Shown here: positions 1-64,000 of the stretch, one piece after another
Position numbering within the stretch: the first letter of the stretch is position 1
Layout of the letters: the number at the start of each line of letters is the position of its first letter
Origin: Caulobacter sp. 17J80-11
GTDB taxonomy: Bacteria; Pseudomonadota; Alphaproteobacteria; Caulobacterales; Caulobacteraceae
Direction of reading: 5' to 3'
Assembly (NCBI RefSeq): GCF_014349105.1
Contig: NZ_JACSJI010000009.1
Span: 62,001 to 126,000 of the forward strand
DNA length: 64,000 bases
Made by a program: the position numbers and the translations under genes
The notes under the pieces: generated by a model
What the model was told of the DNA's origin: nothing
The model's database searches: none
The model's input: only the letters and a program-made list of their open reading frames with translations

Positions 1-1038
1 GAGCTCGCGGACCACGCGGCCGCGTCGCTCCAGGCAATTGAGATGCGCCACGCTCTCGCCGGTCGCCATGCCCAGCATGTCGTCGCCGATGGCGCGGGCG
101 AACAGGGCGCCGAACACGTCGGTGGCGCGCTTCGGCTCCTTCAGCATCCGCTGCAGCCGCTCCAGCGAGCGCTCGTGGCCGCGCGTCAGGGCGTCGAGCC
201 GGTCATGCAGGCCGCGGAACGGATCGCCGTGCGAGGGCAGGACCAGGGCGTCGGCGGGGATCTCGCGCTTCAGCTTGGCCAGGGAGGCCAGCCAGTCGGA
301 CAGCGGATCGGCCTCGGGTTCGGTCGGCCACACCGAGACATTGGACGAGATCTTCGGCAGCACCTGGTCGCCGGAGATCAGCACGCCGTCCTCGGCCCGC
401 CACAGGCAGGCGTGCTCGGGCGAATGGCCGTCGCCGACCACCACCCGCCAGGCGCGTCCGTCGATCTGGATGCTGTCGCCGTCCTCGATGCGGCGATAGC
501 CGTCCGGCAGAGGGTGCACGCCCTTGCCGAAGCCGCCGAAGCGAGCCCGGTAGCCTTCGAGCTGTTCCGCGCTCCAGCCGCAAGCGCGGTAGAAGCGGAC
601 GCCCTCCTCCGGCGCCTCGCGGCCGGTGTCGGCCACCAGCACGCGGCAGATCATGTATTCCAGCCGCGTCATCCACAGCCGGCAATCGAACTTTCGCACC
701 AGCCAGCCGGCCAGGCCGACGTGGTCGGGGTGCATGTGGGTGCAGATCACGCGCGTCACCGGCCGGCCCTGCAGCGGCCCGGACAAAGCGTCGCGCCAGG
801 CGTCCTTGCAGGCGGACGAGGCCACGCCGGTGTCGACCACGGTCCAGCCCTCGCCGTCGCGCAGCGCCCACACGTTGATGTGGTCCAGCGCGAAGGGCAG
901 CGGCAGGCGCAGCCACAGCACGCCGTCGGCGACCTCGATCGCCTCGCCCGGCTCCGGGCGTCGGTCGAAGGGATAGATCAGGCTGGGACGACGGGGCGCC
1001 GCGTCCGCGTGCGCCTCGTCGGGGAGGCCGTCGCGCAC
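1..1038 (-). CDS. MBL-fold metallo-hydrolase (C-terminus cut by window edge)
   Basis: A metallo-beta-lactamase-fold hydrolase; the visible 346 codons run off the left window edge. The HxHxDH zinc motif reads THMHPDHVG near residue 100, and a later GDGHSPEH segment supplies the next metal histidine, with ISGDQVLPKIS giving the bridging aspartate. The only good start is a GTG at 1036-1038, preceded by AAAGGAG about 8 bases upstream; there is no in-frame ATG near the N-terminus, so ATG-only gene finders would miss it. The family includes glyoxalase II-like and lactonase-like enzymes, and the substrate cannot be told from sequence. It is transcribed divergently from the secreted protein gene at 1203. 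Confidence 0.85.
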   Translation of the reverse strand, partial: MRDGLPDEAHADAAPRRPSLIYPFDRRPEPGEAIEVADGVLWLRLPLPFALDHINVWALRDGEGWTVVDTGVASSACKDAWRDALSGPLQGRPVTRVICTHMHPDHVGLAGWLVRKFDCRLWMTRLEYMICRVLVADTGREAPEEGVRFYRACGWSAEQLEGYRARFGGFGKGVHPLPDGYRRIEDGDSIQIDGRAWRVVVGDGHSPEHACLWRAEDGVLISGDQVLPKISSNVSVWPTEPEADPLSDWLASLAKLKREIPADALVLPSHGDPFRGLHDRLDALTRGHERSLERLQRMLKEPKRATDVFGALFARAIGDDMLGMATGESVAHLNCLERRGRVVREL

Positions 1039-1202
1039 CAGCGCGTCTCCTTTGAAAACGGTACGGCCCGCAATCTGGTCCGAAACCGTCCCCCCGTCAA
1101 AGGCCGATTATCCCCCTCCGCGCGCGCGAAGAGAAAGACCTTGACCCGTCCGGCGGACGCGGCGATGGGGTCCAAGTGGTATTGTTCTCGGGAGGAACAC
1201 CT

Positions 1203-2624
1203 ATGAGGCGTCTGGGCCTAACCCTCGCCGCCGTCGCGTCGCTCGGCCTGGCCGTCTCGGCCGCCTACGCGGAAGCCGACAAGTCGCGCGACGACCGCTC
1301 GATCGGCGCGCGCACCAGCGGGCGCGAAGTCACCCGCGAGGAAACTGGCAACGAAAGCAACCGCCAGGGCAAGATCGACGACAAGAAGGCCACCGAGCGC
1401 GGCATGGCTGAAGCGCCGGCCGTGGCCCAGGCCGCCGGCGTCGCCTGCACCATCGCCGACGCCCGCTTCACCGGTGCGGGCAAGTCCGGCTCGGTCAACG
1501 TCCAGACCTACGAAATCTCGTGCCAGGACGGCCCGGGCTACGTGCTGCTGTCCAAGCCGGACAAGTCGGCGGACGCCATCGAATGTCTGGCCGCCAAGGC
1601 TTCGGCCGACGACGCCGTCGCCAAGGGTCAGAAGCCCGGCCTGGTCTGCACCATGCCGGCCAACGCCGACCCGAAGGCGCGGCTCCAGTCGATCGCCCAG
1701 AAGGCCGGCGCCCGCTGCACCGTCACCGACGCGACCTGGATCGGCTTCAGCGCCTCGACCGGCAATAACCGCTTCGAAGTCGGCTGCTCCGAGGGCATCG
1801 GCTACATCGTCGACCTGCCGAAGGGCGCGGGCCAGGTGAAGACCACCGACTGCCTGGTGGCCTCGGCCGGCGGCTATCAGTGCAAGTTCACGCCGAAGTC
1901 GGCGATCGTCGCTCACATCGGCGCGCTGGCGGCCAAGACCGGCCGTCCCTGCCAGGTGGCCGACGCCCGCCTGCTGGGCGCCACCTCGCGCGGCACCAAC
2001 TACTATGAAGTCGCCTGCACCGGCGCCTCGGGCTTCGTGTTCGAGACCGACGCGACCGGCAAGATCGGCAAGCCGATCGACTGCATCGAGGCCTCCGGCA
2101 TCGGCGGCGGCTGCAAGCTGACCGACGTCTCGGCGATCCAGTCCTCCAAGGGCGCGGAATACGCCAAGCAGCTGACCGCCGCCGGCGTCAACTGCAACGT
2201 CGAGCAGTTCCGCTTCATCGGTCGCGAAGGCAACACCCAGCGCGAAGTCGTCGAGTTCGTCTGCGCCGGCAAGCCGATGGGCCTGGTCGGCTTCTTCCCG
2301 GCCTCGGGCAAGGCGTCGGCCATCGACTGCCTGCGCGCCGAGAGCCGTGCGCTGAAGTGCCAGCTGACCCCGCGCGCCTCGATCATGAACGCCCTGACCT
2401 CGGCCATGACCGCCGGCGGCAAGTCCTGCACCGTGGTCAACTACCAGGTGCTCGGCCCGTCCGTGGGCGACGGCGAAGTGCTCGAAGTCGCCTGCGGCGG
2501 CGGCGAGAAGAAGGGCTACATCGTCGACCTGCCGGTCGAGCGGGCCCAGCCGAAGCAGGTGCTGAGCTGCCAGCAGTCGGCCTCGCGCGGCGGCGACAAG
2601 TGCGCCCTGCCCGAGAACGTCTGA
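1203..2624 (+). CDS. Secreted protein with five cysteine-rich repeats
   Basis: Unrecognised 473-residue protein. The start at 1203 has GGAGG seven bases upstream and gives a clean signal peptide (hydrophobic residues 4-24 ending AYA), so the product is probably periplasmic or exported. After a polar linker come five repeats of about 80 residues, opening near residues 80, 170, 248, 328 and 406. Each begins with a C-x-V/I-x-D/N pattern (ARCTVTDATW, RPCQVADARL, KSCTVVNYQV) and carries four cysteines, 20 in all, suggesting two disulfides per repeat. Several repeats share a GYIVDLP-like strand. No catalytic motif is visible; a binding or structural role is only a guess. A strong terminator follows, so it is monocistronic. 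Confidence 0.85.
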   Translation: MRRLGLTLAAVASLGLAVSAAYAEADKSRDDRSIGARTSGREVTREETGNESNRQGKIDDKKATERGMAEAPAVAQAAGVACTIADARFTGAGKSGSVNVQTYEISCQDGPGYVLLSKPDKSADAIECLAAKASADDAVAKGQKPGLVCTMPANADPKARLQSIAQKAGARCTVTDATWIGFSASTGNNRFEVGCSEGIGYIVDLPKGAGQVKTTDCLVASAGGYQCKFTPKSAIVAHIGALAAKTGRPCQVADARLLGATSRGTNYYEVACTGASGFVFETDATGKIGKPIDCIEASGIGGGCKLTDVSAIQSSKGAEYAKQLTAAGVNCNVEQFRFIGREGNTQREVVEFVCAGKPMGLVGFFPASGKASAIDCLRAESRALKCQLTPRASIMNALTSAMTAGGKSCTVVNYQVLGPSVGDGEVLEVACGGGEKKGYIVDLPVERAQPKQVLSCQQSASRGGDKCALPENV

Positions 2625-2650
2625 CCGACGCCTCAGGCTGAAACGAAAGA

Positions 2651-2684
2651 GGCCCGCCGGAGCGATCCGGCGGGCCTTTTTCTT
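2651..2684 (+). terminator. Rho-independent terminator
   Basis: A perfect 10-bp stem (GGCCCGCCGG / CCGGCGGGCC, 2651-2660 and 2667-2676) with a 6-base loop is followed by a T-rich tract. It lies 27 bases after the stop of the repeat protein gene. Confidence 0.9.
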
Positions 2685-2843
2685 TGCCTAGTCGGGGCGC
2701 CAGCGGCGTGTGAGAACCGCGGTCGCTCCCTTCTCAGCCTGATATCAGTGAATTGGGGGCCGGCCGTCGTGCGCCGGCTCGCCCCCTCCACCGCCCTCCC
2801 CGTTCCGCTGCGCTCCACAGAGGAGGAGAGGGCCGCGCGCGCT

Positions 2844-4178
2844 TTACAGCGTCTCCTGGAAGCGCACCGGCTCGCCCAGGTGCGGGGCGATCACCTCGTC
2901 GTCGCGCATGACCGCGCGGCCGCGCACGATGGTGGCGGTCGGCCAGCCGGTGACCTCCATGCCGTCGAACGGGGTCCAGCCGCTCCGGGTGGCCATGTCG
3001 GCGTGGCGCAGGGTGCGCTTCGCCTTCAGGTCGACGATGGTCAGGTCGGCGTCCCAGCCCTCGGCCATGCGGCCCTTGCCGGCGATGTTGAACACCCGCT
3101 GCGCCCCGGCCGAGGTCAGGTCGATCAGCCGCTCCAGGGTCAGCCGGCCGGCCGCCACGTGGGTCAGCATGACCGGCAGCAGGGTCTGGACGCCCGGCAT
3201 GCCCGACGGCGAGGCCGGATAGGGCCGCGCCTTCTCTTCCAGCGTATGCGGGGCGTGGTCGGAGCCCAGCACGTCGGCCACGCCCTGCTGGACGCCCCGC
3301 CACAGGCCGGCCTGATGCTCGGCGCTGCGGATCGGGGGGTTCATCTGGGCGAGGGCCTTCAGCCGCTCGTAGGCTTCGGGCGCGGTCAGGGTCAGGTGCT
3401 GGGGCGTGACCTCGACAGTGGCGAGATCCTTGTGCGCGGCCAGGAACTCGATCTCCTCGGCCGTGGTGACGTGCAGCACGTGGATGCGCTTGCCCAGCTC
3501 GCGGGCGATGCGCACCAGCCGCTCGGTCGACTGCATGGCGGCGCGCGCGTCGCGCACCTCCGGGTGGCTGGTCCAGTCGCCGGTGCGGGCCAGCGATCGG
3601 CGCTCGGCCAGGCGGTACTCGTCCTCGGAGTGGAAAGTGGCGCGGCGGTTCACGTGCTTCAGCACGTCGGCCACGCCGGCGTCGTCCTGCACCAGCAGGG
3701 TGCCGGTCGAGGCGCCCATGAACACCTTCACCCCGCAGCAGCCCGGCAGGCGCTCCAGCTCGCCCAGATAGGCGGCGTTCTCGTGGGTGCCGCCCATGTA
3801 GAAGGCGTGGTCGGTGTGCATCCGCCCCTTCGCCCGGGCCAGCTTGTCGGCCAGGGTGTCGGCGTCGGTGGTGTTGGGCTCGGTGTTCGGCATTTCGAAC
3901 ACCGTGGTCACCCCGCCCAGCACGGCGGCGCGCGAGCCGGTCTCCAGGTCTTCCTTCCACTCGAGCCCGGGCTCGCGGAAGTGCACCTGGGTGTCGATCA
4001 CGCCGGGCAGGACGGTCAGGCCGGCGGCGTCGATCGTCTCGCCGGCCGAGGCCTGGCCCAGGTCGCCCACGAAGGCGATCTTGCCGTCGCGCACGCCGAC
4101 GTCGGCGATCCCGCGGCCGGCATGGTTCACCACCTCGCCGCCACGGACGATCAGATCAAACGGCTTCTGCAACTTCAC
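2844..4178 (-). CDS. pyrC: Dihydroorotase, class I type
   Basis: Amidohydrolase-superfamily dihydroorotase (444 residues, normal for the long class I type), cyclising carbamoyl aspartate to dihydroorotate in cytosolic pyrimidine synthesis. Visible motifs are VIDTQVHFREPG (residues 61-71), a metal/anchor lysine in GVKVFMGAS, HSEDE, LHVTT and the SDHAPH catalytic aspartate motif. The usual first histidine of the HxH pair is glutamine here (QVH), a variant I associate with an alphaproteobacterial subgroup annotated as dihydroorotase. Allantoinase or hydantoinase activity is therefore an alternative. The first 23 bases overlap the end of the upstream glycosyltransferase gene, so the two are probably co-transcribed. 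Confidence 0.85.
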   Translation of the reverse strand: MKLQKPFDLIVRGGEVVNHAGRGIADVGVRDGKIAFVGDLGQASAGETIDAAGLTVLPGVIDTQVHFREPGLEWKEDLETGSRAAVLGGVTTVFEMPNTEPNTTDADTLADKLARAKGRMHTDHAFYMGGTHENAAYLGELERLPGCCGVKVFMGASTGTLLVQDDAGVADVLKHVNRRATFHSEDEYRLAERRSLARTGDWTSHPEVRDARAAMQSTERLVRIARELGKRIHVLHVTTAEEIEFLAAHKDLATVEVTPQHLTLTAPEAYERLKALAQMNPPIRSAEHQAGLWRGVQQGVADVLGSDHAPHTLEEKARPYPASPSGMPGVQTLLPVMLTHVAAGRLTLERLIDLTSAGAQRVFNIAGKGRMAEGWDADLTIVDLKAKRTLRHADMATRSGWTPFDGMEVTGWPTATIVRGRAVMRDDEVIAPHLGEPVRFQETL

Positions 4179-5145
4179 TCTCCGTCTGGGCGTGCAGCGT
4201 AACCGCCGCGTCGACCACCGGATCCGCCCTCAGGTCGTACATGTGATTGATGGCCTGGTTCAGGCCCGGGTCGATCGCCCGGAACTCCTGCAACCGCTTC
4301 GGCCCGCGGATCGTTCGCGCGTCCGCGCCCCACGGCCCTTCTATGGTCTCGTCGGACGGACCGAAGGCGGCCAGGGTCGGCACGCCGGCGGCCGCCGCCA
4401 GGTGGGTCCACAGCGAGTCGTTGCCGACGTAGAGCCGCGCCCGCTTCAGGGCCGCGCAGGTCTGCAGCAGGTCGAGCTTGCCTTGCGTCTCGATCACCCG
4501 GTCGCGCTGGACGGCGAAGCGGATGGTGTGGGCGGCGTCGCGGTCGGCCTCGGCCCCCACGATCATCAGCCGGCCGTCCGGCATCGGACCGTCGGCGCCC
4601 AGCAGCGCGGTGGCCACCTTGGTGAAGCGTTCGGCCGGCCAGGTCTTGCCGACCCAGTCCGCGCCCGGCCCGATGGCCAGGATCGGCCCGTCGCGCTTGA
4701 TCAGGGCGTCGGCGGCGGCCTCGGTCTTGCCGCCGGTGAACAGGAAGGGCGCGGGCGGATCGTCGTCCAGTTGCAGCACGCGGGCGGCCTGCAGCACCTT
4801 GTGCATCGGACCGGCTTCCGGATCGAGCGGCGCGCGCACCGCGCGCTTCTTGCGGCTCAGCCAGTCCGACAGCCTGGAGCCGCGCAGGTCGACCACCAGG
4901 CCCCAGCGGCGCAGGCGTAAGGACGCCCACAGCTTCAGCCAGTCGCCGCGGCTGTCGCCCTGCACCACGTGCAGCGCCTCAAGCCCGGGCACGTCGCGGT
5001 AGAGCGGCGCCGTCTCGGGCCCGCCGACCACAGTGAAGGCCGCGTTGGGGATCTCGTCGTGCAGGCGTTTGAGCACGCCAGACGACAGGATCGAGTCTTC
5101 GACCCGCGCCTCGGTCACGTAGAGAATCGGAAAACGTCCCGCCAT
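4156..5145 (-). CDS. Glycosyltransferase family 9 (heptosyltransferase-like)
   Basis: A 329-residue GT-B glycosyltransferase of family 9, the ADP-heptose:LPS heptosyltransferase family. N-terminal Rossmann signals (ILYVTEA, FTVVGGPETAPL) are followed by the C-terminal nucleotide-sugar domain with AIGPGADWVGKTWPAERF, LYVGNDSLWTHLAAAAGVP and AFGPSDETIEGPW, all typical of the family. It probably acts on the cytoplasmic face of the inner membrane in lipopolysaccharide or surface-glycan assembly. It precedes and overlaps pyrC on the same strand; the two functions are unrelated, so the pairing probably reflects compactness. It is divergent from the ygfZ gene with 47 bases between start codons. Confidence 0.85.
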   Translation of the reverse strand: MAGRFPILYVTEARVEDSILSSGVLKRLHDEIPNAAFTVVGGPETAPLYRDVPGLEALHVVQGDSRGDWLKLWASLRLRRWGLVVDLRGSRLSDWLSRKKRAVRAPLDPEAGPMHKVLQAARVLQLDDDPPAPFLFTGGKTEAAADALIKRDGPILAIGPGADWVGKTWPAERFTKVATALLGADGPMPDGRLMIVGAEADRDAAHTIRFAVQRDRVIETQGKLDLLQTCAALKRARLYVGNDSLWTHLAAAAGVPTLAAFGPSDETIEGPWGADARTIRGPKRLQEFRAIDPGLNQAINHMYDLRADPVVDAAVTLHAQTESEVAEAV

Positions 5146-5192
5146 CAGCGCGGTTATAGCGGCTTGACGCGCAGAGGACTAAATGGCGACGC

Positions 5193-6005
5193 ATGACCGC
5201 CTCGCTCGCCCGCCTCGACAGCCGCGCCCTGCTGCGCGTGACCGGCCCCGATCGGGCCAGTTTCCTTCAGGGTCTGCTGACCAACGACGTCGAAAGCCTG
5301 CCCCCGGGCGAGGCCCGCTTCGCCGCCTTTTTGACCCCGCAGGGCAAGTTCCTGTTCGACCTGTTCGTGATCGCCGAGCCCGACGCCCTGCTGCTGGACG
5401 TCCAGGCCGACCGCCGCACCGACCTGGCCCGGCGGCTGACCATGTACAAGCTGCGCGCCAAGGCCGAGATCGCCGAAGACGACCGGACGGTGTTCGCGCT
5501 CTGGGGCCAGCCCGCGCCGGAGGGCGCCGCTTTCTGGGCCGCCGACCCGCGCCTCCCGGAGCTTGGTCTTCGCGGCTACGGCGCGGCGGAGCCGACCGTC
5601 TCCGAAGACGCCTACGAGGCGCATCGCCTCGCCCTCGGCGTGCCCGATCCGGCGCGCGACTGCCTGGCCGACAAGACCTTCCCGATCGAGGCCAACTTCG
5701 ACCTGCTGCACGGCGTCGACTTCAAGAAGGGCTGCTTCGTCGGCCAGGAGACCACCTCGCGCATGAAGCGGCGCGGCCAGATCAAGAACCGCATGCTGCC
5801 GATAGCCTTCGACGGCCCCGCCCCCGCCTTCGGGGCGGAGGTGCTGGCCGGGAGCTTGCGCGCCGGCGAGGTGCTGTCGGGCCGCGACGGCCGGGCCATG
5901 GCCCTGGTGCGGCTGGACCGGATCGACGGCGTCGATCTGACGGTCGACGGCCGCCCGGTCCGGATCGAGCGGCCAGCCTGGTTCGCCGACGTGGAACCCC
6001 TTTAA
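5193..6005 (+). CDS. ygfZ: YgfZ/GcvT-domain folate-binding protein
   Basis: A 270-residue YgfZ-type protein, the tetrahydrofolate-dependent factor that helps assembly or repair of certain iron-sulfur enzymes such as MiaB. The family signature K-G-C-x-x-G-Q-E is present as KGCFVGQE near residue 180, with the N-terminal GcvT-like fold (VTGPDRASFLQGLLTNDV, FLTPQGKFLFDLFV) ahead of it. It is shorter than true GcvT, which is encoded separately at 27551-28669. The start is an ATG divergent from the glycosyltransferase gene. Confidence 0.93.
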   Translation: MTASLARLDSRALLRVTGPDRASFLQGLLTNDVESLPPGEARFAAFLTPQGKFLFDLFVIAEPDALLLDVQADRRTDLARRLTMYKLRAKAEIAEDDRTVFALWGQPAPEGAAFWAADPRLPELGLRGYGAAEPTVSEDAYEAHRLALGVPDPARDCLADKTFPIEANFDLLHGVDFKKGCFVGQETTSRMKRRGQIKNRMLPIAFDGPAPAFGAEVLAGSLRAGEVLSGRDGRAMALVRLDRIDGVDLTVDGRPVRIERPAWFADVEPL

Positions 6006-6056
6006 TTACAACGTTCTTGCGGTTAAGCTCCTCGCGAGTTTCGGGGGGGGAGTCAC

Positions 6057-7811
6057 ATGCGCATCGATCGTCGCGGCCTCATCGCCGGCGCGGCGGGCCT
6101 GGCCGCGATGGCCCGGCCGCTCGACGCGCTCGCCGCGCGCAAGCCGCGCGAGGACCGGCCGGCCGGGATCGACGCCTATCTGGACCGCCTGCAGACCTTC
6201 GGCTTCTCCGGCGCCCTGTTCGCCGTGGAGAACGGCCGCACGGCGTTCCACCGCGAGCTGGGCTGGGCCGACAAGGGCCTGGGCGTCCGCTTCTCCCGCT
6301 ACACGCCATTCAACATCGCCTCGATCACCAAGACCTTCACCGCCGCCGCCGTCATGCGCCTGGTCGAGGAAGGCGTGGTCGCCCTGGACGATCCACTGCG
6401 CCGGTTCTTCCCTGACGCGCCTGAGGACAAGGCGGCGATTACGCTGGCCCAACTGCTATCGCACAGCTCCGGCCTGGAACGGCAGGTCCTGCGCGGCAAG
6501 GAACCGCTGACCCGCGAGGACGCGACGGCGCAGATCCTGGGCTCGAAGCTCGGCGCCGCGCCCGGCGAACGCTTCACCTACTCCAACGAAGGCTTCCGCC
6601 TGCTGGCCGCCGTGGTCGAGGTCGCGTCCAAGCGCAGCTTCCGCACCGTCGTGGACGAGGAAATCTTCACCCCGGCCGGCATGGCCAATTCCGGCTTCGC
6701 CCAGGACTACCGCACACGCGCCACGATCGCGCGCGGCTGCAACGAGTGGAAGGCGCTGGCCAGCTTCCGCGAGGAGCAAAACCCGGGCTGGTACGAAGGC
6801 GCGGGCAACATCGTCTCGACCGCTGTCGACCTGGAGCGCTACGTCACCGCGCTGGAGGCCGGCGCCATCGTGCGTCCCGACAGCCTGGCCCAGATGTTCG
6901 CGCCGCACTCGCCGCCGACCGGCATGGGCGGCGTCGAGGGCTACGGCTACGGCTGGTATTCCGCCAAGCCCGAGACCAGCCCGCCCTTCGTCTTCCACGG
7001 CGGCGACAACCCCGGCTACCACAGCGAACTGCGCTGGTATCCGTCGACGCGGCGCTGGGCCTTCGTGATCGCCACGCGTGAAGCCTACGACGACTCCGGC
7101 GCCGGCGTGGCCACCTACAAGAGCGGGATCGTCCGCGACGTCGTGCGCTACCGCGAGGACGTCCCGGTCGACGCGCCGCCCGAAGTCACCGCGGTCCGCC
7201 GCGACGTCGAGCGCCGGCTCGCCGGCCGCTGGGTCGCCGGCGACGGCGTGATCGAGTTCAAGCGCCTGGATCCTAGCGATCAGCACCTCACCGTGATCGC
7301 CACCGGCCAGCCGGCCGCCGACGCCCTGGTCGGGGGCGACCCCGAACTGGAGAAGCGTCTCGCCGCCGCCAACGCGCGCACCCTGCGCCTGGCCGAGGCG
7401 ATCGCCCGCGAAGACGCGGAAGCCCTGAAGCCGCTGCTCGGCGACCTGGGCTTCTTCATCAAGGGCTGGCTGGCCGACTTCGCCGCCTGGCGCCAGGCGT
7501 CAGGGGCGTTCCAGGGCCTGGGCCGTCCCACCTCGCGGCCGACCCCTTTCGGGACCGACCAGATCCGCACGCACCTGACCTTCCGGTTCGAGAAGGCCGC
7601 CGTGGTGCTGGAGTTCACCTGGAACGGCGAAGAGCTTTACGAGACCATCTCGGAGACCGGCGCGCCGTCTTCGGTGGTGCTGCCGATGGCCACCGCCGGC
7701 GACCAGACCTTGGTGACCTACGACTTCGTCACGCGCCGCATCGTCGGCGTGCGGATCGACAGCCGCGACTCCATCGTGGTCGGTTCGACCCGGTTCCAGC
7801 TCCAGGCGTGA
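6057..7811 (+). CDS. Serine hydrolase, class C beta-lactamase/DD-peptidase family
   Basis: A 584-residue serine hydrolase of the beta-lactamase-like superfamily. The catalytic S-x-x-K is SITK near residue 89, the YxN motif is YSN near 174, and the third motif is HGG near 313. The N-terminus (IDRRGLIAGAAGLAAMA) looks like a twin-arginine signal, implying folded export. Such proteins include esterases, D-aminopeptidases and penicillin-binding-like enzymes; the long C-terminal extension after about residue 390 holds no motif I recognise and the substrate is unknown. The gene ends 15 bases from a convergent gene. Confidence 0.85.
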   Translation: MRIDRRGLIAGAAGLAAMARPLDALAARKPREDRPAGIDAYLDRLQTFGFSGALFAVENGRTAFHRELGWADKGLGVRFSRYTPFNIASITKTFTAAAVMRLVEEGVVALDDPLRRFFPDAPEDKAAITLAQLLSHSSGLERQVLRGKEPLTREDATAQILGSKLGAAPGERFTYSNEGFRLLAAVVEVASKRSFRTVVDEEIFTPAGMANSGFAQDYRTRATIARGCNEWKALASFREEQNPGWYEGAGNIVSTAVDLERYVTALEAGAIVRPDSLAQMFAPHSPPTGMGGVEGYGYGWYSAKPETSPPFVFHGGDNPGYHSELRWYPSTRRWAFVIATREAYDDSGAGVATYKSGIVRDVVRYREDVPVDAPPEVTAVRRDVERRLAGRWVAGDGVIEFKRLDPSDQHLTVIATGQPAADALVGGDPELEKRLAAANARTLRLAEAIAREDAEALKPLLGDLGFFIKGWLADFAAWRQASGAFQGLGRPTSRPTPFGTDQIRTHLTFRFEKAAVVLEFTWNGEELYETISETGAPSSVVLPMATAGDQTLVTYDFVTRRIVGVRIDSRDSIVVGSTRFQLQA

Positions 7812-7826
7812 GGCCTCCGCCCTGCG

Positions 7827-8486
7827 TCAGTCGCAGGGCAGTTCGTTCGGATGGAATCCCGGCTCCGCGGGAACGAGCCGGAAATCGGTGAGCTCGAGGG
7901 TGACGATCGCGTGCGGCCAGTGCTCGAAGGAGAGCAGGCCGGCGGGCACCTCGCAGACGCTGGTCACATGCGCGCGCCCCTCGGTCGTGGTCATCAACGC
8001 CCGATAGTCCAGCCGGCGACCGTAGCCGTTCTCCACGACCAGCAGCATGTCGTCCTTGCCGGGCATTTGCTTGAAGCTGAACCGCAGCAGGTCGGGTTCG
8101 ACCTCGCGCCCCCGCGTGGAGAAGCCGACGGCGCCCTCCAGCGCCGCGTCGCCGGCCTGAGCGACCTGCTCCGCCGCGTCCGCCTCCCGCGTCGGCGCGT
8201 CGGCGTCGGGCTTGTCGGCGCGGACGAACACCGGCGTGAGCCGGCCGGCGGCGTCGGCCTCCAGGCGAACCAGGACGATGTCGCCGGGGAACAGGCTCAG
8301 CAGGCCCTCGCGCCCCACGTACGATCCCCAGACGTCCGCCTTCACGGTCACCTCCCGGCCGTGGTCGCGAACCGAGAACGCCGGCACGAAACGACAGACC
8401 TCCTGGCGCGGACAGTCCGGCGTGGGCGTGAAGGCCGGCGTCGCGGCGGCCGGGGCCAACAGGGCCAGAAGCAAGCTCTCGAACAT
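7827..8486 (-). CDS. Hypothetical exported protein
   Basis: An unrecognised 219-residue protein. The ATG at 8484-8486 is preferred over a TTG 15 bases upstream because GGGGAT lies at ribosome-binding distance and the resulting N-terminus (MFESLLLALLAPAAATPAF) is a compact signal peptide. The mature part has three early/late cysteines (CPRQEVC, VCEVP, LPCD at the C-terminus) and otherwise mixed beta-type sequence. No catalytic motif was recognised. It is convergent with the serine hydrolase gene and divergent from tag. Confidence 0.7.
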   Translation of the reverse strand: MFESLLLALLAPAAATPAFTPTPDCPRQEVCRFVPAFSVRDHGREVTVKADVWGSYVGREGLLSLFPGDIVLVRLEADAAGRLTPVFVRADKPDADAPTREADAAEQVAQAGDAALEGAVGFSTRGREVEPDLLRFSFKQMPGKDDMLLVVENGYGRRLDYRALMTTTEGRAHVTSVCEVPAGLLSFEHWPHAIVTLELTDFRLVPAEPGFHPNELPCD

Positions 8487-8628
8487 GGGATCCCCGACCA
8501 AACCGCCGGGGCCCGCTTCACGGGAGCCGCGCCGGCCGGGCGATCTTTGTTCGGCGACGCTTGAAACTCAATCCCCGAATGTTCACGCTAGGTTCTCGCC
8601 GAACCCGACTCCGGGTAAGCGTGGCGTC

Positions 8629-9225
8629 ATGACCGCTCTCTGCCGCTGTCCCTGGCCGAAGGACGACCCGCTCTACTGCGCCTACCACGACGAGGAATGG
8701 GGCGTGCCCGAGCACGACTCCCGCGCCCTGTGGGAGAAGCTGGTGCTGGACGGTTTCCAGGCCGGGCTGTCGTGGATCACCATCCTGAAGAAGCGCGACG
8801 CCTTCCGCCGCGCCTTCGCCGACTTCGATCCCGAGGTCGTCGCCCGCTACGGCGAGGACGACATCCAGCGCCTGCTGGGCGACGCCGGCATCATCCGATC
8901 GCGGGCCAAGATCGAGGCCGCCATCAACGGCGCGCGGGTGTTTCTCGACATGCGCGAGAAGGGCCAGGAGTTCGGCCCTTGGGTGTGGTCCTTCGTCGAC
9001 GGACGACCGCTTCAGAACGCCTGGGACGCCATGTCCCAGGTGCCGGCCCAAACCCCGCTTTCGGTCGACGTATCCAAGGCGCTGCGGGCGAAAGGCTTCA
9101 ATTTCGTGGGCCCGGTGATCGTTTACGCGTGGATGCAGGCGACCGGCCTGGTCAACGACCACCTGACGACCTGCTTCCGTCACGCCGACGTCCGTCGTAT
9201 GGCCGGGCTCGATGAAGTCGCCTAA
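8629..9225 (+). CDS. tag: DNA-3-methyladenine glycosylase I
   Basis: A 198-residue Tag-type base-excision glycosylase removing 3-methyladenine from alkylated DNA. The zinc-binding set of Tag is visible: Cys5 in the MTALCRCPW start, His20 in YHDEEWG, and the C-terminal H-x3-C in [10 protein letters not shown]. The catalytic-region motifs [14 protein letters not shown] and [10 protein letters not shown] are well conserved. Length matches the family. The start is an ATG at 8629; longer upstream readings are not conserved. The last 14 bases overlap rnhB, indicating a repair/replication operon. Confidence 0.95.
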
Positions 9226-9895
9226 GTCCCCCGGCAAGTCCCCTCGCCGCCCGGCCCCGCGCCTCGGCCCGAACCTGACGCTCGAGGCCCTGTGCGAGGG
9301 CGTCGTCTGCGGTGTCGACGAGGCCGGCCGCGGTCCCTGGGCGGGCCCGGTCTGCGCCGCCGCGGTGATCCTGCCGGCCGACGGCGGGCCAGAGGGGATC
9401 GACGACTCCAAGAAGCTGAACGCCAAGCAGCGCGAGGCGATGGAAGGCGAGATCAAGGCCAGGGCGCTGGCGTGGGCAGTGGCCTTCGCCACCGTCGAAG
9501 AGATCGCAGAACTGAACATCCTGCACGCCACCGGCCTGGCCATGCGCCGGGCGGTCGAGGCCCTGAGCGTCACGCCCGTGGTCGCCCTGGTCGACGGCAA
9601 CTACCGCTTCCCGCTGCCGTGCGAAGTGCGCCCTGTGATCGGGGGGGACGCGCTGTCGCTGTCGATCGCCGCGGCCTCGATCCTGGCCAAGACCGCCCGC
9701 GACCGGCTGATGGTCGAGGCCGACAGCCTCTACCCCGGCTACGGCTTCGCCTCGAACAAGGGCTACAACGCCAAAATCCACAGCGACGGCCTGCGCCGGC
9801 TGGGGCCGTCCCCGATCCATCGGATGGCCTGGGCGCCGGTGAAGGCGGCCCTGGCGGGCGAGCTGTTCGATTTCGAGGACGAGGTCGTCGACTAG
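9212..9895 (+). CDS. rnhB: Ribonuclease HII
   Basis: A 227-residue type 2 RNase H that cuts RNA in RNA/DNA hybrids and excises single ribonucleotides from DNA. The catalytic [12 protein letters not shown] motif (DExGRG) sits near residue 40, the next acidic residue is in ALVDGNY, and the conserved [15 protein letters not shown] helix and [10 protein letters not shown] follow. A basic proline-rich N-terminal tail of about 25 residues precedes the domain. It overlaps tag by 14 bases and sits upstream of ccrM, a linkage I recall from Caulobacter. Confidence 0.96.
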
Positions 9896-9900
9896 AGTCG

Positions 9901-9945
9901 GAGCGCGATAGCCGAAACCGGCGACCACTTTCGGCTATCGCGCTC
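9901..9945. repeat. 17-bp inverted repeat after rnhB
   Basis: Perfect 17-base arms, 9901-9917 (GAGCGCGATAGCCGAAA) and 9929-9945, enclose an 11-base loop. The element starts six bases after the rnhB stop and runs up to the stop of the convergent small gene. No long T-tract follows, so it is either a bidirectional mRNA-end hairpin or a copy of a dispersed intergenic repeat. CTAGAG occurs on both flanks. Confidence 0.75.
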
Positions 9946-10136
9946 TAGAGGTGGAGCCAGGCGCCGGCGAGCATGCCGACGAAGGCCCAGAACACCGTGC
10001 CGATCATGGCCACCGCGGTGTCGGACAGTTCGACGTAGTCGTCTTGGGGGATCGCCCGGGCTCGAGCCTGGGCGCGCGGGACGCTGCGAATGCGATCGTT
10101 GTCGTTGCATGCGGCCGGACGAATGGAAACGGCCAT
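9945..10136 (-). CDS. Small single-span membrane protein
   Basis: An unrecognised 63-residue protein. ATG at 10134-10136 is chosen because GGAG lies eight bases upstream; a GTG 27 bases earlier is possible. The first 35 residues are polar and basic (CNDNDRIRSVPRAQ), then one hydrophobic helix (TAVAMIGTVFWAFVGMLAG) ends the protein, so it is probably a tail-anchored inner-membrane peptide. It is divergent from ccrM and convergent with rnhB; function unknown. Confidence 0.55.
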   Translation of the reverse strand: MAVSIRPAACNDNDRIRSVPRAQARARAIPQDDYVELSDTAVAMIGTVFWAFVGMLAGAWLHL

Positions 10137-10200
10137 CACGGGTACTCCACACACGCCAGTCACTGTTGACGTAACGTGGGTTTCCCCTTGACGTTCCTAG

Positions 10201-11361
<1,161 letters not shown>

Positions 11362-11375
11362 GGGTTTTTCGAAAC

Positions 11376-11400
11376 GGAACCGTCGCCGCGACCCGAGGTT
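11376..11400 (+). promoter_or_regulatory. EcfG-type general stress promoter candidate
   Basis: GGAAC at 11376-11380 and GGTT ending at 11400 are separated by 16 bases, fitting the GGAAC-N16/17-(C)GTT consensus of alphaproteobacterial EcfG/SigT promoters. The first base of the -10 is G, not C. It would direct the two small membrane genes from 11449. Confidence 0.55.
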
Positions 11401-11405
11401 TGAAC

Positions 11406-11435
11406 CTCCGACCGTCACCCTGACGACGGTCGGAG
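11406..11435 (+). other. 11-bp hairpin between ccrM and small membrane genes
   Basis: Perfect arms CTCCGACCGTC (11406-11416) and GACGGTCGGAG (11425-11435) with an 8-base loop. No T-tract follows, so it is not a standard terminator. It would start at the very 5' end of a transcript from the EcfG-type promoter and abut the ribosome-binding region (GGGAGG at 11438-11443), so it could influence stability or translation, or mark the ccrM mRNA end. Confidence 0.6.
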
Positions 11436-11448
11436 CCGGGAGGCCGCG

Positions 11449-11715
11449 ATGAAGCCCCTCGAGCAGGTGGGCGTCCTCTGGCAGGTCGCCGCCTGGCGCG
11501 CCCTGATCATGATCGGCGCCTTGCTGCCCGGCCTGGCGCTGTCCGCCCTGATCGGGCAGGACGACTGGCTGGGCGGTTACATCACCGCCGACCTCCTCCT
11601 GACCCTGGCCCTGCGCCCCCTGCTCTCGCCCCTGGGGCCGCGCGCCCAGACCCTTCACCTGGCCCTGGCGGTCAGCTGGGGCTGCGGGCTGTTCTTCGTG
11701 GCGCAGTTGCTTTGA
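11449..11715 (+). CDS. Small membrane protein, first of a tandem pair
   Basis: An unrecognised 88-residue inner-membrane protein with three hydrophobic segments. GGGAGG sits seven bases before the ATG. It aligns with the next gene product along most of its length: a first helix, then DDW, then the TADLLLTL helix (AADFLLTV in the neighbour), then a last helix HLALAVSWGCGLFF (HVAISIAWLTFAA). The two are therefore tandem duplicates in one transcription unit, three bases apart, behind an EcfG-type promoter candidate. Function unknown; a membrane-stress role is a guess from the promoter. Confidence 0.75.
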   Translation: MKPLEQVGVLWQVAAWRALIMIGALLPGLALSALIGQDDWLGGYITADLLLTLALRPLLSPLGPRAQTLHLALAVSWGCGLFFVAQLL

Positions 11716-11717
11716 AC

Positions 11718-12065
11718 ATGTCGCTCGGCTTGCGCCGACCGGCGAGGCCGTCGCCCCCTACGCCCGCCCGGTCCGTCCCCCACCCCCTGGCCGCGCCGCT
11801 GCGGCTGGCCCTGGTCTGCCGCGGCGTGATCGTGCTGGCCGCGGCCGGCACGGCGGTCGTCTACGGCATGCTGGAGGACGACTGGAGCCGCTTCGGAGCG
11901 GTCTACGTCGCCGCCGACTTCCTGCTGACCGTGGTCGCCTGCTTCGACGCGCTCAGGGCCGGCCTCTATGCGCTGGGCATCCACGTCGCGATCTCGATCG
12001 CGTGGCTGACCTTCGCCGCCTACCTCGCGCCCTGGGCGGCCGAGCGGATCATGACGCTCGCCTGA
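11718..12065 (+). CDS. Small membrane protein, second of a tandem pair
   Basis: An unrecognised 115-residue membrane protein, paralogous to the preceding one (shared DDW, VAADFLLTV and HVAISIAW positions). It has an additional proline/arginine-rich N-terminal stretch of about 25 residues before the first helix. The start is uncertain: ATG at 11718 lies just after the previous stop with no strong ribosome-binding site, implying translational coupling; a TTG two codons earlier is possible. Its last 17 bases overlap the convergent mutY 3' end. Confidence 0.72.
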   Translation: MSLGLRRPARPSPPTPARSVPHPLAAPLRLALVCRGVIVLAAAGTAVVYGMLEDDWSRFGAVYVAADFLLTVVACFDALRAGLYALGIHVAISIAWLTFAAYLAPWAAERIMTLA

Positions 12066-13086
12066 CCGCCTTCAGGAAGACGCTGGGCAAGGCCGCCAGC
12101 CCTTCGCGTCGCGTCCACTCCGCCGTCTCCAGCGCCTCGGCCTCGGCCCGGCGCACCTGCAAGGTCAGGGCGAAGTGGGTGAAGACGTGCTCGATCTCGC
12201 CCGCCGCGGCGCACGGCGCGCCCACCGGCGAGGCGGCGCGCGCGTCGGCCTCGCTCCAAGGCGCGTCCCGCCAGTCGGTGGTCGGCAGGCCCAGCATGCC
12301 GCCCAGCAAGCCCTTGGGCGGCCGGCGCACCAGGGCGACCTCCTCCCCGCGCGTGACCACCCAGGCGACGCCGTACCGTCGCGGTCGCGCGGCCTTGGCC
12401 TCGCGGCGCGGGTAGGTCTCGGCCGCCCCGCCGGCGCGCGCGGCGCAAGGCTCGGCCACCGGGCAGCGGTCGCACAGCGGCGCCTTGGGCCGGCACACGG
12501 TCGCGCCCAGATCCATTAGGGCCTGGGCCCAGTCGCCCGGCCGCTCGTCGCCGACCAGGCCGCCGGCAAGCCGCTTCAGCTCGGGCTTGGCGGAGGGCAG
12601 CGGGGGCTCCACCGCGAACAGCCGGGCCATGACCCGCTCGACGTTGCCGTCGACCACGTTGGCCGGCCGGTCGAAGGCGATGGCCGCCACCGCCGCGGCG
12701 GTGTACGGCCCGACGCCCGGCAGAGCCGCCAGCCCCGCCTCGGTGTCCGGGAACACGCCGCCGTGCTCGAACGCCACGGCGCGCGCGCAGGCCAACAGGT
12801 TACGGGCGCGGGCGTAGTAGCCGAGCCCCGCCCAGGCGGCCATGACCTCGGGGTCGGCCGCCCGGGCCAGGTCCGTCACGGTCGGCCAGCGGCGGGTGAA
12901 CTCCAGGAAGTACGGGGCGGCGTGCGGCACGGTGGTCTGCTGCAGCATCACCTCCGACAGCCACACCCGGTAAGGATCGGCGCGCATCCCGCTGGCGTGC
13001 TCGGCCGGGCCGACGCGCCAGGGCAAGGCGCGCGCGTGGGCGTCGTACCAGGACAGCAGGGCGGACCGGAGCGCGGCGGGGTTCAT
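12049..13086 (-). CDS. mutY: A/G-specific adenine DNA glycosylase
   Basis: A 345-residue MutY, removing adenine mispaired with 8-oxoguanine. The N-terminal catalytic domain shows SEVMLQQTTV (catalytic Glu), the helix-hairpin-helix LPGVGPYTAAA and the catalytic aspartate in NVVDGNV. The [4Fe-4S] cluster loop is intact as C-x6-C-x2-C-x5-C (CRPKAPLCDRC then PVAEPC). The C-terminal third is the Nudix-like 8-oxoguanine-sensing domain, with EHVFTHFALTL. ATG at 13084-13086 is chosen because the open frame continues upstream without conservation. It is divergent from the DciA-like gene. Confidence 0.95.
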   Translation of the reverse strand: MNPAALRSALLSWYDAHARALPWRVGPAEHASGMRADPYRVWLSEVMLQQTTVPHAAPYFLEFTRRWPTVTDLARAADPEVMAAWAGLGYYARARNLLACARAVAFEHGGVFPDTEAGLAALPGVGPYTAAAVAAIAFDRPANVVDGNVERVMARLFAVEPPLPSAKPELKRLAGGLVGDERPGDWAQALMDLGATVCRPKAPLCDRCPVAEPCAARAGGAAETYPRREAKAARPRRYGVAWVVTRGEEVALVRRPPKGLLGGMLGLPTTDWRDAPWSEADARAASPVGAPCAAAGEIEHVFTHFALTLQVRRAEAEALETAEWTRREGLAALPSVFLKAVRRAS

Positions 13087-13173
13087 GCCCCTCCCATAGC
13101 CGCCTCCGTGACGCGCACGCAAAGCGCGCTTCGCCGCCTTCGCCCGCGCCCGGCGATGGGTTAGGGTCGACCG

Positions 13174-13728
13174 ATGCCTCGTCGCCTGCCCACGCCCGAA
13201 GAGACCCTGCGCATTCTGGCGCAGAAGCGGACCCGCCCGGCCCGCAAGCCGCCGCGCACGGCCGGCCGGTCGCTGGCCAAGTTCATCAAGACGATGGACG
13301 AGAAGTTCGGCCAAGGGCCGGGCGTCCTGCAGGCCCGCTGGCGCGAGATCGTCGGCGAGCGCCTCTCGCGCCAGACCGAGCCGGTGAAGCTGACCAAGGG
13401 CCGCGCCGGTGCCCCCGGCGCGCTGGAGATTCGCGTGGCCGGCCCGGCGGCCGCCCTGATCCAGCACCAGACCGGCGAAATCCTGGAGCGGGTGAACCTC
13501 TATCTGGGGGCCGGCGCGGTCGGACGGCTGCGCATCGTCCAGGGCCCGGTGAAAGCCCAACCCCTGCCGCCCGCGGCGGGCGGCCGCAAGCGCCGCTCCG
13601 TCCCGCTGGACGCCGCCGCGGAGGCCGAGCTTTCCGCCTCGCTGGACAACGCTCCGGAAGGCCCGATGAAGGACGCGCTGCTGCGTTTGGGGCGCGGCGT
13701 CCTGCGCAACGATCCCGAGCGGCGTTGA
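13174..13728 (+). CDS. dciA: DciA-like DUF721 protein
   Basis: A 184-residue DUF721 protein. Members include DciA, the replicative-helicase loader or operator used by bacteria lacking DnaC/DnaI. The central domain (QGPGVLQARWREIVGERLSRQTEPVKL, then a strand-rich part ending EILERVNLYLG) is recognisable; the N-terminus is very basic (RTRPARKPPRTAGR) and could contact DNA. The C-terminal extension is low-complexity. Position among rnhB, mutY and smc supports a replication role, but alphaproteobacterial members are diverse and DnaB partnership is inferred. Confidence 0.75.
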   Translation: MPRRLPTPEETLRILAQKRTRPARKPPRTAGRSLAKFIKTMDEKFGQGPGVLQARWREIVGERLSRQTEPVKLTKGRAGAPGALEIRVAGPAAALIQHQTGEILERVNLYLGAGAVGRLRIVQGPVKAQPLPPAAGGRKRRSVPLDAAAEAELSASLDNAPEGPMKDALLRLGRGVLRNDPERR

Positions 13729-13833
13729 CAAAACTTCGCCGCCCCTGTTCTCGACTATGGACAAACAAGACGTGGGCGCGGCGCCGTAGGGGAATCGCGC
13801 TTAACTCGTAATTCGACTGGGAGACGCCTCGAC

Positions 13834-14445
13834 ATGCGCGCCATCGCCCGCCGCACCCTGATCCTCGCCGCCACGGCCGTCGCCGCGCTCAGCCTCGCCG
13901 CCTGCGGCGACAAGGGCGCCAAGAAGGCCGAAGGCGACATGAGCCTCGGCGATCCCAACGCCAAGGTGAAGGTGATCGAATACGCCTCGGTCACCTGCAC
14001 CCACTGCGGCCGCTGGAACCAGGAGGTCTTCCCGACCTTCAAGAAGAAGTACGTCGACACCGGCAAGGTCCACTACACCTTCCGCGAGTTCCCGACCCCG
14101 CCGATGGAAGTGGCCGCCGCCGGCTTCCTGGTCGCCCGCTGCGCCGGCGACGACAAGTACTTCCAGGTGGTCGACGCGCTGATGCGCAGCCAGCAGGAAA
14201 TGTTCGAGTCCGGCGACATGCGCGGCACCCTGCTGCGCGTGGCCCAGTCGGCCGGCATGACCGAAGCCCAGTTCGACAAGTGCGTGTCGGACGAAGCCGC
14301 CCTGAAGGCCTTCAACGCCCGCGCCGAAGCCGGCCTGAAGGCGGGCGTCGAAGCCACGCCGACTTTCTTCATCAACGGCAAGAAGTTCGAAGGCGAGCAG
14401 AGCATGGAGCAGCTCGACGCCGCCATTCAGCCGCTGCTGAAATGA
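13834..14445 (+). CDS. DsbA-like thiol:disulfide oxidoreductase lipoprotein
   Basis: A 203-residue thioredoxin-fold protein of the DsbA/DsbG-like (thioredoxin_4) group. The signal ends in a lipobox (LSLAAC), so it is probably a periplasmic lipoprotein. The active site is CTHC near residue 55 in IEYASVTCTHC, and the cis-proline loop is ATPTFF near residue 175. It forms or shuffles disulfides in exported proteins. The next gene encodes a paralog and overlaps by four bases (ATGA), so they are translated together. Confidence 0.9.
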   Translation: MRAIARRTLILAATAVAALSLAACGDKGAKKAEGDMSLGDPNAKVKVIEYASVTCTHCGRWNQEVFPTFKKKYVDTGKVHYTFREFPTPPMEVAAAGFLVARCAGDDKYFQVVDALMRSQQEMFESGDMRGTLLRVAQSAGMTEAQFDKCVSDEAALKAFNARAEAGLKAGVEATPTFFINGKKFEGEQSMEQLDAAIQPLLK

Positions 14446-15047
14446 GCCCGACGCGCCGTCTCCTGCTCGCCGCCGCTTTCGCGCTCGCCCTGCCGGGCGC
14501 GGCCTCGGCGGCCGAGGGCGACATGAGCCTGGGCGACCCCAAGGCCAAGGTGACGGTGATCGAGTACGCCTCGGTCACCTGCAGCCACTGCGCCCACTGG
14601 CAGGAGACGGTGTTCGACGCCTTCAAGGCCAAGTACGTCGACACCGGCCAGGTCCGCTACGTCCTGCGCGAACTGCCGACCCCGCCGTTCGAAGCGGCCA
14701 CCGCCGGCTTCATGGCCGCGCGCTGCGCCGGCGACGCCAAGTACTTCCAGGTGGTCGACGCCCTGCTTCGCAGCCAGGCGCTGCTGCAGCTGAGAGGGGG
14801 CAGCGACCGCTGGCTGCGCAACGCGTCGGGCCTGGACCCGGTCGGCTTGCAGCTGTGCCTGATGGACAAGGCCGCGCTCGACGCTTCCAAGGCGCGGGTC
14901 GAGGCCAACGCCGCCGAGTACGGCGTGAACAGCACGCCCACCTTCATCGTCAACGGACGCAAGCTGGACGCCCCGCCGACCCTCGAAGAGCTCGACCAGG
15001 CGATCCAGCCGCTGCTGACCGCCAAGGCGAAGAAGCCGAAGAAGTAG
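14442..15047 (+). CDS. DsbA-like thiol:disulfide oxidoreductase, tandem paralog
   Basis: A 201-residue paralog of the preceding protein (shared GDMSLGDP, IEYASVTC, KYVDTGQV, KYFQVVDAL). The active site is CSHC and the cis-proline loop STPTFI. Unlike its neighbour it has a classical cleavable signal (LALPGAASAAEG) and no lipobox, so one copy is likely membrane-anchored and this one soluble in the periplasm. The middle helical region differs most (LLQLRGGSDRW), suggesting different partners. It ends nine bases before smc. Confidence 0.9.
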   Translation: MSPTRRLLLAAAFALALPGAASAAEGDMSLGDPKAKVTVIEYASVTCSHCAHWQETVFDAFKAKYVDTGQVRYVLRELPTPPFEAATAGFMAARCAGDAKYFQVVDALLRSQALLQLRGGSDRWLRNASGLDPVGLQLCLMDKAALDASKARVEANAAEYGVNSTPTFIVNGRKLDAPPTLEELDQAIQPLLTAKAKKPKK

Positions 15048-15056
15048 GCGCGCGCC

Positions 15057-18500
<3,444 letters not shown>

Positions 18501-18604
18501 AGCTCCTGCGCTGCTCCGGTCCGAGTCGGCGGCGGCGCTGGACAACACGTCGCGGGCGCGATTTTCCCCGTCAAATCATCACGTTACCGCAGCGCAACCG
18601 CGCC

Positions 18605-18631
18605 TTGACGTAGAAGGGCGCCCCCTATAGG
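18605..18631 (+). promoter_or_regulatory. Housekeeping promoter candidate for the F0 operon
   Basis: TTGACG at 18605-18610 and CTATAGG around 18625-18631 resemble the alphaproteobacterial sigma-70 consensus, although the spacer (15 bases to TATAGG) is short. It lies about 70 bases ahead of atpI in the 195-base smc-atpI gap. Confidence 0.5.
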
Positions 18632-18695
18632 TTCCGCCGCGTTCGAAGACGGCCGCTTCGCCACCCGGCGGAACGGCCGGTTTTCTGTTGTCGCC

Positions 18696-19058
18696 ATGCC
18701 GAAGCGCCCTTCTGACGAGGAAGCGCTCAAGCAACTCGGGGAGCGCCTCGAGACGCTTGAAGCGCGGACCCAGCGCAAGCCGAAGCGCTACGGCGAGGAC
18801 GTGACGAGCGTCGGTTACCAGATGGTGGCCGAGCTCATCGGCGGCCTCTTGTGCGGCCTGGGCCTTGGCTGGCTCGTTGACCGGTACACCGGCGCCGCCC
18901 CCTGGGGGATGGTCGCCGGGACGCTGCTGGGCACCGGGGTCGGCGTCTATCTCGTCGTGAAAACGGCGAGCCGGCTCAGCGCCAAGGCGACACAGGAACA
19001 CGGGATCGCTCCGTCGGTCCCCTTCGACGACGAGGACGAGGACGACGCGGCGCGCTGA
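18696..19058 (+). CDS. atpI: ATP synthase protein I (AtpI)
   Basis: A 120-residue AtpI protein, an assembly factor that aids c-ring formation of the F0 sector. A charged N-terminal helix (EALKQLGERLETLEAR) precedes two membrane helices (VAELIGGLLCGLGLGWLVD and WGMVAGTLLGTGVGVYLVV) with the AtpI-type GLGLGWLVD pattern; the C-terminal tail is acidic (DDEDEDD). It is the first gene of the F0 operon, 40 bases before atpB. Confidence 0.85.
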   Translation: MPKRPSDEEALKQLGERLETLEARTQRKPKRYGEDVTSVGYQMVAELIGGLLCGLGLGWLVDRYTGAAPWGMVAGTLLGTGVGVYLVVKTASRLSAKATQEHGIAPSVPFDDEDEDDAAR

Positions 19059-19098
19059 GTTCGGCGCGCCCGTGCTTTAACAGAGAGGGTCGTCGGCC

Positions 19099-19860
19099 AT
19101 GGCCGATCCGATGCACCAGTTCCAGATCCAGAAGATCGTGGAACTGCCGACCGTGAACGTCGCGGGCATGCCGATCGATCTGTCGATCACCAACTCGACC
19201 CTGGCGACCATGATCGCCGCCGTCCTCGTGCTGGGCGTTTTCGGGGCCGCCTCCATGCGCGCCCAGGTCGTCCCCGGCCGCCTGCAGGTGGTGGGCGAAG
19301 GCCTGTTCGGCCTGATCGACAACCTGGCGGAATCGATCATCGGCCACGACGGCCGCAAGTACTTCCCGTTCGTGTTCAGCCTGTTCCTGCTGATCCTCGG
19401 CATGAACATGGTCGGCATGTTCCTCTATTTCACGGCGACCTCGCAGCTGGCGGTGACCGCCACGCTCGGCCTGCTGACCATCCTGGCGGTGGTCGGCGTC
19501 GGCATCGCCAAGAACGGTCTGGGCTTCTTCAAGCTGTTCGTCCCGTCGGGCGTGCCGTGGCCCATGCTGTTCCTGATCGTCCCGATCGAAATCCTCTCCT
19601 TCCTGATCCGTCCGGTCACCCTCGCCCTCCGTCTTTTCGGAAACATGCTGGGCGGCCACGTGGTCCTGAAGATCTTCGCCGGCTTCATCATCTCGCTGGG
19701 CGCTCTGGGCCTGGCCGGTTGGGTGGGCGCGGCGCTGGCCCTGAGCTCGGTGGTCGCCCTGACCGCCCTCGAGTTCATGGTCGCCTTCCTGCAGGCCTTC
19801 GTCTTCGCGGTGCTGGCCTGCGTGTACCTCAACGACGTCGTCAACCTGCACTCGCACTGA
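19099..19860 (+). CDS. atpB: F0F1 ATP synthase subunit a
   Basis: A 253-residue subunit a of the F0 proton channel. Several membrane helices are evident; the essential arginine that faces the c-ring is Arg178 in LALRLFGNMLGGH, and the last helices include FMVAFLQAFVFAVLACVYL. It supplies the proton half-channels in the inner membrane. GAGAGGG precedes the ATG. It is followed after 49 bases by atpE. Confidence 0.97.
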   Translation: MADPMHQFQIQKIVELPTVNVAGMPIDLSITNSTLATMIAAVLVLGVFGAASMRAQVVPGRLQVVGEGLFGLIDNLAESIIGHDGRKYFPFVFSLFLLILGMNMVGMFLYFTATSQLAVTATLGLLTILAVVGVGIAKNGLGFFKLFVPSGVPWPMLFLIVPIEILSFLIRPVTLALRLFGNMLGGHVVLKIFAGFIISLGALGLAGWVGAALALSSVVALTALEFMVAFLQAFVFAVLACVYLNDVVNLHSH

Positions 19861-19909
19861 CGGTCGGACCAAACCTCACACCATCGCAAATCCTAGGGGA
19901 GTTAAATCG

Positions 19910-20134
19910 ATGGAAGCTGCTGCCGCTAAGTACATCGGCGCGGGCCTGGCCATGCTGGGCATGATCGGCGCCGGCATCGGCCTGGGCGTCATGTTCGGCA
20001 ACTACTTCGCCGGCGCCCTGCGCAACCCGTCGGCCGCCGCCGGCGAGCGCCCGATGCTGTTCCTGGGCATGGCCCTGACGGAAGCGCTGGGCATCTTCGC
20101 CCTCGTCGTCGCCTTCCTGATCCTGTTCGGTTAA
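19910..20134 (+). CDS. atpE: F0F1 ATP synthase subunit c
   Basis: A 74-residue hairpin proteolipid forming the rotor ring. Helix 1 has the glycine-rich AGIGLGVMFGN pattern, the polar loop is RNPSA (Arg38-Asn39-Pro40), and the proton-binding carboxylate is Glu58 in LTEALGIFALVVAF. The lack of extra sodium-type polar ligands around Glu58 indicates proton coupling. A strong GGGGAG ribosome-binding site fits the high copy number of c. A stable hairpin follows the gene. Confidence 0.97.
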   Translation: MEAAAAKYIGAGLAMLGMIGAGIGLGVMFGNYFAGALRNPSAAAGERPMLFLGMALTEALGIFALVVAFLILFG

Positions 20135-20152
20135 TCCGCGCAGTCGCTTTGT

Positions 20153-20197
20153 CGGGGACGGTGCGGGCGCCATTCCGGCGACCCCGCGCCGTCCTCG
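20153..20197 (+). other. Intercistronic hairpin after atpE
   Basis: A 15-bp stem with two G-U pairs: 20153-20167 pairs with 20183-20197 across a 15-base loop. It occupies the unusually wide 90-base gap between atpE and atpF2, and CTTTT follows at 20200-20204. It may protect atpE mRNA or partly stop transcription, raising c-subunit over b-subunit output. Confidence 0.65.
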
Positions 20198-20224
20198 TCG
20201 CTTTTCCAGGGAGCTTCGTCCCCC

Positions 20225-20803
20225 ATGGCCACAGCGCCTGAAGCCCTCGCGCCGGAAGCGGCGCAAGACGTGCACGAGACCGTCGGTCACGCCGAGGCCG
20301 AAGGCCACGGCGGCGGCGGGCTGCCGCAGCTGCAGTTCGAGCACTGGGCCGGCCAGATCGTCTGGCTGCTGCTGATCTTCGCGATCGTCTACTTCGCCCT
20401 GGCGAAGCTGTTCGTGCCGAAGATGCGCGGCGCCATCGACGCCCGCGGCTCCAAGATCGCCGAAGACCTCGCCAACGCCCGCGCGCTCCGCGACGAGGCG
20501 GAGGCCCAGGCCAAGGCCGCCGCGGCCGAAATGGCCGAGGCCCGCGGCCGCGCCCAGCGCACCGCCGCCGACGCCAAGGCCCGCGCCGCGGCCGAATCGG
20601 CCAAGCGCCAGGCCGCCGAGGAAGCCGTGCTGAACGCGCGCCTCGATGAAGCCGAGACGCGCATCCGCAAGGCGCGCGACAAGGCCATGAAGAACGTGCG
20701 CGCCATCGCCGGCGACACCGCCGCGGCGATCACCGAGAAGCTGACCGGCGAAGCCCCCGCCCGCGAGGACGTGGACGCGGCGCTCGGCCAGGCCGCGGCC
20801 TAA
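20225..20803 (+). CDS. atpF2: F0F1 ATP synthase subunit b'
   Basis: A 192-residue b' peripheral-stalk subunit, the divergent b copy found in alphaproteobacteria and phototrophs. A histidine/glycine-rich N-terminal segment leads into one membrane helix ([23 protein letters not shown]) and then a long alanine-rich coiled coil. It pairs with subunit b as a heterodimeric stator. It sits 14 bases before atpF. Confidence 0.95.
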
Positions 20804-20817
20804 GAGGGATCGATCCG

Positions 20818-21309
20818 ATGGAACTGTTCTCCGAAGCCGAATTCTGGGTGGGCGTGGGCCTGCTGGTGTTCTTCGGCCTGCTGGTCTTTCTGAAGGTGCC
20901 CCAGAAGCTGCTGGGCGCGCTGGACGGCAAGGCCGCCTCGATCCAGGCCGAACTCGACGAAGCCGTGCGCATCCGACAGGAAGCGCAGGAGCTGCTGACC
21001 TCGCTGAAGGCCCAGCGCGTCGAAGCCGAGGCCCAGGCCAAGGCCATGCTCGCTGAAGCCGAAGTCGAGGCGAAGCGGCTGGAAGCCGACGCCAAGGCCA
21101 AGCTGGACGAGCAGCTGACCCGTCGCGCCGCAATGGCCGAGCGTCGCATCGCTCTGGCCGAGCAGCAGGCGGCGGCCGACGTCAAGGCCGCGGCCGCCGA
21201 CCTGGCCGCCGAAGCGGCCGAGGCCCTGCTGTCCAAACGGCTGAAGGGCAAGCGCTCCGACCCGCTGGTCGACGGCGCGGTGGAGCAACTCGCCTCCAAG
21301 CTCGCCTGA
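20818..21309 (+). CDS. atpF: F0F1 ATP synthase subunit b
   Basis: A 163-residue subunit b. The single N-terminal helix ([20 protein letters not shown]) is followed by the charged alanine/glutamate coiled coil of the peripheral stalk. It is the last gene of this F0 cluster; the F1 genes are not in the window, the usual separated arrangement in alphaproteobacteria. Confidence 0.95.
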
Positions 21310-21322
21310 TACCTTTCACGCC

Positions 21323-21811
21323 TTAGTGCGTGTAGTGCGTGTACCTCAGAGCCCCGCGGGCGTCGTCCGTGGGGCTCTTTGCATGCCAGTGCCCCTTCAG
21401 CATGGCGTAGACCGAGCCCAGGACCGCGCCGTAGACCACGTGCAGCGCCAGGTTCACCACCGGCGCCCAGAAGCCGAAGCCGATCCCGAAGAAGCCGGCC
21501 GGGGTCAGCGGCAGCACGATCAGCTGCATCACCAGCCATAGCGCCACGGCGAACAGAACGCCCTTGGTGATCGCCGTCGCGCCGGGGATCTTGAGGGCCA
21601 GCAGGCCGAACAGCCCGCCCCAGATCACCGAGCCGATGAACAGGTGGACGACCCACCCCACCGCCGCCGGCGCATGGATGAAGCCGCTGAGCAGGGCTAT
21701 CAGGTCGACCTTGGGGAACAGGCCGAGCAGGTCTTTGAGGATCATCAGGGCCGAGAGCGCCAGGGTCGCGACAAACCCCGCCGCCACGCCCTTGCCGATG
21801 TCGCCTTTCAT
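21323..21811 (-). CDS. DUF6789-like membrane protein
   Basis: A 162-residue membrane protein with four hydrophobic segments (GVAAGFVATLALSALMI, WVVHLFIGSVIWGGLFGLLAL, LFAVALWLVMQLIVL, APVVNLALHVVYGAVLGSVYAML). The layout and the FVATLALSALMILKDLLG start resemble the DUF6789 family; function unknown. The C-terminal YTHYTH comes from a duplicated GTGCGTGTA at 21326-21342. It is convergent with atpF, 13 bases away, so the atp terminator lies inside its 3' end. Confidence 0.75.
   Translation of the reverse strand: MKGDIGKGVAAGFVATLALSALMILKDLLGLFPKVDLIALLSGFIHAPAAVGWVVHLFIGSVIWGGLFGLLALKIPGATAITKGVLFAVALWLVMQLIVLPLTPAGFFGIGFGFWAPVVNLALHVVYGAVLGSVYAMLKGHWHAKSPTDDARGALRYTHYTH
21348..21380 (+). terminator. 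Terminator hairpin of the F0 operon
   Basis: AGAGCCCCGCGG (21348-21359) pairs with CCGTGGGGCTCT (21367-21378) with one G-U pair and a 7-base loop, followed by a short T-run. It overlaps the C-terminal codons of the convergent gene. Confidence 0.6.
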
Positions 21812-21865
21812 TGCAAGTCGCCTCTGTTTGAGGACCCCCGACCTGCGCGACGCCGACTCTACGCC

Positions 21866-21894
21866 AAAAGCCCCCGCGGTAGAACCGCGGGGGC
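21866..21894 (-). terminator. Rho-independent terminator
   Basis: A perfect 10-bp stem GCCCCCGCGG/CCGCGGGGGC (21870-21879, 21885-21894) with a 5-base loop; on the minus strand it is followed by TTTT. It lies 40 bases beyond the stop of the gene ending at 21935. Confidence 0.8.
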
Positions 21895-21934
21895 CGGTCG
21901 GCTGGATTAAGGATTCTTCAGGCGGGCGAAAGGC

Positions 21935-22366
21935 TTAGCTGCGGGTGCGCTCGCCCCGGCGGCGGCGCTTCCAGCGCACCACGTTGCGGCGCGTGCGGGC
22001 CAGGAAGCGCGCGTCGCGGTTCAACAGCAGGCGCTCGGTGCGTAGGGTCTGCTGCCACATCACCGGGGCGACCTCCGGCTCGCGGCGCATCAGGCGGCGG
22101 ATCGGATAGACCCAGTTCGGACGGGCGTGCTGGAGCTTGATGAACTTGCGCTTGGCCCAGATCGAATTGCGCAGGATCAGCATCATGCCGACCACCGCGA
22201 TCGGCAGGCCGAAGGGCCCGGGCAGCGGCGCGATGGCGAAGCCCAGCACCATGATCCCCGCGCCCAGCAGCATGACCAGGAAGCGCATCAGCCGGCGCAA
22301 GCCCTCCGCCAGCGTGTCGTGTCGCTCGCGCTCCCGGCCGTTGTCGCTGATGAGGCCAAACGTCAT
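21935..22366 (-). CDS. PGPGW-like small transmembrane protein
   Basis: A 143-residue protein. Two adjacent membrane helices (LMRFLVMLLGAGIMVLGFAIA and PFGLPIAVVGMMLIL) are joined by PLPGPFGLP, which resembles the PGPGW family of putative transmembrane proteins. The C-terminal half is strongly basic (FLARTRRNVVRWKRRRRGERTRS) and probably cytosolic. ATG at 22366 is chosen because the upstream open frame to 22591 has no conserved look. Function unknown; a weak EcfG-type element lies far upstream. Confidence 0.65.
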   Translation of the reverse strand: MTFGLISDNGRERERHDTLAEGLRRLMRFLVMLLGAGIMVLGFAIAPLPGPFGLPIAVVGMMLILRNSIWAKRKFIKLQHARPNWVYPIRRLMRREPEVAPVMWQQTLRTERLLLNRDARFLARTRRNVVRWKRRRRGERTRS

Positions 22367-22650
22367 CGCCTGCAGCAAGCTCGTCTCCGAAGGTCGGTCA
22401 GGCCCCCAGAACGCCCGAGCGGCCGCGAGGTGGCGCCCCGCATATGTGGAACGCCATGCTCCCAGGGAAGGAGCACGCCGCCCAGTTACGAAGATTTCAC
22501 GGGCGGGATTGTGGCCGGCGGCGGGTGATTTCGAGGACGCCGCTCCCGCCGCCTGGAGCCGCGCCGTCGTTCGAACGCCTGGAGCACGCATCGCTCAGTC
22601 TCCGTCACACCGACGGAAACGCCGGCTTTCCCTAGAGATGGAAGCCGCTG

Positions 22651-22676
22651 AACCCCGCCGGTAGACGCCCGGTTCC
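22651..22676 (-). promoter_or_regulatory. Weak EcfG-type promoter candidate, minus strand
   Basis: On the minus strand GGAAC (22672-22676) is followed after 17 bases by GGTT (22651-22654). Spacing fits, but the first -10 base is G and the start codon of the nearest gene is about 280 bases away, so support is weak. Confidence 0.3.
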
Positions 22677-22759
22677 GCCTTCAGCGTTCCTCCCAAGGAA
22701 CGCCGGCCGGCGCTCACGCGAACGCGAGCCCGCAGCGCCAGGAAGGCGCCGGGGCGCTA

Positions 22760-22784
22760 GGAACCCCGCGACAATCAAGGTGTT
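22760..22784 (+). promoter_or_regulatory. EcfG-type general stress promoter upstream of DUF2382 gene
   Basis: GGAAC at 22760-22764, a 16-base spacer, then TGTT (22781-22784), matching GGAAC-N16-(C)GTT except for the first -10 base. The ATG of the DUF2382 gene is 48 bases downstream, the right distance for a short leader. DUF2382 and YflT-like proteins are frequent EcfG targets. Confidence 0.65.
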
Positions 22785-22831
22785 CGCTTAGATGTCCCCA
22801 CTACTGTGACCCGCACGCAAGGTCGGCCCCG

Positions 22832-24094
22832 ATGTCCGCCAAGGACGATCCAGGCGAACTGATCCTGCCTCTCGTGGAGGAGCGCGTGGTGGTGACCAAA
22901 CGCACGGTGGAGACCGGGCGGGTGCGCGTGCGCACGCGCGTGCGCACGCGTGACGTGAACATAGAAGCGGATCTGGCGCGCGAGGACGTCGAGGTCGAGC
23001 GGGTGCCGGTCGGTCGCGACGTCGATCAGCCGCCGCAGGTCCGCATGGAAGGCGACGTGCTCATCGTGCCCGTCGTCGAAGAGGTCGTGGTCGTGGAGAA
23101 GCGGCTGCGCCTGAAAGAGGAGATCCGCATCCGCCGCCGCCGGAGCGTCGAGCATACGGTCACCCCGGTGACGCTGCGCCGGACCGAAGCGGAGATCGAA
23201 CGACGGGGAAAACCGGACGAGCCGTCCGGAAGCGCTGAGGAGTACCCCATGAACCGAACCGTCACCGCCTTCTTCGACACGCGCCAGCACGCCGAAGAGG
23301 CCAAGGCGCGCCTCGCCGCAGTCGGCGTGCGCGTCGAAGAGATCACCATCACCGACCAGAGCATGGCCCGCGGCGACCCGAGCCATCACAACAGCTTCTT
23401 CGGGACGCTGAAGGACTTCTTCGTGCCCGAGGCCGACCGCCAGACCTATGCGGAAGGCCTGCGCCGAGGCGGGGCCCTGCTCAGCGCCCAGGTGGACGAC
23501 ACCCGCGCGGACACCGCCATCCGGGCGCTGGAGGACACCCGGGCGGTCGACATCGACCAGCGGCGCGAGGAGTGGATGAAGGCCGGCTGGCAGGGCCGTG
23601 ACGAGCTGAAGGCCGGCGAGGAGCGGGCCATTCCGATCGTCGAGGAGCGGCTGGTGGTCGGCAAGCGGGAGGTCGAGCGCGGCCACGCGCGCGTGCGCTC
23701 CTACATCGTCACCACGCCGGTGCACGAGCACGTCGACCTGCGCGAGGAACGCGTGCGTCTCGAACGGCGCGCGGCCGACCGTCCGGCCGGCGAGGAGCTC
23801 TTCCGCGAACGCGAGATCGAAGCGCGCGAAATGGGCGAGGAAGCCGTCGTCGGCAAGGAAGCCCGGGTCCGCGAGGAACTGGTGCTTCGCAAGGAGGCCG
23901 AGATGCGCGGCGAGGACATCGACGACAGCGTCCGCCACACCGAGGTCGACGTCGAGGACGACTTCGGCCTGCGCGAGCGGGCGAGCTTCCGGGCCGAGGA
24001 AGGCCTGGAGCGTCGCGAGGAGACCGACGCCGAGCGCCGCCGCCGCCAGCGCGAGGACCGGATCTCGCCGGACGAGCCGCGCCCGCGCCGCTGA
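22832..24094 (+). CDS. Stress protein: DUF2382 - YflT-like - DUF2382
   Basis: A 420-residue, highly charged cytosolic protein with three modules. Residues 1-130 are a DUF2382-like domain (LPLVEERVVVTKRTVETGRV, then VLIVPVVEEVVVVEKRLRLKEE). Residues 140-235 resemble the general-stress YflT/17M domain (TVTAFFDTRQHAEEAKARL). Residues 255-400 are a second DUF2382 region (IPIVEERLVVGKREVERGHARV). Such proteins are linked to general stress responses; biochemical role unknown. A strong internal ribosome-binding site and ATG at 23249 restart translation at the YflT module, so this may be two cistrons fused in frame. An EcfG-type promoter lies 48 bases upstream. Confidence 0.85.
   Translation: MSAKDDPGELILPLVEERVVVTKRTVETGRVRVRTRVRTRDVNIEADLAREDVEVERVPVGRDVDQPPQVRMEGDVLIVPVVEEVVVVEKRLRLKEEIRIRRRRSVEHTVTPVTLRRTEAEIERRGKPDEPSGSAEEYPMNRTVTAFFDTRQHAEEAKARLAAVGVRVEEITITDQSMARGDPSHHNSFFGTLKDFFVPEADRQTYAEGLRRGGALLSAQVDDTRADTAIRALEDTRAVDIDQRREEWMKAGWQGRDELKAGEERAIPIVEERLVVGKREVERGHARVRSYIVTTPVHEHVDLREERVRLERRAADRPAGEELFREREIEAREMGEEAVVGKEARVREELVLRKEAEMRGEDIDDSVRHTEVDVEDDFGLRERASFRAEEGLERREETDAERRRRQREDRISPDEPRPRR
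23237..23251 (+). promoter_or_regulatory. Internal ribosome-binding site and ATG within the DUF2382 gene
   Basis: GAGGAG at 23237-23242, a six-base spacer and ATG at 23249-23251 sit exactly at the boundary between the first DUF2382 module and the YflT-like module, in the same reading frame. A 281-residue second product is likely in addition to the full-length protein. Confidence 0.6.
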
Positions 24095-24113
24095 CCAGAG
24101 CGCAAACTGAAAA

Positions 24114-24139
24114 GGGGCCGCCCTTCGGCGGCCCCTTCC
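24114..24139. terminator. Bidirectional terminator
   Basis: GGGGCCGCC (24114-24122) pairs with GGCGGCCCC (24127-24135) across CTTC, with A-run before and T-containing tract after. It separates the convergent DUF2382 gene and gcvPB. A second small hairpin (TTCCGGC/GCCGGAA) follows at 24142-24159. Confidence 0.8.
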
Positions 24140-24164
24140 CTGTTCCGGCGTGAGCCGGAAAGCC

Positions 24165-25730
24165 TTACTCGGCGGCCAGGTTGGCCCCCGGCTCGGATGT
24201 CCAGCGCAGCTTCGGCTGGCGGGCCGCGCGGGTCTCGTCCAGGCGACGCAGCGGGGCGTAGAACGGCGCGCCCTTGAAGCGTTCGGTGTCGCCGCCCTTG
24301 GCCGCGCCGGCGAGCGCCAGCAGGGCGTCGCAGAAGCGGTCCAGCTCGAACTTGGACTCGGTCTCGGTCGGCTCGATCAGCATCGCGCCGTGGACGACCA
24401 GCGGGAAGTACATGGTCATGGGGTGGAAGCCCTCGTCGATCATCGCCTTGGCGAAGTCGAGCGTGGTCACCCCGGTGCCTTCCAGCCAGCTGTCGTCGAA
24501 CAGGGCTTCGTGCATGCACGGGCCTTCCGGGAAGGCCGGGCTCATGACGCCCTGCAGGCGGGCCTTGATGTAGTTGGCGTTGAGGACGGCGTCCTCGGCC
24601 ACCTGCTTCAGGCCGTCCGCACCGTGGCTCATCATGTAGCTGAGCGCGCGGACGTACATGCCCATCTGGCCGTGGAAGGCGCACATGCGCCCGAAGGCGT
24701 CCGCAGCTTCGGCTTCCTCGAACTCGACCAGCTTGTAGCCGTCAGCGCCCGACACCACCCAGGGCGCCGGCGCGAAGGGCGCCAGGGCCTCGGACAGCAC
24801 CACCGGACCGGCGCCCGGCCCGCCCCCGCCGTGCGGCGTGGAGAAGGTCTTGTGCAGGTTGATGTGCATGGCGTCGACGCCCAGGTCGCCCGGGCGCACC
24901 CGGCCGACGATGGCGTTGAAGTTGGCGCCGTCGCAGTAGAAGTACGCGCCCGCGGCGTGGGCCAGGCGCGAGATCTCCATGATGTCGCGCTCGAACAGGC
25001 CGCAGGTGTTCGGGTTGGTCACCATGATGGCGGCCACGTCCGGCCCCAGCTTGGCTTCCAGGTCCTTCAGGTCGACGCGGCCGTCCTCGGTCTGGGCGAT
25101 CTCGCGCACCGAATAGCCCACGAAGGCGGCGGTGGCGGGGTTGGTGCCGTGGGCCGAGGTCGGGACCAGCACGACGCGGCGGGCGGTGTCGCCCTTGGCG
25201 TCGTGGGCGGCGTGGATGGCCAGCAGGCCGCACAGCTCGCCGTTGGCGCCGGCCTTCGGCGACAGGGCCACCGCCGGCATGCCGGTCAGGGTCTTCAGCC
25301 AGTGGGCCAGGCGGTCCATCAGCTCGATCGCGCCCTGCACGGTCGACTGCGGCTGCAGCGGGTGCACGTCCGAGAAGCCCGGCAGGCGGGCCATCTTCTC
25401 GTTCAGGCGCGGGTTGTGCTTCATGGTGCACGAGCCCAGCGGATACAGCGCCAGGTCGATGGCGTGGTTCTTCTGGCTCAGGCGCACGAAGTGGCGCATG
25501 GCCTCCGGCTCCGACAGGCCCGGCAGGCCGATCGGGTCCTTGCGGACCAGGTCGCCCAGGTCCGAGGCGTCCAGCGCCGGGGCGGGCAGATCGACGCCCG
25601 TCTTGTCCCAGCCGCCCAGTTCGAAGATCAGCGCTTCGTCCTGCAGCAGGCCGCGGCCGCCCGTGAGGGTGGCGGGGCGGGTTTCGGTGGTGGAACCTTC
25701 AGGCCGCGTGGGGCGGCCGACATTGACCAT
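24165..25730 (-). CDS. gcvPB: Glycine dehydrogenase (decarboxylating) subunit 2
   Basis: A 521-residue P-protein subunit 2, the PLP-bearing half of the two-subunit glycine decarboxylase. The PLP lysine lies in NLHKTFSTPHGGGGPG, with the upstream DGANFNAIVG and NPNTCGLFE segments typical of the family. With subunit 1 it decarboxylates glycine and passes the aminomethyl group to lipoylated GcvH. ATG at 25730 follows the gcvPA stop after two bases; the frame is open far upstream but that part is a shadow. It ends the gcv operon. Confidence 0.96.
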   Translation of the reverse strand: MVNVGRPTRPEGSTTETRPATLTGGRGLLQDEALIFELGGWDKTGVDLPAPALDASDLGDLVRKDPIGLPGLSEPEAMRHFVRLSQKNHAIDLALYPLGSCTMKHNPRLNEKMARLPGFSDVHPLQPQSTVQGAIELMDRLAHWLKTLTGMPAVALSPKAGANGELCGLLAIHAAHDAKGDTARRVVLVPTSAHGTNPATAAFVGYSVREIAQTEDGRVDLKDLEAKLGPDVAAIMVTNPNTCGLFERDIMEISRLAHAAGAYFYCDGANFNAIVGRVRPGDLGVDAMHINLHKTFSTPHGGGGPGAGPVVLSEALAPFAPAPWVVSGADGYKLVEFEEAEAADAFGRMCAFHGQMGMYVRALSYMMSHGADGLKQVAEDAVLNANYIKARLQGVMSPAFPEGPCMHEALFDDSWLEGTGVTTLDFAKAMIDEGFHPMTMYFPLVVHGAMLIEPTETESKFELDRFCDALLALAGAAKGGDTERFKGAPFYAPLRRLDETRAARQPKLRWTSEPGANLAAE

Positions 25731-25732
25731 GC

Positions 25733-27076
25733 TCACGACAGCACCTCGGCCAGCTTCGACTTGAACTCGTTGATGTCGGCGTCGGTCGTGACCTCGGTGG
25801 CCGTGACCAGCAGCACGTCGTCCAGACCCGCCTTCGGGTCGAGGCGCGAGAACGGAACCCCGCCCAGCACGCCCTTCTTCGCCAGGGCCTCGACCACGCC
25901 GGCGGCGGGCTTGGGCAAGCGAACCGCGAACTCGTTGAAGAAGCGCGGGGTCAGCACCTCGACGCCCTTCACCGAGGACAGGGCGTCCTTCAGCTTGCGG
26001 GCGTTGGCGTGGTTGATCGCCGCCACCTGCCGCAGGCCCTTCTCGCCGAGGAGGGACATGTGGATGGTGAAGGCCAGCGAGCACAGGCCCGAGTTGGTGC
26101 AGATGTTCGAGGTCGCCTTGTCGCGGCGGATGTGCTGCTCGCGGGTCGACAGGGTCAGCACGAAGCCGCGGCGGCCTTCGGCGTCGACGGTCTCGCCGCA
26201 GAGGCGGCCCGGCATCTGGCGGGTCAGCTTCTCCTTGGCGGCGAACAGGCCGACGTAGGGACCGCCGAAGTTCAGGGCGTTGCCGATCGACTGGCCCTCG
26301 GCCGCGACGATGTCGGCGCCCATGGAGCCCGGGTCCTTCAGCAGGCCCAGCGACATCACCTCGGTGACGACCACGATCACCAGGGCGCCGGCGGCGTGGG
26401 CCGCTTCGGCGATCTTGGTGACGTCGGTGGCGGTGCCGAACACGTTCGGGGTCTGGACGACCACGCAGGCGGTGTCGGCGTCGATGGCGGCGATCACGTC
26501 GGCCTCGGCGTCGACCTTGGCGCCCAAGGTGACGGTCTCGATGCCCACGGCGTGCGCCAGGGTCTCGGTGGTGCCGGCGTAGTGCGGGTGCAGGCCCGGC
26601 GACAGCACCGCCTTCTTGCGGCGGGTGACGCGGGCGGCCATCAGCACGGCTTCGCCGGTGGCGGTCGAGCCGTCGTACATGGAGGCGTTGGCCACATCCA
26701 TGCCGGTCAGGTTGGCGACCTGGGTCTGGAACTCGAACAGGACCTGCAGCGTGCCCTGCGCGATTTCCGGCTGGTAGGGCGTGTAGCTGGTCAGGAATTC
26801 CGACCGTTGGATGATGTGATCCACGGTGGCCGGCACGTGGTGCTTGTAGGCGCCGGCGCCGCAGAAGAACGGCACGGAGCCCGCGGCGGTGTTCTTGGCG
26901 GCCAGGGCGGCGAGCTCGCGCTCGACTTCCAGTTCGCCGGCGTGGGCCGGCAGGTCGACCGTGCCCGAACGACGCGCCGCGGCCGGCACGTCGACGAACA
27001 GGTCGTCGATCGACTTCGCGCCGATCACGTCGAGCATCTGGGCCCGATCGTCGGCGCTGAGGGGGAGGTAACGCAT
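25733..27076 (-). CDS. gcvPA: Glycine dehydrogenase (decarboxylating) subunit 1
   Basis: A 447-residue P-protein subunit 1. N-terminal [15 protein letters not shown], then [39 protein letters not shown] and [19 protein letters not shown] are characteristic. It carries no PLP lysine of its own and works as a heterotetramer with GcvPB. The 96-base gap back to gcvH contains a GC-rich hairpin-forming stretch but no T-run, and the genes are likely one transcript. Confidence 0.96.
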
Positions 27077-27172
27077 GAGGAGGTCCCTGAAACGCCGTCG
27101 TCCCCGCCCCGCCTCAGGCCTCGCGCGGTCGCGCGGAGCCCCGAGGCGGGACGAGGACGGACGGGTCTGGAA

Positions 27173-27538
27173 TTAGAGCGAGGCCAGGTAGGCGTCGTAG
27201 GCGGCGCGGTCCATCAGGGCGTCCACGTCGGCGACGTCGGCGACGCGGATCTTGGCGAACCAGCCCGAGCCTTCCGGATCGGCGTTGACGGTTTCCGGCG
27301 CGGCCGACAGGGCGGCGTTGCCCTCGACCACTTCACCGGCGACCGGAGCGTAGACGTCCGAAGCCGCCTTCACGCTCTCGACGACGGCGAAGCTGTCGCC
27401 CTTCGACAGGGCCTTGCCGGCGTCCGGCACTTCCACGAACACCACGTCGCCCAGCGCGTCGGCGGCGTACTTGGTGATGCCCACGGTCGCCACGTCGCCG
27501 TCGACGGAGACCCACTCGTGATCCTTGGTGAAACGCAT
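27173..27538 (-). CDS. gcvH: Glycine cleavage system H protein
   Basis: A 121-residue H protein that shuttles the aminomethyl group between P and T proteins on a lipoyl arm. The lipoylated lysine is Lys57 in [19 protein letters not shown], and the KDHEWV start and FAKIRVAD end are typical. It starts 12 bases after the gcvT stop. Confidence 0.97.
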
Positions 27539-27550
27539 GATTGAGACCCC

Positions 27551-28669
27551 TCAGGCCGTGGCGGTTTTGCGGAAGTAGCGTTGAGCGACGAAAGGCGTGG
27601 CGACCACTTCGGCCGCCTGCGACTTGCCGCGCACGATGACGTTCAGGCGAGTGCCGAGCGCCGACAGCGACGGCGGCACGTAGCCCATGGCGATGTTGCG
27701 GCCCAGCGTCGGCGACGGGCCGCCGCTGGTGACCTTGCCGACGACCTTGCCTTCGGCGTCGGCGATCTCGGCGCCTTCACGGGCCGGCGCGCCTTCCAGC
27801 ACGGACAGGCCGACGCGCACTCGCGAAGCCGCGCCGCCCAGCTCGGCCATGATGCGCTCCGCGCCCTTGAAATCGCGGGCTTCCTTGCGGCGCTTGGACA
27901 GGGCGAAGGTCAGGGCCGCCTCGACCGGCGAGGTGGTCTCGTCGGCGTCGTGACCGTACAGCGGCAGGCCGGCTTCCAGGCGCAGGCTGTCGCGCGCGCC
28001 CAGGCCGATGGCCTTCACGCGGGCGTCGGCCAGCAGGGCGTTCCAGGCGGCTTCCGCCTTGTCGGCCGGGATGGAGATCTCGTAGCCGTCTTCGCCGGTG
28101 TAGCCCGAGCGCGAGACGAAGCACTTGGCGCCGAACAGCTCGAACACGCCGCATTCCATGAAGCCCAGCTCGGCCAGCTTCGGCTCGTGCTGGACCATGA
28201 CGTCCACGGCCTCGGGGCCCTGGATGGCCAGCAGGGCGCGGTCTTCCAGGCGCTCCAGGCTGGTCTCGGCCCCCAGCTCGCGCTCGATCAGGGCGAAGTC
28301 GGCGTCCTTGCAGGCGGCGTTGACCACCACGTACAGGCCGTCGCCGTCCGGGCGGCCGGCCATCAGGTCGTCGAGGATGCCGCCTTCCGCCGACAGCAGC
28401 ACGGAGTAGCGCTGCTTGCCTTCCTTCAGGCCGATGTAGTCGCCCGGCACCAGCTTCTCGAAGCTGGCCAGCGGCGCGGCGCCGCGCAGCTTGGCCTGCC
28501 CCATGTGCGAGACGTCGAACAGGCCGGCGTGCTCGCGGGTCCAGCGGTGCTCCGCCAGCACGCCCTCGTACTGCACCGGCATCTCGTAGCCGGCGAACGG
28601 CACCATGCGCGCGCCCAGCGCCACGTGGGCGGCGTAAAGCGGCGTGCGTTTCATTGTTGCTTCGGTCAT
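27551..28669 (-). CDS. gcvT: Glycine cleavage system T protein (aminomethyltransferase)
   Basis: A 372-residue T protein transferring the methylene group to tetrahydrofolate. RTPLYAAHVALGARMVPFAGYEMPVQY, LFDVSHMGQ and the tetrahydrofolate-binding region around SGYTGEDGYEI are clear. GGAAGG five bases upstream supports ATG at 28669 over a second ATG five codons in. First gene of the gcvT-gcvH-gcvPA-gcvPB operon, directly behind a tandem glycine riboswitch. Confidence 0.96.
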   Translation of the reverse strand: MTEATMKRTPLYAAHVALGARMVPFAGYEMPVQYEGVLAEHRWTREHAGLFDVSHMGQAKLRGAAPLASFEKLVPGDYIGLKEGKQRYSVLLSAEGGILDDLMAGRPDGDGLYVVVNAACKDADFALIERELGAETSLERLEDRALLAIQGPEAVDVMVQHEPKLAELGFMECGVFELFGAKCFVSRSGYTGEDGYEISIPADKAEAAWNALLADARVKAIGLGARDSLRLEAGLPLYGHDADETTSPVEAALTFALSKRRKEARDFKGAERIMAELGGAASRVRVGLSVLEGAPAREGAEIADAEGKVVGKVTSGGPSPTLGRNIAMGYVPPSLSALGTRLNVIVRGKSQAAEVVATPFVAQRYFRKTATA

Positions 28670-28709
28670 CGGCCCTTCCAGTAGACGCGCGGACGGTCCT
28701 CGCCCGTCG

Positions 28710-28901
28710 ATGCGCCCCCGCTGTCCTGACGGCCTGAGAGATTCCGAGCGACGGGTCGCCCTTGCTCCTTCGGCGAGGCCGCTCGCACGGCCTGCTTTCC
28801 AGCGTGTCTACCGGCCCCCGCGGTCCTTTGGGCCTGAGCGTTTCCGGGGCGGTTGCGCCTTCGGCGTCGACCTTCCGAAGACGGCCGAACTCTCCCGCGG
28901 G
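28710..28901 (-). promoter_or_regulatory. Tandem glycine riboswitch
   Basis: Read on the minus strand, two glycine-aptamer cores lie in series. Aptamer 1 opens with CGGGAGAG near 28895, has CGCCGAAGGCGCAA and ends with GCTCAGGCCCAAAGGAC-type sequence near 28815. Aptamer 2 has CGCCGAAGGAGCAAG, then CTCTCAGGCCGTCAGGACAG ending near 28718. Both carry the GCCGAAGG-x-GCAA and CTCAGGC...GGAC signatures of the class. It lies 40 bases before gcvT. Glycine would be expected to turn the operon on; whether at transcription or translation is not visible. Confidence 0.92.
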
Positions 28902-28969
28902 AGTCGGCGCGGAAACTGTGCGAGGCCCCCTTGGGAGTCAAGCGCGACGCAGGCGCGCAAAGCTTGGCG

Positions 28970-28995
28970 GGAACAAAGCTCGGCCGTCAGGCGTT
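28970..28995 (+). promoter_or_regulatory. EcfG-type general stress promoter upstream of outer-membrane protein
   Basis: GGAAC (28970-28974), 17-base spacer, CGTT (28992-28995): a full match to GGAAC-N16/17-CGTT. The predicted start point leaves a leader of about 50 bases before the ATG at 29052. Confidence 0.65.
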
Positions 28996-29051
28996 CAAGC
29001 GCCACGGGTCGGGGCGTTTTTCCCAAGTGCAATTTCTGGGGGGAGGATCCC

Positions 29052-29858
29052 ATGCGCAAGTCGCTTTGTGCGTGCGTGGCGTTGAGCGCCCTGGCCCTGG
29101 CGGCCGAAGCGCAGGCGCAAGCGAAGCCTGGCGAGCCGATGGGCTTCGTCGACGTGGGCTACACTGAAACCGACTTCGACACCGATTTCGCGAACTTCAA
29201 CGCCGACACCTTCAGCATCGGCGGCTCGGCCTCCATCGCCGGCGACGGCGTGTACAGCGACAGCACCTGGGGCGTGCAGGGCGACGCGCGCGTCGGCTGG
29301 ACCGAGGTCGGTGACGACAGTTCCACGGGCACCGAATTCGGCGGCCACATCTTCAGCCGCTCGCAGAGCGCCCTGCTCGGCGCCTTCGCCGGGGTCTCGT
29401 CGACCGACCTCGACTTCGGCGACGCCAGCGGCTGGGCGGCGGGCCTGGAGGGCCTGAACTTCTTCGGCTACACCAGCGTCTACGGCTCCGTCGGCTACGC
29501 GCAGATCGACGACCTGGACTCGAACGGCTGGGGCGGCTCGCTGGAGGTGCGTTACTTCCTGAAGCCGAACTTCCGCCTGGACATCGGCGCCTCGGCCGTC
29601 GACGGCGACGTCCTCGGCGACAACGGCACGGTCTGGAGCGCGGGCTTCGGGGCCGAGTACCAGATGGACAACCTGCCGATCAGCGGCTTCCTGTCCTTCG
29701 CGCACTCCGAATTCGACAACGACATCGACGACTTCTCGGCGAACACCGTCTCCATCGGCCTGCGCTGGAACTTCTCGCCGGACCTGCTGACCCGCGACCG
29801 CAGCGGCCCGGCCCTGCCCAGCGCCGCGCGCCTGGTCAACATGCTGAGCGGGGTCTGA
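29052..29858 (+). CDS. Outer-membrane beta-barrel protein
   Basis: A 268-residue protein with a signal peptide (ending AEAQAQA) and alternating amphipathic strands rich in aspartate and aromatic residues (FVDVGYTETDFDTDF, SVYGSVGYAQIDDLD, VSIGLRWNF), typical of small outer-membrane barrels of the OmpA-barrel/porin-like type. Unusually, a 25-residue tail (TRDRSGPALPSAARLVNMLSGV) follows the likely last strand instead of a terminal aromatic. GGGAGG precedes the ATG. It is monocistronic and divergent from the gcv riboswitch, with an EcfG-type promoter. Ligand or transport role unknown. Confidence 0.8.
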   Translation: MRKSLCACVALSALALAAEAQAQAKPGEPMGFVDVGYTETDFDTDFANFNADTFSIGGSASIAGDGVYSDSTWGVQGDARVGWTEVGDDSSTGTEFGGHIFSRSQSALLGAFAGVSSTDLDFGDASGWAAGLEGLNFFGYTSVYGSVGYAQIDDLDSNGWGGSLEVRYFLKPNFRLDIGASAVDGDVLGDNGTVWSAGFGAEYQMDNLPISGFLSFAHSEFDNDIDDFSANTVSIGLRWNFSPDLLTRDRSGPALPSAARLVNMLSGV

Positions 29859-29894
29859 TCCGAACCCGGCCCGGCCGGCCGCGGGCGCCCGCGG

Positions 29895-31364
29895 TCAGCC
29901 GGCCGCGGTGCGGATCAGGCGCGAATAGAAGCTCACCATCTCGCCCAGCGCCTTGACGCTCACCCGCTCGTTGGTGCCGTGGACCATCTTCTCCTCTTCG
30001 GGAGACAGGATGACCGGCGTGAACAGGTAGGTGTCGGTCGCGATCGGGCGGAAGAACCAGGAATCGGTGCCCGCCCGCATCAGGCCCGGCGCGACCGTCG
30101 CGCCGGAGGTCTCGGCCACCAGGGTCGACAGGATCTTCCACGGGTCGGAGGTGGTGGAGGACACCGCCGTCGCCTCGAACGGCGGCTTCTCCCAGCTCAA
30201 TTCGACTGGCAGGTCGGCCACTTCGGCCTTGGAGCGGGCCATCACCTCCGCGGAGGTGTCGCCGGGCGCGAGGCGGAAGTTGATCCGCGCGATCGCCTTC
30301 TGGGGCAGCACGTTCTCCTTCGGCGCGCCCTCCAGCATGGTCGGCGCGATGGTGGTGTGCAGGGTCGCGGCGGCGGCCGGGCTCTTCTCCAGCTTGCGGG
30401 CCATGAACGGCTCGAACAGCCACAGGTTGGCCAGCATCACCCGGTCCTGGAACGAAGCCTGCGGGGCCAGCGCCTGGTAGCCCTGGCTGACCGCGCCCTC
30501 GATGCGGGTCGGGTAGGGCCGCTCGGCGATGCGGGTCACCGCCTTGGCCAGGCTGACCACCGCCGTCTCGCGCGGCGGGGCCGAAGAGTGGCCGCCTTCG
30601 GCCTCGGCGGTCAGGCGCAGCGTCGCGTAGCCCTTCTCGGCCACCAGGATGCGGGCCACCGGCTTGCCGGTCAGCGGGTCCCTGGTGGTGCCGCTGAAGC
30701 CTTCGTCCAGCACGAACCAGGCCTTCACGCCGCGCTGCTTGAGCAGGTCGGCGGCGACCTTGGCCCCGCCCGCGCGGGTCTCCTCGTCGGCGCCGGAGAC
30801 CAGGTAGATGGTGCGCTTGGGCGCATAGCCCTGGGCCGCCAGGGCCTCCATGGCCTCGAACAGGGCGATCAGCGAGCCCTTGTCGTCGACCGCGCCGCGG
30901 CCCCAGACGTAGCCGTCGGCCAGCTCGCCGCCGAACGGGGCGTGCTTCCAGTCCTTTTCCGAACCCGCGGTGATCGGCACCACGTCCTGGTGGGCCATCA
31001 GGATGATCGGCTCCAGCTTCGGATCGGAGCCGGGCCAGCTGTAGACCAGGGTGCGGTTGCCCACGATCTCGCGGGTCATGGCCTTGTGGGCGGCCGGATA
31101 GCTGGTCGCCAGCCAGGCGTGCAGCTTGTCCCACTCTTCCCAGCGGTTGTCGGCGGGGTTCTGATTGTTGACCGTCTGGAAGCGGATCGATTCGCCGAGG
31201 CGCCGCGCCGCCGCCTCGGCGTCGACCGCCACGGCCGGAGCCAGCGGCACCGCCTTGGCGCTCGCCGGCGCTTCGAACGTGGCCGTGCGCCAGGCGACCA
31301 CGCCGCCGCCCAGAACCACCGCGCCCAAGGCCGCGAACGCGACGCTTCGCATCAAGCCCTTCAT
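29895..31364 (-). CDS. M20 family metallopeptidase, membrane-anchored or exported
   Basis: A 489-residue M20 zinc peptidase of the carboxypeptidase PM20D1-like subgroup. Metal and catalytic segments are ILMAHQDVVP, WGRGAVDDKGSL, the general-base pair in SGADEET, and a dimerisation-domain histidine in EGGHSSAPP. An N-terminal helix (SVAFAALGAVVLGGGVVAW) is either a signal or an anchor. ATG at 31364 is supported by GGGGAGGGG just upstream; the frame stays open further but is not conserved. It likely hydrolyses peptides or N-acyl amino acids in the periplasm. It is divergent from the PaiB-like gene. Confidence 0.88.
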   Translation of the reverse strand: MKGLMRSVAFAALGAVVLGGGVVAWRTATFEAPASAKAVPLAPAVAVDAEAAARRLGESIRFQTVNNQNPADNRWEEWDKLHAWLATSYPAAHKAMTREIVGNRTLVYSWPGSDPKLEPIILMAHQDVVPITAGSEKDWKHAPFGGELADGYVWGRGAVDDKGSLIALFEAMEALAAQGYAPKRTIYLVSGADEETRAGGAKVAADLLKQRGVKAWFVLDEGFSGTTRDPLTGKPVARILVAEKGYATLRLTAEAEGGHSSAPPRETAVVSLAKAVTRIAERPYPTRIEGAVSQGYQALAPQASFQDRVMLANLWLFEPFMARKLEKSPAAAATLHTTIAPTMLEGAPKENVLPQKAIARINFRLAPGDTSAEVMARSKAEVADLPVELSWEKPPFEATAVSSTTSDPWKILSTLVAETSGATVAPGLMRAGTDSWFFRPIATDTYLFTPVILSPEEEKMVHGTNERVSVKALGEMVSFYSRLIRTAAG

Positions 31365-31440
31365 TGTCCCCTCCCCGATGGTGACAATGCGAAGCTTAGT
31401 GTGACCCCCATCATTTCGACAACGGTGTAGAACGGCGCCC

Positions 31441-32073
31441 ATGTTCGCGCCCGCCGCCTTCGCCGAAACCGACCCCGACATGATCGCCGCCGTCATCGGC
31501 CGCGCGCGGCTGGGTCTGTTGGTCACCCACGGCCCGGGCGGCCTGATCGCCACCCACCTGCCCTTCGTGTTCGACCGAGAGCGCAACGTGCTGGTGGCGC
31601 ACCTGGCCCGGGCCAACCCGCAGCCGGGCGCCAGCGGCGACGGCGAGGCGCTGGCGGTGTTCGCGGGCGCCGACGGCTACGTCTCGCCGGACTTCTATCC
31701 GTCAAAGGCCGAGCACGGCCGCCAGGTGCCGACCTGGAACTACGAGGCGGCGCACGTGCACGGGCGGCTCAGCTGGTTCGACGACCGCGCGCGCCTGCTC
31801 GACCTGCTCGAGCGCCTGACCGACCTGCACGAAGCCGGCCGCCCCACGCCCTGGCGGGTGACGGACGCCCCGGCCGACTATCTCGAACGGCTGCTGGCCG
31901 GCATCGTCGGCGTCGAGCTGGCGATCACCCGGGTCGAGGCCACGCGTCGGCTGTCGCAGCCCAAGTCGTTACCCGACCGCCTGGGCGTCATCGCCGGCCT
32001 GGCCGCGTCGGACGACCCGCGCGACCGCATGATGGCGGAGCTGATGCGCGAGCGGGAGGAAACCGTTCGCTGA
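31441..32073 (+). CDS. PaiB-like FMN-binding protein
   Basis: A 210-residue member of the PaiB family (FMN-binding split-barrel, annotated as negative transcriptional regulator). Hallmarks are the THLPF core, YVSPDFYPSKAEHGRQVPTWNYEAAHVHG and a C-terminal GIVGVELAITRVEA. In Bacillus the family is linked to sporulation and protease control, but a DNA-binding role has not been general, and a flavin or haem enzyme role is possible. Start ATG gives the usual MF-x-P-x-x-F N-terminus. Confidence 0.88.
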   Translation: MFAPAAFAETDPDMIAAVIGRARLGLLVTHGPGGLIATHLPFVFDRERNVLVAHLARANPQPGASGDGEALAVFAGADGYVSPDFYPSKAEHGRQVPTWNYEAAHVHGRLSWFDDRARLLDLLERLTDLHEAGRPTPWRVTDAPADYLERLLAGIVGVELAITRVEATRRLSQPKSLPDRLGVIAGLAASDDPRDRMMAELMREREETVR

Positions 32074-32100
32074 GGGGGCTCTGAGCCCAGATCGGCGGCG

Positions 32101-32727
32101 CTACCGCCCCTCCCCCTTCACCTCGATCCGCCGGCGGCTCTCGGGCGCCCCCCCGCGCTTGGGCAGGGTCACGCGCAGCACGCCGTGGCGGCAGCTGGCC
32201 TGGATGTCGCCGGCATCCACGTCACGCGGCAGCTGGAACATGCGCTCGAAGCGGCCGAAGCGGCGCTCGCTGACGTGCCAGGCGCCCTCGCCCTCGTCGC
32301 GCTCCTCGGACTTGGCGCCGCGCACGGTGAGCATGTCGCCGTCCACGCTCACCTCGACGTCCTCGGGCTTCAGGCCGGGCAGCTCGACCGCCAGCATGTA
32401 GGCCCGGTCGGTCTCGCGCAGGTCGGCGGTCGGGAAGCCCAGGCCGCCGGCCCCGCGGAAGCCGGCCGGCGTCGTCGCGCCGCCGGTCCAGCCCTGGCGC
32501 CACAGGTCGTCGAACCAGCGGCTCATCTCCGACTGCATCAAGGCCAGCGGGTGCATGGACTGGCGCCACATCTCGGCGCCGCGGTCGGCCGCGCGCCGGC
32601 CGCTCTGGGCCAGGTCGCGGCCGCCCTGGAAGCTGCGGTCCTCGGGGGAGCGGGCGCCCTCGACGCGACCAGGCTCGCGCGACGGCTGGCCCTGAGTTTC
32701 GGGGCGGCGGGATTCGGGGTCGGCCAT
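32101..32727 (-). CDS. Small heat shock protein Hsp20
   Basis: A 208-residue Hsp20 chaperone that holds unfolding proteins. The alpha-crystallin domain spans about residues 100-195 (TADLRETDRAYMLAVELPG, FGRFERMFQLPRDVD, HGVLRVTLPK) and a terminal IEV gives the I-x-I-type tail. The N-terminus is long and polar with an arginine/glutamate-rich 50 residues before LMQSEMSRWFDDLWRQG. AGGAGG seven bases upstream fixes ATG at 32727. It lies downstream of the histone-like gene but behind a strong hairpin, so it may have its own promoter. Confidence 0.93.
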   Translation of the reverse strand: MADPESRRPETQGQPSREPGRVEGARSPEDRSFQGGRDLAQSGRRAADRGAEMWRQSMHPLALMQSEMSRWFDDLWRQGWTGGATTPAGFRGAGGLGFPTADLRETDRAYMLAVELPGLKPEDVEVSVDGDMLTVRGAKSEERDEGEGAWHVSERRFGRFERMFQLPRDVDAGDIQASCRHGVLRVTLPKRGGAPESRRRIEVKGEGR

Positions 32728-32761
32728 GGCGGGGCCTCCTGCGACAGCTCGACGAACGAGA

Positions 32762-32790
32762 AAGGCGGGCGGGGTCAGCCCCCGCCCGCC
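32762..32790 (-). terminator. Strong GC hairpin between histone-like gene and hsp20
   Basis: GGCGGGCGGGG (32764-32774) pairs with CCCCGCCCGCC (32780-32790), an 11-bp stem with a 5-base loop. On the minus strand it is followed by TTTCTC. It probably terminates the histone-like transcript; as part of an hsp20 leader it could also modulate translation. Confidence 0.7.
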
Positions 32791-32834
32791 TCGCAAATCG
32801 TCGATCCCGACCGGTTGTTCCCCGGCCCGGCGGT

Positions 32835-33512
32835 TCAGCGCTTGGAGCCGAACACCATGCTCAGCAGCTGCGAGAAGAAGCCGCCGGACTTCTTCGACTT
32901 GGCGTATTCGCGCGGCGCGTCGAGCTTGGCGGCCGGGGCCGGCTCGGGCTTCGGCTCGACCTTCGGAGCCTCGACCGGCTTGGGCGCTTCGACCGGCTTG
33001 GCAGCTTCCACCTTGGCTTCGACCTTGGCGGCTTCGACCTTCGCGGCCTCGACCTTCGGCGCTTCGGCGATCACCGACTCGACCTTGGGAGCCTCGACCG
33101 GCTTCGGCGCTTCCGCGACCGTAGCCTTGGCGGCCGGCTTGGCAGCGGCAGCCTTCGGCTTGGCGGCGGTCGCCGGCTTGGCCTTCGGAGCCGCGGCCTT
33201 GGCCGGAGCCTTCGCGGCGACGGCCTTGGCCGGGGCCTTCTTGGCGTCGCCGTTGGCGGCCGGCTTCGCAGCCGCGGCCTTCGGAGCCGCCGCCTTGGCC
33301 GGAGCCTTGGCCGCGGCGGCCTTCGGGGCGGCCGGCTTGGCCGCCTTCGGCGCAGCGGCCTTCGCCGTCGGAGCCTTCGCGGCCGCGGCCTTCGGAGCCG
33401 CCGCCTTGGTCGTCGTCGCCTTCGCCGCCGCCGGCTTCGCAGCCGCGGCCTTCGGCTTGGCGGTGGTTTTCTTGGTTTCGGCGCTTCCCGCCTTCGCCGG
33501 ACTCTTCGCCAT
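32835..33512 (-). CDS. Lysine/alanine-rich histone H1-like protein
   Basis: A 225-residue low-complexity protein. Residues 1-130 are KAAAPKA/KAPAK-type repeats with high positive charge, like bacterial H1 homologues that bind DNA. Residues 130-195 change to EAPKVEAAKVEA-type repeats with balanced charge. A distinct C-terminus of about 30 residues (REYAKSKKSGGFFSQLLSMVFGSKR) has an amphipathic, hydrophobic patch and could bind membrane or a partner. ATG at 33512 (GGGGGTTGAG upstream) is preferred over one 18 codons earlier. Chromatin role is inferred from composition only. Confidence 0.75.
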   Translation of the reverse strand: MAKSPAKAGSAETKKTTAKPKAAAAKPAAAKATTTKAAAPKAAAAKAPTAKAAAPKAAKPAAPKAAAAKAPAKAAAPKAAAAKPAANGDAKKAPAKAVAAKAPAKAAAPKAKPATAAKPKAAAAKPAAKATVAEAPKPVEAPKVESVIAEAPKVEAAKVEAAKVEAKVEAAKPVEAPKPVEAPKVEPKPEPAPAAKLDAPREYAKSKKSGGFFSQLLSMVFGSKR

Positions 33513-33747
33513 GACTGGTCTCAACCCCCGGAATTTCGATCCTCGCGCCGCGCGAGGGCGCGACATGTCCGAATCGGAGTGTAACCCAAGCGCGCCTTAG
33601 GAAAGTCTTTACGCAACACGTTCGCCCCTCGATCCGGGCCCGGGCGCTGCATTTCGCACGCCGCCGGTCCTCGAAAGACTCGCGTCGCAGCGCATTTTCT
33701 TCACCGACCGCGTCCCCTCCGGCGGAAAATGCGCTAGGAGCGCGCCC

Positions 33748-34614
33748 ATGAACGAACCTGCCGTCCAGATCGTCGCCCGCGGCCCCCGCGCCGAAGCCGA
33801 AGCCGCCGCCGTCGCCGTCGACAACGACGCCCTGCTGGAGGGCGCGACCTACTCGATCCTCGAGGAGGACGAGGACCGCGGGATCTGGCGCATCGACGCC
33901 TTTCCGACCAGCTCGGAGGAGGCCGAAAGCTTCCGCCGCGTGCTGGGCGAGTTCGCCGAACTGACCGTGGTCACCGAGACCCTGGCCGACGCCGACTGGC
34001 TGGCCATGGCGCTGTCGGGCCTGCCGCCGGTGCGCGCCGGCCGCTTTTTCGTGTTCGGCCTGCACGACCGCGGCCGCACCCCGCCGAACGCCGTGAACCT
34101 GCGCATCGAGGCGGGCGCCGCCTTCGGCACCGGCCACCACGGCACCACCGTCGGCTGCCTGAAGGCCTACGACCGACTGCTGCGCAAGAAGCGCTTCGCC
34201 AAGGTTCTGGACGTCGGCGCCGGCACCGGCGTGCTGGCCATCGCCGCCGCCCGGACCGGCTCGAAGAAGGCGGTCGGCACCGACATCGACGCCGTGTCGG
34301 TGCGCATCTCGCGCGAGAACGCGGCGGTGAACAGCGCGAACGCCCGCTTCGTCTGGGCCTCGGGCCTGGATCACCCGGAGGTGCGCAGGGACGCGCCCTA
34401 CGACCTGGTGTTCGCCAACATCCTGGCCCGCCCGCTGGTCTCGCTGGCCCAGGACATCAAGGGCGCGCTGAAGCCGGGCGGCACGGCCATCCTGTCGGGC
34501 CTGCTGCGCACCCAGGAGCGCTACGTCCGCGCCGCCTACCTGAACCGCGGCTTCAAGCTGGTCGAGCGCATCCGCAAGGACGCCTGGTGCACCCTGGTGC
34601 TGGAGCGGCGCTGA
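33748..34614 (+). CDS. prmA: Ribosomal protein L11 methyltransferase
   Basis: A 288-residue PrmA-type methyltransferase that trimethylates ribosomal protein L11. The SAM-binding motif is [16 protein letters not shown] near residue 155, preceded by [10 protein letters not shown] and followed by NILARPL near 224 (the NxxxxPL motif of PrmA). The N-terminal domain that recognises L11 is present but divergent. It is convergent with the small membrane gene at 34619. Confidence 0.93.
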
Positions 34615-34618
34615 GCGC

Positions 34619-34849
34619 TCAGTGCGCCAGCCCCGACGCGCGGGCGGCCAGCACCCCGACGTTGATCCAGCTCAGCAGGCAGGCCGCCAGGTTGCCGCCC
34701 ATCGCCCAGTTCATGCCCAGCGAGATCAGAAGCCCGGTGAAGTAAAAGGCCGAGCCGATCTTGGCGACGGTGTGCCCGGCCAGCTCGTTCTGTTTTTTCA
34801 GCAGCGCTTCCATGCGGTTCAGCGCTTCGGTCGTTTCGGCGTCGGCCAT
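34619..34849 (-). CDS. Small two-helix membrane protein
   Basis: An unrecognised 76-residue protein. An N-terminal charged amphipathic helix (TTEALNRMEALLKKQNELAG) precedes two hydrophobic segments (IGSAFYFTGLLISLGMNWAMG and LAACLLSWINVGVLAARA). GGGAGGGG directly upstream of ATG at 34849 is a strong ribosome-binding site. It is divergent from the aminopeptidase P gene. No function can be assigned. Confidence 0.7.
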   Translation of the reverse strand: MADAETTEALNRMEALLKKQNELAGHTVAKIGSAFYFTGLLISLGMNWAMGGNLAACLLSWINVGVLAARASGLAH

Positions 34850-34961
34850 GGTCCCCTCCCTGATGCGGGCGAGTGAACCGCGTTCGCCGAGGCTTGGCAA
34901 TGTGATCGGAAATTCGCCGCGGGCGCTTGCAGCCCGCGCTCCCGGCGCTAGGGTCCGCGCC

Positions 34962-36767
34962 ATGCGCCAGACCTTCGACGAAACCACCGACCCGTCCTTC
35001 GGCTCCAAGCACCTGCCCCGCCTGCGCGCCGAGATGGCGCGCCAGGGCCTGGACGGCTTCCTGGTGCCCCACGAGGACGAGCACCAGAACGAATACCTTC
35101 CCGAGGCCAACGACCGCCTGGCCTGGCTGACCGGCTTCACCGGCTCGGCCGGCGCCGCCGTGGTGCTGAAGGACAAGGCCGCCGTGTTCGTCGACGGCCG
35201 CTACACCCTGCAGGTGCGCGATCAGGTCGACGAGGGCCTGTTCGAGATCCGCGACCTGGTCGAGGGCGGCGTGCCGGCCTACCTGGAGACCCTGCCGGGC
35301 GAGGGCCTGGTGATCGGCTACGATCCCAAGCTGCACAGCCCCGACGCGCTCTATCACCTGCGGGTCGCGGCCGAGAAGGTCGGCGCCACCCTGCGCCCGG
35401 TCGAGGCCAATCCGCTGGACGCCGCCTGGGGCGCCGATCGCCCGGCCCAGCCGACCGCCCCGATCGTTCCGCACGCCGCCGACTTCTCCGGCGAGGACGC
35501 CGCCAGCAAGCGCCAGCGCGTCAGCGAGAGCCTGAACGCCGACGCCGCGGTGATCAGTGTCGCCCCGTCCATCGCCTGGCTGTTCAACGTCCGCGGCGGC
35601 GATGTGAAACGCGCGCCCATGCCGCTGGGCCAGGCCATCCTGAACAAGGACGGCACCGCCCGCCTGTTCCTCGATCCCGCCAAGGTGACCCCGAACCTGC
35701 AGCAGTGGCTGGGCAACGCCGTCAGCCTGGAGGATCCGTCCGCCCTGCCCTCGGCCCTGGACGCGCTGAAGGGCAAGAAGGTGCTGGTCGACCCGAGCCA
35801 ATCGCCGGCCTGGTACTTCGACCGCCTGCAGGCGGCCGGCGCCACCGTGGTCCGCGGCCTCGACCCGACCGCCCTGCCCCGCGCCGCCAAGAACCCGGTC
35901 GAGGTGCAGGGCGCGCGCGACGCCCACGCCCGCGACGGCGCGGCCGTGACCCGCTTCCTGCACTGGCTGGCGACCGAAGCGCAGACCACGCTTCCCGACG
36001 AGATCGAGGTCACCCAGAAGCTGGAGAGCTTCCGCGAGGCCACCGGCGCGCTGAAGGACCTGTCGTTCGACACCATCGCCGGAGCCGGCCCGAACGGCGC
36101 CATCGTCCACTACCGTCCGACCGAGCGCACCAACCGCAAGACCGAGAAGGGCTCGCTGCTGCTGGTCGACAGCGGGGCCCAGTACCAGGACGGCACCACC
36201 GACATCACCCGTACGGTCGCCATGGGCGAGCCGACCGCCGAGATGCGCGATCGCTTCACCCGCGTGCTGAAGGGCCACATCGCCCTGTCGCGGGTGCGCT
36301 TCCCGGCCGGAACCACCGGCCACGCGCTCGACGCCCTGGCGCGCCAGCCGCTGTGGGAGGCGGGCCTCGACTACGACCATGGCACCGGCCACGGCGTGGG
36401 CTCGTTCCTGAGCGTGCACGAGGGGCCGCAGCGCATTTCGAAGGCGCCGAATTCGATCGCCCTCCGGCCGGGCATGATCCTTTCCAACGAGCCCGGCTAC
36501 TACAAGACGGACGCCTACGGCATCCGCATCGAGAACCTGCAGGTGGTCACGGCCGCAGCCCAGATTCCGGGCGGCGAGCGGCCGATGCTGGGCTTCGAGA
36601 CCCTCACCCTGGCCCCGATCGACCGCCGGCTGATCGAACCGGCCTTGCTCAGCGCCGAGGAGCGAGCCTGGCTGAACGCCTATCACGCCCGGGTGCTGGC
36701 CGTGGTCGGGCCGCAGGTCGAGCCGGACGTGCGCGCCTGGCTGGCCGAGGCCTGCGCGCCGGTGTGA
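34962..36767 (+). CDS. Xaa-Pro aminopeptidase (M24B, long form)
   Basis: A 601-residue aminopeptidase P of the long, three-domain type, removing N-terminal residues before proline. The C-terminal pita-bread domain has the dinuclear metal ligands: two aspartates in LLVDSGAQYQDGTTDITRTV, histidine in GTGHGVGSFLSVHEGP, glutamates in LSNEPGYYK and IRIENLQ. Two creatinase-like N-terminal domains precede it. ATG at 34962 gives the typical RLRAEMARQGLDGFLVPHED start; open frame upstream is not conserved. It is followed after four bases by the DUF2272 gene. Confidence 0.95.
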   Translation: MRQTFDETTDPSFGSKHLPRLRAEMARQGLDGFLVPHEDEHQNEYLPEANDRLAWLTGFTGSAGAAVVLKDKAAVFVDGRYTLQVRDQVDEGLFEIRDLVEGGVPAYLETLPGEGLVIGYDPKLHSPDALYHLRVAAEKVGATLRPVEANPLDAAWGADRPAQPTAPIVPHAADFSGEDAASKRQRVSESLNADAAVISVAPSIAWLFNVRGGDVKRAPMPLGQAILNKDGTARLFLDPAKVTPNLQQWLGNAVSLEDPSALPSALDALKGKKVLVDPSQSPAWYFDRLQAAGATVVRGLDPTALPRAAKNPVEVQGARDAHARDGAAVTRFLHWLATEAQTTLPDEIEVTQKLESFREATGALKDLSFDTIAGAGPNGAIVHYRPTERTNRKTEKGSLLLVDSGAQYQDGTTDITRTVAMGEPTAEMRDRFTRVLKGHIALSRVRFPAGTTGHALDALARQPLWEAGLDYDHGTGHGVGSFLSVHEGPQRISKAPNSIALRPGMILSNEPGYYKTDAYGIRIENLQVVTAAAQIPGGERPMLGFETLTLAPIDRRLIEPALLSAEERAWLNAYHARVLAVVGPQVEPDVRAWLAEACAPV

Positions 36768-36771
36768 TCCC

Positions 36772-37800
36772 ATGCTCCGGGCGGCGGTCCTGCTGGCGGC
36801 GACGCTCCTGACCGGAGCCGCCGGCCCGGACGCGCCGTCTCCGAGCCAGCGCCTGCCCCGCTCGGTGCTGGACGTCATCCCGCCCGAGGAACGGGTGACC
36901 GGCGGCCCCGGCTCGTTCGAGGTCTGGCAGCGCGCCTGCCGAGTGGCGCCGCTGGACGACGACACCCGCCGCCGCCTGGTCGACGTCGCCGTCCAGGAGT
37001 GGGCGGTGTTCGGCTTCCAGACCCTGGACCTGGCCACCACCGAGACCCGCCTGCTGCCCGGTGGCGAGGGCGACCTCGAGCTGGTGCCCGACGCCCTCAA
37101 TCCCCCCCTGCCCCAGCCCCGGCTGACCCGGCGTATCCTGCGGCTCGGCAGTTCCGAGGACGAGGAAGACACCTACGCCACCGTCGCCGGCTACTGGACC
37201 GCCACGCCGGACGGCTGGAAGGTGCTGCTCCGGCAGAACGCCATCTGGCGCGAACCGGCGGGCGAGGGCCGGGGCTGGATCCAGCCCTGGTCTGCGGCCT
37301 TCGTGTCCTGGCTGATGTGCGAAGGCGGCCTTGGCGATCCGAACGTCTTCGCCCGCTCCGTCGCGCACTGGGAATACATCGACCAGGCCATAGCGGCCCG
37401 CCAGGGCCGCGCCCCCTACGCGGCCTTCGTCGCCTACGATCTGGGCGAGCGGGACATCTCGCCCGGCGACCTTTTGTGCAACGCGCGCGGCGAGACGACC
37501 TATCGCACCGTCGCCGACCGGGCCGCCCAGGTCGGCGAGTACGCGCCGCTGCACTGCGACCTGGTGGTCAAGGTCGACCCGCGGCAGGCGGTGATCCTGA
37601 CGGTCGGCGGCAACGTGCTGAACTCGGTCAGCCTGTCGGTGCTGAAGGCCGTGCAGGTGAACGGCCGCTGGACCCCGGTGGCCGAGGACGAGCTGGAAGG
37701 CGCGCGACGCTGGTTCGCCCACCTGAAGCTGCGCACGCCTGACATCGAGGCCGACGCCCTGGACCACACGCCGACGGTCCATAGCCTGCAGGGCCGCTGA
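36772..37800 (+). CDS. Secreted DUF2272 protein
   Basis: A 342-residue exported protein (signal ends TGAAG). The core IQPWSAAFVSWLMCEGGLG, followed by AARQGRAPYAAFVAYDLGERDISPGDLLCNAR and a later HCDLVVKVD, is the DUF2272 pattern, which resembles NlpC/P60- or CHAP-type cysteine hydrolases; Cys in a CNAR segment and the HCD histidine are candidate active-site residues. A cell-wall function is inferred, not shown. It is four bases downstream of the aminopeptidase P gene and probably co-transcribed. Confidence 0.78.
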   Translation: MLRAAVLLAATLLTGAAGPDAPSPSQRLPRSVLDVIPPEERVTGGPGSFEVWQRACRVAPLDDDTRRRLVDVAVQEWAVFGFQTLDLATTETRLLPGGEGDLELVPDALNPPLPQPRLTRRILRLGSSEDEEDTYATVAGYWTATPDGWKVLLRQNAIWREPAGEGRGWIQPWSAAFVSWLMCEGGLGDPNVFARSVAHWEYIDQAIAARQGRAPYAAFVAYDLGERDISPGDLLCNARGETTYRTVADRAAQVGEYAPLHCDLVVKVDPRQAVILTVGGNVLNSVSLSVLKAVQVNGRWTPVAEDELEGARRWFAHLKLRTPDIEADALDHTPTVHSLQGR

Positions 37801-37844
37801 GCGCGTCTTACGAAAGCTTAAGGCGACAGGCGCTCGCCCTGACG

Positions 37845-37864
37845 CTAGTAGCGTGAACTACTAG
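37845..37864. promoter_or_regulatory. CTAGTAG inverted repeat, possible operator
   Basis: Perfect 7-base arms CTAGTAG (37845-37851) and CTACTAG (37858-37864) with a 6-base spacer, 48 bases before the start of the aspartyl protease gene. Size and position suit a dimeric repressor site; no regulator gene is adjacent. Confidence 0.4.
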
Positions 37865-37911
37865 TCAAAAAGCGACGCTTCCTCCCCGCGTCGCCCGAAG
37901 GAGCCGACCGC

Positions 37912-39732
37912 ATGCTGCGCACCCTGCCCCTCGCCGCCGCCCTGGCCGTTCTGGCCTCGCCGGCCGCGGCCGACCCGCTGTCCGACGTGGTCTCGCGTCA
38001 CCTGGCCTGGCGCGGCGGCGGGGCCTTCGAAGCCCTGACCTCGGTCCACCAGCAGGGCCGGGTCGAGGCCGCCGGCCTGAGCGGGACGGTCGACGCCTGG
38101 ACCGACCGCAAGGGCGAGGCCCGCCAGGACGTCGACCTGGGCGCGGTGCGCGAGCTGACCGCCGTCACCGCCGCCGACGCCTGGACCCGCAACATGAGCG
38201 GCCAGATCGAGGACCTCGACGCCCACATGGCCGACGACGCCCGCGACGGCGCGGCCCTGATGTTCGCCGGCGCCCTGCACGGCGAAGGCGGCGCGAAGCT
38301 GAACCTGCTGCCGGCCGAAACCATGGACGGGCGCAGCTGGTCGGTGGTGCGGGTGAACTTCGGCGACCCCGACACCTACGACCTGTTCCTCGATCCGAAG
38401 ACCGGGGCCCTGCACGCCCTGCGCGCGGTCGAGAACAAGCGCAAGCGCATCGTCCGCTACGGCGACTGGCGCATGGTCGACGGCGTGCGCATGGCCTTCT
38501 CCGAAAGCAGCGAGAACGAGAACGCCGCCGCGAACGCCAAGGTCGTCTACGGCAAGATCGAGCTGAACCGCGCGCCGGCCGCCGAGCTGTTCCAGCGCCC
38601 GGCCGACGCGGCGACCTACGCCTTCGCGAACGGGGCGTCGGGCACCGGCTGGGTCGACTTCGACTTCTTCAACGGCAACCGCATCTACATCCCCGCCGCC
38701 GTGAACGGCACGCCGGTACAGGTTCTGCTGGACAGCGGCGCGGAGGCGACCGTTCTGGACAAGCGCTTCGCCGAGAAGCTGGGCCTGAAGACCGTCGGCG
38801 AACTGCCCGCCGAAGGCACCGGCGGCTCCTCCACCGCCGCGCTCGCCACCGGCGTGGACGTGGTGATCGGCGACATGACGCTGAAGAACCTGACGGTCGC
38901 CATCATCGACCTGTCCGAGGTGGAGAAGCGGATCGGCCGGCCGATGCCGGTGATCCTGGGCAAGGAAGCGTTCAACCAGCTGGCCGTCGACATCGACTTC
39001 GCCAGCCACCGCATCGCCTTCCATGACCCGGCCAAGCTGGTCCCGCCGCCGGGCGCCGTCGCCGTTCCGGTCAAGGAGGTCGGCGGCCTGCGCGCGGTCG
39101 AGGTGTCGGTCGAGGGCCGCCCGCCGGTCCTGCTGGACTTCGACATCGGCAACGGCTCGCCGCTCTTGCTCTACAGCTCGTTCTGGGAGCCGCAGAAGCT
39201 GATGGACGGGCGCCCCGCGTCCAAGGCCCTGGCCGGGGCCATCGGCGGCGCGCGCGAACAGGGCATGGTCACGGTCAAGAGCCTGAGCTTCGGCGGGGTC
39301 GAGTTCCGCGACATCCCCACCGTGCTGTCCACGCCGGGCGCCGCCGCGGTCGATTCCGACCGCACCTTCGGCAACCTCGGCCTGCCGGTGATCAGCCGCT
39401 TCCGCCTGATCACCGACTATCCGAAGGACACCCTCTACCTGGTCCCGCAGGCGGACGCGGCGGCCCTGCCGTTCCCAAAGGATCGTTCGGGCCTGCAGAT
39501 CGTCGCTCAGGGCGACCGGCTGAAGGTGCTCTACGTCGCGCCGGGCTCGCCGGGCCAGGCCGCCGGCTGGAAGGCCGGCGAGGAGATCACCGCCGTCGAC
39601 GGCCACACGATCGGGGCGGACTACAACGGCTCGGAGCTGTCGAAATGGCGCAACGGCGAGGCCGGCCGCACGGTCGACCTGACCATGGTGGACGGGACCA
39701 AGCGGAAGCTGACGCTGAAGACGTACTTCTGA
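37912..39732 (+). CDS. Retropepsin-like aspartyl protease with PDZ domain
   Basis: A 606-residue exported protein (signal ending SPAAA). The middle contains an aspartyl-protease domain with VQVLLDSGAEATVLD (near residue 275) and a second half-site PPVLLDFDIGNGSPLLL (near 408), so both lobes may be in one chain. The C-terminal PDZ domain is seen in IVAQGDRLKVLYVAPGSPGQAAGWKAGEEI and ends with a WRNGEAGRTVDLTMVDGTKRKLTL strand set. N-terminal 250 residues resemble lipoprotein-localisation-like beta sandwiches. It likely processes periplasmic proteins; substrate unknown. Convergent with ligA, 15 bases apart. Confidence 0.85.
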   Translation: MLRTLPLAAALAVLASPAAADPLSDVVSRHLAWRGGGAFEALTSVHQQGRVEAAGLSGTVDAWTDRKGEARQDVDLGAVRELTAVTAADAWTRNMSGQIEDLDAHMADDARDGAALMFAGALHGEGGAKLNLLPAETMDGRSWSVVRVNFGDPDTYDLFLDPKTGALHALRAVENKRKRIVRYGDWRMVDGVRMAFSESSENENAAANAKVVYGKIELNRAPAAELFQRPADAATYAFANGASGTGWVDFDFFNGNRIYIPAAVNGTPVQVLLDSGAEATVLDKRFAEKLGLKTVGELPAEGTGGSSTAALATGVDVVIGDMTLKNLTVAIIDLSEVEKRIGRPMPVILGKEAFNQLAVDIDFASHRIAFHDPAKLVPPPGAVAVPVKEVGGLRAVEVSVEGRPPVLLDFDIGNGSPLLLYSSFWEPQKLMDGRPASKALAGAIGGAREQGMVTVKSLSFGGVEFRDIPTVLSTPGAAAVDSDRTFGNLGLPVISRFRLITDYPKDTLYLVPQADAAALPFPKDRSGLQIVAQGDRLKVLYVAPGSPGQAAGWKAGEEITAVDGHTIGADYNGSELSKWRNGEAGRTVDLTMVDGTKRKLTLKTYF

Positions 39733-39747
39733 TCCCGGTGCGAGCGG

Positions 39748-41883
<2,136 letters not shown>

Positions 41884-41954
41884 TTAGCCCGTCCGGGGGC
41901 GCGCCGGGAGCCCCCGCTCGCGGAACCACAGGCGCACTTCCGGGTCGATGAGGC

Positions 41955-43610
41955 GTGGTCGACCTGCCCCCCACCCTCGCCGCCCGCCGCGACCAGATGT
42001 TCCCCGTCTTCGACGCGGCGGAAATCGAGCGGCTGAGCCGCTTCGGCGAACCGCGGCGCTTCCGGGCGGGCGAGGCCCTGGTGTCGGAAGGCCAGGTGGG
42101 GCTCGGACTCAACCTGATCCTCTCGGGCGGCGTGAGGGTCAGCTACCGCGACGCCGCCGGTCAGGAACGGGAGGTCGCCACCTACGAACGCGGCGGATTC
42201 ACCGGCGAGGTCGGCCAGCTTGCCGGGCGTCCCGCCCTGGTGACCATCCGGGCTACGGCGGACACCGAGGCGGCGGCCATTCCGCCCAAGCAGCTCCGGG
42301 CGCTGATGATCGAGGAGGCGGACCTGGGCGAGCGCGTCATGCGCGCCCTGATCCTGCGCCGGGTCGCCCTGCTGGAGGTCGGCGGCGGCGGCCCGATCAT
42401 CGTCGGCCCCGAGGGGCATCCGGACGTGGTGCGGCTGGAGGGCTTTCTGGCCCGCAACGGCCACCCGATGCACCACCTCGACCCGGGCGGCGATCCCACC
42501 GCGGCGCAGATCATCGAGCGCTTCCACCTGCAGCCCGACGAGCTGCCGATCGTGCTTTGCCCGGACGGGCAGCTGCTGCGCAATCCGACCGAGGGCCAGC
42601 TGGCCCGCTGCCTCGGCCTGGTCGGGACGCTGGATCCCGACAAGGTCCACGACGTGGTGGTGGTCGGCGCGGGTCCCGCCGGCCTGGCCTCGGCCGTCTA
42701 CGCTGGCTCGGACGGGCTGTCGGTGCTGGTCCTGGACTGCCGCGCCTTCGGCGGCCAGGCGGGCGCCTCGGCGCGGATCGAAAACTATCTCGGCTTTCCC
42801 ACCGGGATCACCGGCCTGGCCCTGATGGCCCGGGCCTACACCCAGGCCCAGAAGTTCGGCGTGGAAGTCGCGATCCCCGACAAGGTCGTCAGGCTGGCCG
42901 CCGCATCGGACGGAACCTTCACGGTCGACTTGGCCGACGACGAGCGGGTGCGCGCCCGCACCGTGGTGATCGCCAGCGGCGCCGCCTACCGCCGGCTGCA
43001 GACGGTGGAAACCGACGCGTTCGAAGCGGCCTCGATCCATTACTGGGCCTCGCCGCTGGAGGCGCGGCTGTGCTGCGACCAGGAGGTGGTGCTGGTGGGC
43101 GGCGGCAATTCGGCCGGCCAGGCCGCGGTGTTCCTGTCCCAGCACGTGGCCAAGGTCTGGATGCTGATCCGCCGCGACCGACTGGACGAGCGGATGTCCA
43201 GCTACCTGGTCGAGCGCATCGCCGCCCGGCCGAACGTGGAGGTCGTCCCCCGCTCGGAGGTCTGCGGCCTGGTGGGACACGCCGGCGTGCTGGAGGCCGT
43301 GCGCTGGCGCGACGTGCGGACGGGTGCGGTGACCGAACGGCCGGTGCGCCACCTGTTCCTGTTCATCGGAGCCGAGCCGGAGACGGCGTGGCTGGCGGGC
43401 TCGGGCGTGGCGCTCGACAACCGCGGCTTCGTGGTGACCGGGACCGACGCGGCCCATCCACTGGAGACGAGCCTTCCCGGGGTTTTCGCGGTCGGCGACG
43501 TGCGCTCGGGCTCGATCAAGCGCGTGGCCGCCGCGGTCGGCGAAGGCGCGCAGGTCGCCGCCGCCGTCTACGCCCACCTGGCCCGGACGCGCCGACCTGA
43601 GCCCGCCTAG
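41955..43610 (+). CDS. cNMP-binding domain fused to thioredoxin-reductase-like flavoprotein
   Basis: A 551-residue fusion. Residues 15-130 are a cyclic-nucleotide-binding-type domain (PVFDAAEIERLSRFG, GEVGQLAGRPALVTIRA). Residues 145-220 resemble a glutaredoxin/thioredoxin-fold module without cysteines. From about 230 a thioredoxin-reductase fold begins: FAD motif VVVGAGPAGLAS near 238, NADPH motif VLVGGGNSAGQAAVF near 378, and FAVGDVRSGSIKRVAAAVGEG. The CxxC redox pair is missing (YWAS occupies that position), so it cannot reduce thioredoxin in the usual way. Start is GTG at 41955 to keep the conserved DLPPTLAARRDQMFP. Related fusions exist in other bacteria; physiological role unknown. Confidence 0.85.
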   Translation: MVDLPPTLAARRDQMFPVFDAAEIERLSRFGEPRRFRAGEALVSEGQVGLGLNLILSGGVRVSYRDAAGQEREVATYERGGFTGEVGQLAGRPALVTIRATADTEAAAIPPKQLRALMIEEADLGERVMRALILRRVALLEVGGGGPIIVGPEGHPDVVRLEGFLARNGHPMHHLDPGGDPTAAQIIERFHLQPDELPIVLCPDGQLLRNPTEGQLARCLGLVGTLDPDKVHDVVVVGAGPAGLASAVYAGSDGLSVLVLDCRAFGGQAGASARIENYLGFPTGITGLALMARAYTQAQKFGVEVAIPDKVVRLAAASDGTFTVDLADDERVRARTVVIASGAAYRRLQTVETDAFEAASIHYWASPLEARLCCDQEVVLVGGGNSAGQAAVFLSQHVAKVWMLIRRDRLDERMSSYLVERIAARPNVEVVPRSEVCGLVGHAGVLEAVRWRDVRTGAVTERPVRHLFLFIGAEPETAWLAGSGVALDNRGFVVTGTDAAHPLETSLPGVFAVGDVRSGSIKRVAAAVGEGAQVAAAVYAHLARTRRPEPA

Positions 43611-43659
43611 ACGTTCCACGTTTGTTCCGGCATGATCGCGCCAGACTTGGGAGGCGGTC

Positions 43660-44463
43660 ATGGGGCGTGCGTCGGGTCTGGCGGAGCAGAGTGCGAGGGA
43701 CGTGGTCGGATGCGCGACGGCGCCGTTCGAGCTGGTCGCGCCGGCCGCCCCGCCGCCCACCCACGCCCAGAGCACCGCCGGCCATCGCGAGCGCCTGCGG
43801 GCGCGGGCCCACGCCGCGGGGCTGGAGAGCCTGCCCGACTATGAGCTGCTGGAGCTGTTCCTGTTCCGCTCGATTCCGCAGCGGGACGTGAAGCCGCTGG
43901 CCAAGGCGCTGCTGGCCCGGTTCGGCTCCCTGGCCGCCGCGCTGGCCGCCCCGGTCGAGGCCCTGACCACCGTCTCGGCGCTGGACGCCAAGGGCAAGGT
44001 CCTGAAGATCGGGCCGGAGACGGCGCTGGACCTGCGCGCCCTGCACGACGTGGCCCGCCGGGTGGCGGCCGAGCCGGTGAAGAAGCGCGCCGTGATCTCG
44101 TCCTGGACCGCGCTGTTGGCCTATCTGAGGGTCGCGCTGGCGCATGAGACGCGCGAGCAGTTCCGCGTCATTTACCTCGACAAGAAAAACCAGCTGATCG
44201 CCGACGAGGTGATGCTGCGCGGCACGATCGACCACGCGGCGGTCTATCCGCGCGAGGTGGCGCGCCGGACGCTGGAGCTGTCGGCCGCGTCGCTGATCCT
44301 GGTGCACAACCACCCGTCGGGCGACCCGACACCCAGCCGCGCCGACGCCGACATGACCAAGATGATCGTCGACGCCATGCGCGTTCTGGGCGTCGGCGTG
44401 CACGACCACCTGGTGGTCGGCCGCGACGGCGTCGCCAGCCTGAAGGCGCTCGGGCTGATGTGA
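43660..44463 (+). CDS. radC: RadC-family JAB-domain protein
   Basis: A 267-residue RadC-type protein. Helix-hairpin-helix region SLPDYELLELFLFRSIPQRDVKPLAKALLARFGSL precedes the JAB1/MPN metalloprotease-like domain with HNHPSGDPTPSRADADMT and upstream glutamate, the complete JAMM zinc motif. Once called a DNA repair protein, its real function is unresolved; paralogs occur in mobile elements. The N-terminal 35 residues are not conserved, so the start could be later than 43660. It is convergent with the GST gene. Confidence 0.93.
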   Translation: MGRASGLAEQSARDVVGCATAPFELVAPAAPPPTHAQSTAGHRERLRARAHAAGLESLPDYELLELFLFRSIPQRDVKPLAKALLARFGSLAAALAAPVEALTTVSALDAKGKVLKIGPETALDLRALHDVARRVAAEPVKKRAVISSWTALLAYLRVALAHETREQFRVIYLDKKNQLIADEVMLRGTIDHAAVYPREVARRTLELSAASLILVHNHPSGDPTPSRADADMTKMIVDAMRVLGVGVHDHLVVGRDGVASLKALGLM

Positions 44464-44518
44464 TCCGCGCCTTCGTGGCCGGCGACGAGACGGCGCTCTA
44501 TCGCGAGAAGGGCCTGCT

Positions 44519-45163
44519 CTAGGCCGCCTTTGCGTCCTCCAGCGCCGCGCGTTCCCACTCCAGGAAATCCGGCTGCTCCAGCAGGGTCTCGACGTAGGCC
44601 CCGGCCGCGCCGGTGTCGCCGTAGTCGCTCATCACCAGGCCGTAGGTCCGGATGCGGGTGGCCACCGGCGTGTAGAAGGCGTCGGCGATCGACCACTCGC
44701 CGAACAGGAACGGCCCGCCCTGGCCGAAGCGGGCGCGCATGCCGCCCCACAGGGCGGACAGCCGCCGCAGGTTCGCCGCCGTGGCCTGCGAGACGTCGAT
44801 CTTCACCCGCTTGGACAGATCCATCGGGCACTCGCCGCGCAGGGAGGCGAAGCCGGCGTGCATCTCGCAGGCGGCGGAACGCGCAAGAGCCCGGGCGATC
44901 GGGTCCTTGGGCCACATCTGAACCTGCGGGAAGGTCTCGGCCAGGTACACGCAGATCGCCATGGAGTCCCAGATCACCTCGCCGTCGACCTTCAGCGCCG
45001 GGATCATGCCGCTGGGCGAATGCTTCTGGATCTGGGCGGGCGTGTCCTCGCGGTTCAGGCGCACCAGGGTCTCGGTGAACGGCGCGCCCGTGCGCTTCAG
45101 CACCAGCCAAGGCCGGAGCGACCAGGAGGACAGGTTCTTGTCGCCGATCACCAGTTCCAACAT
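44519..45163 (-). CDS. Glutathione S-transferase family protein
   Basis: A 214-residue GST. The thioredoxin-fold N-terminus reads LVIGDKNLSSWSLRPWLVLKRTG, with the SSWS serine likely activating glutathione, the cis-proline in GMIPALKVDG and the glutathione-binding D-S in IWDSMAICVYLAE. The C-terminal helical domain has FLFGEWSIADAFYTPVATR. Resembles the maleylacetoacetate-isomerase-like or yfcF-like groups. Substrate unknown. It is followed upstream, same strand, by a sulfotransferase gene 63 bases away. Confidence 0.92.
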   Translation of the reverse strand: MLELVIGDKNLSSWSLRPWLVLKRTGAPFTETLVRLNREDTPAQIQKHSPSGMIPALKVDGEVIWDSMAICVYLAETFPQVQMWPKDPIARALARSAACEMHAGFASLRGECPMDLSKRVKIDVSQATAANLRRLSALWGGMRARFGQGGPFLFGEWSIADAFYTPVATRIRTYGLVMSDYGDTGAAGAYVETLLEQPDFLEWERAALEDAKAA

Positions 45164-45226
45164 GAGCCTCGCCTTTCACCGAACGTCGTTTCGGTTCTAG
45201 TCGCGACGGCGCGCGACGCAACCCGG

Positions 45227-45964
45227 TCAGAACGCATCGACGAAGCCGAGGTCGCCCCGCTCGCGCAGAAACCTTTCGCGCCAAGCCTCGCTGGCGGCGT
45301 CACGCTGGACCCGCACCGAGACCTGCGACGCGTCCAGCGCCGGCGCCTCGGTCACCCCGACCAGGCGGGCGACCGCGTGAACGGCCGCTTCCGGCGCCGC
45401 GACCACGTCCTCGTAGGCGAGCTCCAACGGCGTCACGCCGTTGCGGGCGAAAAACAGCCGCCAGCGCGCCTCCTCGACGACGACCCGGCGCAGGCAGTCG
45501 GCGATCAGGTCCGCGTCGTAGGCGGGCGTGCGCGCGTCGGCCGCGTCGGCGCGAAAGGCGCCGGTCTGGTCCGCCCGCGCCCAGGACAGCGCCTGGCCCA
45601 GCAGGTCGCGCCGGCGCAGGTGCACGAACCGCAGGCCGGGCAGGACGTTCGCCCACGGCAGGCCCAGCGCGTCGGACTGGAAGGCGAAAAGCTTCAGCCC
45701 GTAGATTCCGTTCGGCGTGCGGCCGTGGCGGACCACCGCCTCCAGCTGGCGACGGGGCTCGTCCGGGTAGTCGGGAATGTCCCAGGTCCGCCGCCCCGGA
45801 CCGTTGAAATACTCCAGCGGGCGGCCCAGCACGCCGGTCGAGGCCAGCACCTGGCACAACAGATTCGTCCCCGCGCGCGGGGCCGCGCACACGGCGTAGC
45901 CGCGCAGCTCCGCGACACTCGGCCCGCCCGTTTCGTCCGGAAGTTTCACGGCCGAGATTGACAC
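45227..45964 (-). CDS. Stf0-type sulfotransferase
   Basis: A 245-residue sulfotransferase resembling Stf0 (trehalose 2-sulfotransferase family). The PAPS-binding 5' phosphosulfate loop is CAAPRAGTNLLCQVL near residue 26, GRPLEYFN and the 3' phosphate-binding segment FVHLRRRDLLGQALSW follow, as in Stf0. It would transfer sulfate from PAPS to a sugar or small molecule; the acceptor is unknown and need not be trehalose. It is divergent from purB, with 28 bases between starts, leaving room only for overlapping promoters. Confidence 0.85.
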   Translation of the reverse strand: MSISAVKLPDETGGPSVAELRGYAVCAAPRAGTNLLCQVLASTGVLGRPLEYFNGPGRRTWDIPDYPDEPRRQLEAVVRHGRTPNGIYGLKLFAFQSDALGLPWANVLPGLRFVHLRRRDLLGQALSWARADQTGAFRADAADARTPAYDADLIADCLRRVVVEEARWRLFFARNGVTPLELAYEDVVAAPEAAVHAVARLVGVTEAPALDASQVSVRVQRDAASEAWRERFLRERGDLGFVDAF

Positions 45965-45992
45965 GCGGCGCTCCTCTTCTAATCAGCGCGCC

Positions 45993-47300
<1,308 letters not shown>

Positions 47301-47301
47301 G

Positions 47302-48033
47302 GTGACGGCCCTGCGCCTGAACCCCGCGCTGGAGGTCGAGGCCTACGCCGAGACCTTCGCGCGCGAGGGCGTGGTGCAGATCCGCGACGTGCTCGAACCC
47401 GAAGCGGCCGAGCACGTCGCCGCCATGCTGAACAACGCCATGCCCTGGGAGATGGCGCTCTCCAACGCCATGGGCGGCGACGAGACCCTGTCCCGCGACG
47501 CCCTGGCGGCCCTGGGCCGCGACGGGATCGCGCGCAAGCTGCAGGACGTCTCGGCCCGCGCCGCCTCCGGCTTCGCCTACGTCTATCTCTGCTACCCGAT
47601 GATCCGCGCCTACGTGCAGCGGCGCGATCCGGGCCACCCGATCCATCAGGTGACCGAGTTCATCAACAGCCGCCCGTTCCTGGACTTCGGGGCGGCGGTG
47701 ATCCGGGCGGCCGCCGTCACCAAGGCCGACGCCCAGGCGACCTTTTACCGGCCGAACGACTTCCTGACCCTGCACGACGACCGCACCGACCAGACCGCCG
47801 GCACCGCGCGCCGCAAGGCGGCCTACACGCTGGGCTTCACCCGCGGCTGGCGGCCGGACTGGGGCGGCCAGCTGCTGTTCCACGACGACGCCGGCGAGAT
47901 CGCACGCGGCCTGACCCCGGGCTTCAACATGCTGACCCTGTTCGGCGTGCCGCGCATGCACTCGGTGGCCCCGGTCGCGCCCTACGCGGCCGCCCCGCGC
48001 CTGTCGGTGGTCGGCTGGCTGCGGGACGACTGA
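47302..48033 (+). CDS. Putative 2-oxoglutarate/Fe(II)-dependent oxygenase
   Basis: A 243-residue protein with a 2OG-Fe(II) oxygenase pattern: iron ligands in FLTLHDDRTD (H-x-D near 157) and a distal histidine in PRMHSVAPVAPY with the 2OG-binding arginine in RLSVVGWLR; GFTRGWRPDWGGQLLFHD is the strand between. It resembles the prolyl-hydroxylase-like/Tpa1-type group. The GTG start follows the purB stop by one base, indicating translational coupling, yet no link with purine synthesis is known to me. Substrate unknown. Confidence 0.78.
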   Translation: MTALRLNPALEVEAYAETFAREGVVQIRDVLEPEAAEHVAAMLNNAMPWEMALSNAMGGDETLSRDALAALGRDGIARKLQDVSARAASGFAYVYLCYPMIRAYVQRRDPGHPIHQVTEFINSRPFLDFGAAVIRAAAVTKADAQATFYRPNDFLTLHDDRTDQTAGTARRKAAYTLGFTRGWRPDWGGQLLFHDDAGEIARGLTPGFNMLTLFGVPRMHSVAPVAPYAAAPRLSVVGWLRDD

Positions 48034-48040
48034 GTCGGCG

Positions 48041-48364
48041 CTAAAGGCCCGAGCGGATCTGCTCGCGCGCCTGGGCCAGCAGCTCGTCCATCTTCTGGTG
48101 AAGCACCGCTTCCGGCACCGCGACATTGGACGCGGCCAGGTCCTGGATGACCTTGCGGGCGACGTCGTCCTCGCCGCTGCGCCCCACGTCGGCGCGGACC
48201 AGGACGGCGGCGTACTGTTCGGCGCTCTCGGGCGACAGCCCCATCCGCTCCGCCGCCCACAGGCCCAGCAGCCGGTCGCGGCGCGCGTGCGCCTTGAACT
48301 CGACCTCCTGGTCGTGGGCGAACTTCGCCTCGAAGGCCTGCTCGCGCTCGTCGAAGGTCGTCAT
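48041..48364 (-). CDS. DUF1476 protein, ATPase inhibitor subunit zeta
   Basis: A 107-residue helical DUF1476 protein (TFDEREQAFEAKFAHDQEVEFKAHARRDRLLGLWAAE). In Paracoccus the homologue is the zeta subunit that inhibits the F1-ATPase; the inhibitory region is the N-terminal segment. The family is restricted to alphaproteobacteria. Inhibitory strength varies between species, so function here is inferred. It is located 27 kb from the F0 operon, convergent with the oxygenase gene and divergent from purC. Confidence 0.9.
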   Translation of the reverse strand: MTTFDEREQAFEAKFAHDQEVEFKAHARRDRLLGLWAAERMGLSPESAEQYAAVLVRADVGRSGEDDVARKVIQDLAASNVAVPEAVLHQKMDELLAQAREQIRSGL

Positions 48365-48485
48365 CCGCCTCTCCGCAGGGTGCCCCGATCGTTAACCTGA
48401 ACCTCTCGAGCCTGCGGCGCAACGCCACGACGACAGGTCGCGCCGTTTGCGCCCCGTGCCCCGTTCCGTTAGTTTGATCCCGGCC

Positions 48486-48493
48486 CTATATAC
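48486..48493 (+). promoter_or_regulatory. AT-rich -10-like element of purC
   Basis: CTATATAC stands out in GC-rich sequence 104 bases before purC. No good -35 hexamer is present (TTCCGT at suitable spacing), so this is a low-confidence promoter. Confidence 0.3.
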
Positions 48494-48514
48494 GTGTCGA
48501 GGCCGATTCCGGAG

Positions 48515-48554
48515 CGCGCGCCGTCCAGACGGAAATCTGGGGCCGCGCGTTTTT
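48515..48554 (+). terminator. Terminator-like hairpin in the purC leader (possible attenuator)
   Basis: CGCGCGCC (48515-48522) and CCAG (48525-48528) pair with CTGG and GGCCGCGCG (48537-48549) with small bulges, and TTTTT (48550-48554) follows directly. It is located between a -10-like element and the purC start, 42 bases upstream of the ATG, so it would attenuate purine gene expression if transcribed. Confidence 0.5.
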
Positions 48555-48596
48555 GTTTCCGGAGACCGACACCCCTCCCCGGGGAAGCGAATTCAA

Positions 48597-49352
48597 ATGA
48601 CCCGCCGCAAGAAAATCTACGAAGGCAAGGCCAAGATCCTCTACGAGGGTCCGGAGCCGGGCACCCTGATCCAGTACTTCAAGGACGACGCCACCGCGTT
48701 CAACGCGCAGAAGAAGGCGGTTCTGGAAGGCAAGGGCGTCATCAACAACCGCATCAGCGAGTATGTGATGACGCGGCTGAACGCCATCGGCGTGCAGAAC
48801 CACTTCATCAAGCGGCTGAACCTGCGCGAGCAGCTGATCAAGGAAGTCGAGATCGTCCCGCTCGAGGTCGTGTGCCGCAACGTCGCGGCCGGCTCGCTGG
48901 CGACCCGCTTCGGCCTGCCGGAAGGCCAGCAGCTGCCCCGCTCGATCATCGAGTTCTACTACAAGAACGACAAGCTCGGGGACCCGCTGGTCACCGAAGA
49001 GCACATCACGGCGTTCAACTGGGCCCAGACCCAGGAGATCGACGACATGCTGGCCATGACCCTGCGCGTGAACGACTTCCTGTCGGGCATGTTCGGCGCG
49101 GTCGGCATCACCCTGGTGGACTTCAAGATCGAGTTCGGCCGCGTGTTCGAAGGCGACTTCAGCCGCGTCATCCTGGCCGACGAGATCAGCCCGGACAGCT
49201 GCCGGCTGTGGGACACCGCCACCAACGAAAAGCTCGACAAGGACCGCTTCCGCCGCGACCTCGGCAACGTCATCGAGAGCTACACCGAGGTGGCCAAGCG
49301 CCTGGGCATCATGAAGGACATGCCGCGGGTGATCGAAGGCGGCGTGGGCTAA
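48597..49352 (+). CDS. purC: SAICAR synthetase
   Basis: A 251-residue phosphoribosylaminoimidazole-succinocarboxamide synthase of the standard bacterial size. [14 protein letters not shown] is the nucleotide-binding start, followed by [34 protein letters not shown] and [18 protein letters not shown] at 48597 fits the conserved N-terminus. It heads a purC-purS-purQ run; purB and purL lie on either side. Confidence 0.97.
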
Positions 49353-49438
49353 CAGCCCCGCCGCGGTCCGCAAGACTTCCCGCGCCGCCTCCCCGCGGCG
49401 CTTCCGGCGCATCCGCCGACCGACGAACGGAGTTTGAG

Positions 49439-49678
49439 GTGAAGGCCAAGGTCCACGTTTTCCTGAAACCGGGCGTGCTGGACGTCGAGGGCAAGGCGGT
49501 CGAGGGCGCCCTGCACGACCTCGGCTGGTCCGGCGTCGGCCACGTCCGCGTGGGCAAGACTATCGAGTTCGACTTCGACCACGCCGACAAGGCGAAGGCC
49601 GAAGCCGAGATCAAGTCGATGGCCGAGCGCCTGCTGGCCAACACGGTGATCGAGAGCTACCGGATCGAGGTGGCCTGA
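49439..49678 (+). CDS. purS: FGAM synthase subunit PurS
   Basis: A 79-residue PurS, the small subunit linking PurL and PurQ in the three-part phosphoribosylformylglycinamidine synthase. [28 protein letters not shown] is characteristic. Start is GTG at 49439 with GGAG at good distance. It ends four bases before purQ. Confidence 0.95.
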
Positions 49679-49682
49679 GCCG

Positions 49683-50348
49683 ATGAAAGCCGCCGTCGTC
49701 GTTTTTCCGGGTTCCAACTGCGATCGTGACTGCAAGGTCGCGGTCGAACGCTCCACCGGCGCCCCCGTCGAGATGGTCTGGCACCAGGAGACCGCCCTGC
49801 CGTCGGGTCTCGACCTGATCGTGCTGCCGGGCGGCTTCTCCTACGGGGATTACCTGCGCTGCGGGGCCATGGCCGCCCAGTCGCCGGTGATGCGCGCCGT
49901 GAAGGCCGAGGCCGAGCGCGGCGTGGCCGTGGTCGGCATCTGCAACGGCTTCCAGATCCTGTGCGAGGCCGGCATGCTCCCCGGCGCCCTGCTGCGCAAC
50001 TCGGGCCTGAAGTACGTCTGCAAGCCGATCGAGCTGGAAGTCACCAACGCCCAGACCCGCTTCACCTCGGGCTACCGCGAGAAGCGCCACGTGATGATGA
50101 CCCAGGGCAACGGCGAGGGGAATTTCTTCGCCGACGAAGCCACCCTGGATCGCATCGAGGGCGAGGGTCAGGTCGTGTTCCGCTACGTCGAGAACCCGAA
50201 CGGCTCGGCCCGCGACATCGCCGGCATCGTCAACGAAAAGGGCAACGTGCTGGGCATGATGCCCCACCCGGACCGCGCCTTCGAAGCGGCCCTGGGCTCG
50301 GCCGACGGCGCCGCCCTGTTCCAGAGCGTGATGGCCTCGGCCGCCTGA
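49683..50348 (+). CDS. purQ: FGAM synthase glutaminase subunit PurQ
   Basis: A 221-residue class I glutamine amidotransferase that supplies ammonia to PurL. The catalytic cysteine is Cys87 in [15 protein letters not shown] and the histidine/glutamate pair is in [10 protein letters not shown] near the C-terminus. PGSNCDRD near the start is typical. A strong terminator follows, so purL is transcribed separately. Confidence 0.97.
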
Positions 50349-50373
50349 GGCGCTGACCGAACTTGAAATCGGA

Positions 50374-50409
50374 AACCCCGGCGCGCCGCTCGGCACGCCG
50401 GGGTTTTTG
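50374..50409 (+). terminator. Rho-independent terminator after purQ
   Basis: AAACCCCGGCG (50374-50384) pairs with CGCCGGGGTTT (50397-50407) across a 12-base loop and continues into a T-run (50405-50409). It also faces the 3' end of the minus-strand operon. Confidence 0.85.
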
Positions 50410-50413
50410 CTTT

Positions 50414-50629
50414 TCAGGCGATCGGCGCGGCCGCCCGGGTCCTGAGCCGGTTCCAGAGCGCCACGGCTTCGGCCGCCAACGGCTGGAGCCACGACGTGTC
50501 CGGCGCGGTGCGCCAGGCGCGCCGCTCCTGGACGAACGGCGCGTTCAGCCGGCGCGCGCCCCAGTTCTCGAAGCGTACGATCTGCGGCCGGGCGGCGGCC
50601 GCCCGGGCGGTGCCGCGACGGCCGAACAC
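50414..50629 (-). CDS. Small hypothetical protein, third gene of unknown operon
   Basis: An unrecognised 71-residue basic protein with a tryptophan-rich end (FENWGARRLNAPFVQERRAWRTAP, SWLQPLAAEAVALWNRL). Start is a GTG two bases after the upstream stop (TAGTCGTG), so it would be translated by coupling; no separate ribosome-binding site is seen. Reality rests on coupling and non-repetitive composition, so confidence is moderate. Confidence 0.5.
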   Translation of the reverse strand: MFGRRGTARAAAARPQIVRFENWGARRLNAPFVQERRAWRTAPDTSWLQPLAAEAVALWNRLRTRAAAPIA

Positions 50630-50631
50630 GA

Positions 50632-51315
50632 CTACTGCCGCTTGTCCGGGCGACGCGGCCGCGGCTCAGGCGGGGGCGGCTCGCCGCCAGGCATGTCCTC
50701 GCGGACGTGGTATTCGCGCCGGGCGTCGCGCTGCATGCGCAGCTCCTCCTCGCCCATGCCCAAGCCCTGCTGGCGCATGCGCGTGGAGCTCACCTCCGTC
50801 GGGTTGTACAGGTCGTCCGCCGGCTCGCCGGTACGATCGCCTTTCCATTCGCGCCGCGCGGAGGCGCGGTCCCGTTCATGATCGTCTCTGCCGGCGCTCA
50901 TCTCGGCGGCTCCTTGCTGGGGCGCGACCACGTTCGGCGCGGGCGCGCCGCCAAGGTCGGCGTCGGCCCGGGCGACCACGGTGGTCACACCGGGCTGGTC
51001 GGGACTGAGGCTGCCGGCCGCATCGCCGGGATCGCGGTCGCGGATCTCCGCCTCGGTGCGGAATTCGTAGCCGGTCTCCAGCGGCCCGCCGCTGACCTCG
51101 CCGGGCACGATCAGGTCGTCCGGGTCCACTTCCGGATCGTCGATCTCGAACACGCCCGGGTCGTCGAACTCGACGCCGCCGACGTGGCGGGCGCTGCCGG
51201 CGAAGACCTGGTGTTCGCTCTCCATCGCCTCTTCAGCCGCCCGGCGCTCGAACGCGCGGCGCTCTTCGGGGCTGTCCAGGTCGGGGGTCTGCGGCAGGTC
51301 GGGAAGATGCGGCAT
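50632..51315 (-). CDS. Acidic hypothetical protein, second gene of unknown operon
   Basis: An unrecognised 227-residue hydrophilic protein. Composition is strongly acidic in the middle (VEFDDPGVFEIDDPEVDPDDLIVPGE) and charged/mixed at the C-terminus (DDHERDRASARREWKGDRTG, EPRPRRPDKRQ), with no signal or membrane segment; it is likely disordered. GAGGAGAGG precedes ATG at 51315, and the frame is open upstream only as a shadow. It starts 14 bases after the previous gene stops. Function unknown. Confidence 0.72.
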   Translation of the reverse strand: MPHLPDLPQTPDLDSPEERRAFERRAAEEAMESEHQVFAGSARHVGGVEFDDPGVFEIDDPEVDPDDLIVPGEVSGGPLETGYEFRTEAEIRDRDPGDAAGSLSPDQPGVTTVVARADADLGGAPAPNVVAPQQGAAEMSAGRDDHERDRASARREWKGDRTGEPADDLYNPTEVSSTRMRQQGLGMGEEELRMQRDARREYHVREDMPGGEPPPPEPRPRRPDKRQ

Positions 51316-51329
51316 GGTTTGACCTCTCC

Positions 51330-51644
51330 TCAGCCCGCGCCCGGGTCGACTTCGTCGCCCTCGGGGCCGCACACGATCGCGCCGCTGCGATTGATCGCCG
51401 GGGTCGAGCCGACCCGCTTGTCCTGGTGAGCGCGGCATTCTTCTTCGAAATGCTGGGCCATGGCCGAGGCGCCGACGTCGTCGGCCGCGATGTCGACCTC
51501 TTCGGCGTCGCCGCCGGCGCCGCCGTCGACGTCCGAGGCGAACACCTTCTCCTCGCCCGGGGCCTTCTCGTTCTGATGGATGTCGCGGCCGTACGGCGAC
51601 GCCGCATGGCCGCCGGAGGACTGGTCTCGGACGTCCGGACTCAT
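51330..51644 (-). CDS. Acidic hypothetical protein, first gene of unknown operon
   Basis: An unrecognised 104-residue acidic protein (NEKAPGEEKVFASDVDGGAGGDAEEVDIAADDVG, then HFEEECRAHQDKRVG). Start is ATG at 51644 with GGAG eight bases upstream; a second ATG six codons earlier is possible. It opens a three-gene minus-strand unit that separates purQ from purL. No domain was recognised; a stress-protein role is only a compositional guess. Confidence 0.68.
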   Translation of the reverse strand: MSPDVRDQSSGGHAASPYGRDIHQNEKAPGEEKVFASDVDGGAGGDAEEVDIAADDVGASAMAQHFEEECRAHQDKRVGSTPAINRSGAIVCGPEGDEVDPGAG

Positions 51645-51730
51645 CACAAAAACTCCATACACACCCCCCGCGGCCCTCCTCCGACAGGCAGTTCCGCCTC
51701 CCGGAGTAGGGCCGCAGATTCATAAGCTTG

Positions 51731-51780
51731 TGGTCCGGCCTCACCCCAACAGCCGGGGACCACCTGTTGGGGCCGGACCA
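51731..51780. repeat. 17-bp bulged stem-loop upstream of purL
   Basis: TGGTCCGG (51731-51738) and CCCCAACAG (51744-51752) pair perfectly with CTGTTGGGG (51764-51772) and CCGGACCA (51773-51780); the left arm has a five-base bulge and the loop is 11 bases. No T-run follows. It sits between the divergent unknown operon and purL, 67 bases before the purL ATG. Confidence 0.7.
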
Positions 51781-51846
51781 CATGGGTGAAGCGCGCGAGC
51801 GAGGCGCCCTGTTCCCCGGCGTCTGAATCCGCTAATTCGCCCGGCC

Positions 51847-54048
51847 ATGACCTCAGCCGCCCCCGCCAAGACCAGCGCCGAGCTCGCCGCCGAGTTCGGT
51901 CTGAAGCCCGACGAGTACGCTCTGATCCTGAAGCGCCTGGAGCGCGAGCCCACCCTGGTGGAGCTCGGCGTGTTCAGCGTGATGTGGAGCGAGCACTGCT
52001 CCTACAAGTCCTCGCGCGCCCACCTGCGCAAGTTCCCGACCTCCGGCCCCAAGGTGATTCAGGGCCCCGGCGAGAACGCCGGCGTGGTCGACATCGGCGA
52101 CGGCCAGGCGGCCGTGTTCAAGATGGAGAGCCACAACCACCCGTCCTACATCGAGCCCTACCAGGGCGCGGCGACGGGCGTGGGCGGCATCATGCGCGAC
52201 GTCTTCACCATGGGCGCGCGTCCCGTCGCCCTGCTGAACGCGCTGCGCTTCGGCGATCCGAACCATCCGAAGACCAAGCGCCTGGTCGCCGGCGTCGTGG
52301 CCGGCATCGGCGGCTACGGCAACTGCGTGGGCGTGCCCACCGTCGGCGGCGAGACCAACTTCCACCCCGGCTGGAACGGCAACATCCTGGTCAACGCCAT
52401 GTGCGTGGGCCTGGCCGACGCCGACAAGATCTTCTACTCGGCCGCCCCGGCGGCCGGCCTGCCGGTGGTCTACTTCGGCTCCAAGACCGGCCGCGACGGC
52501 ATCCACGGCGCGACCATGTCCTCGGCCGAGTTCAGCGAGGACTCCGAGGAGAAGCGGCCGACCGTGCAGGTCGGCGACCCGTTCGCCGAGAAGCTGCTGA
52601 TCGAAGCCACGCTGGAGCTGATGGCCTCAGGCGCGGTCGAGGCGATCCAGGACATGGGCGCCGCCGGCCTGACCTCCTCGTCGGTCGAGATGGCCGGCAA
52701 GGGCGGCGTCGGCATCGAGCTCGACCTCGACGCCGTGCCGCAGCGCGAAGAGAACATGTCGGCCTACGAGATGATGCTGTCGGAGAGCCAGGAGCGCATG
52801 CTGGCGATCCTGAAGCCCGGCCGCGAGGCCGACGCCCACCGCATCTTCTCCAAGTGGCACCTCGACGCCGCGGTGATCGGCCAGACCACCGACACCGGCC
52901 GCATCGTGCTGCGCCACAAGGGCGAGGTGGTCTGCGACCTGCCGCTGGCCCCGCTGGCCGACGACGCGCCGCTGTACGAGCGTCCGTTCGTGAAGCCGAC
53001 CCCGCCGGCCCGCCTCGACCCGAAGCAGGTCCCGGCCCCGGCCGACTGGAACGACGCGGTGCTGAAGCTGATGAGCACCCCGGACATGGCGTCCAAGCGC
53101 TGGATCTGGGAGCAGTACGACCGCCACGTCATGGCCGACACGGTCGCCGACAGCGCCACCGGCGCGGACGCCGGCATCGTGCGCGTGCACGGCACCAAGA
53201 AGGCGCTGGCCGTGGTCTCCGACTGCACCCCGCGCTACGTGCAGGCCGATCCGTACGAGGGCGGCAAGCAGGCGGTGGCGGAAGCCTGGCGCAACCTGAC
53301 CGCCGTCGGCGCCGACCCGATCGCCATCACCGACAACCTGAACTTCGGCAATCCCGAGCGTCCGGAGATCATGGGCCAGATCGTCAGCGCGATTGAAGGC
53401 ATGGCCGAGGCCTGCCGCGCGCTCGACTTCCCGGTCGTGAGCGGCAACGTCAGCCTCTACAACGAGACCAACGGCGTCGCCATTCCGCCGACCCCCACGG
53501 TCGGCGCGGTCGGCCTGATCCCCGACTACGACCTGCGCGCCGGCTTCGGCGGGCTGAAGGACGGCGACACCCTGGTGCTGATCGGCGACAGCAAGGGCGA
53601 GCTGGGCCAGTCGATGTACCTGCGCGCCCTGTTCGGCCGTGAGGAAGGCGCCCCGCCGCCGGTCGACCTGGCGATCGAGAAGAAGCACGGCGACTTCGTG
53701 CGCGGCCTGATCCGCTCGGGCCGGGCCAAGGTGGTGCACGACCTGTCGGACGGCGGCCTGGTCGCCGCCGCGGCCGACATGGCGCTCGCCGCCAACGTCG
53801 GCGTGACCCTGATCGCCACCTCGACCGAGCACGCCCACCCGTTCCTGTTCGGCGAAGACCAGGGCCGCTACCTGATCGCCACCCGCGACGCCGACGCCCT
53901 GCTGGCCGAGGCCAAGGCGGCGGGCGTGCACGCCATCGTGGCCGGGGAGGCCGGCGGCGACGCCTTCGCCTCGCGCGAGCTGTTCAGCGTGCCGCTGGCC
54001 GAACTGCGCAAGGCCCACGAAGGCTGGATGCCGGCCTACATGGCCTGA
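51847..54048 (+). CDS. purL: FGAM synthase large subunit PurL
   Basis: A 733-residue PurL of the small type that works with PurS and Pur[18 protein letters not shown] carries the active-site histidine, [12 protein letters not shown] and [12 protein letters not shown] follow, and the ATP-binding second half has [30 protein letters not shown] and [10 protein letters not shown]. It catalyses conversion of FGAR to FGAM with glutamine-derived ammonia. Transcription is separate from purQ, being split by the minus-strand operon. Confidence 0.97.
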
Positions 54049-54074
54049 GGCCCCCAGTCGGACTGAAACGCGAG

Positions 54075-54108
54075 GAAGCCGCCGTCGGAAGACGGCGGCT
54101 TCTTTCGT
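54075..54108 (+). terminator. Rho-independent terminator after purL
   Basis: A perfect 12-bp stem GAAGCCGCCGTC/GACGGCGGCTTC (54075-54086, 54091-54102) with GGAA loop, followed by TTTCGTTT. Confidence 0.9.
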
Positions 54109-54151
54109 TTGGGGGGCGGCCCTATGTTCGGCGCGAGCGGGGAGAGCGTGC

Positions 54152-55984
54152 GTGCAGGGCGAGTCGACGGAAACCGAGGCGGCGTGGGCGCCCCCGCCTG
54201 AGACCCTGGCCGCGCAGTTGCAGGCCGAAGGCGTGCCCGCCTGGCTGCCGAAAATGGTCGCCGAGCTCCGCAACAGGCTGAACCCGTCGGACGAGGCCCG
54301 GCTCGCCTATGGCCTGACCCAGCGCGCGCAGGCGTGGTCCGCCTTCGACGCGGCCGCCTGGGACCGGCTGGAGAGCGGCCTGCGCGCCTTCACCGAAAGC
54401 AATCCCAAGGCCGTCGCCGAGCGCCTCATAGACCGGCTGCTGGCCGGAATCGACGTGGAGTCCGGGGCGCGGCGGCGGCTGTGGGATCGCGACACGGACG
54501 CGCAGATTTCCCACACCATCACCCTGCTGGGCCGTCTTGGCGGAAATCTGTCGCTGGCGCAGCCGCGTTGGGCCGGCCGGTGGGCGCGGGACTGGTCGGA
54601 CGCGCACTTCCACCGCGCCAAGCGGGAATGGCGCGACGCCGATCCGGCCGGGGTCGAGCGGGCCTTGGCGCTGACCCGCGCCGCGGCCGTCGGAATCGCC
54701 GCGGCGGCGGTCGCCGCCCTGCCGCGTCCAAGATCTCCGTTGCGGGGCGTGGCCCACGGGTTCGCGGGCCTTCGCGACCTGGTCGAGGGCAAGCAGACGC
54801 TGGAAGACCTGCGCCGCTGGCGGGCCGTCGTCTTGGCCGGGCGCGCGGGCGTGCGCCAGGCGGCCGCGCGGGCGCGCGAGGACGCGAGATCGGTGCGGAC
54901 GCAAGAAAACGCGCTGCTGGCGGTGGACGCCGCCGGCTGGGCCGCCTGGGCGACGGAGCTGTCGCGAAGCGGCGGGCACATGATCCACGCGACGTTGGGC
55001 GCCGACCTCGCCCGCGAGCAGGCGCGCGCCGAAGCGGCGGTACGACTGATCGACGTGCTGGTCCGGGCGATGGACGCGGCGGCCGGCCTGTCCCCCGCCC
55101 CGCCGGCGCCGAGCCCGCCGACGCTGGAGGAGATCGAGGTCGCCGAGGAAGAGCGCGAGACGCGCGAGCACCGGCCGTACGCGCGGGAATGCGCGAACCC
55201 GGGCCCGGACCCCACACGCGAGCAGCGCGTGGTCCTGGCCGAGCGCCTGGTGGCGAACGGCGCGGTCGTCGCGGCGACGCGCCGGCCGGCCTTCCCGCTG
55301 AAAACCGAAGAGTGGTGGTGTCCGCTGGCCGTGTTCGGCTGGGACATCTACGACGAGAACCTCTGCCCTGACGATCTCATGCCGGGCTGGCTGGCCGATC
55401 TGGCCATGAAGCTGGGCGAAGGCTTGGGCGAAGACGGGCAGGCCGAGCTGTGCGCCGGCCTCGTGGCCCGGGCGCGCGCCTGGCCGGCCCTGGACGCCGC
55501 CGCCTGGGAGCGGATCGAACTCGACCTGCTGGACGCCGCGGTGGCGCACGCCGAAGCCGCGGCCGCGAACGCGCCGCGCGCCGAGCCCCGCTGGCGCATG
55601 TACCTGGACGCGCTCCGGCAGATGCGCTCGCGAGACGAGATCACGCGCTGGGAAGGCCGCGACGCCCTGGGCGTCATCCCCGGCCGGGGCCCGGCCGCGA
55701 CGGAGGCGCGCCTGCTGGCCCGCGCCGACGCGCGCGTCGCCGCGCTCAACGCCGCCGACCGGCGCGATCCCGACAAGGCGCGCAGCCACAACTGCGCCTG
55801 GGCGGTGAAGATGGCCGCCGAGGCCGCCGGCCAGGCGGCCTGGGCCGCGCGCATGGGCAAGGGCGCGGTGATGCGCGCGAGCCAGGCCCGCTGGTCCTAC
55901 GACAAGGCCCGCCGGGAAACCTGCCGGGCATTTATGGCCCGGCTGTTCGAGCGGATGGACGCGGAGCTCGCCGCCGCGAACTGA
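54152..55984 (+). CDS. Unrecognised internally duplicated helical protein
   Basis: A 610-residue protein matching no family I know. Start is GTG at 54152 with GGGGAGAG upstream. No signal peptide or clear membrane helix; high Ala/Arg/Glu content suggests mostly helices. Two halves are related: PAWLPKM (29) and AWSAFDAAAWDRLE (61-74) correspond to PGWLADL (411) and AWPALDAAAWERIE (443-456) with identical 32-residue spacing. A later part ENALLAVDAAGWAAWATEL (about 251) matches CAWAVKMAAEAAGQAAWAARM (about 547), and both end in a MDA helix (about 305 and 602). Repeat 1 has about 90 extra residues. The linker 310-400 is proline/glutamate-rich. Function unknown; it stands alone after a terminator. 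Confidence 0.85.
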   Translation: MQGESTETEAAWAPPPETLAAQLQAEGVPAWLPKMVAELRNRLNPSDEARLAYGLTQRAQAWSAFDAAAWDRLESGLRAFTESNPKAVAERLIDRLLAGIDVESGARRRLWDRDTDAQISHTITLLGRLGGNLSLAQPRWAGRWARDWSDAHFHRAKREWRDADPAGVERALALTRAAAVGIAAAAVAALPRPRSPLRGVAHGFAGLRDLVEGKQTLEDLRRWRAVVLAGRAGVRQAAARAREDARSVRTQENALLAVDAAGWAAWATELSRSGGHMIHATLGADLAREQARAEAAVRLIDVLVRAMDAAAGLSPAPPAPSPPTLEEIEVAEEERETREHRPYARECANPGPDPTREQRVVLAERLVANGAVVAATRRPAFPLKTEEWWCPLAVFGWDIYDENLCPDDLMPGWLADLAMKLGEGLGEDGQAELCAGLVARARAWPALDAAAWERIELDLLDAAVAHAEAAAANAPRAEPRWRMYLDALRQMRSRDEITRWEGRDALGVIPGRGPAATEARLLARADARVAALNAADRRDPDKARSHNCAWAVKMAAEAAGQAAWAARMGKGAVMRASQARWSYDKARRETCRAFMARLFERMDAELAAAN

Positions 55985-55988
55985 GGGC

Positions 55989-56678
55989 TCAATGGTCCCC
56001 TTCGCGCAGCCAGTGCGCGGTGGGCGTCGTGGCGTCCAGCCCCTCGCTGGCCTTCGCCGCGGCGCGCAGCGCGTCCTGGGAAGAGGTCGTGCAGTTGTTC
56101 TCGACCATGGTCATGCCCGCGAACGGCGCCTGGGTGGCGAAGGCCGGCTTCTCGCCGTCCTTGGCCGGGGGCGGCGGCGGCCCGCACTGCACCGGCCAGA
56201 CGCTCATCTGGATCACCCGGCCCTGGTCGTCGAGCGTCGGCCGCAGGCCCATGTAGAAGTACGCCTTGGGCTGGTCCGGCTTCTCCTCCCCGAGCTGGCC
56301 GATCATCGGATCGCCGGCCACCAGCAGGAAGCCGCCCTCCTCCTTCCACTTGCCGTCCTCGAAGGTCGAGACTCGCCCGTCGCGCAGGATCGCGTACTCC
56401 CAGGACTTCTTGTCGGCGTCGTAGTGGCTGAGGGTGTCGCCGCGGACCAGGAACCAGTTGGCGCACTTGGGCCAGCTGGTGACCGGCCGCGTCTCGTCGA
56501 ACCGGCAGTCCTTCTCCTTGCCGCCCACCCAGATTCCTTCGCGCAGCGGGGGCGTCGGCGCGGCGTCGGCGGCCGTGAACAGCGGCGCTTCGGTCGTGAC
56601 CAGGTTGCAGGCCGACAGCAAAAGGCCGGCTGAGAAAGCGAACGCTAAGCAGACGACACGCTTCCATGGGCTGGCCAT
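55989..56678 (-). CDS. Hypothetical lipoprotein
   Basis: An unrecognised 229-residue lipoprotein: signal VVCLAFAFSAGLLLSAC with lipobox LLSAC near residue 24. The mature region has GIWVGGKEKDCRFDE near its start, FLVRGDTLSHYDADKKSWEYAIL in the middle, and a proline tract QCGPPPPPAKDG near the end, suggesting an extended linker. GGAGGAG upstream fixes ATG at 56678. It is convergent with the duplicated unknown gene and divergent from the M20 dipeptidase gene. Confidence 0.8.
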   Translation of the reverse strand: MASPWKRVVCLAFAFSAGLLLSACNLVTTEAPLFTAADAAPTPPLREGIWVGGKEKDCRFDETRPVTSWPKCANWFLVRGDTLSHYDADKKSWEYAILRDGRVSTFEDGKWKEEGGFLLVAGDPMIGQLGEEKPDQPKAYFYMGLRPTLDDQGRVIQMSVWPVQCGPPPPPAKDGEKPAFATQAPFAGMTMVENNCTTSSQDALRAAAKASEGLDATTPTAHWLREGDH

Positions 56679-56809
56679 GACCGTCTCCTCCGAGCGAGAC
56701 GGCAAGGGAGCGACGTCGCGGCACCAACTGTCAAGCTTGTCGCACCTCCCTCGACGAACGCGGATCGATCGGCCTAGATGGGCGCCGTCGCCGCCAGGGA
56801 GCCTCCGCC

Positions 56810-58327
56810 ATGATCGACGCCGCCAAGCTGCAGGGCTTCGTCCACGGCGTGTGGCGCGACGAGATCGTGCCGACCCTGACCGACTACATCCGCATTCCCA
56901 ACAAGTCGCCGCACTTCGACCCGCAGTGGGCCGAGCACGGCTACATGGATCAGGCGGTCTCGCTGCTGGAAGGCTGGGCGCGCGCCAAGATCGCGAGCGT
57001 CCCGGGGGCCAGCCTCGAGGTGGTGCGCCTGCAAGGCCGCACGCCGGTGATCCTGATCGAGATCCCCGGGACCGGGCCGGAGACCGTCCTCCTCTACGGC
57101 CACCTCGACAAGCAGCCGGAGATGAGCGGCTGGGCCGAGGGGCTGGGGCCGTGGGTCCCGGTGCTGAAGGACGACAAGCTCTATGGCCGCGGCGGCGCCG
57201 ACGACGGCTACGCCATGTTCGGGGCGCTGGCCGCCATCCTGGCCCTGCGCGACCAGGGCGTCTCGCACGCCCGCTGCGTAATCCTGATCGAGGCCTGCGA
57301 GGAGAGCGGCAGCTACGACCTGCCCTTCTACGTCGACCATCTGGCCGCCCGCATCGGCGAGCCGTCGCTGGTGGTGTGCCTGGACTCGGGCTGCGGAAAC
57401 TACGACCAGCTGTGGCTGACCACCTCGCTGCGCGGCCTGATGGGCGGCCAGCTGACGGTGAAGGTGCTGACCGAAGGCGTGCACTCCGGCGACGCCTCGG
57501 GCGTGGTGCCCTCCAGCTTCCGCATCCTGCGCCAGCTGATCTCGCGCCTGGAGGACGAGACCACCGGCGAGATCCGCCCCAAGGAGCTGTGGGTCGACAT
57601 CCCGGCCGAGCGGGTCGAGCAGGCCAGGCGCGCCGCCGCGTCGCTGGGCGACGAGGTGTGGACCAAGTTCCCGTTCGAGGCCGGGATGAAGCCGGTGACC
57701 GCTGATCCGGCCGAGCTGGTGCTGAACCGCACCTGGCGCCCGCAGCTGGCCACCGTCGGGGCCGAGGGCCTGCCGCCGTCGGCCAACGCCGGCAACGTGC
57801 TGCGCCCGTTCACCTCGGCCAAGCTGAGCGTCCGACTGCCGCCCACGGCCGACGCCGGGAAGGCCGCCGCCGTGGTGCAGAAGCTGCTGACCGAGAACCC
57901 GCCCTACGGCGCTGTGGTCACCTTCGAGGCCGAGCAGGCCAACCCCGGCTGGAACGCCCCGCCGCTGGCGCCGTGGCTGGAGGAGTCGGTGCAGAAGGCT
58001 TCGCAGGCGGCGTTCGGCGCGCCCGCGGCCCTGATGGGCGAAGGCGGCTCCATTCCGTTCATGACCATGCTGGGCGAGAAGTTTCCCAAGGCCCAGTTCC
58101 TGATCACCGGCGTGCTGGGCCCGCAGTCCAACGCCCACGGCCCCAACGAATTCCTGCACGTCCCGACCGGCGAGAAGGTCACCCAGGTGGTGGCCATGGT
58201 GCTGGCCGACCACCACGCCCGCACCGCGCCCGCCAAGGCCGCGCCGACCGCGACCCCGGTCGGCGCCGGCGCGCCCCAGCCGAAGGCCCGCGGCGGCCTG
58301 TTCGGCGGACTGTTCGGGAAGAAGTGA
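56810..58327 (+). CDS. M20 family dipeptidase
   Basis: A 505-residue M20 zinc peptidase of the dipeptidase/carnosinase-like group. Ligands are in LLYGHLDKQPEM, GRGGADDGYAMFG (bridging aspartate), EACEESGS (general base and ligand) and the lid residues in VHSGDASGVVPSSF. The NAGNVLRPFTSAKLSVRLPP and AHGPNEFLHV segments close the site. A C-terminal tail of about 35 residues rich in Ala/Pro/Lys (APTATPVGAGAPQPKARGG) ends with a glycine/phenylalanine repeat GGLFGGLFGKK. Cytosolic, as no signal is seen. Confidence 0.92.
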   Translation: MIDAAKLQGFVHGVWRDEIVPTLTDYIRIPNKSPHFDPQWAEHGYMDQAVSLLEGWARAKIASVPGASLEVVRLQGRTPVILIEIPGTGPETVLLYGHLDKQPEMSGWAEGLGPWVPVLKDDKLYGRGGADDGYAMFGALAAILALRDQGVSHARCVILIEACEESGSYDLPFYVDHLAARIGEPSLVVCLDSGCGNYDQLWLTTSLRGLMGGQLTVKVLTEGVHSGDASGVVPSSFRILRQLISRLEDETTGEIRPKELWVDIPAERVEQARRAAASLGDEVWTKFPFEAGMKPVTADPAELVLNRTWRPQLATVGAEGLPPSANAGNVLRPFTSAKLSVRLPPTADAGKAAAVVQKLLTENPPYGAVVTFEAEQANPGWNAPPLAPWLEESVQKASQAAFGAPAALMGEGGSIPFMTMLGEKFPKAQFLITGVLGPQSNAHGPNEFLHVPTGEKVTQVVAMVLADHHARTAPAKAAPTATPVGAGAPQPKARGGLFGGLFGKK

Positions 58328-58340
58328 ACCCGCCAACGAT

Positions 58341-58427
58341 CGTCACCCTCGGGCTTGTCCCGAGGGCCCATCGTTCCGTTCGCGCCAAGCCTGACCATGG
58401 GCCCTCGGGACAAGCCCGAGGGTGACG
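58341..58427. repeat. 31-bp perfect inverted repeat with nested palindromes
   Basis: Arms 58341-58371 and 58397-58427 are perfect 31-base complements around a 25-base spacer. Each arm contains its own hairpin, CCCTCGGG-cttgt-CCCGAGGG. The element lies between two co-directional genes and ends without a T-tract. It looks like a REP/BIME- or MITE-type dispersed intergenic repeat rather than a simple terminator. Confidence 0.85.
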
Positions 58428-58524
58428 CCGTATTTGCGGCGGCGCCGCCGTCCCTACCCGTTGACGTTGTCCCGCGGCGCGGGCCATCTGCCGGCCGTCG
58501 TTCGCCGAACCAGAGAGCCCGCCC

Positions 58525-59633
<1,109 letters not shown>

Positions 59634-59634
<1 letters not shown>

Positions 59635-60512
59635 TGACGATCGAAACCCTCGCCCAGCATCGCGTCTTCGGCGGCACCCTGAACTACTGCCGCCACTTCA
59701 GCACCGCGACCGGCGTGCCGATGCGGTTCTCGGCCTTCGTGCCGGCCGGCGAGGGTCCCTTCCCGGTGGTGGTCTGGCTCTCGGGCCTGACCTGCACCGA
59801 GGAGAACTTCACGGTGAAGGCCGGCGCCTACCGCGCCGCCGCACGCTACGGCCTGATCGTGGTCGCGCCGGACACCAGCCCGCGCGACGAGGGCGTGGCC
59901 GACAGCCCCGACTACGACCTGGGCCAGGGCGCCGGCTTCTATGTCGACGCCACCGAGGCGCCGTGGGCGCCGCACTTCCACATGTGGTCCTACGTCACCC
60001 AGGACCTGCTGAAGGCGGTGGACGCCAGCTTCAACACCCTGCCGGGCGCGCGCGGGATCTTCGGCCACTCCATGGGCGGCCACGGGGCGCTGACCATCGC
60101 GCTGCGCAATCCGGACCTGTTCAAGTCGGTGTCGGCCTTCGCGCCGATCGTCTCGCCGACGCGCTGCGCCTGGGGCGAGAAGGCGTTCACCGCCTATCTC
60201 GGCCCGGACCGTTCGGCCTGGCGCGCGCATGACGCCACCCTGCTGATCGAGGACGGCGTCGGCGCTGGCGCCTTCGACGACATCCTGGTCGATCAAGGCG
60301 ACAGCGACCCGTTCCTGAAGGAGCAGCTGAAGCCGGAGCTGCTGGCCGAGGCCTGCGAAAAGGCCGGCCAGAAGCTGACCCTGCGCATGCAGCCGGGCTA
60401 CGACCACAGCTACTTCTTCATCCAGACCTTCATCGACGACCACCTGGCCTTCCACGCCGCGCGCCTGGGCGGCGACGGCGTGAAGCTGAGCGGCCGGGTC
60501 GAGGTGCAGTAA
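59634..60512 (+). CDS. fghA: S-formylglutathione hydrolase
   Basis: A 292-residue esterase-fold enzyme that hydrolyses S-formylglutathione to formate and glutathione. The nucleophile is Ser146 in IFGHSMGGHGALTIAL; LSGLTCTEENF gives the oxyanion region, ILVDQGDSDPFL carries the aspartate and PGYDHSYFFI the histidine. It is translationally coupled to frmA. Its last 14 bases recur exactly at 61185-61198. Confidence 0.96.
60497..60510 (+). repeat. 14-bp direct repeat, copy 1 (3' end of fghA)
   Basis: GGTCGAGGTGCAGT at the fghA C-terminal codons recurs at 61185-61198. The two copies flank the DUF3617 gene. Confidence 0.7.
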
Positions 60513-60542
60513 CGCTCTCTCCTTCGGGGAGAGGCCAAAGCC

Positions 60543-61061
60543 TCATTCGATCTCGTCACCCGGTTTCACGCCCGCCGGGCAGGGCCCGGTCCATTGGCCC
60601 TTGGCGCGGATCTCACCGGCGTCGATCTTGCCCTGAGGCGTTTCGGCCCCGACCGACATCTTCATGTCGAACGCGGTCTCCGAGCCGTGCCAGACCACCG
60701 TCAACAGGGACTTCACGCCGCCCCCCTGCTCGCAGACGGCCGTCACGACGAACCCGCCCGCCTTGAGCCCTTGAGTGAACTTGCACTCCGGCGTGTCCCG
60801 GCGCGTCAGGATCTCGCGCAGTTCGCGCGTGCCCTCTTCGCCGACGCATTGCTTCTCGACCTTCGTGGTCTTGCCGCGGTCTTCGGTGCTGGTCACCTCC
60901 CACAGCCCGGATCGCACCTTCGGCAGGCCGGCGGCGTCCAGCACCACCCCGGCAGGGGCCGCCTCGGTCGAGGTCGACGCCTTGTCGGCGGGGGCGTCGG
61001 CCTTGCGGTCGCAGGCGGCCAGGGCCAGGACGGCGGCGGAGAGCAGGAACAGGCGGCGCAT
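60543..61061 (-). CDS. DUF3617 lipoprotein
   Basis: A 172-residue lipoprotein (lipobox LALAAC near residue 17) with the DUF3617 pattern: an early GLPKVRSGLWEVT segment, then QCVGEEGTRELREIL, two conserved cysteines (PECKFTQG, VVTAVCEQGG) and a C-terminal beta strand set ending AKGQWTGPCPAG. DUF3617 proteins are periplasmic and of unknown function. GGAAG lies five bases before ATG at 61061. The gene is convergent with fghA and lies between two copies of a 14-bp direct repeat. Confidence 0.85.
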   Translation of the reverse strand: MRRLFLLSAAVLALAACDRKADAPADKASTSTEAAPAGVVLDAAGLPKVRSGLWEVTSTEDRGKTTKVEKQCVGEEGTRELREILTRRDTPECKFTQGLKAGGFVVTAVCEQGGGVKSLLTVVWHGSETAFDMKMSVGAETPQGKIDAGEIRAKGQWTGPCPAGVKPGDEIE

Positions 61062-61184
61062 ACGAGCTTCCAAGCGAGGGGCGTCCAGGATTGGAAGCCG
61101 GTCGCCGATGGCTCGCGCGCCCGCCGCGCCCGCTCCAGCCGGTTTGCGGCCAGGCCCGGCGCAGGCGCGACCAAGCGCGCTCCT

Positions 61185-61198
61185 GGTCGAGGTGCAGT
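61185..61198 (+). repeat. 14-bp direct repeat, copy 2
   Basis: Exact copy of the end of fghA, including the reading LVEVQ-stop, located in the 152-base gap between the DUF3617 gene and the transporter gene. The rest of that gap shows no gene. Confidence 0.7.
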
Positions 61199-61212
61199 GA
61201 TCGCCGACCGCG

Positions 61213-62493
61213 TCAGAAGGCCGTGAGGAAGAAGATCGCCGTCGCGGCGGCCATGACCGCCGTCGCGGCCCACCCAAAGACGGTCGCCCGCCCCGGCAGG
61301 GTGAGCCGGCCCATGGCGCGGCCGTTACGCGCGATCAGCATCATCACCACCATCAGCGGGGCGGCCAGCACCCCGTTCACCACGGCCGCCCAGTAGAGCG
61401 CGCGCGCGGGGTCGACGCCGAAGAAGTTCAGCGACGCTCCCAGCAAGGTGGTGACGGCGATGGTGGCGTAGAACAGCCGGGCCTTGAGCGGCTTGGCGTC
61501 CAGGCTGCCGGCGACCCCGACCATCTCGGTCACCGCGTAGGCGGCCGACCCCGCCAGCACCGGCACGGCCAGCAGACCCGTGCCGATGATGCCTACGGCG
61601 AACAGGGCGAAGGCGAAGGGGCCGGCGATGGGCCGCAACGCTTCGGCCGCCTGCGCCGAGGTGGTGATGTCGGTCACCCCGTTCGCGTTGAGGGTGGCCG
61701 CGGTGGCGAAGACGATGGCGACAGAAATGACGGTGCTGAACGCCATCCCCGTCAGGGTGTCGACGCGGATGCGCCGGAACTCCGGGCCGGCCTCGCGCGG
61801 GGTGACGCACAGCGGCTTGGCGTGATGCCGGTGCTGCTCCTCGATCTCCTGCGCGGCCTGCCAGAAGAACAGGTAGGGGCTGATCGTCGTGCCCAGGATG
61901 GCCACCATCGCCATGGCGTAGGCGGCGTTCCACTGGATTTCCGGGATCACCAGCGCGCTCAGCGCCCGCCCCCACGGCACGCCCGCCACCGCCACCACCG
62001 CGACGTAGGAGAACAGCGACAGCGTCGTCCATTTCAGGACCGCTGAGTAGCGGGCGTAGTTCAGCGTGACCTCCAGCACCACGCAGATCATGCCGAACAT
62101 GATCGTGAACGCCGCGCCGCCCCCGCCCAGCAACAGCGCCAGTGCAGCCCCCATGGCGCCGAGATCAGCGCCCAGGTTGACGACGTTGGCGACCAGCAAC
62201 AGCAGCACGACCGCCCAAAGCAGCGGCCGGGGATAGTGGCGGCGCAGGTTCCGAGCGATGCCCGCGCCCGTCACGCAGCCGATGTGCGCGGCCACCTCCT
62301 GGATGGCCACCATCAGCGGGAAGCTGAACACGAAGGTCCAGGCCAGGCCGTACCCGAACTGCGCCCCGACCTGGCTGTGCGTGCCGATGCCGCTCGGGTC
62401 GTCGTCGGCCGCGCCCGTGACGAGGCCCGGGCCCAGTTGTTCGAAGAACTTGCGCACTCGGGCTCCGGCAGGAGCGCTCACGGTCAACGCCAT
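61213..62493 (-). CDS. NRAMP-like metal transporter with altered metal site
   Basis: A 426-residue inner-membrane transporter of the NRAMP superfamily with about 11 hydrophobic helices. The first-helix metal motif, normally DPGN, is DPSG (residues 32-35, GAADDDPSGIGTHSQ). The sixth-helix motif, normally A/G-x-x-MPHN, is GTTISPYLFF (201-210), so the metal-coordinating methionine and asparagine are missing. Such members form a separate branch that may carry other ions, for example magnesium, or act differently. A soluble loop EEQHRHHAKPLCVTPRE follows. GGGGGTCGG precedes ATG at 62493. Confidence 0.85.
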   Translation of the reverse strand: MALTVSAPAGARVRKFFEQLGPGLVTGAADDDPSGIGTHSQVGAQFGYGLAWTFVFSFPLMVAIQEVAAHIGCVTGAGIARNLRRHYPRPLLWAVVLLLLVANVVNLGADLGAMGAALALLLGGGGAAFTIMFGMICVVLEVTLNYARYSAVLKWTTLSLFSYVAVVAVAGVPWGRALSALVIPEIQWNAAYAMAMVAILGTTISPYLFFWQAAQEIEEQHRHHAKPLCVTPREAGPEFRRIRVDTLTGMAFSTVISVAIVFATAATLNANGVTDITTSAQAAEALRPIAGPFAFALFAVGIIGTGLLAVPVLAGSAAYAVTEMVGVAGSLDAKPLKARLFYATIAVTTLLGASLNFFGVDPARALYWAAVVNGVLAAPLMVVMMLIARNGRAMGRLTLPGRATVFGWAATAVMAAATAIFFLTAF

Positions 62494-62597
62494 ACCGACC
62501 CCCAAGTCTGGCGGGCCGCAGGATTGCAGCTGGCGACGGCGGATGAAAGCGAGGGCTTGTCCGGAGGCCCTATGAGCGCGCGAACCGTCCCGCCCCG

Positions 62598-62626
62598 TTG
62601 ACTCCCCCGCCCCGCCCCGCCATAAG
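62598..62626 (+). promoter_or_regulatory. Promoter candidate for rpsD
   Basis: TTGACT (62598-62603), 17-base spacer, CATAAG (62621-62626), 127 bases before the rpsD start. The long leader could hold autoregulatory structure, but none was resolved by eye. Confidence 0.4.
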
Positions 62627-62752
62627 GCCCGCTTTCCCGCGCGGCCCTCGGCCTGCGCGCCGGAAATCCATGACGGGTGACGTGAGCGCCGCCGTTGAAA
62701 TCGCGGTCCCATCGGGGGATCGCCGGCCCGCGTCGAGTGAAAGAGACGACTT

Positions 62753-63370
62753 ATGTCGAAGCGTCACAACGCGAAGTACAAGCTCGACCGGGCGATGGGT
62801 GAAAACCTCTGGGGTCGCCCGAAGTCCCCGGTCAACCAGCGCTCCTACGGCCCCGGCCAGCACGGCCAGCGCCGCAAGTCGAAGGTCTCGGACTTCGGCC
62901 TGCAACTGAAGGCCAAGCAGAAGCTGAAGGGCTACTACGGCAACATCACCGAGAAGCAGTTCGTCCGCACCTACACGGAAGCTGCGCGCCGCAAGGGCAA
63001 CACCTCGGAAAACCTGATCTCGCTGCTCGAGTCGCGCCTGGACGCGGTGGTCTACCGCGCCAAGTTCGTGCCGACCGTCTGGGCCGCCCGTCAGTTCGTC
63101 AACCACGGCCACGTGCTGGTGAACGGCAAGCGCGTCAACATCGCCTCCTACCGCGTGAAGGCCGGCGACGTCGTGGAAGTGCGTGAGCGTTCGCGCAACA
63201 TGGCCCTGGTGCTGGAAGCCCTGCAGTCGGCCGAGCGCGACATCCCGGACTACATCGAGCAGGGCGACCGCGGCTTCTCGGTCCGCTTCGTCCGCGCCCC
63301 GGAACTGGCCGAAGTGCCGTACCCGGTGAAGATGGAGCCGAACCTGGTCGTCGAATACTACGCGTCGTAA
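62753..63370 (+). CDS. rpsD: 30S ribosomal protein S4
   Basis: A 205-residue S4, one of the first proteins to bind 16S rRNA. It begins [26 protein letters not shown] and has the RNA-binding S4 domain at about 94-160 ([35 protein letters not shown]). It is of the cysteine-free type, lacking the N-terminal zinc-binding cysteines of some S4 proteins. Monocistronic with a strong terminator, as in other alphaproteobacteria. Confidence 0.98.
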
Positions 63371-63398
63371 TCGACCCGTATCCGACCAACGGATCTGG

Positions 63399-63429
63399 AA
63401 AGGGCTCCCCTCGGGGAGCCCTTTCTTTT
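63399..63429 (+). terminator. Rho-independent terminator after rpsD
   Basis: AAAGGGCTCCCC (63399-63410) pairs with GGGGAGCCCTTT (63413-63424) and is followed by CTTTTT. It also lies just beyond the 3' end of the convergent oxidoreductase gene. Confidence 0.9.
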
Positions 63430-63435
63430 TGGCGT

Positions 63436-64000
63436 TCAGTCCCCGCTGCCGCTCTCCTCGAGCGTCGGGTGCGCCAGCCGCCAGCCCGGCCAGTGCTGCG
63501 GGACCACGCGGGCGTACTGCACCGGCGGCCGCACCTCGTCGCCGAGCTTGGCGGCCGAGTGCAGCGCCCAGCGCGCGTCGTCCAGGAAGCCGCGGGCGAC
63601 CGCGACCATGTCGGCTTGGCCGGAGGCGACGATGGCCGCCGCCTGGGCCGGCTCGACGATCATGCCGACCGCCATGGTGGGCAGGCCGGCCTCGCGCTTC
63701 ACCTGCTCGGCGAAGCTGACCTGGTAGCCCGGCTCGGCGCCGGGGATCGGCGCGCGCGGGGCGACCCCGCCGCTGGTGACGTCCACGAAGTCGTAGCCCA
63801 GCGCCTTCAGACCCACGGCGAACGCCACCGCCTCGTCCGGCGTGATCCCGCCCTCCATCCAGTCCGAGCCGGTGATGCGCGCGCCCAGCGCCTTGTGGCG
63901 CGGGAAGGCCTCGCGCACGGCGGCGGCGACCTCCAGCGGGAAGCGCAGGCGGTTCTCCAGCGAGCCGCCGTACTGGTCCTCGCGCCTGTTCGACAGCGGC
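63436..64000 (-). CDS. Old Yellow Enzyme-family flavin oxidoreductase (N-terminus outside window)
   Basis: The C-terminal 188 codons of an NADH:flavin oxidoreductase/OYE protein, YqjM-like subgroup; the 5' end lies beyond the right edge. NRREDQYGGSLENRLRFPLEV is the classical internal OYE motif, followed by RITGSDWMEGGITPDEAV, FVDVTSGGV, the FMN-phosphate region MAVGMIVEPAQAAAIV and VAVARGFLDDARW near the end. It reduces activated alkenes with NAD(P)H. Substrate unknown. Confidence 0.9.
   Translation of the reverse strand, partial: PLSNRREDQYGGSLENRLRFPLEVAAAVREAFPRHKALGARITGSDWMEGGITPDEAVAFAVGLKALGYDFVDVTSGGVAPRAPIPGAEPGYQVSFAEQVKREAGLPTMAVGMIVEPAQAAAIVASGQADMVAVARGFLDDARWALHSAAKLGDEVRPPVQYARVVPQHWPGWRLAHPTLEESGSGD

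Follow-up and report, generated by a model that had tools for sequence, protein, structure and literature searches.

The 610-residue protein described here is encoded in a 64,000-nt stretch of the Caulobacter sp. 17J80-11 genome (3.82 Mb, 29 contigs), hereafter the window, in which its gene lies between purL and a convergent lipoprotein gene, with an M20 peptidase gene also among its neighbors (Table 1). No biosynthetic genes adjoin it, no integrase or other phage genes were found at this chromosomal site, and no Rfam model reached its gathering score within positions 53500–56500. In terms of the start codon, identity with the sole congener in our collection, Caulobacter sp. 17J65-9, sets in precisely at VQGESTETEAAW, and all earlier frames are disrupted by a 2-nt indel immediately 5′ of this sequence; together these observations support the GTG start. 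The first-pass annotation placed the gene, with its own ribosome-binding site, between a terminator and a convergent lipoprotein gene, and all three elements (the GGGGAG sequence, the hairpin, and the lipoprotein ORF) are indeed present.

Table 1. Features of the locus and of the encoded protein (positions in the window).
Feature	Positions	Strand	Basis or remark
610-aa ORF, two-unit fusion protein	54152–55984	+	GTG start; start conserved in congener; dN/dS <1 in both testable pieces
Shine-Dalgarno-like GGGGAG, 7 nt 5′ of GTG	54139–54144	+	sequence
Terminator-like hairpin 3′ of purL	54081–54099	+	
purL, upstream neighbor	51847–54048	+	
Lipoprotein gene, convergent, downstream neighbor	55989–56705	−	ends 4 bp from 610-aa ORF
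Unit 1 core, residues 25–76, P-x-W-L helix pair, without Cys-containing N-module	54224–54379	+	independent family HMM, i-E 5.9e-10
Unit 1 lineage-specific section, residues ~79–170, end approximate	54386–54661	+	absent from congener fragment
Unit 1 Ala-rich helical arm, residues ~171–311	54662–55084	+	homology to unit 2 unsupported by sequence
Unit 2 core, residues 385–477, full family domain	55304–55582	+	independent family HMM, i-E 5.1e-20
Unit 2 conserved motif C390...C405-P406...M410-P411-x-W413	55319–55390	+	nearly invariant columns of family alignment
Unit 2 Ala-rich helices and C-terminal helix, residues 514–609	55691–55978	+	AlphaFold pLDDT up to 98 at C-terminal helix; congener 86% identical

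The protein contains an internal duplication, as had been proposed from the sequence, and it is borne out for a core of about 50 residues. BLASTP of one half against the other aligns residues 28–77 with residues 410–459 (44% identity over 50 ungapped residues, E 5e-9), and the Smith-Waterman score of the two halves is 129 as compared with a best score of 106 among 1000 shuffles. PAWL at residue 29 is followed by AWSAFDAAAWDRLE at residue 61, and PGWL at residue 411 by AWPALDAAAWERIE at residue 443, confirming the previously noted motif pairs with an identical spacing of 32 residues. An HMM of the family (described below), built without the window protein, independently finds both cores as separate domains, whereas the best of 999 shuffled whole sequences reaches only 6e-5 against the same model; a search of the organism's own genome gives only two family matches, both inside this gene. 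The repeats could in principle reflect nothing but the composition of an Ala-rich, GC-rich coding sequence, given that alanine abounds in much of the protein and that the two halves, outside the core, align with gaps and in line with composition. As an account of the whole protein this explanation is very improbable; detection of both cores by a model made from other proteins refutes it for the 50-residue core, and it is possible for the remainder.

The wider boundaries first given to the two copies (residues 29–308 and 411–610) find no support in the sequence, since any alignment past the core requires gaps and follows alanine content. A C-terminal helix in the first copy matching that of the second also fails to emerge: residues 298–309 give an i-E of 0.3 with a model of the C-terminal helix, and many shuffles score better. 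The additional 90 residues once read as an extra section of the first repeat are not shared with the congener, in which another, dissimilar Ala-rich stretch follows residue ~78. To judge from this sequence comparison, the section after residue ~78 looks like a lineage-specific, later insertion or replacement, two events that are indistinguishable in the short, Ala-rich congener fragment.

Established family models do not recognize the protein. Pfam and NCBIfam yield no match at E up to 1, PADLOC contains no matching defense model, and the only PHROGs match is at chance level (E 0.027), in agreement with the first-pass assignment to no recognized family. The relatives described below behave in the same way, with nothing useful in Pfam, NCBIfam, or PADLOC and only chance-level matches in PHROGs. 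Two Pfam families were considered and rejected. DUF6197 (PF19698), members of which have been reported from actinophages, in some cases in tandem, and from a kanamycin cluster (PMC10586128), shares a short helix-W/Q-hairpin-CALGA pattern with the family; it has no Pfam match in the window protein or elsewhere in its genome and matches one relative at E 0.11, and we did not accept membership because the profile similarity is no more than suggestive (E 0.0014–0.008, probability 5–18%). FhuF (PF06276) does not match the window protein, and its best match in a relative has E 0.0011; the best scores among the matches listed for the relatives are 13.6–13.7 bits against a cut-off of 25.2.

Relatives of the protein nevertheless exist, and most are carried by phages. 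Sequence search found two Caulobacteraceae proteins, which led to one phage relative and, through iterated alignment searches, to more than 30 distinct viral contigs; 36 distinct relatives are left after de-duplication. Single-unit homologues thus occur in these viral contigs and in several prophages, including prophages of Caulobacteraceae, and bacterial genomes with relatives are G194, G031, G171, and G195. Within the Caulobacteraceae the family is rare, being present in 5 of 299 sampled genomes, the window's own included. Unit 1 alone has no match among the viral contigs, and the family itself has none among the INPHARED phages. Pfam scans of the genes near relatives reveal Phage_integrase, ParB_N, a C5 DNA methylase, and a borderline ASCH match, and no functional partner or neighbor recurs throughout. 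The proposal of an undescribed family is therefore upheld in the broader sense, in that there are relatives and no library model catches them, but not as a stand-alone chromosomal family.

A typical member has about 180–320 residues and usually consists of an N-domain followed by a hypervariable Ala-rich tail. The family unit can be described as an N-domain of ~130 residues, comprising a helix, a short conserved-Cys hairpin, a CPxxLMPxWLA helix, and RWxxLDxAAWxR, after which come an Ala-rich arm and a C-terminal helix. Alignment columns that vary little or not at all hold Cys, Pro, Met, Trp, and Gly, and the conserved residues include no catalytic set common to the whole family. Relatives fall into two groups that share the N-domain (hhalign E 8e-27 and 4e-31); in group I it ends in RWxxLDxAAWxR, and in group II a VPFSVIHDWHAN-type stretch takes this position. 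Unit 2 of the window protein matches the whole N-domain of group I (L014, L015/G194, L016, L018, L019, L021, L022, L028, L029, L030, and G031) and also has the Cys pair, the CPxxLMPxW and AAAWER motifs, and the Ala-rich C-terminal part; the Cys pair with CPxxLMPxW is absent from unit 1. Whereas these relatives are single units of phages and prophages, the 610-residue window protein combines two units, its tail is Ala-rich and not a simple repeat, and its gene sits between purL and the lipoprotein gene in both congeners, with no phage genes adjoining.

Most group II phage tails are built of alternating Ala-x, where x is mostly Tyr, Asp, or Asn, and are highly variable in length. Four close relatives (L051–L054) have N-domains that are 82–90% identical, followed by 183, 98, 78, and 130 residues, a more than 2-fold difference that suggests slippage-driven length change of their (Ala-Tyr/Asp)n tails. 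Many assemblies end inside the family gene (L016, L017, L019, L021, L027, L039, L042, L058, and L061; L010; L011/L012), and the repetitive tail is probably the cause; short-read surveys will consequently truncate or under-count the family. A literature search found no description of this type of tail.

The AlphaFold2 model of unit 2 with 17 relatives is all-helical (pLDDT 76, pTM 0.79), and that of the full-length protein is weak (pTM 0.47). With Foldseek, neither PDB nor BFVD yielded a match at E ≤ 0.001, a result that does not show the fold to be new. The lone nominal match of the sequence profile to PDB chains, Zuotin (E 8.6e-5), spans a helical Ala-rich stretch and was taken as composition, and the top VIA-align match, the vinculin tail (Z 6.1), lies below the level of unrelated helical bundles.

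Remote branches of the family lead away from phages. The Streptomyces protein SpcZ is a relative (tblastn E 3e-9), encoded on a plasmid with an AMP-binding protein gene and metabolic genes nearby; spcZ is likewise undescribed in the spectinomycin papers that our literature search covered. SpcZ and the group II phage proteins share the N-domain with the window protein (hhalign 8e-27) but carry an H-x-W motif where the window protein has AAAW, and most of the phage members also have (Ala-x)n tails. G1222, which belongs to a different class of the phylum, encodes a full-length relative whose gene has a 4-bp overlap with the end of an NRPS gene; next come an SGNH-like protein and two TauD-type dioxygenases, with a PPTase and an ABC transporter alongside (functions assigned by eye from the sequence). 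A relative on a Streptomyces plasmid adjoins an adenylation-domain protein (NRPS), a GSCFA protein, and a TauD/TfdA dioxygenase. The two loci (L104:4482–14406 in G1222 and L107:1–5762 on the Streptomyces plasmid) thus have in common an NRPS, an SGNH/GSCFA-type protein, and a TauD-type dioxygenase, which suggests a cluster type conserved across phyla and accompanied by a SpcZ-like relative.

These associations could be read as a sign that the family acts on or carries a small molecule and that the window gene, by analogy with the SpcZ branch, is a metabolic accessory that serves a chromosomal function in metabolism. We regard such a role as improbable: SpcZ and the two NRPS-associated relatives speak for it, but the window protein belongs to group I, in which the H-x-W motif typical of the SpcZ branch is missing, and purL, the lipoprotein gene, and the M20 peptidase gene are not biosynthetic neighbors of this kind. 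The SpcZ and NRPS-associated proteins are members of a branch and not orthologues of the window gene.

Also remote are two Xanthomonas phage proteins (L105:565–1422 and L106:562–1467, with GCSVGCFAH) and a G1253 protein (L103, minus strand, 241-aa frame), the profile of which shows remote similarity to the N-domain (hhalign E 9.9e-6, probability 82%, score 38.5, the highest score among 40 column shuffles being 17.5). They resemble the family in their Ala-rich tails but differ in their Cys pattern and in having SAAESAAW or AAYAADA tails; on these profile scores, their homology to the family is probable.

We further compared the locus with that of the congener, where the order purL–gene–lipoprotein gene is kept and the assembly ends fall inside the gene, leaving an N-terminal and a C-terminal fragment; we infer that the congener has the same two-unit fusion, the middle part of which is missing at the contig ends. 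The first 78 codons give dS 0.47 and dN 0.23 (dN/dS about 0.5), and the C-terminal 89 codons give dS 0.31 and dN 0.09 (dN/dS about 0.3), as compared with dS 0.066 and dN 0.010 for purL and dS of 0.19 and 0.15 for the lipoprotein and M20 peptidase genes. Divergence therefore peaks at the window gene, which evolves fast, far above its neighbors, yet under constraint. In a more distant relative from a related genus, G007 (L088:8026–9814), the interval between purL and the lipoprotein gene holds two other genes in place of a family copy, one serine-hydrolase-like and one for a small protein that looks secreted. The site thus accepts different content, and the interval (window positions 54048–55989) may be a site of gene turnover. 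On the other side, 5′ of purL, positions 50872–51118 and 51667–51787 have no blastn alignment to the congener within surroundings that are 90–96% identical.

The high dS of the gene relative to purL, the lipoprotein gene, and the M20 peptidase gene, its lineage-specific internal section, and its phage-borne relatives would all fit a protein dedicated to defense against phages or competitors and subject to diversifying pressure, with repeated allele replacement at a conflict locus as the source of the divergence. We consider this explanation unlikely, as the comparison draws on a single congener, dN/dS is below 1, no PADLOC defense model matches, and the flanking lipoprotein and M20 genes are moderately diverged as well.

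The reading that we favor, with a probability of roughly 0.5, is that the window gene derives from a family of small accessory proteins of temperate phages of Alphaproteobacteria and is now a diverged tandem fusion on the chromosome, encoding a helical binding or oligomerizing protein with a role in phage–host conflict or lysogeny. A shortened unit 1, reduced to the PxWL/AAAW helix pair, would have been joined to a unit 2 that is complete. Given a predicted helical fold and conserved residues of structural and not catalytic appearance, the product is most likely a cytoplasmic binding or oligomerizing protein, in which the fusion would act as a built-in dimer. The phage relatives and the fast divergence favor a use in phage–host conflict or lysogeny, in which the protein might modulate functions of the host or of rival phages. 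Transfer would have run from phage to chromosome, with insertion between purL and the lipoprotein gene; as the chromosomal site is devoid of phage genes, a phage origin rests on the distribution of the relatives.

On a broader and more tentative view, the family could represent an unrecognized phage accessory superfamily, with a Cys/PxWL N-domain and tails very different in length among close relatives as its defining features, that has been recruited into natural-product clusters and, by tandem fusion, into the chromosome, where it would evolve fast in a conflict role. What had been an orphan now belongs to a testable family: relatives number more than 30 in phages and several in bacteria, and the domain they define has residues that are nearly invariant. 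The connection with SpcZ and with an NRPS operon may help to identify the binding target of this domain, and if the phage-conflict reading of the window gene is correct, it would be a case of a phage accessory protein that was fused and retained by the host.
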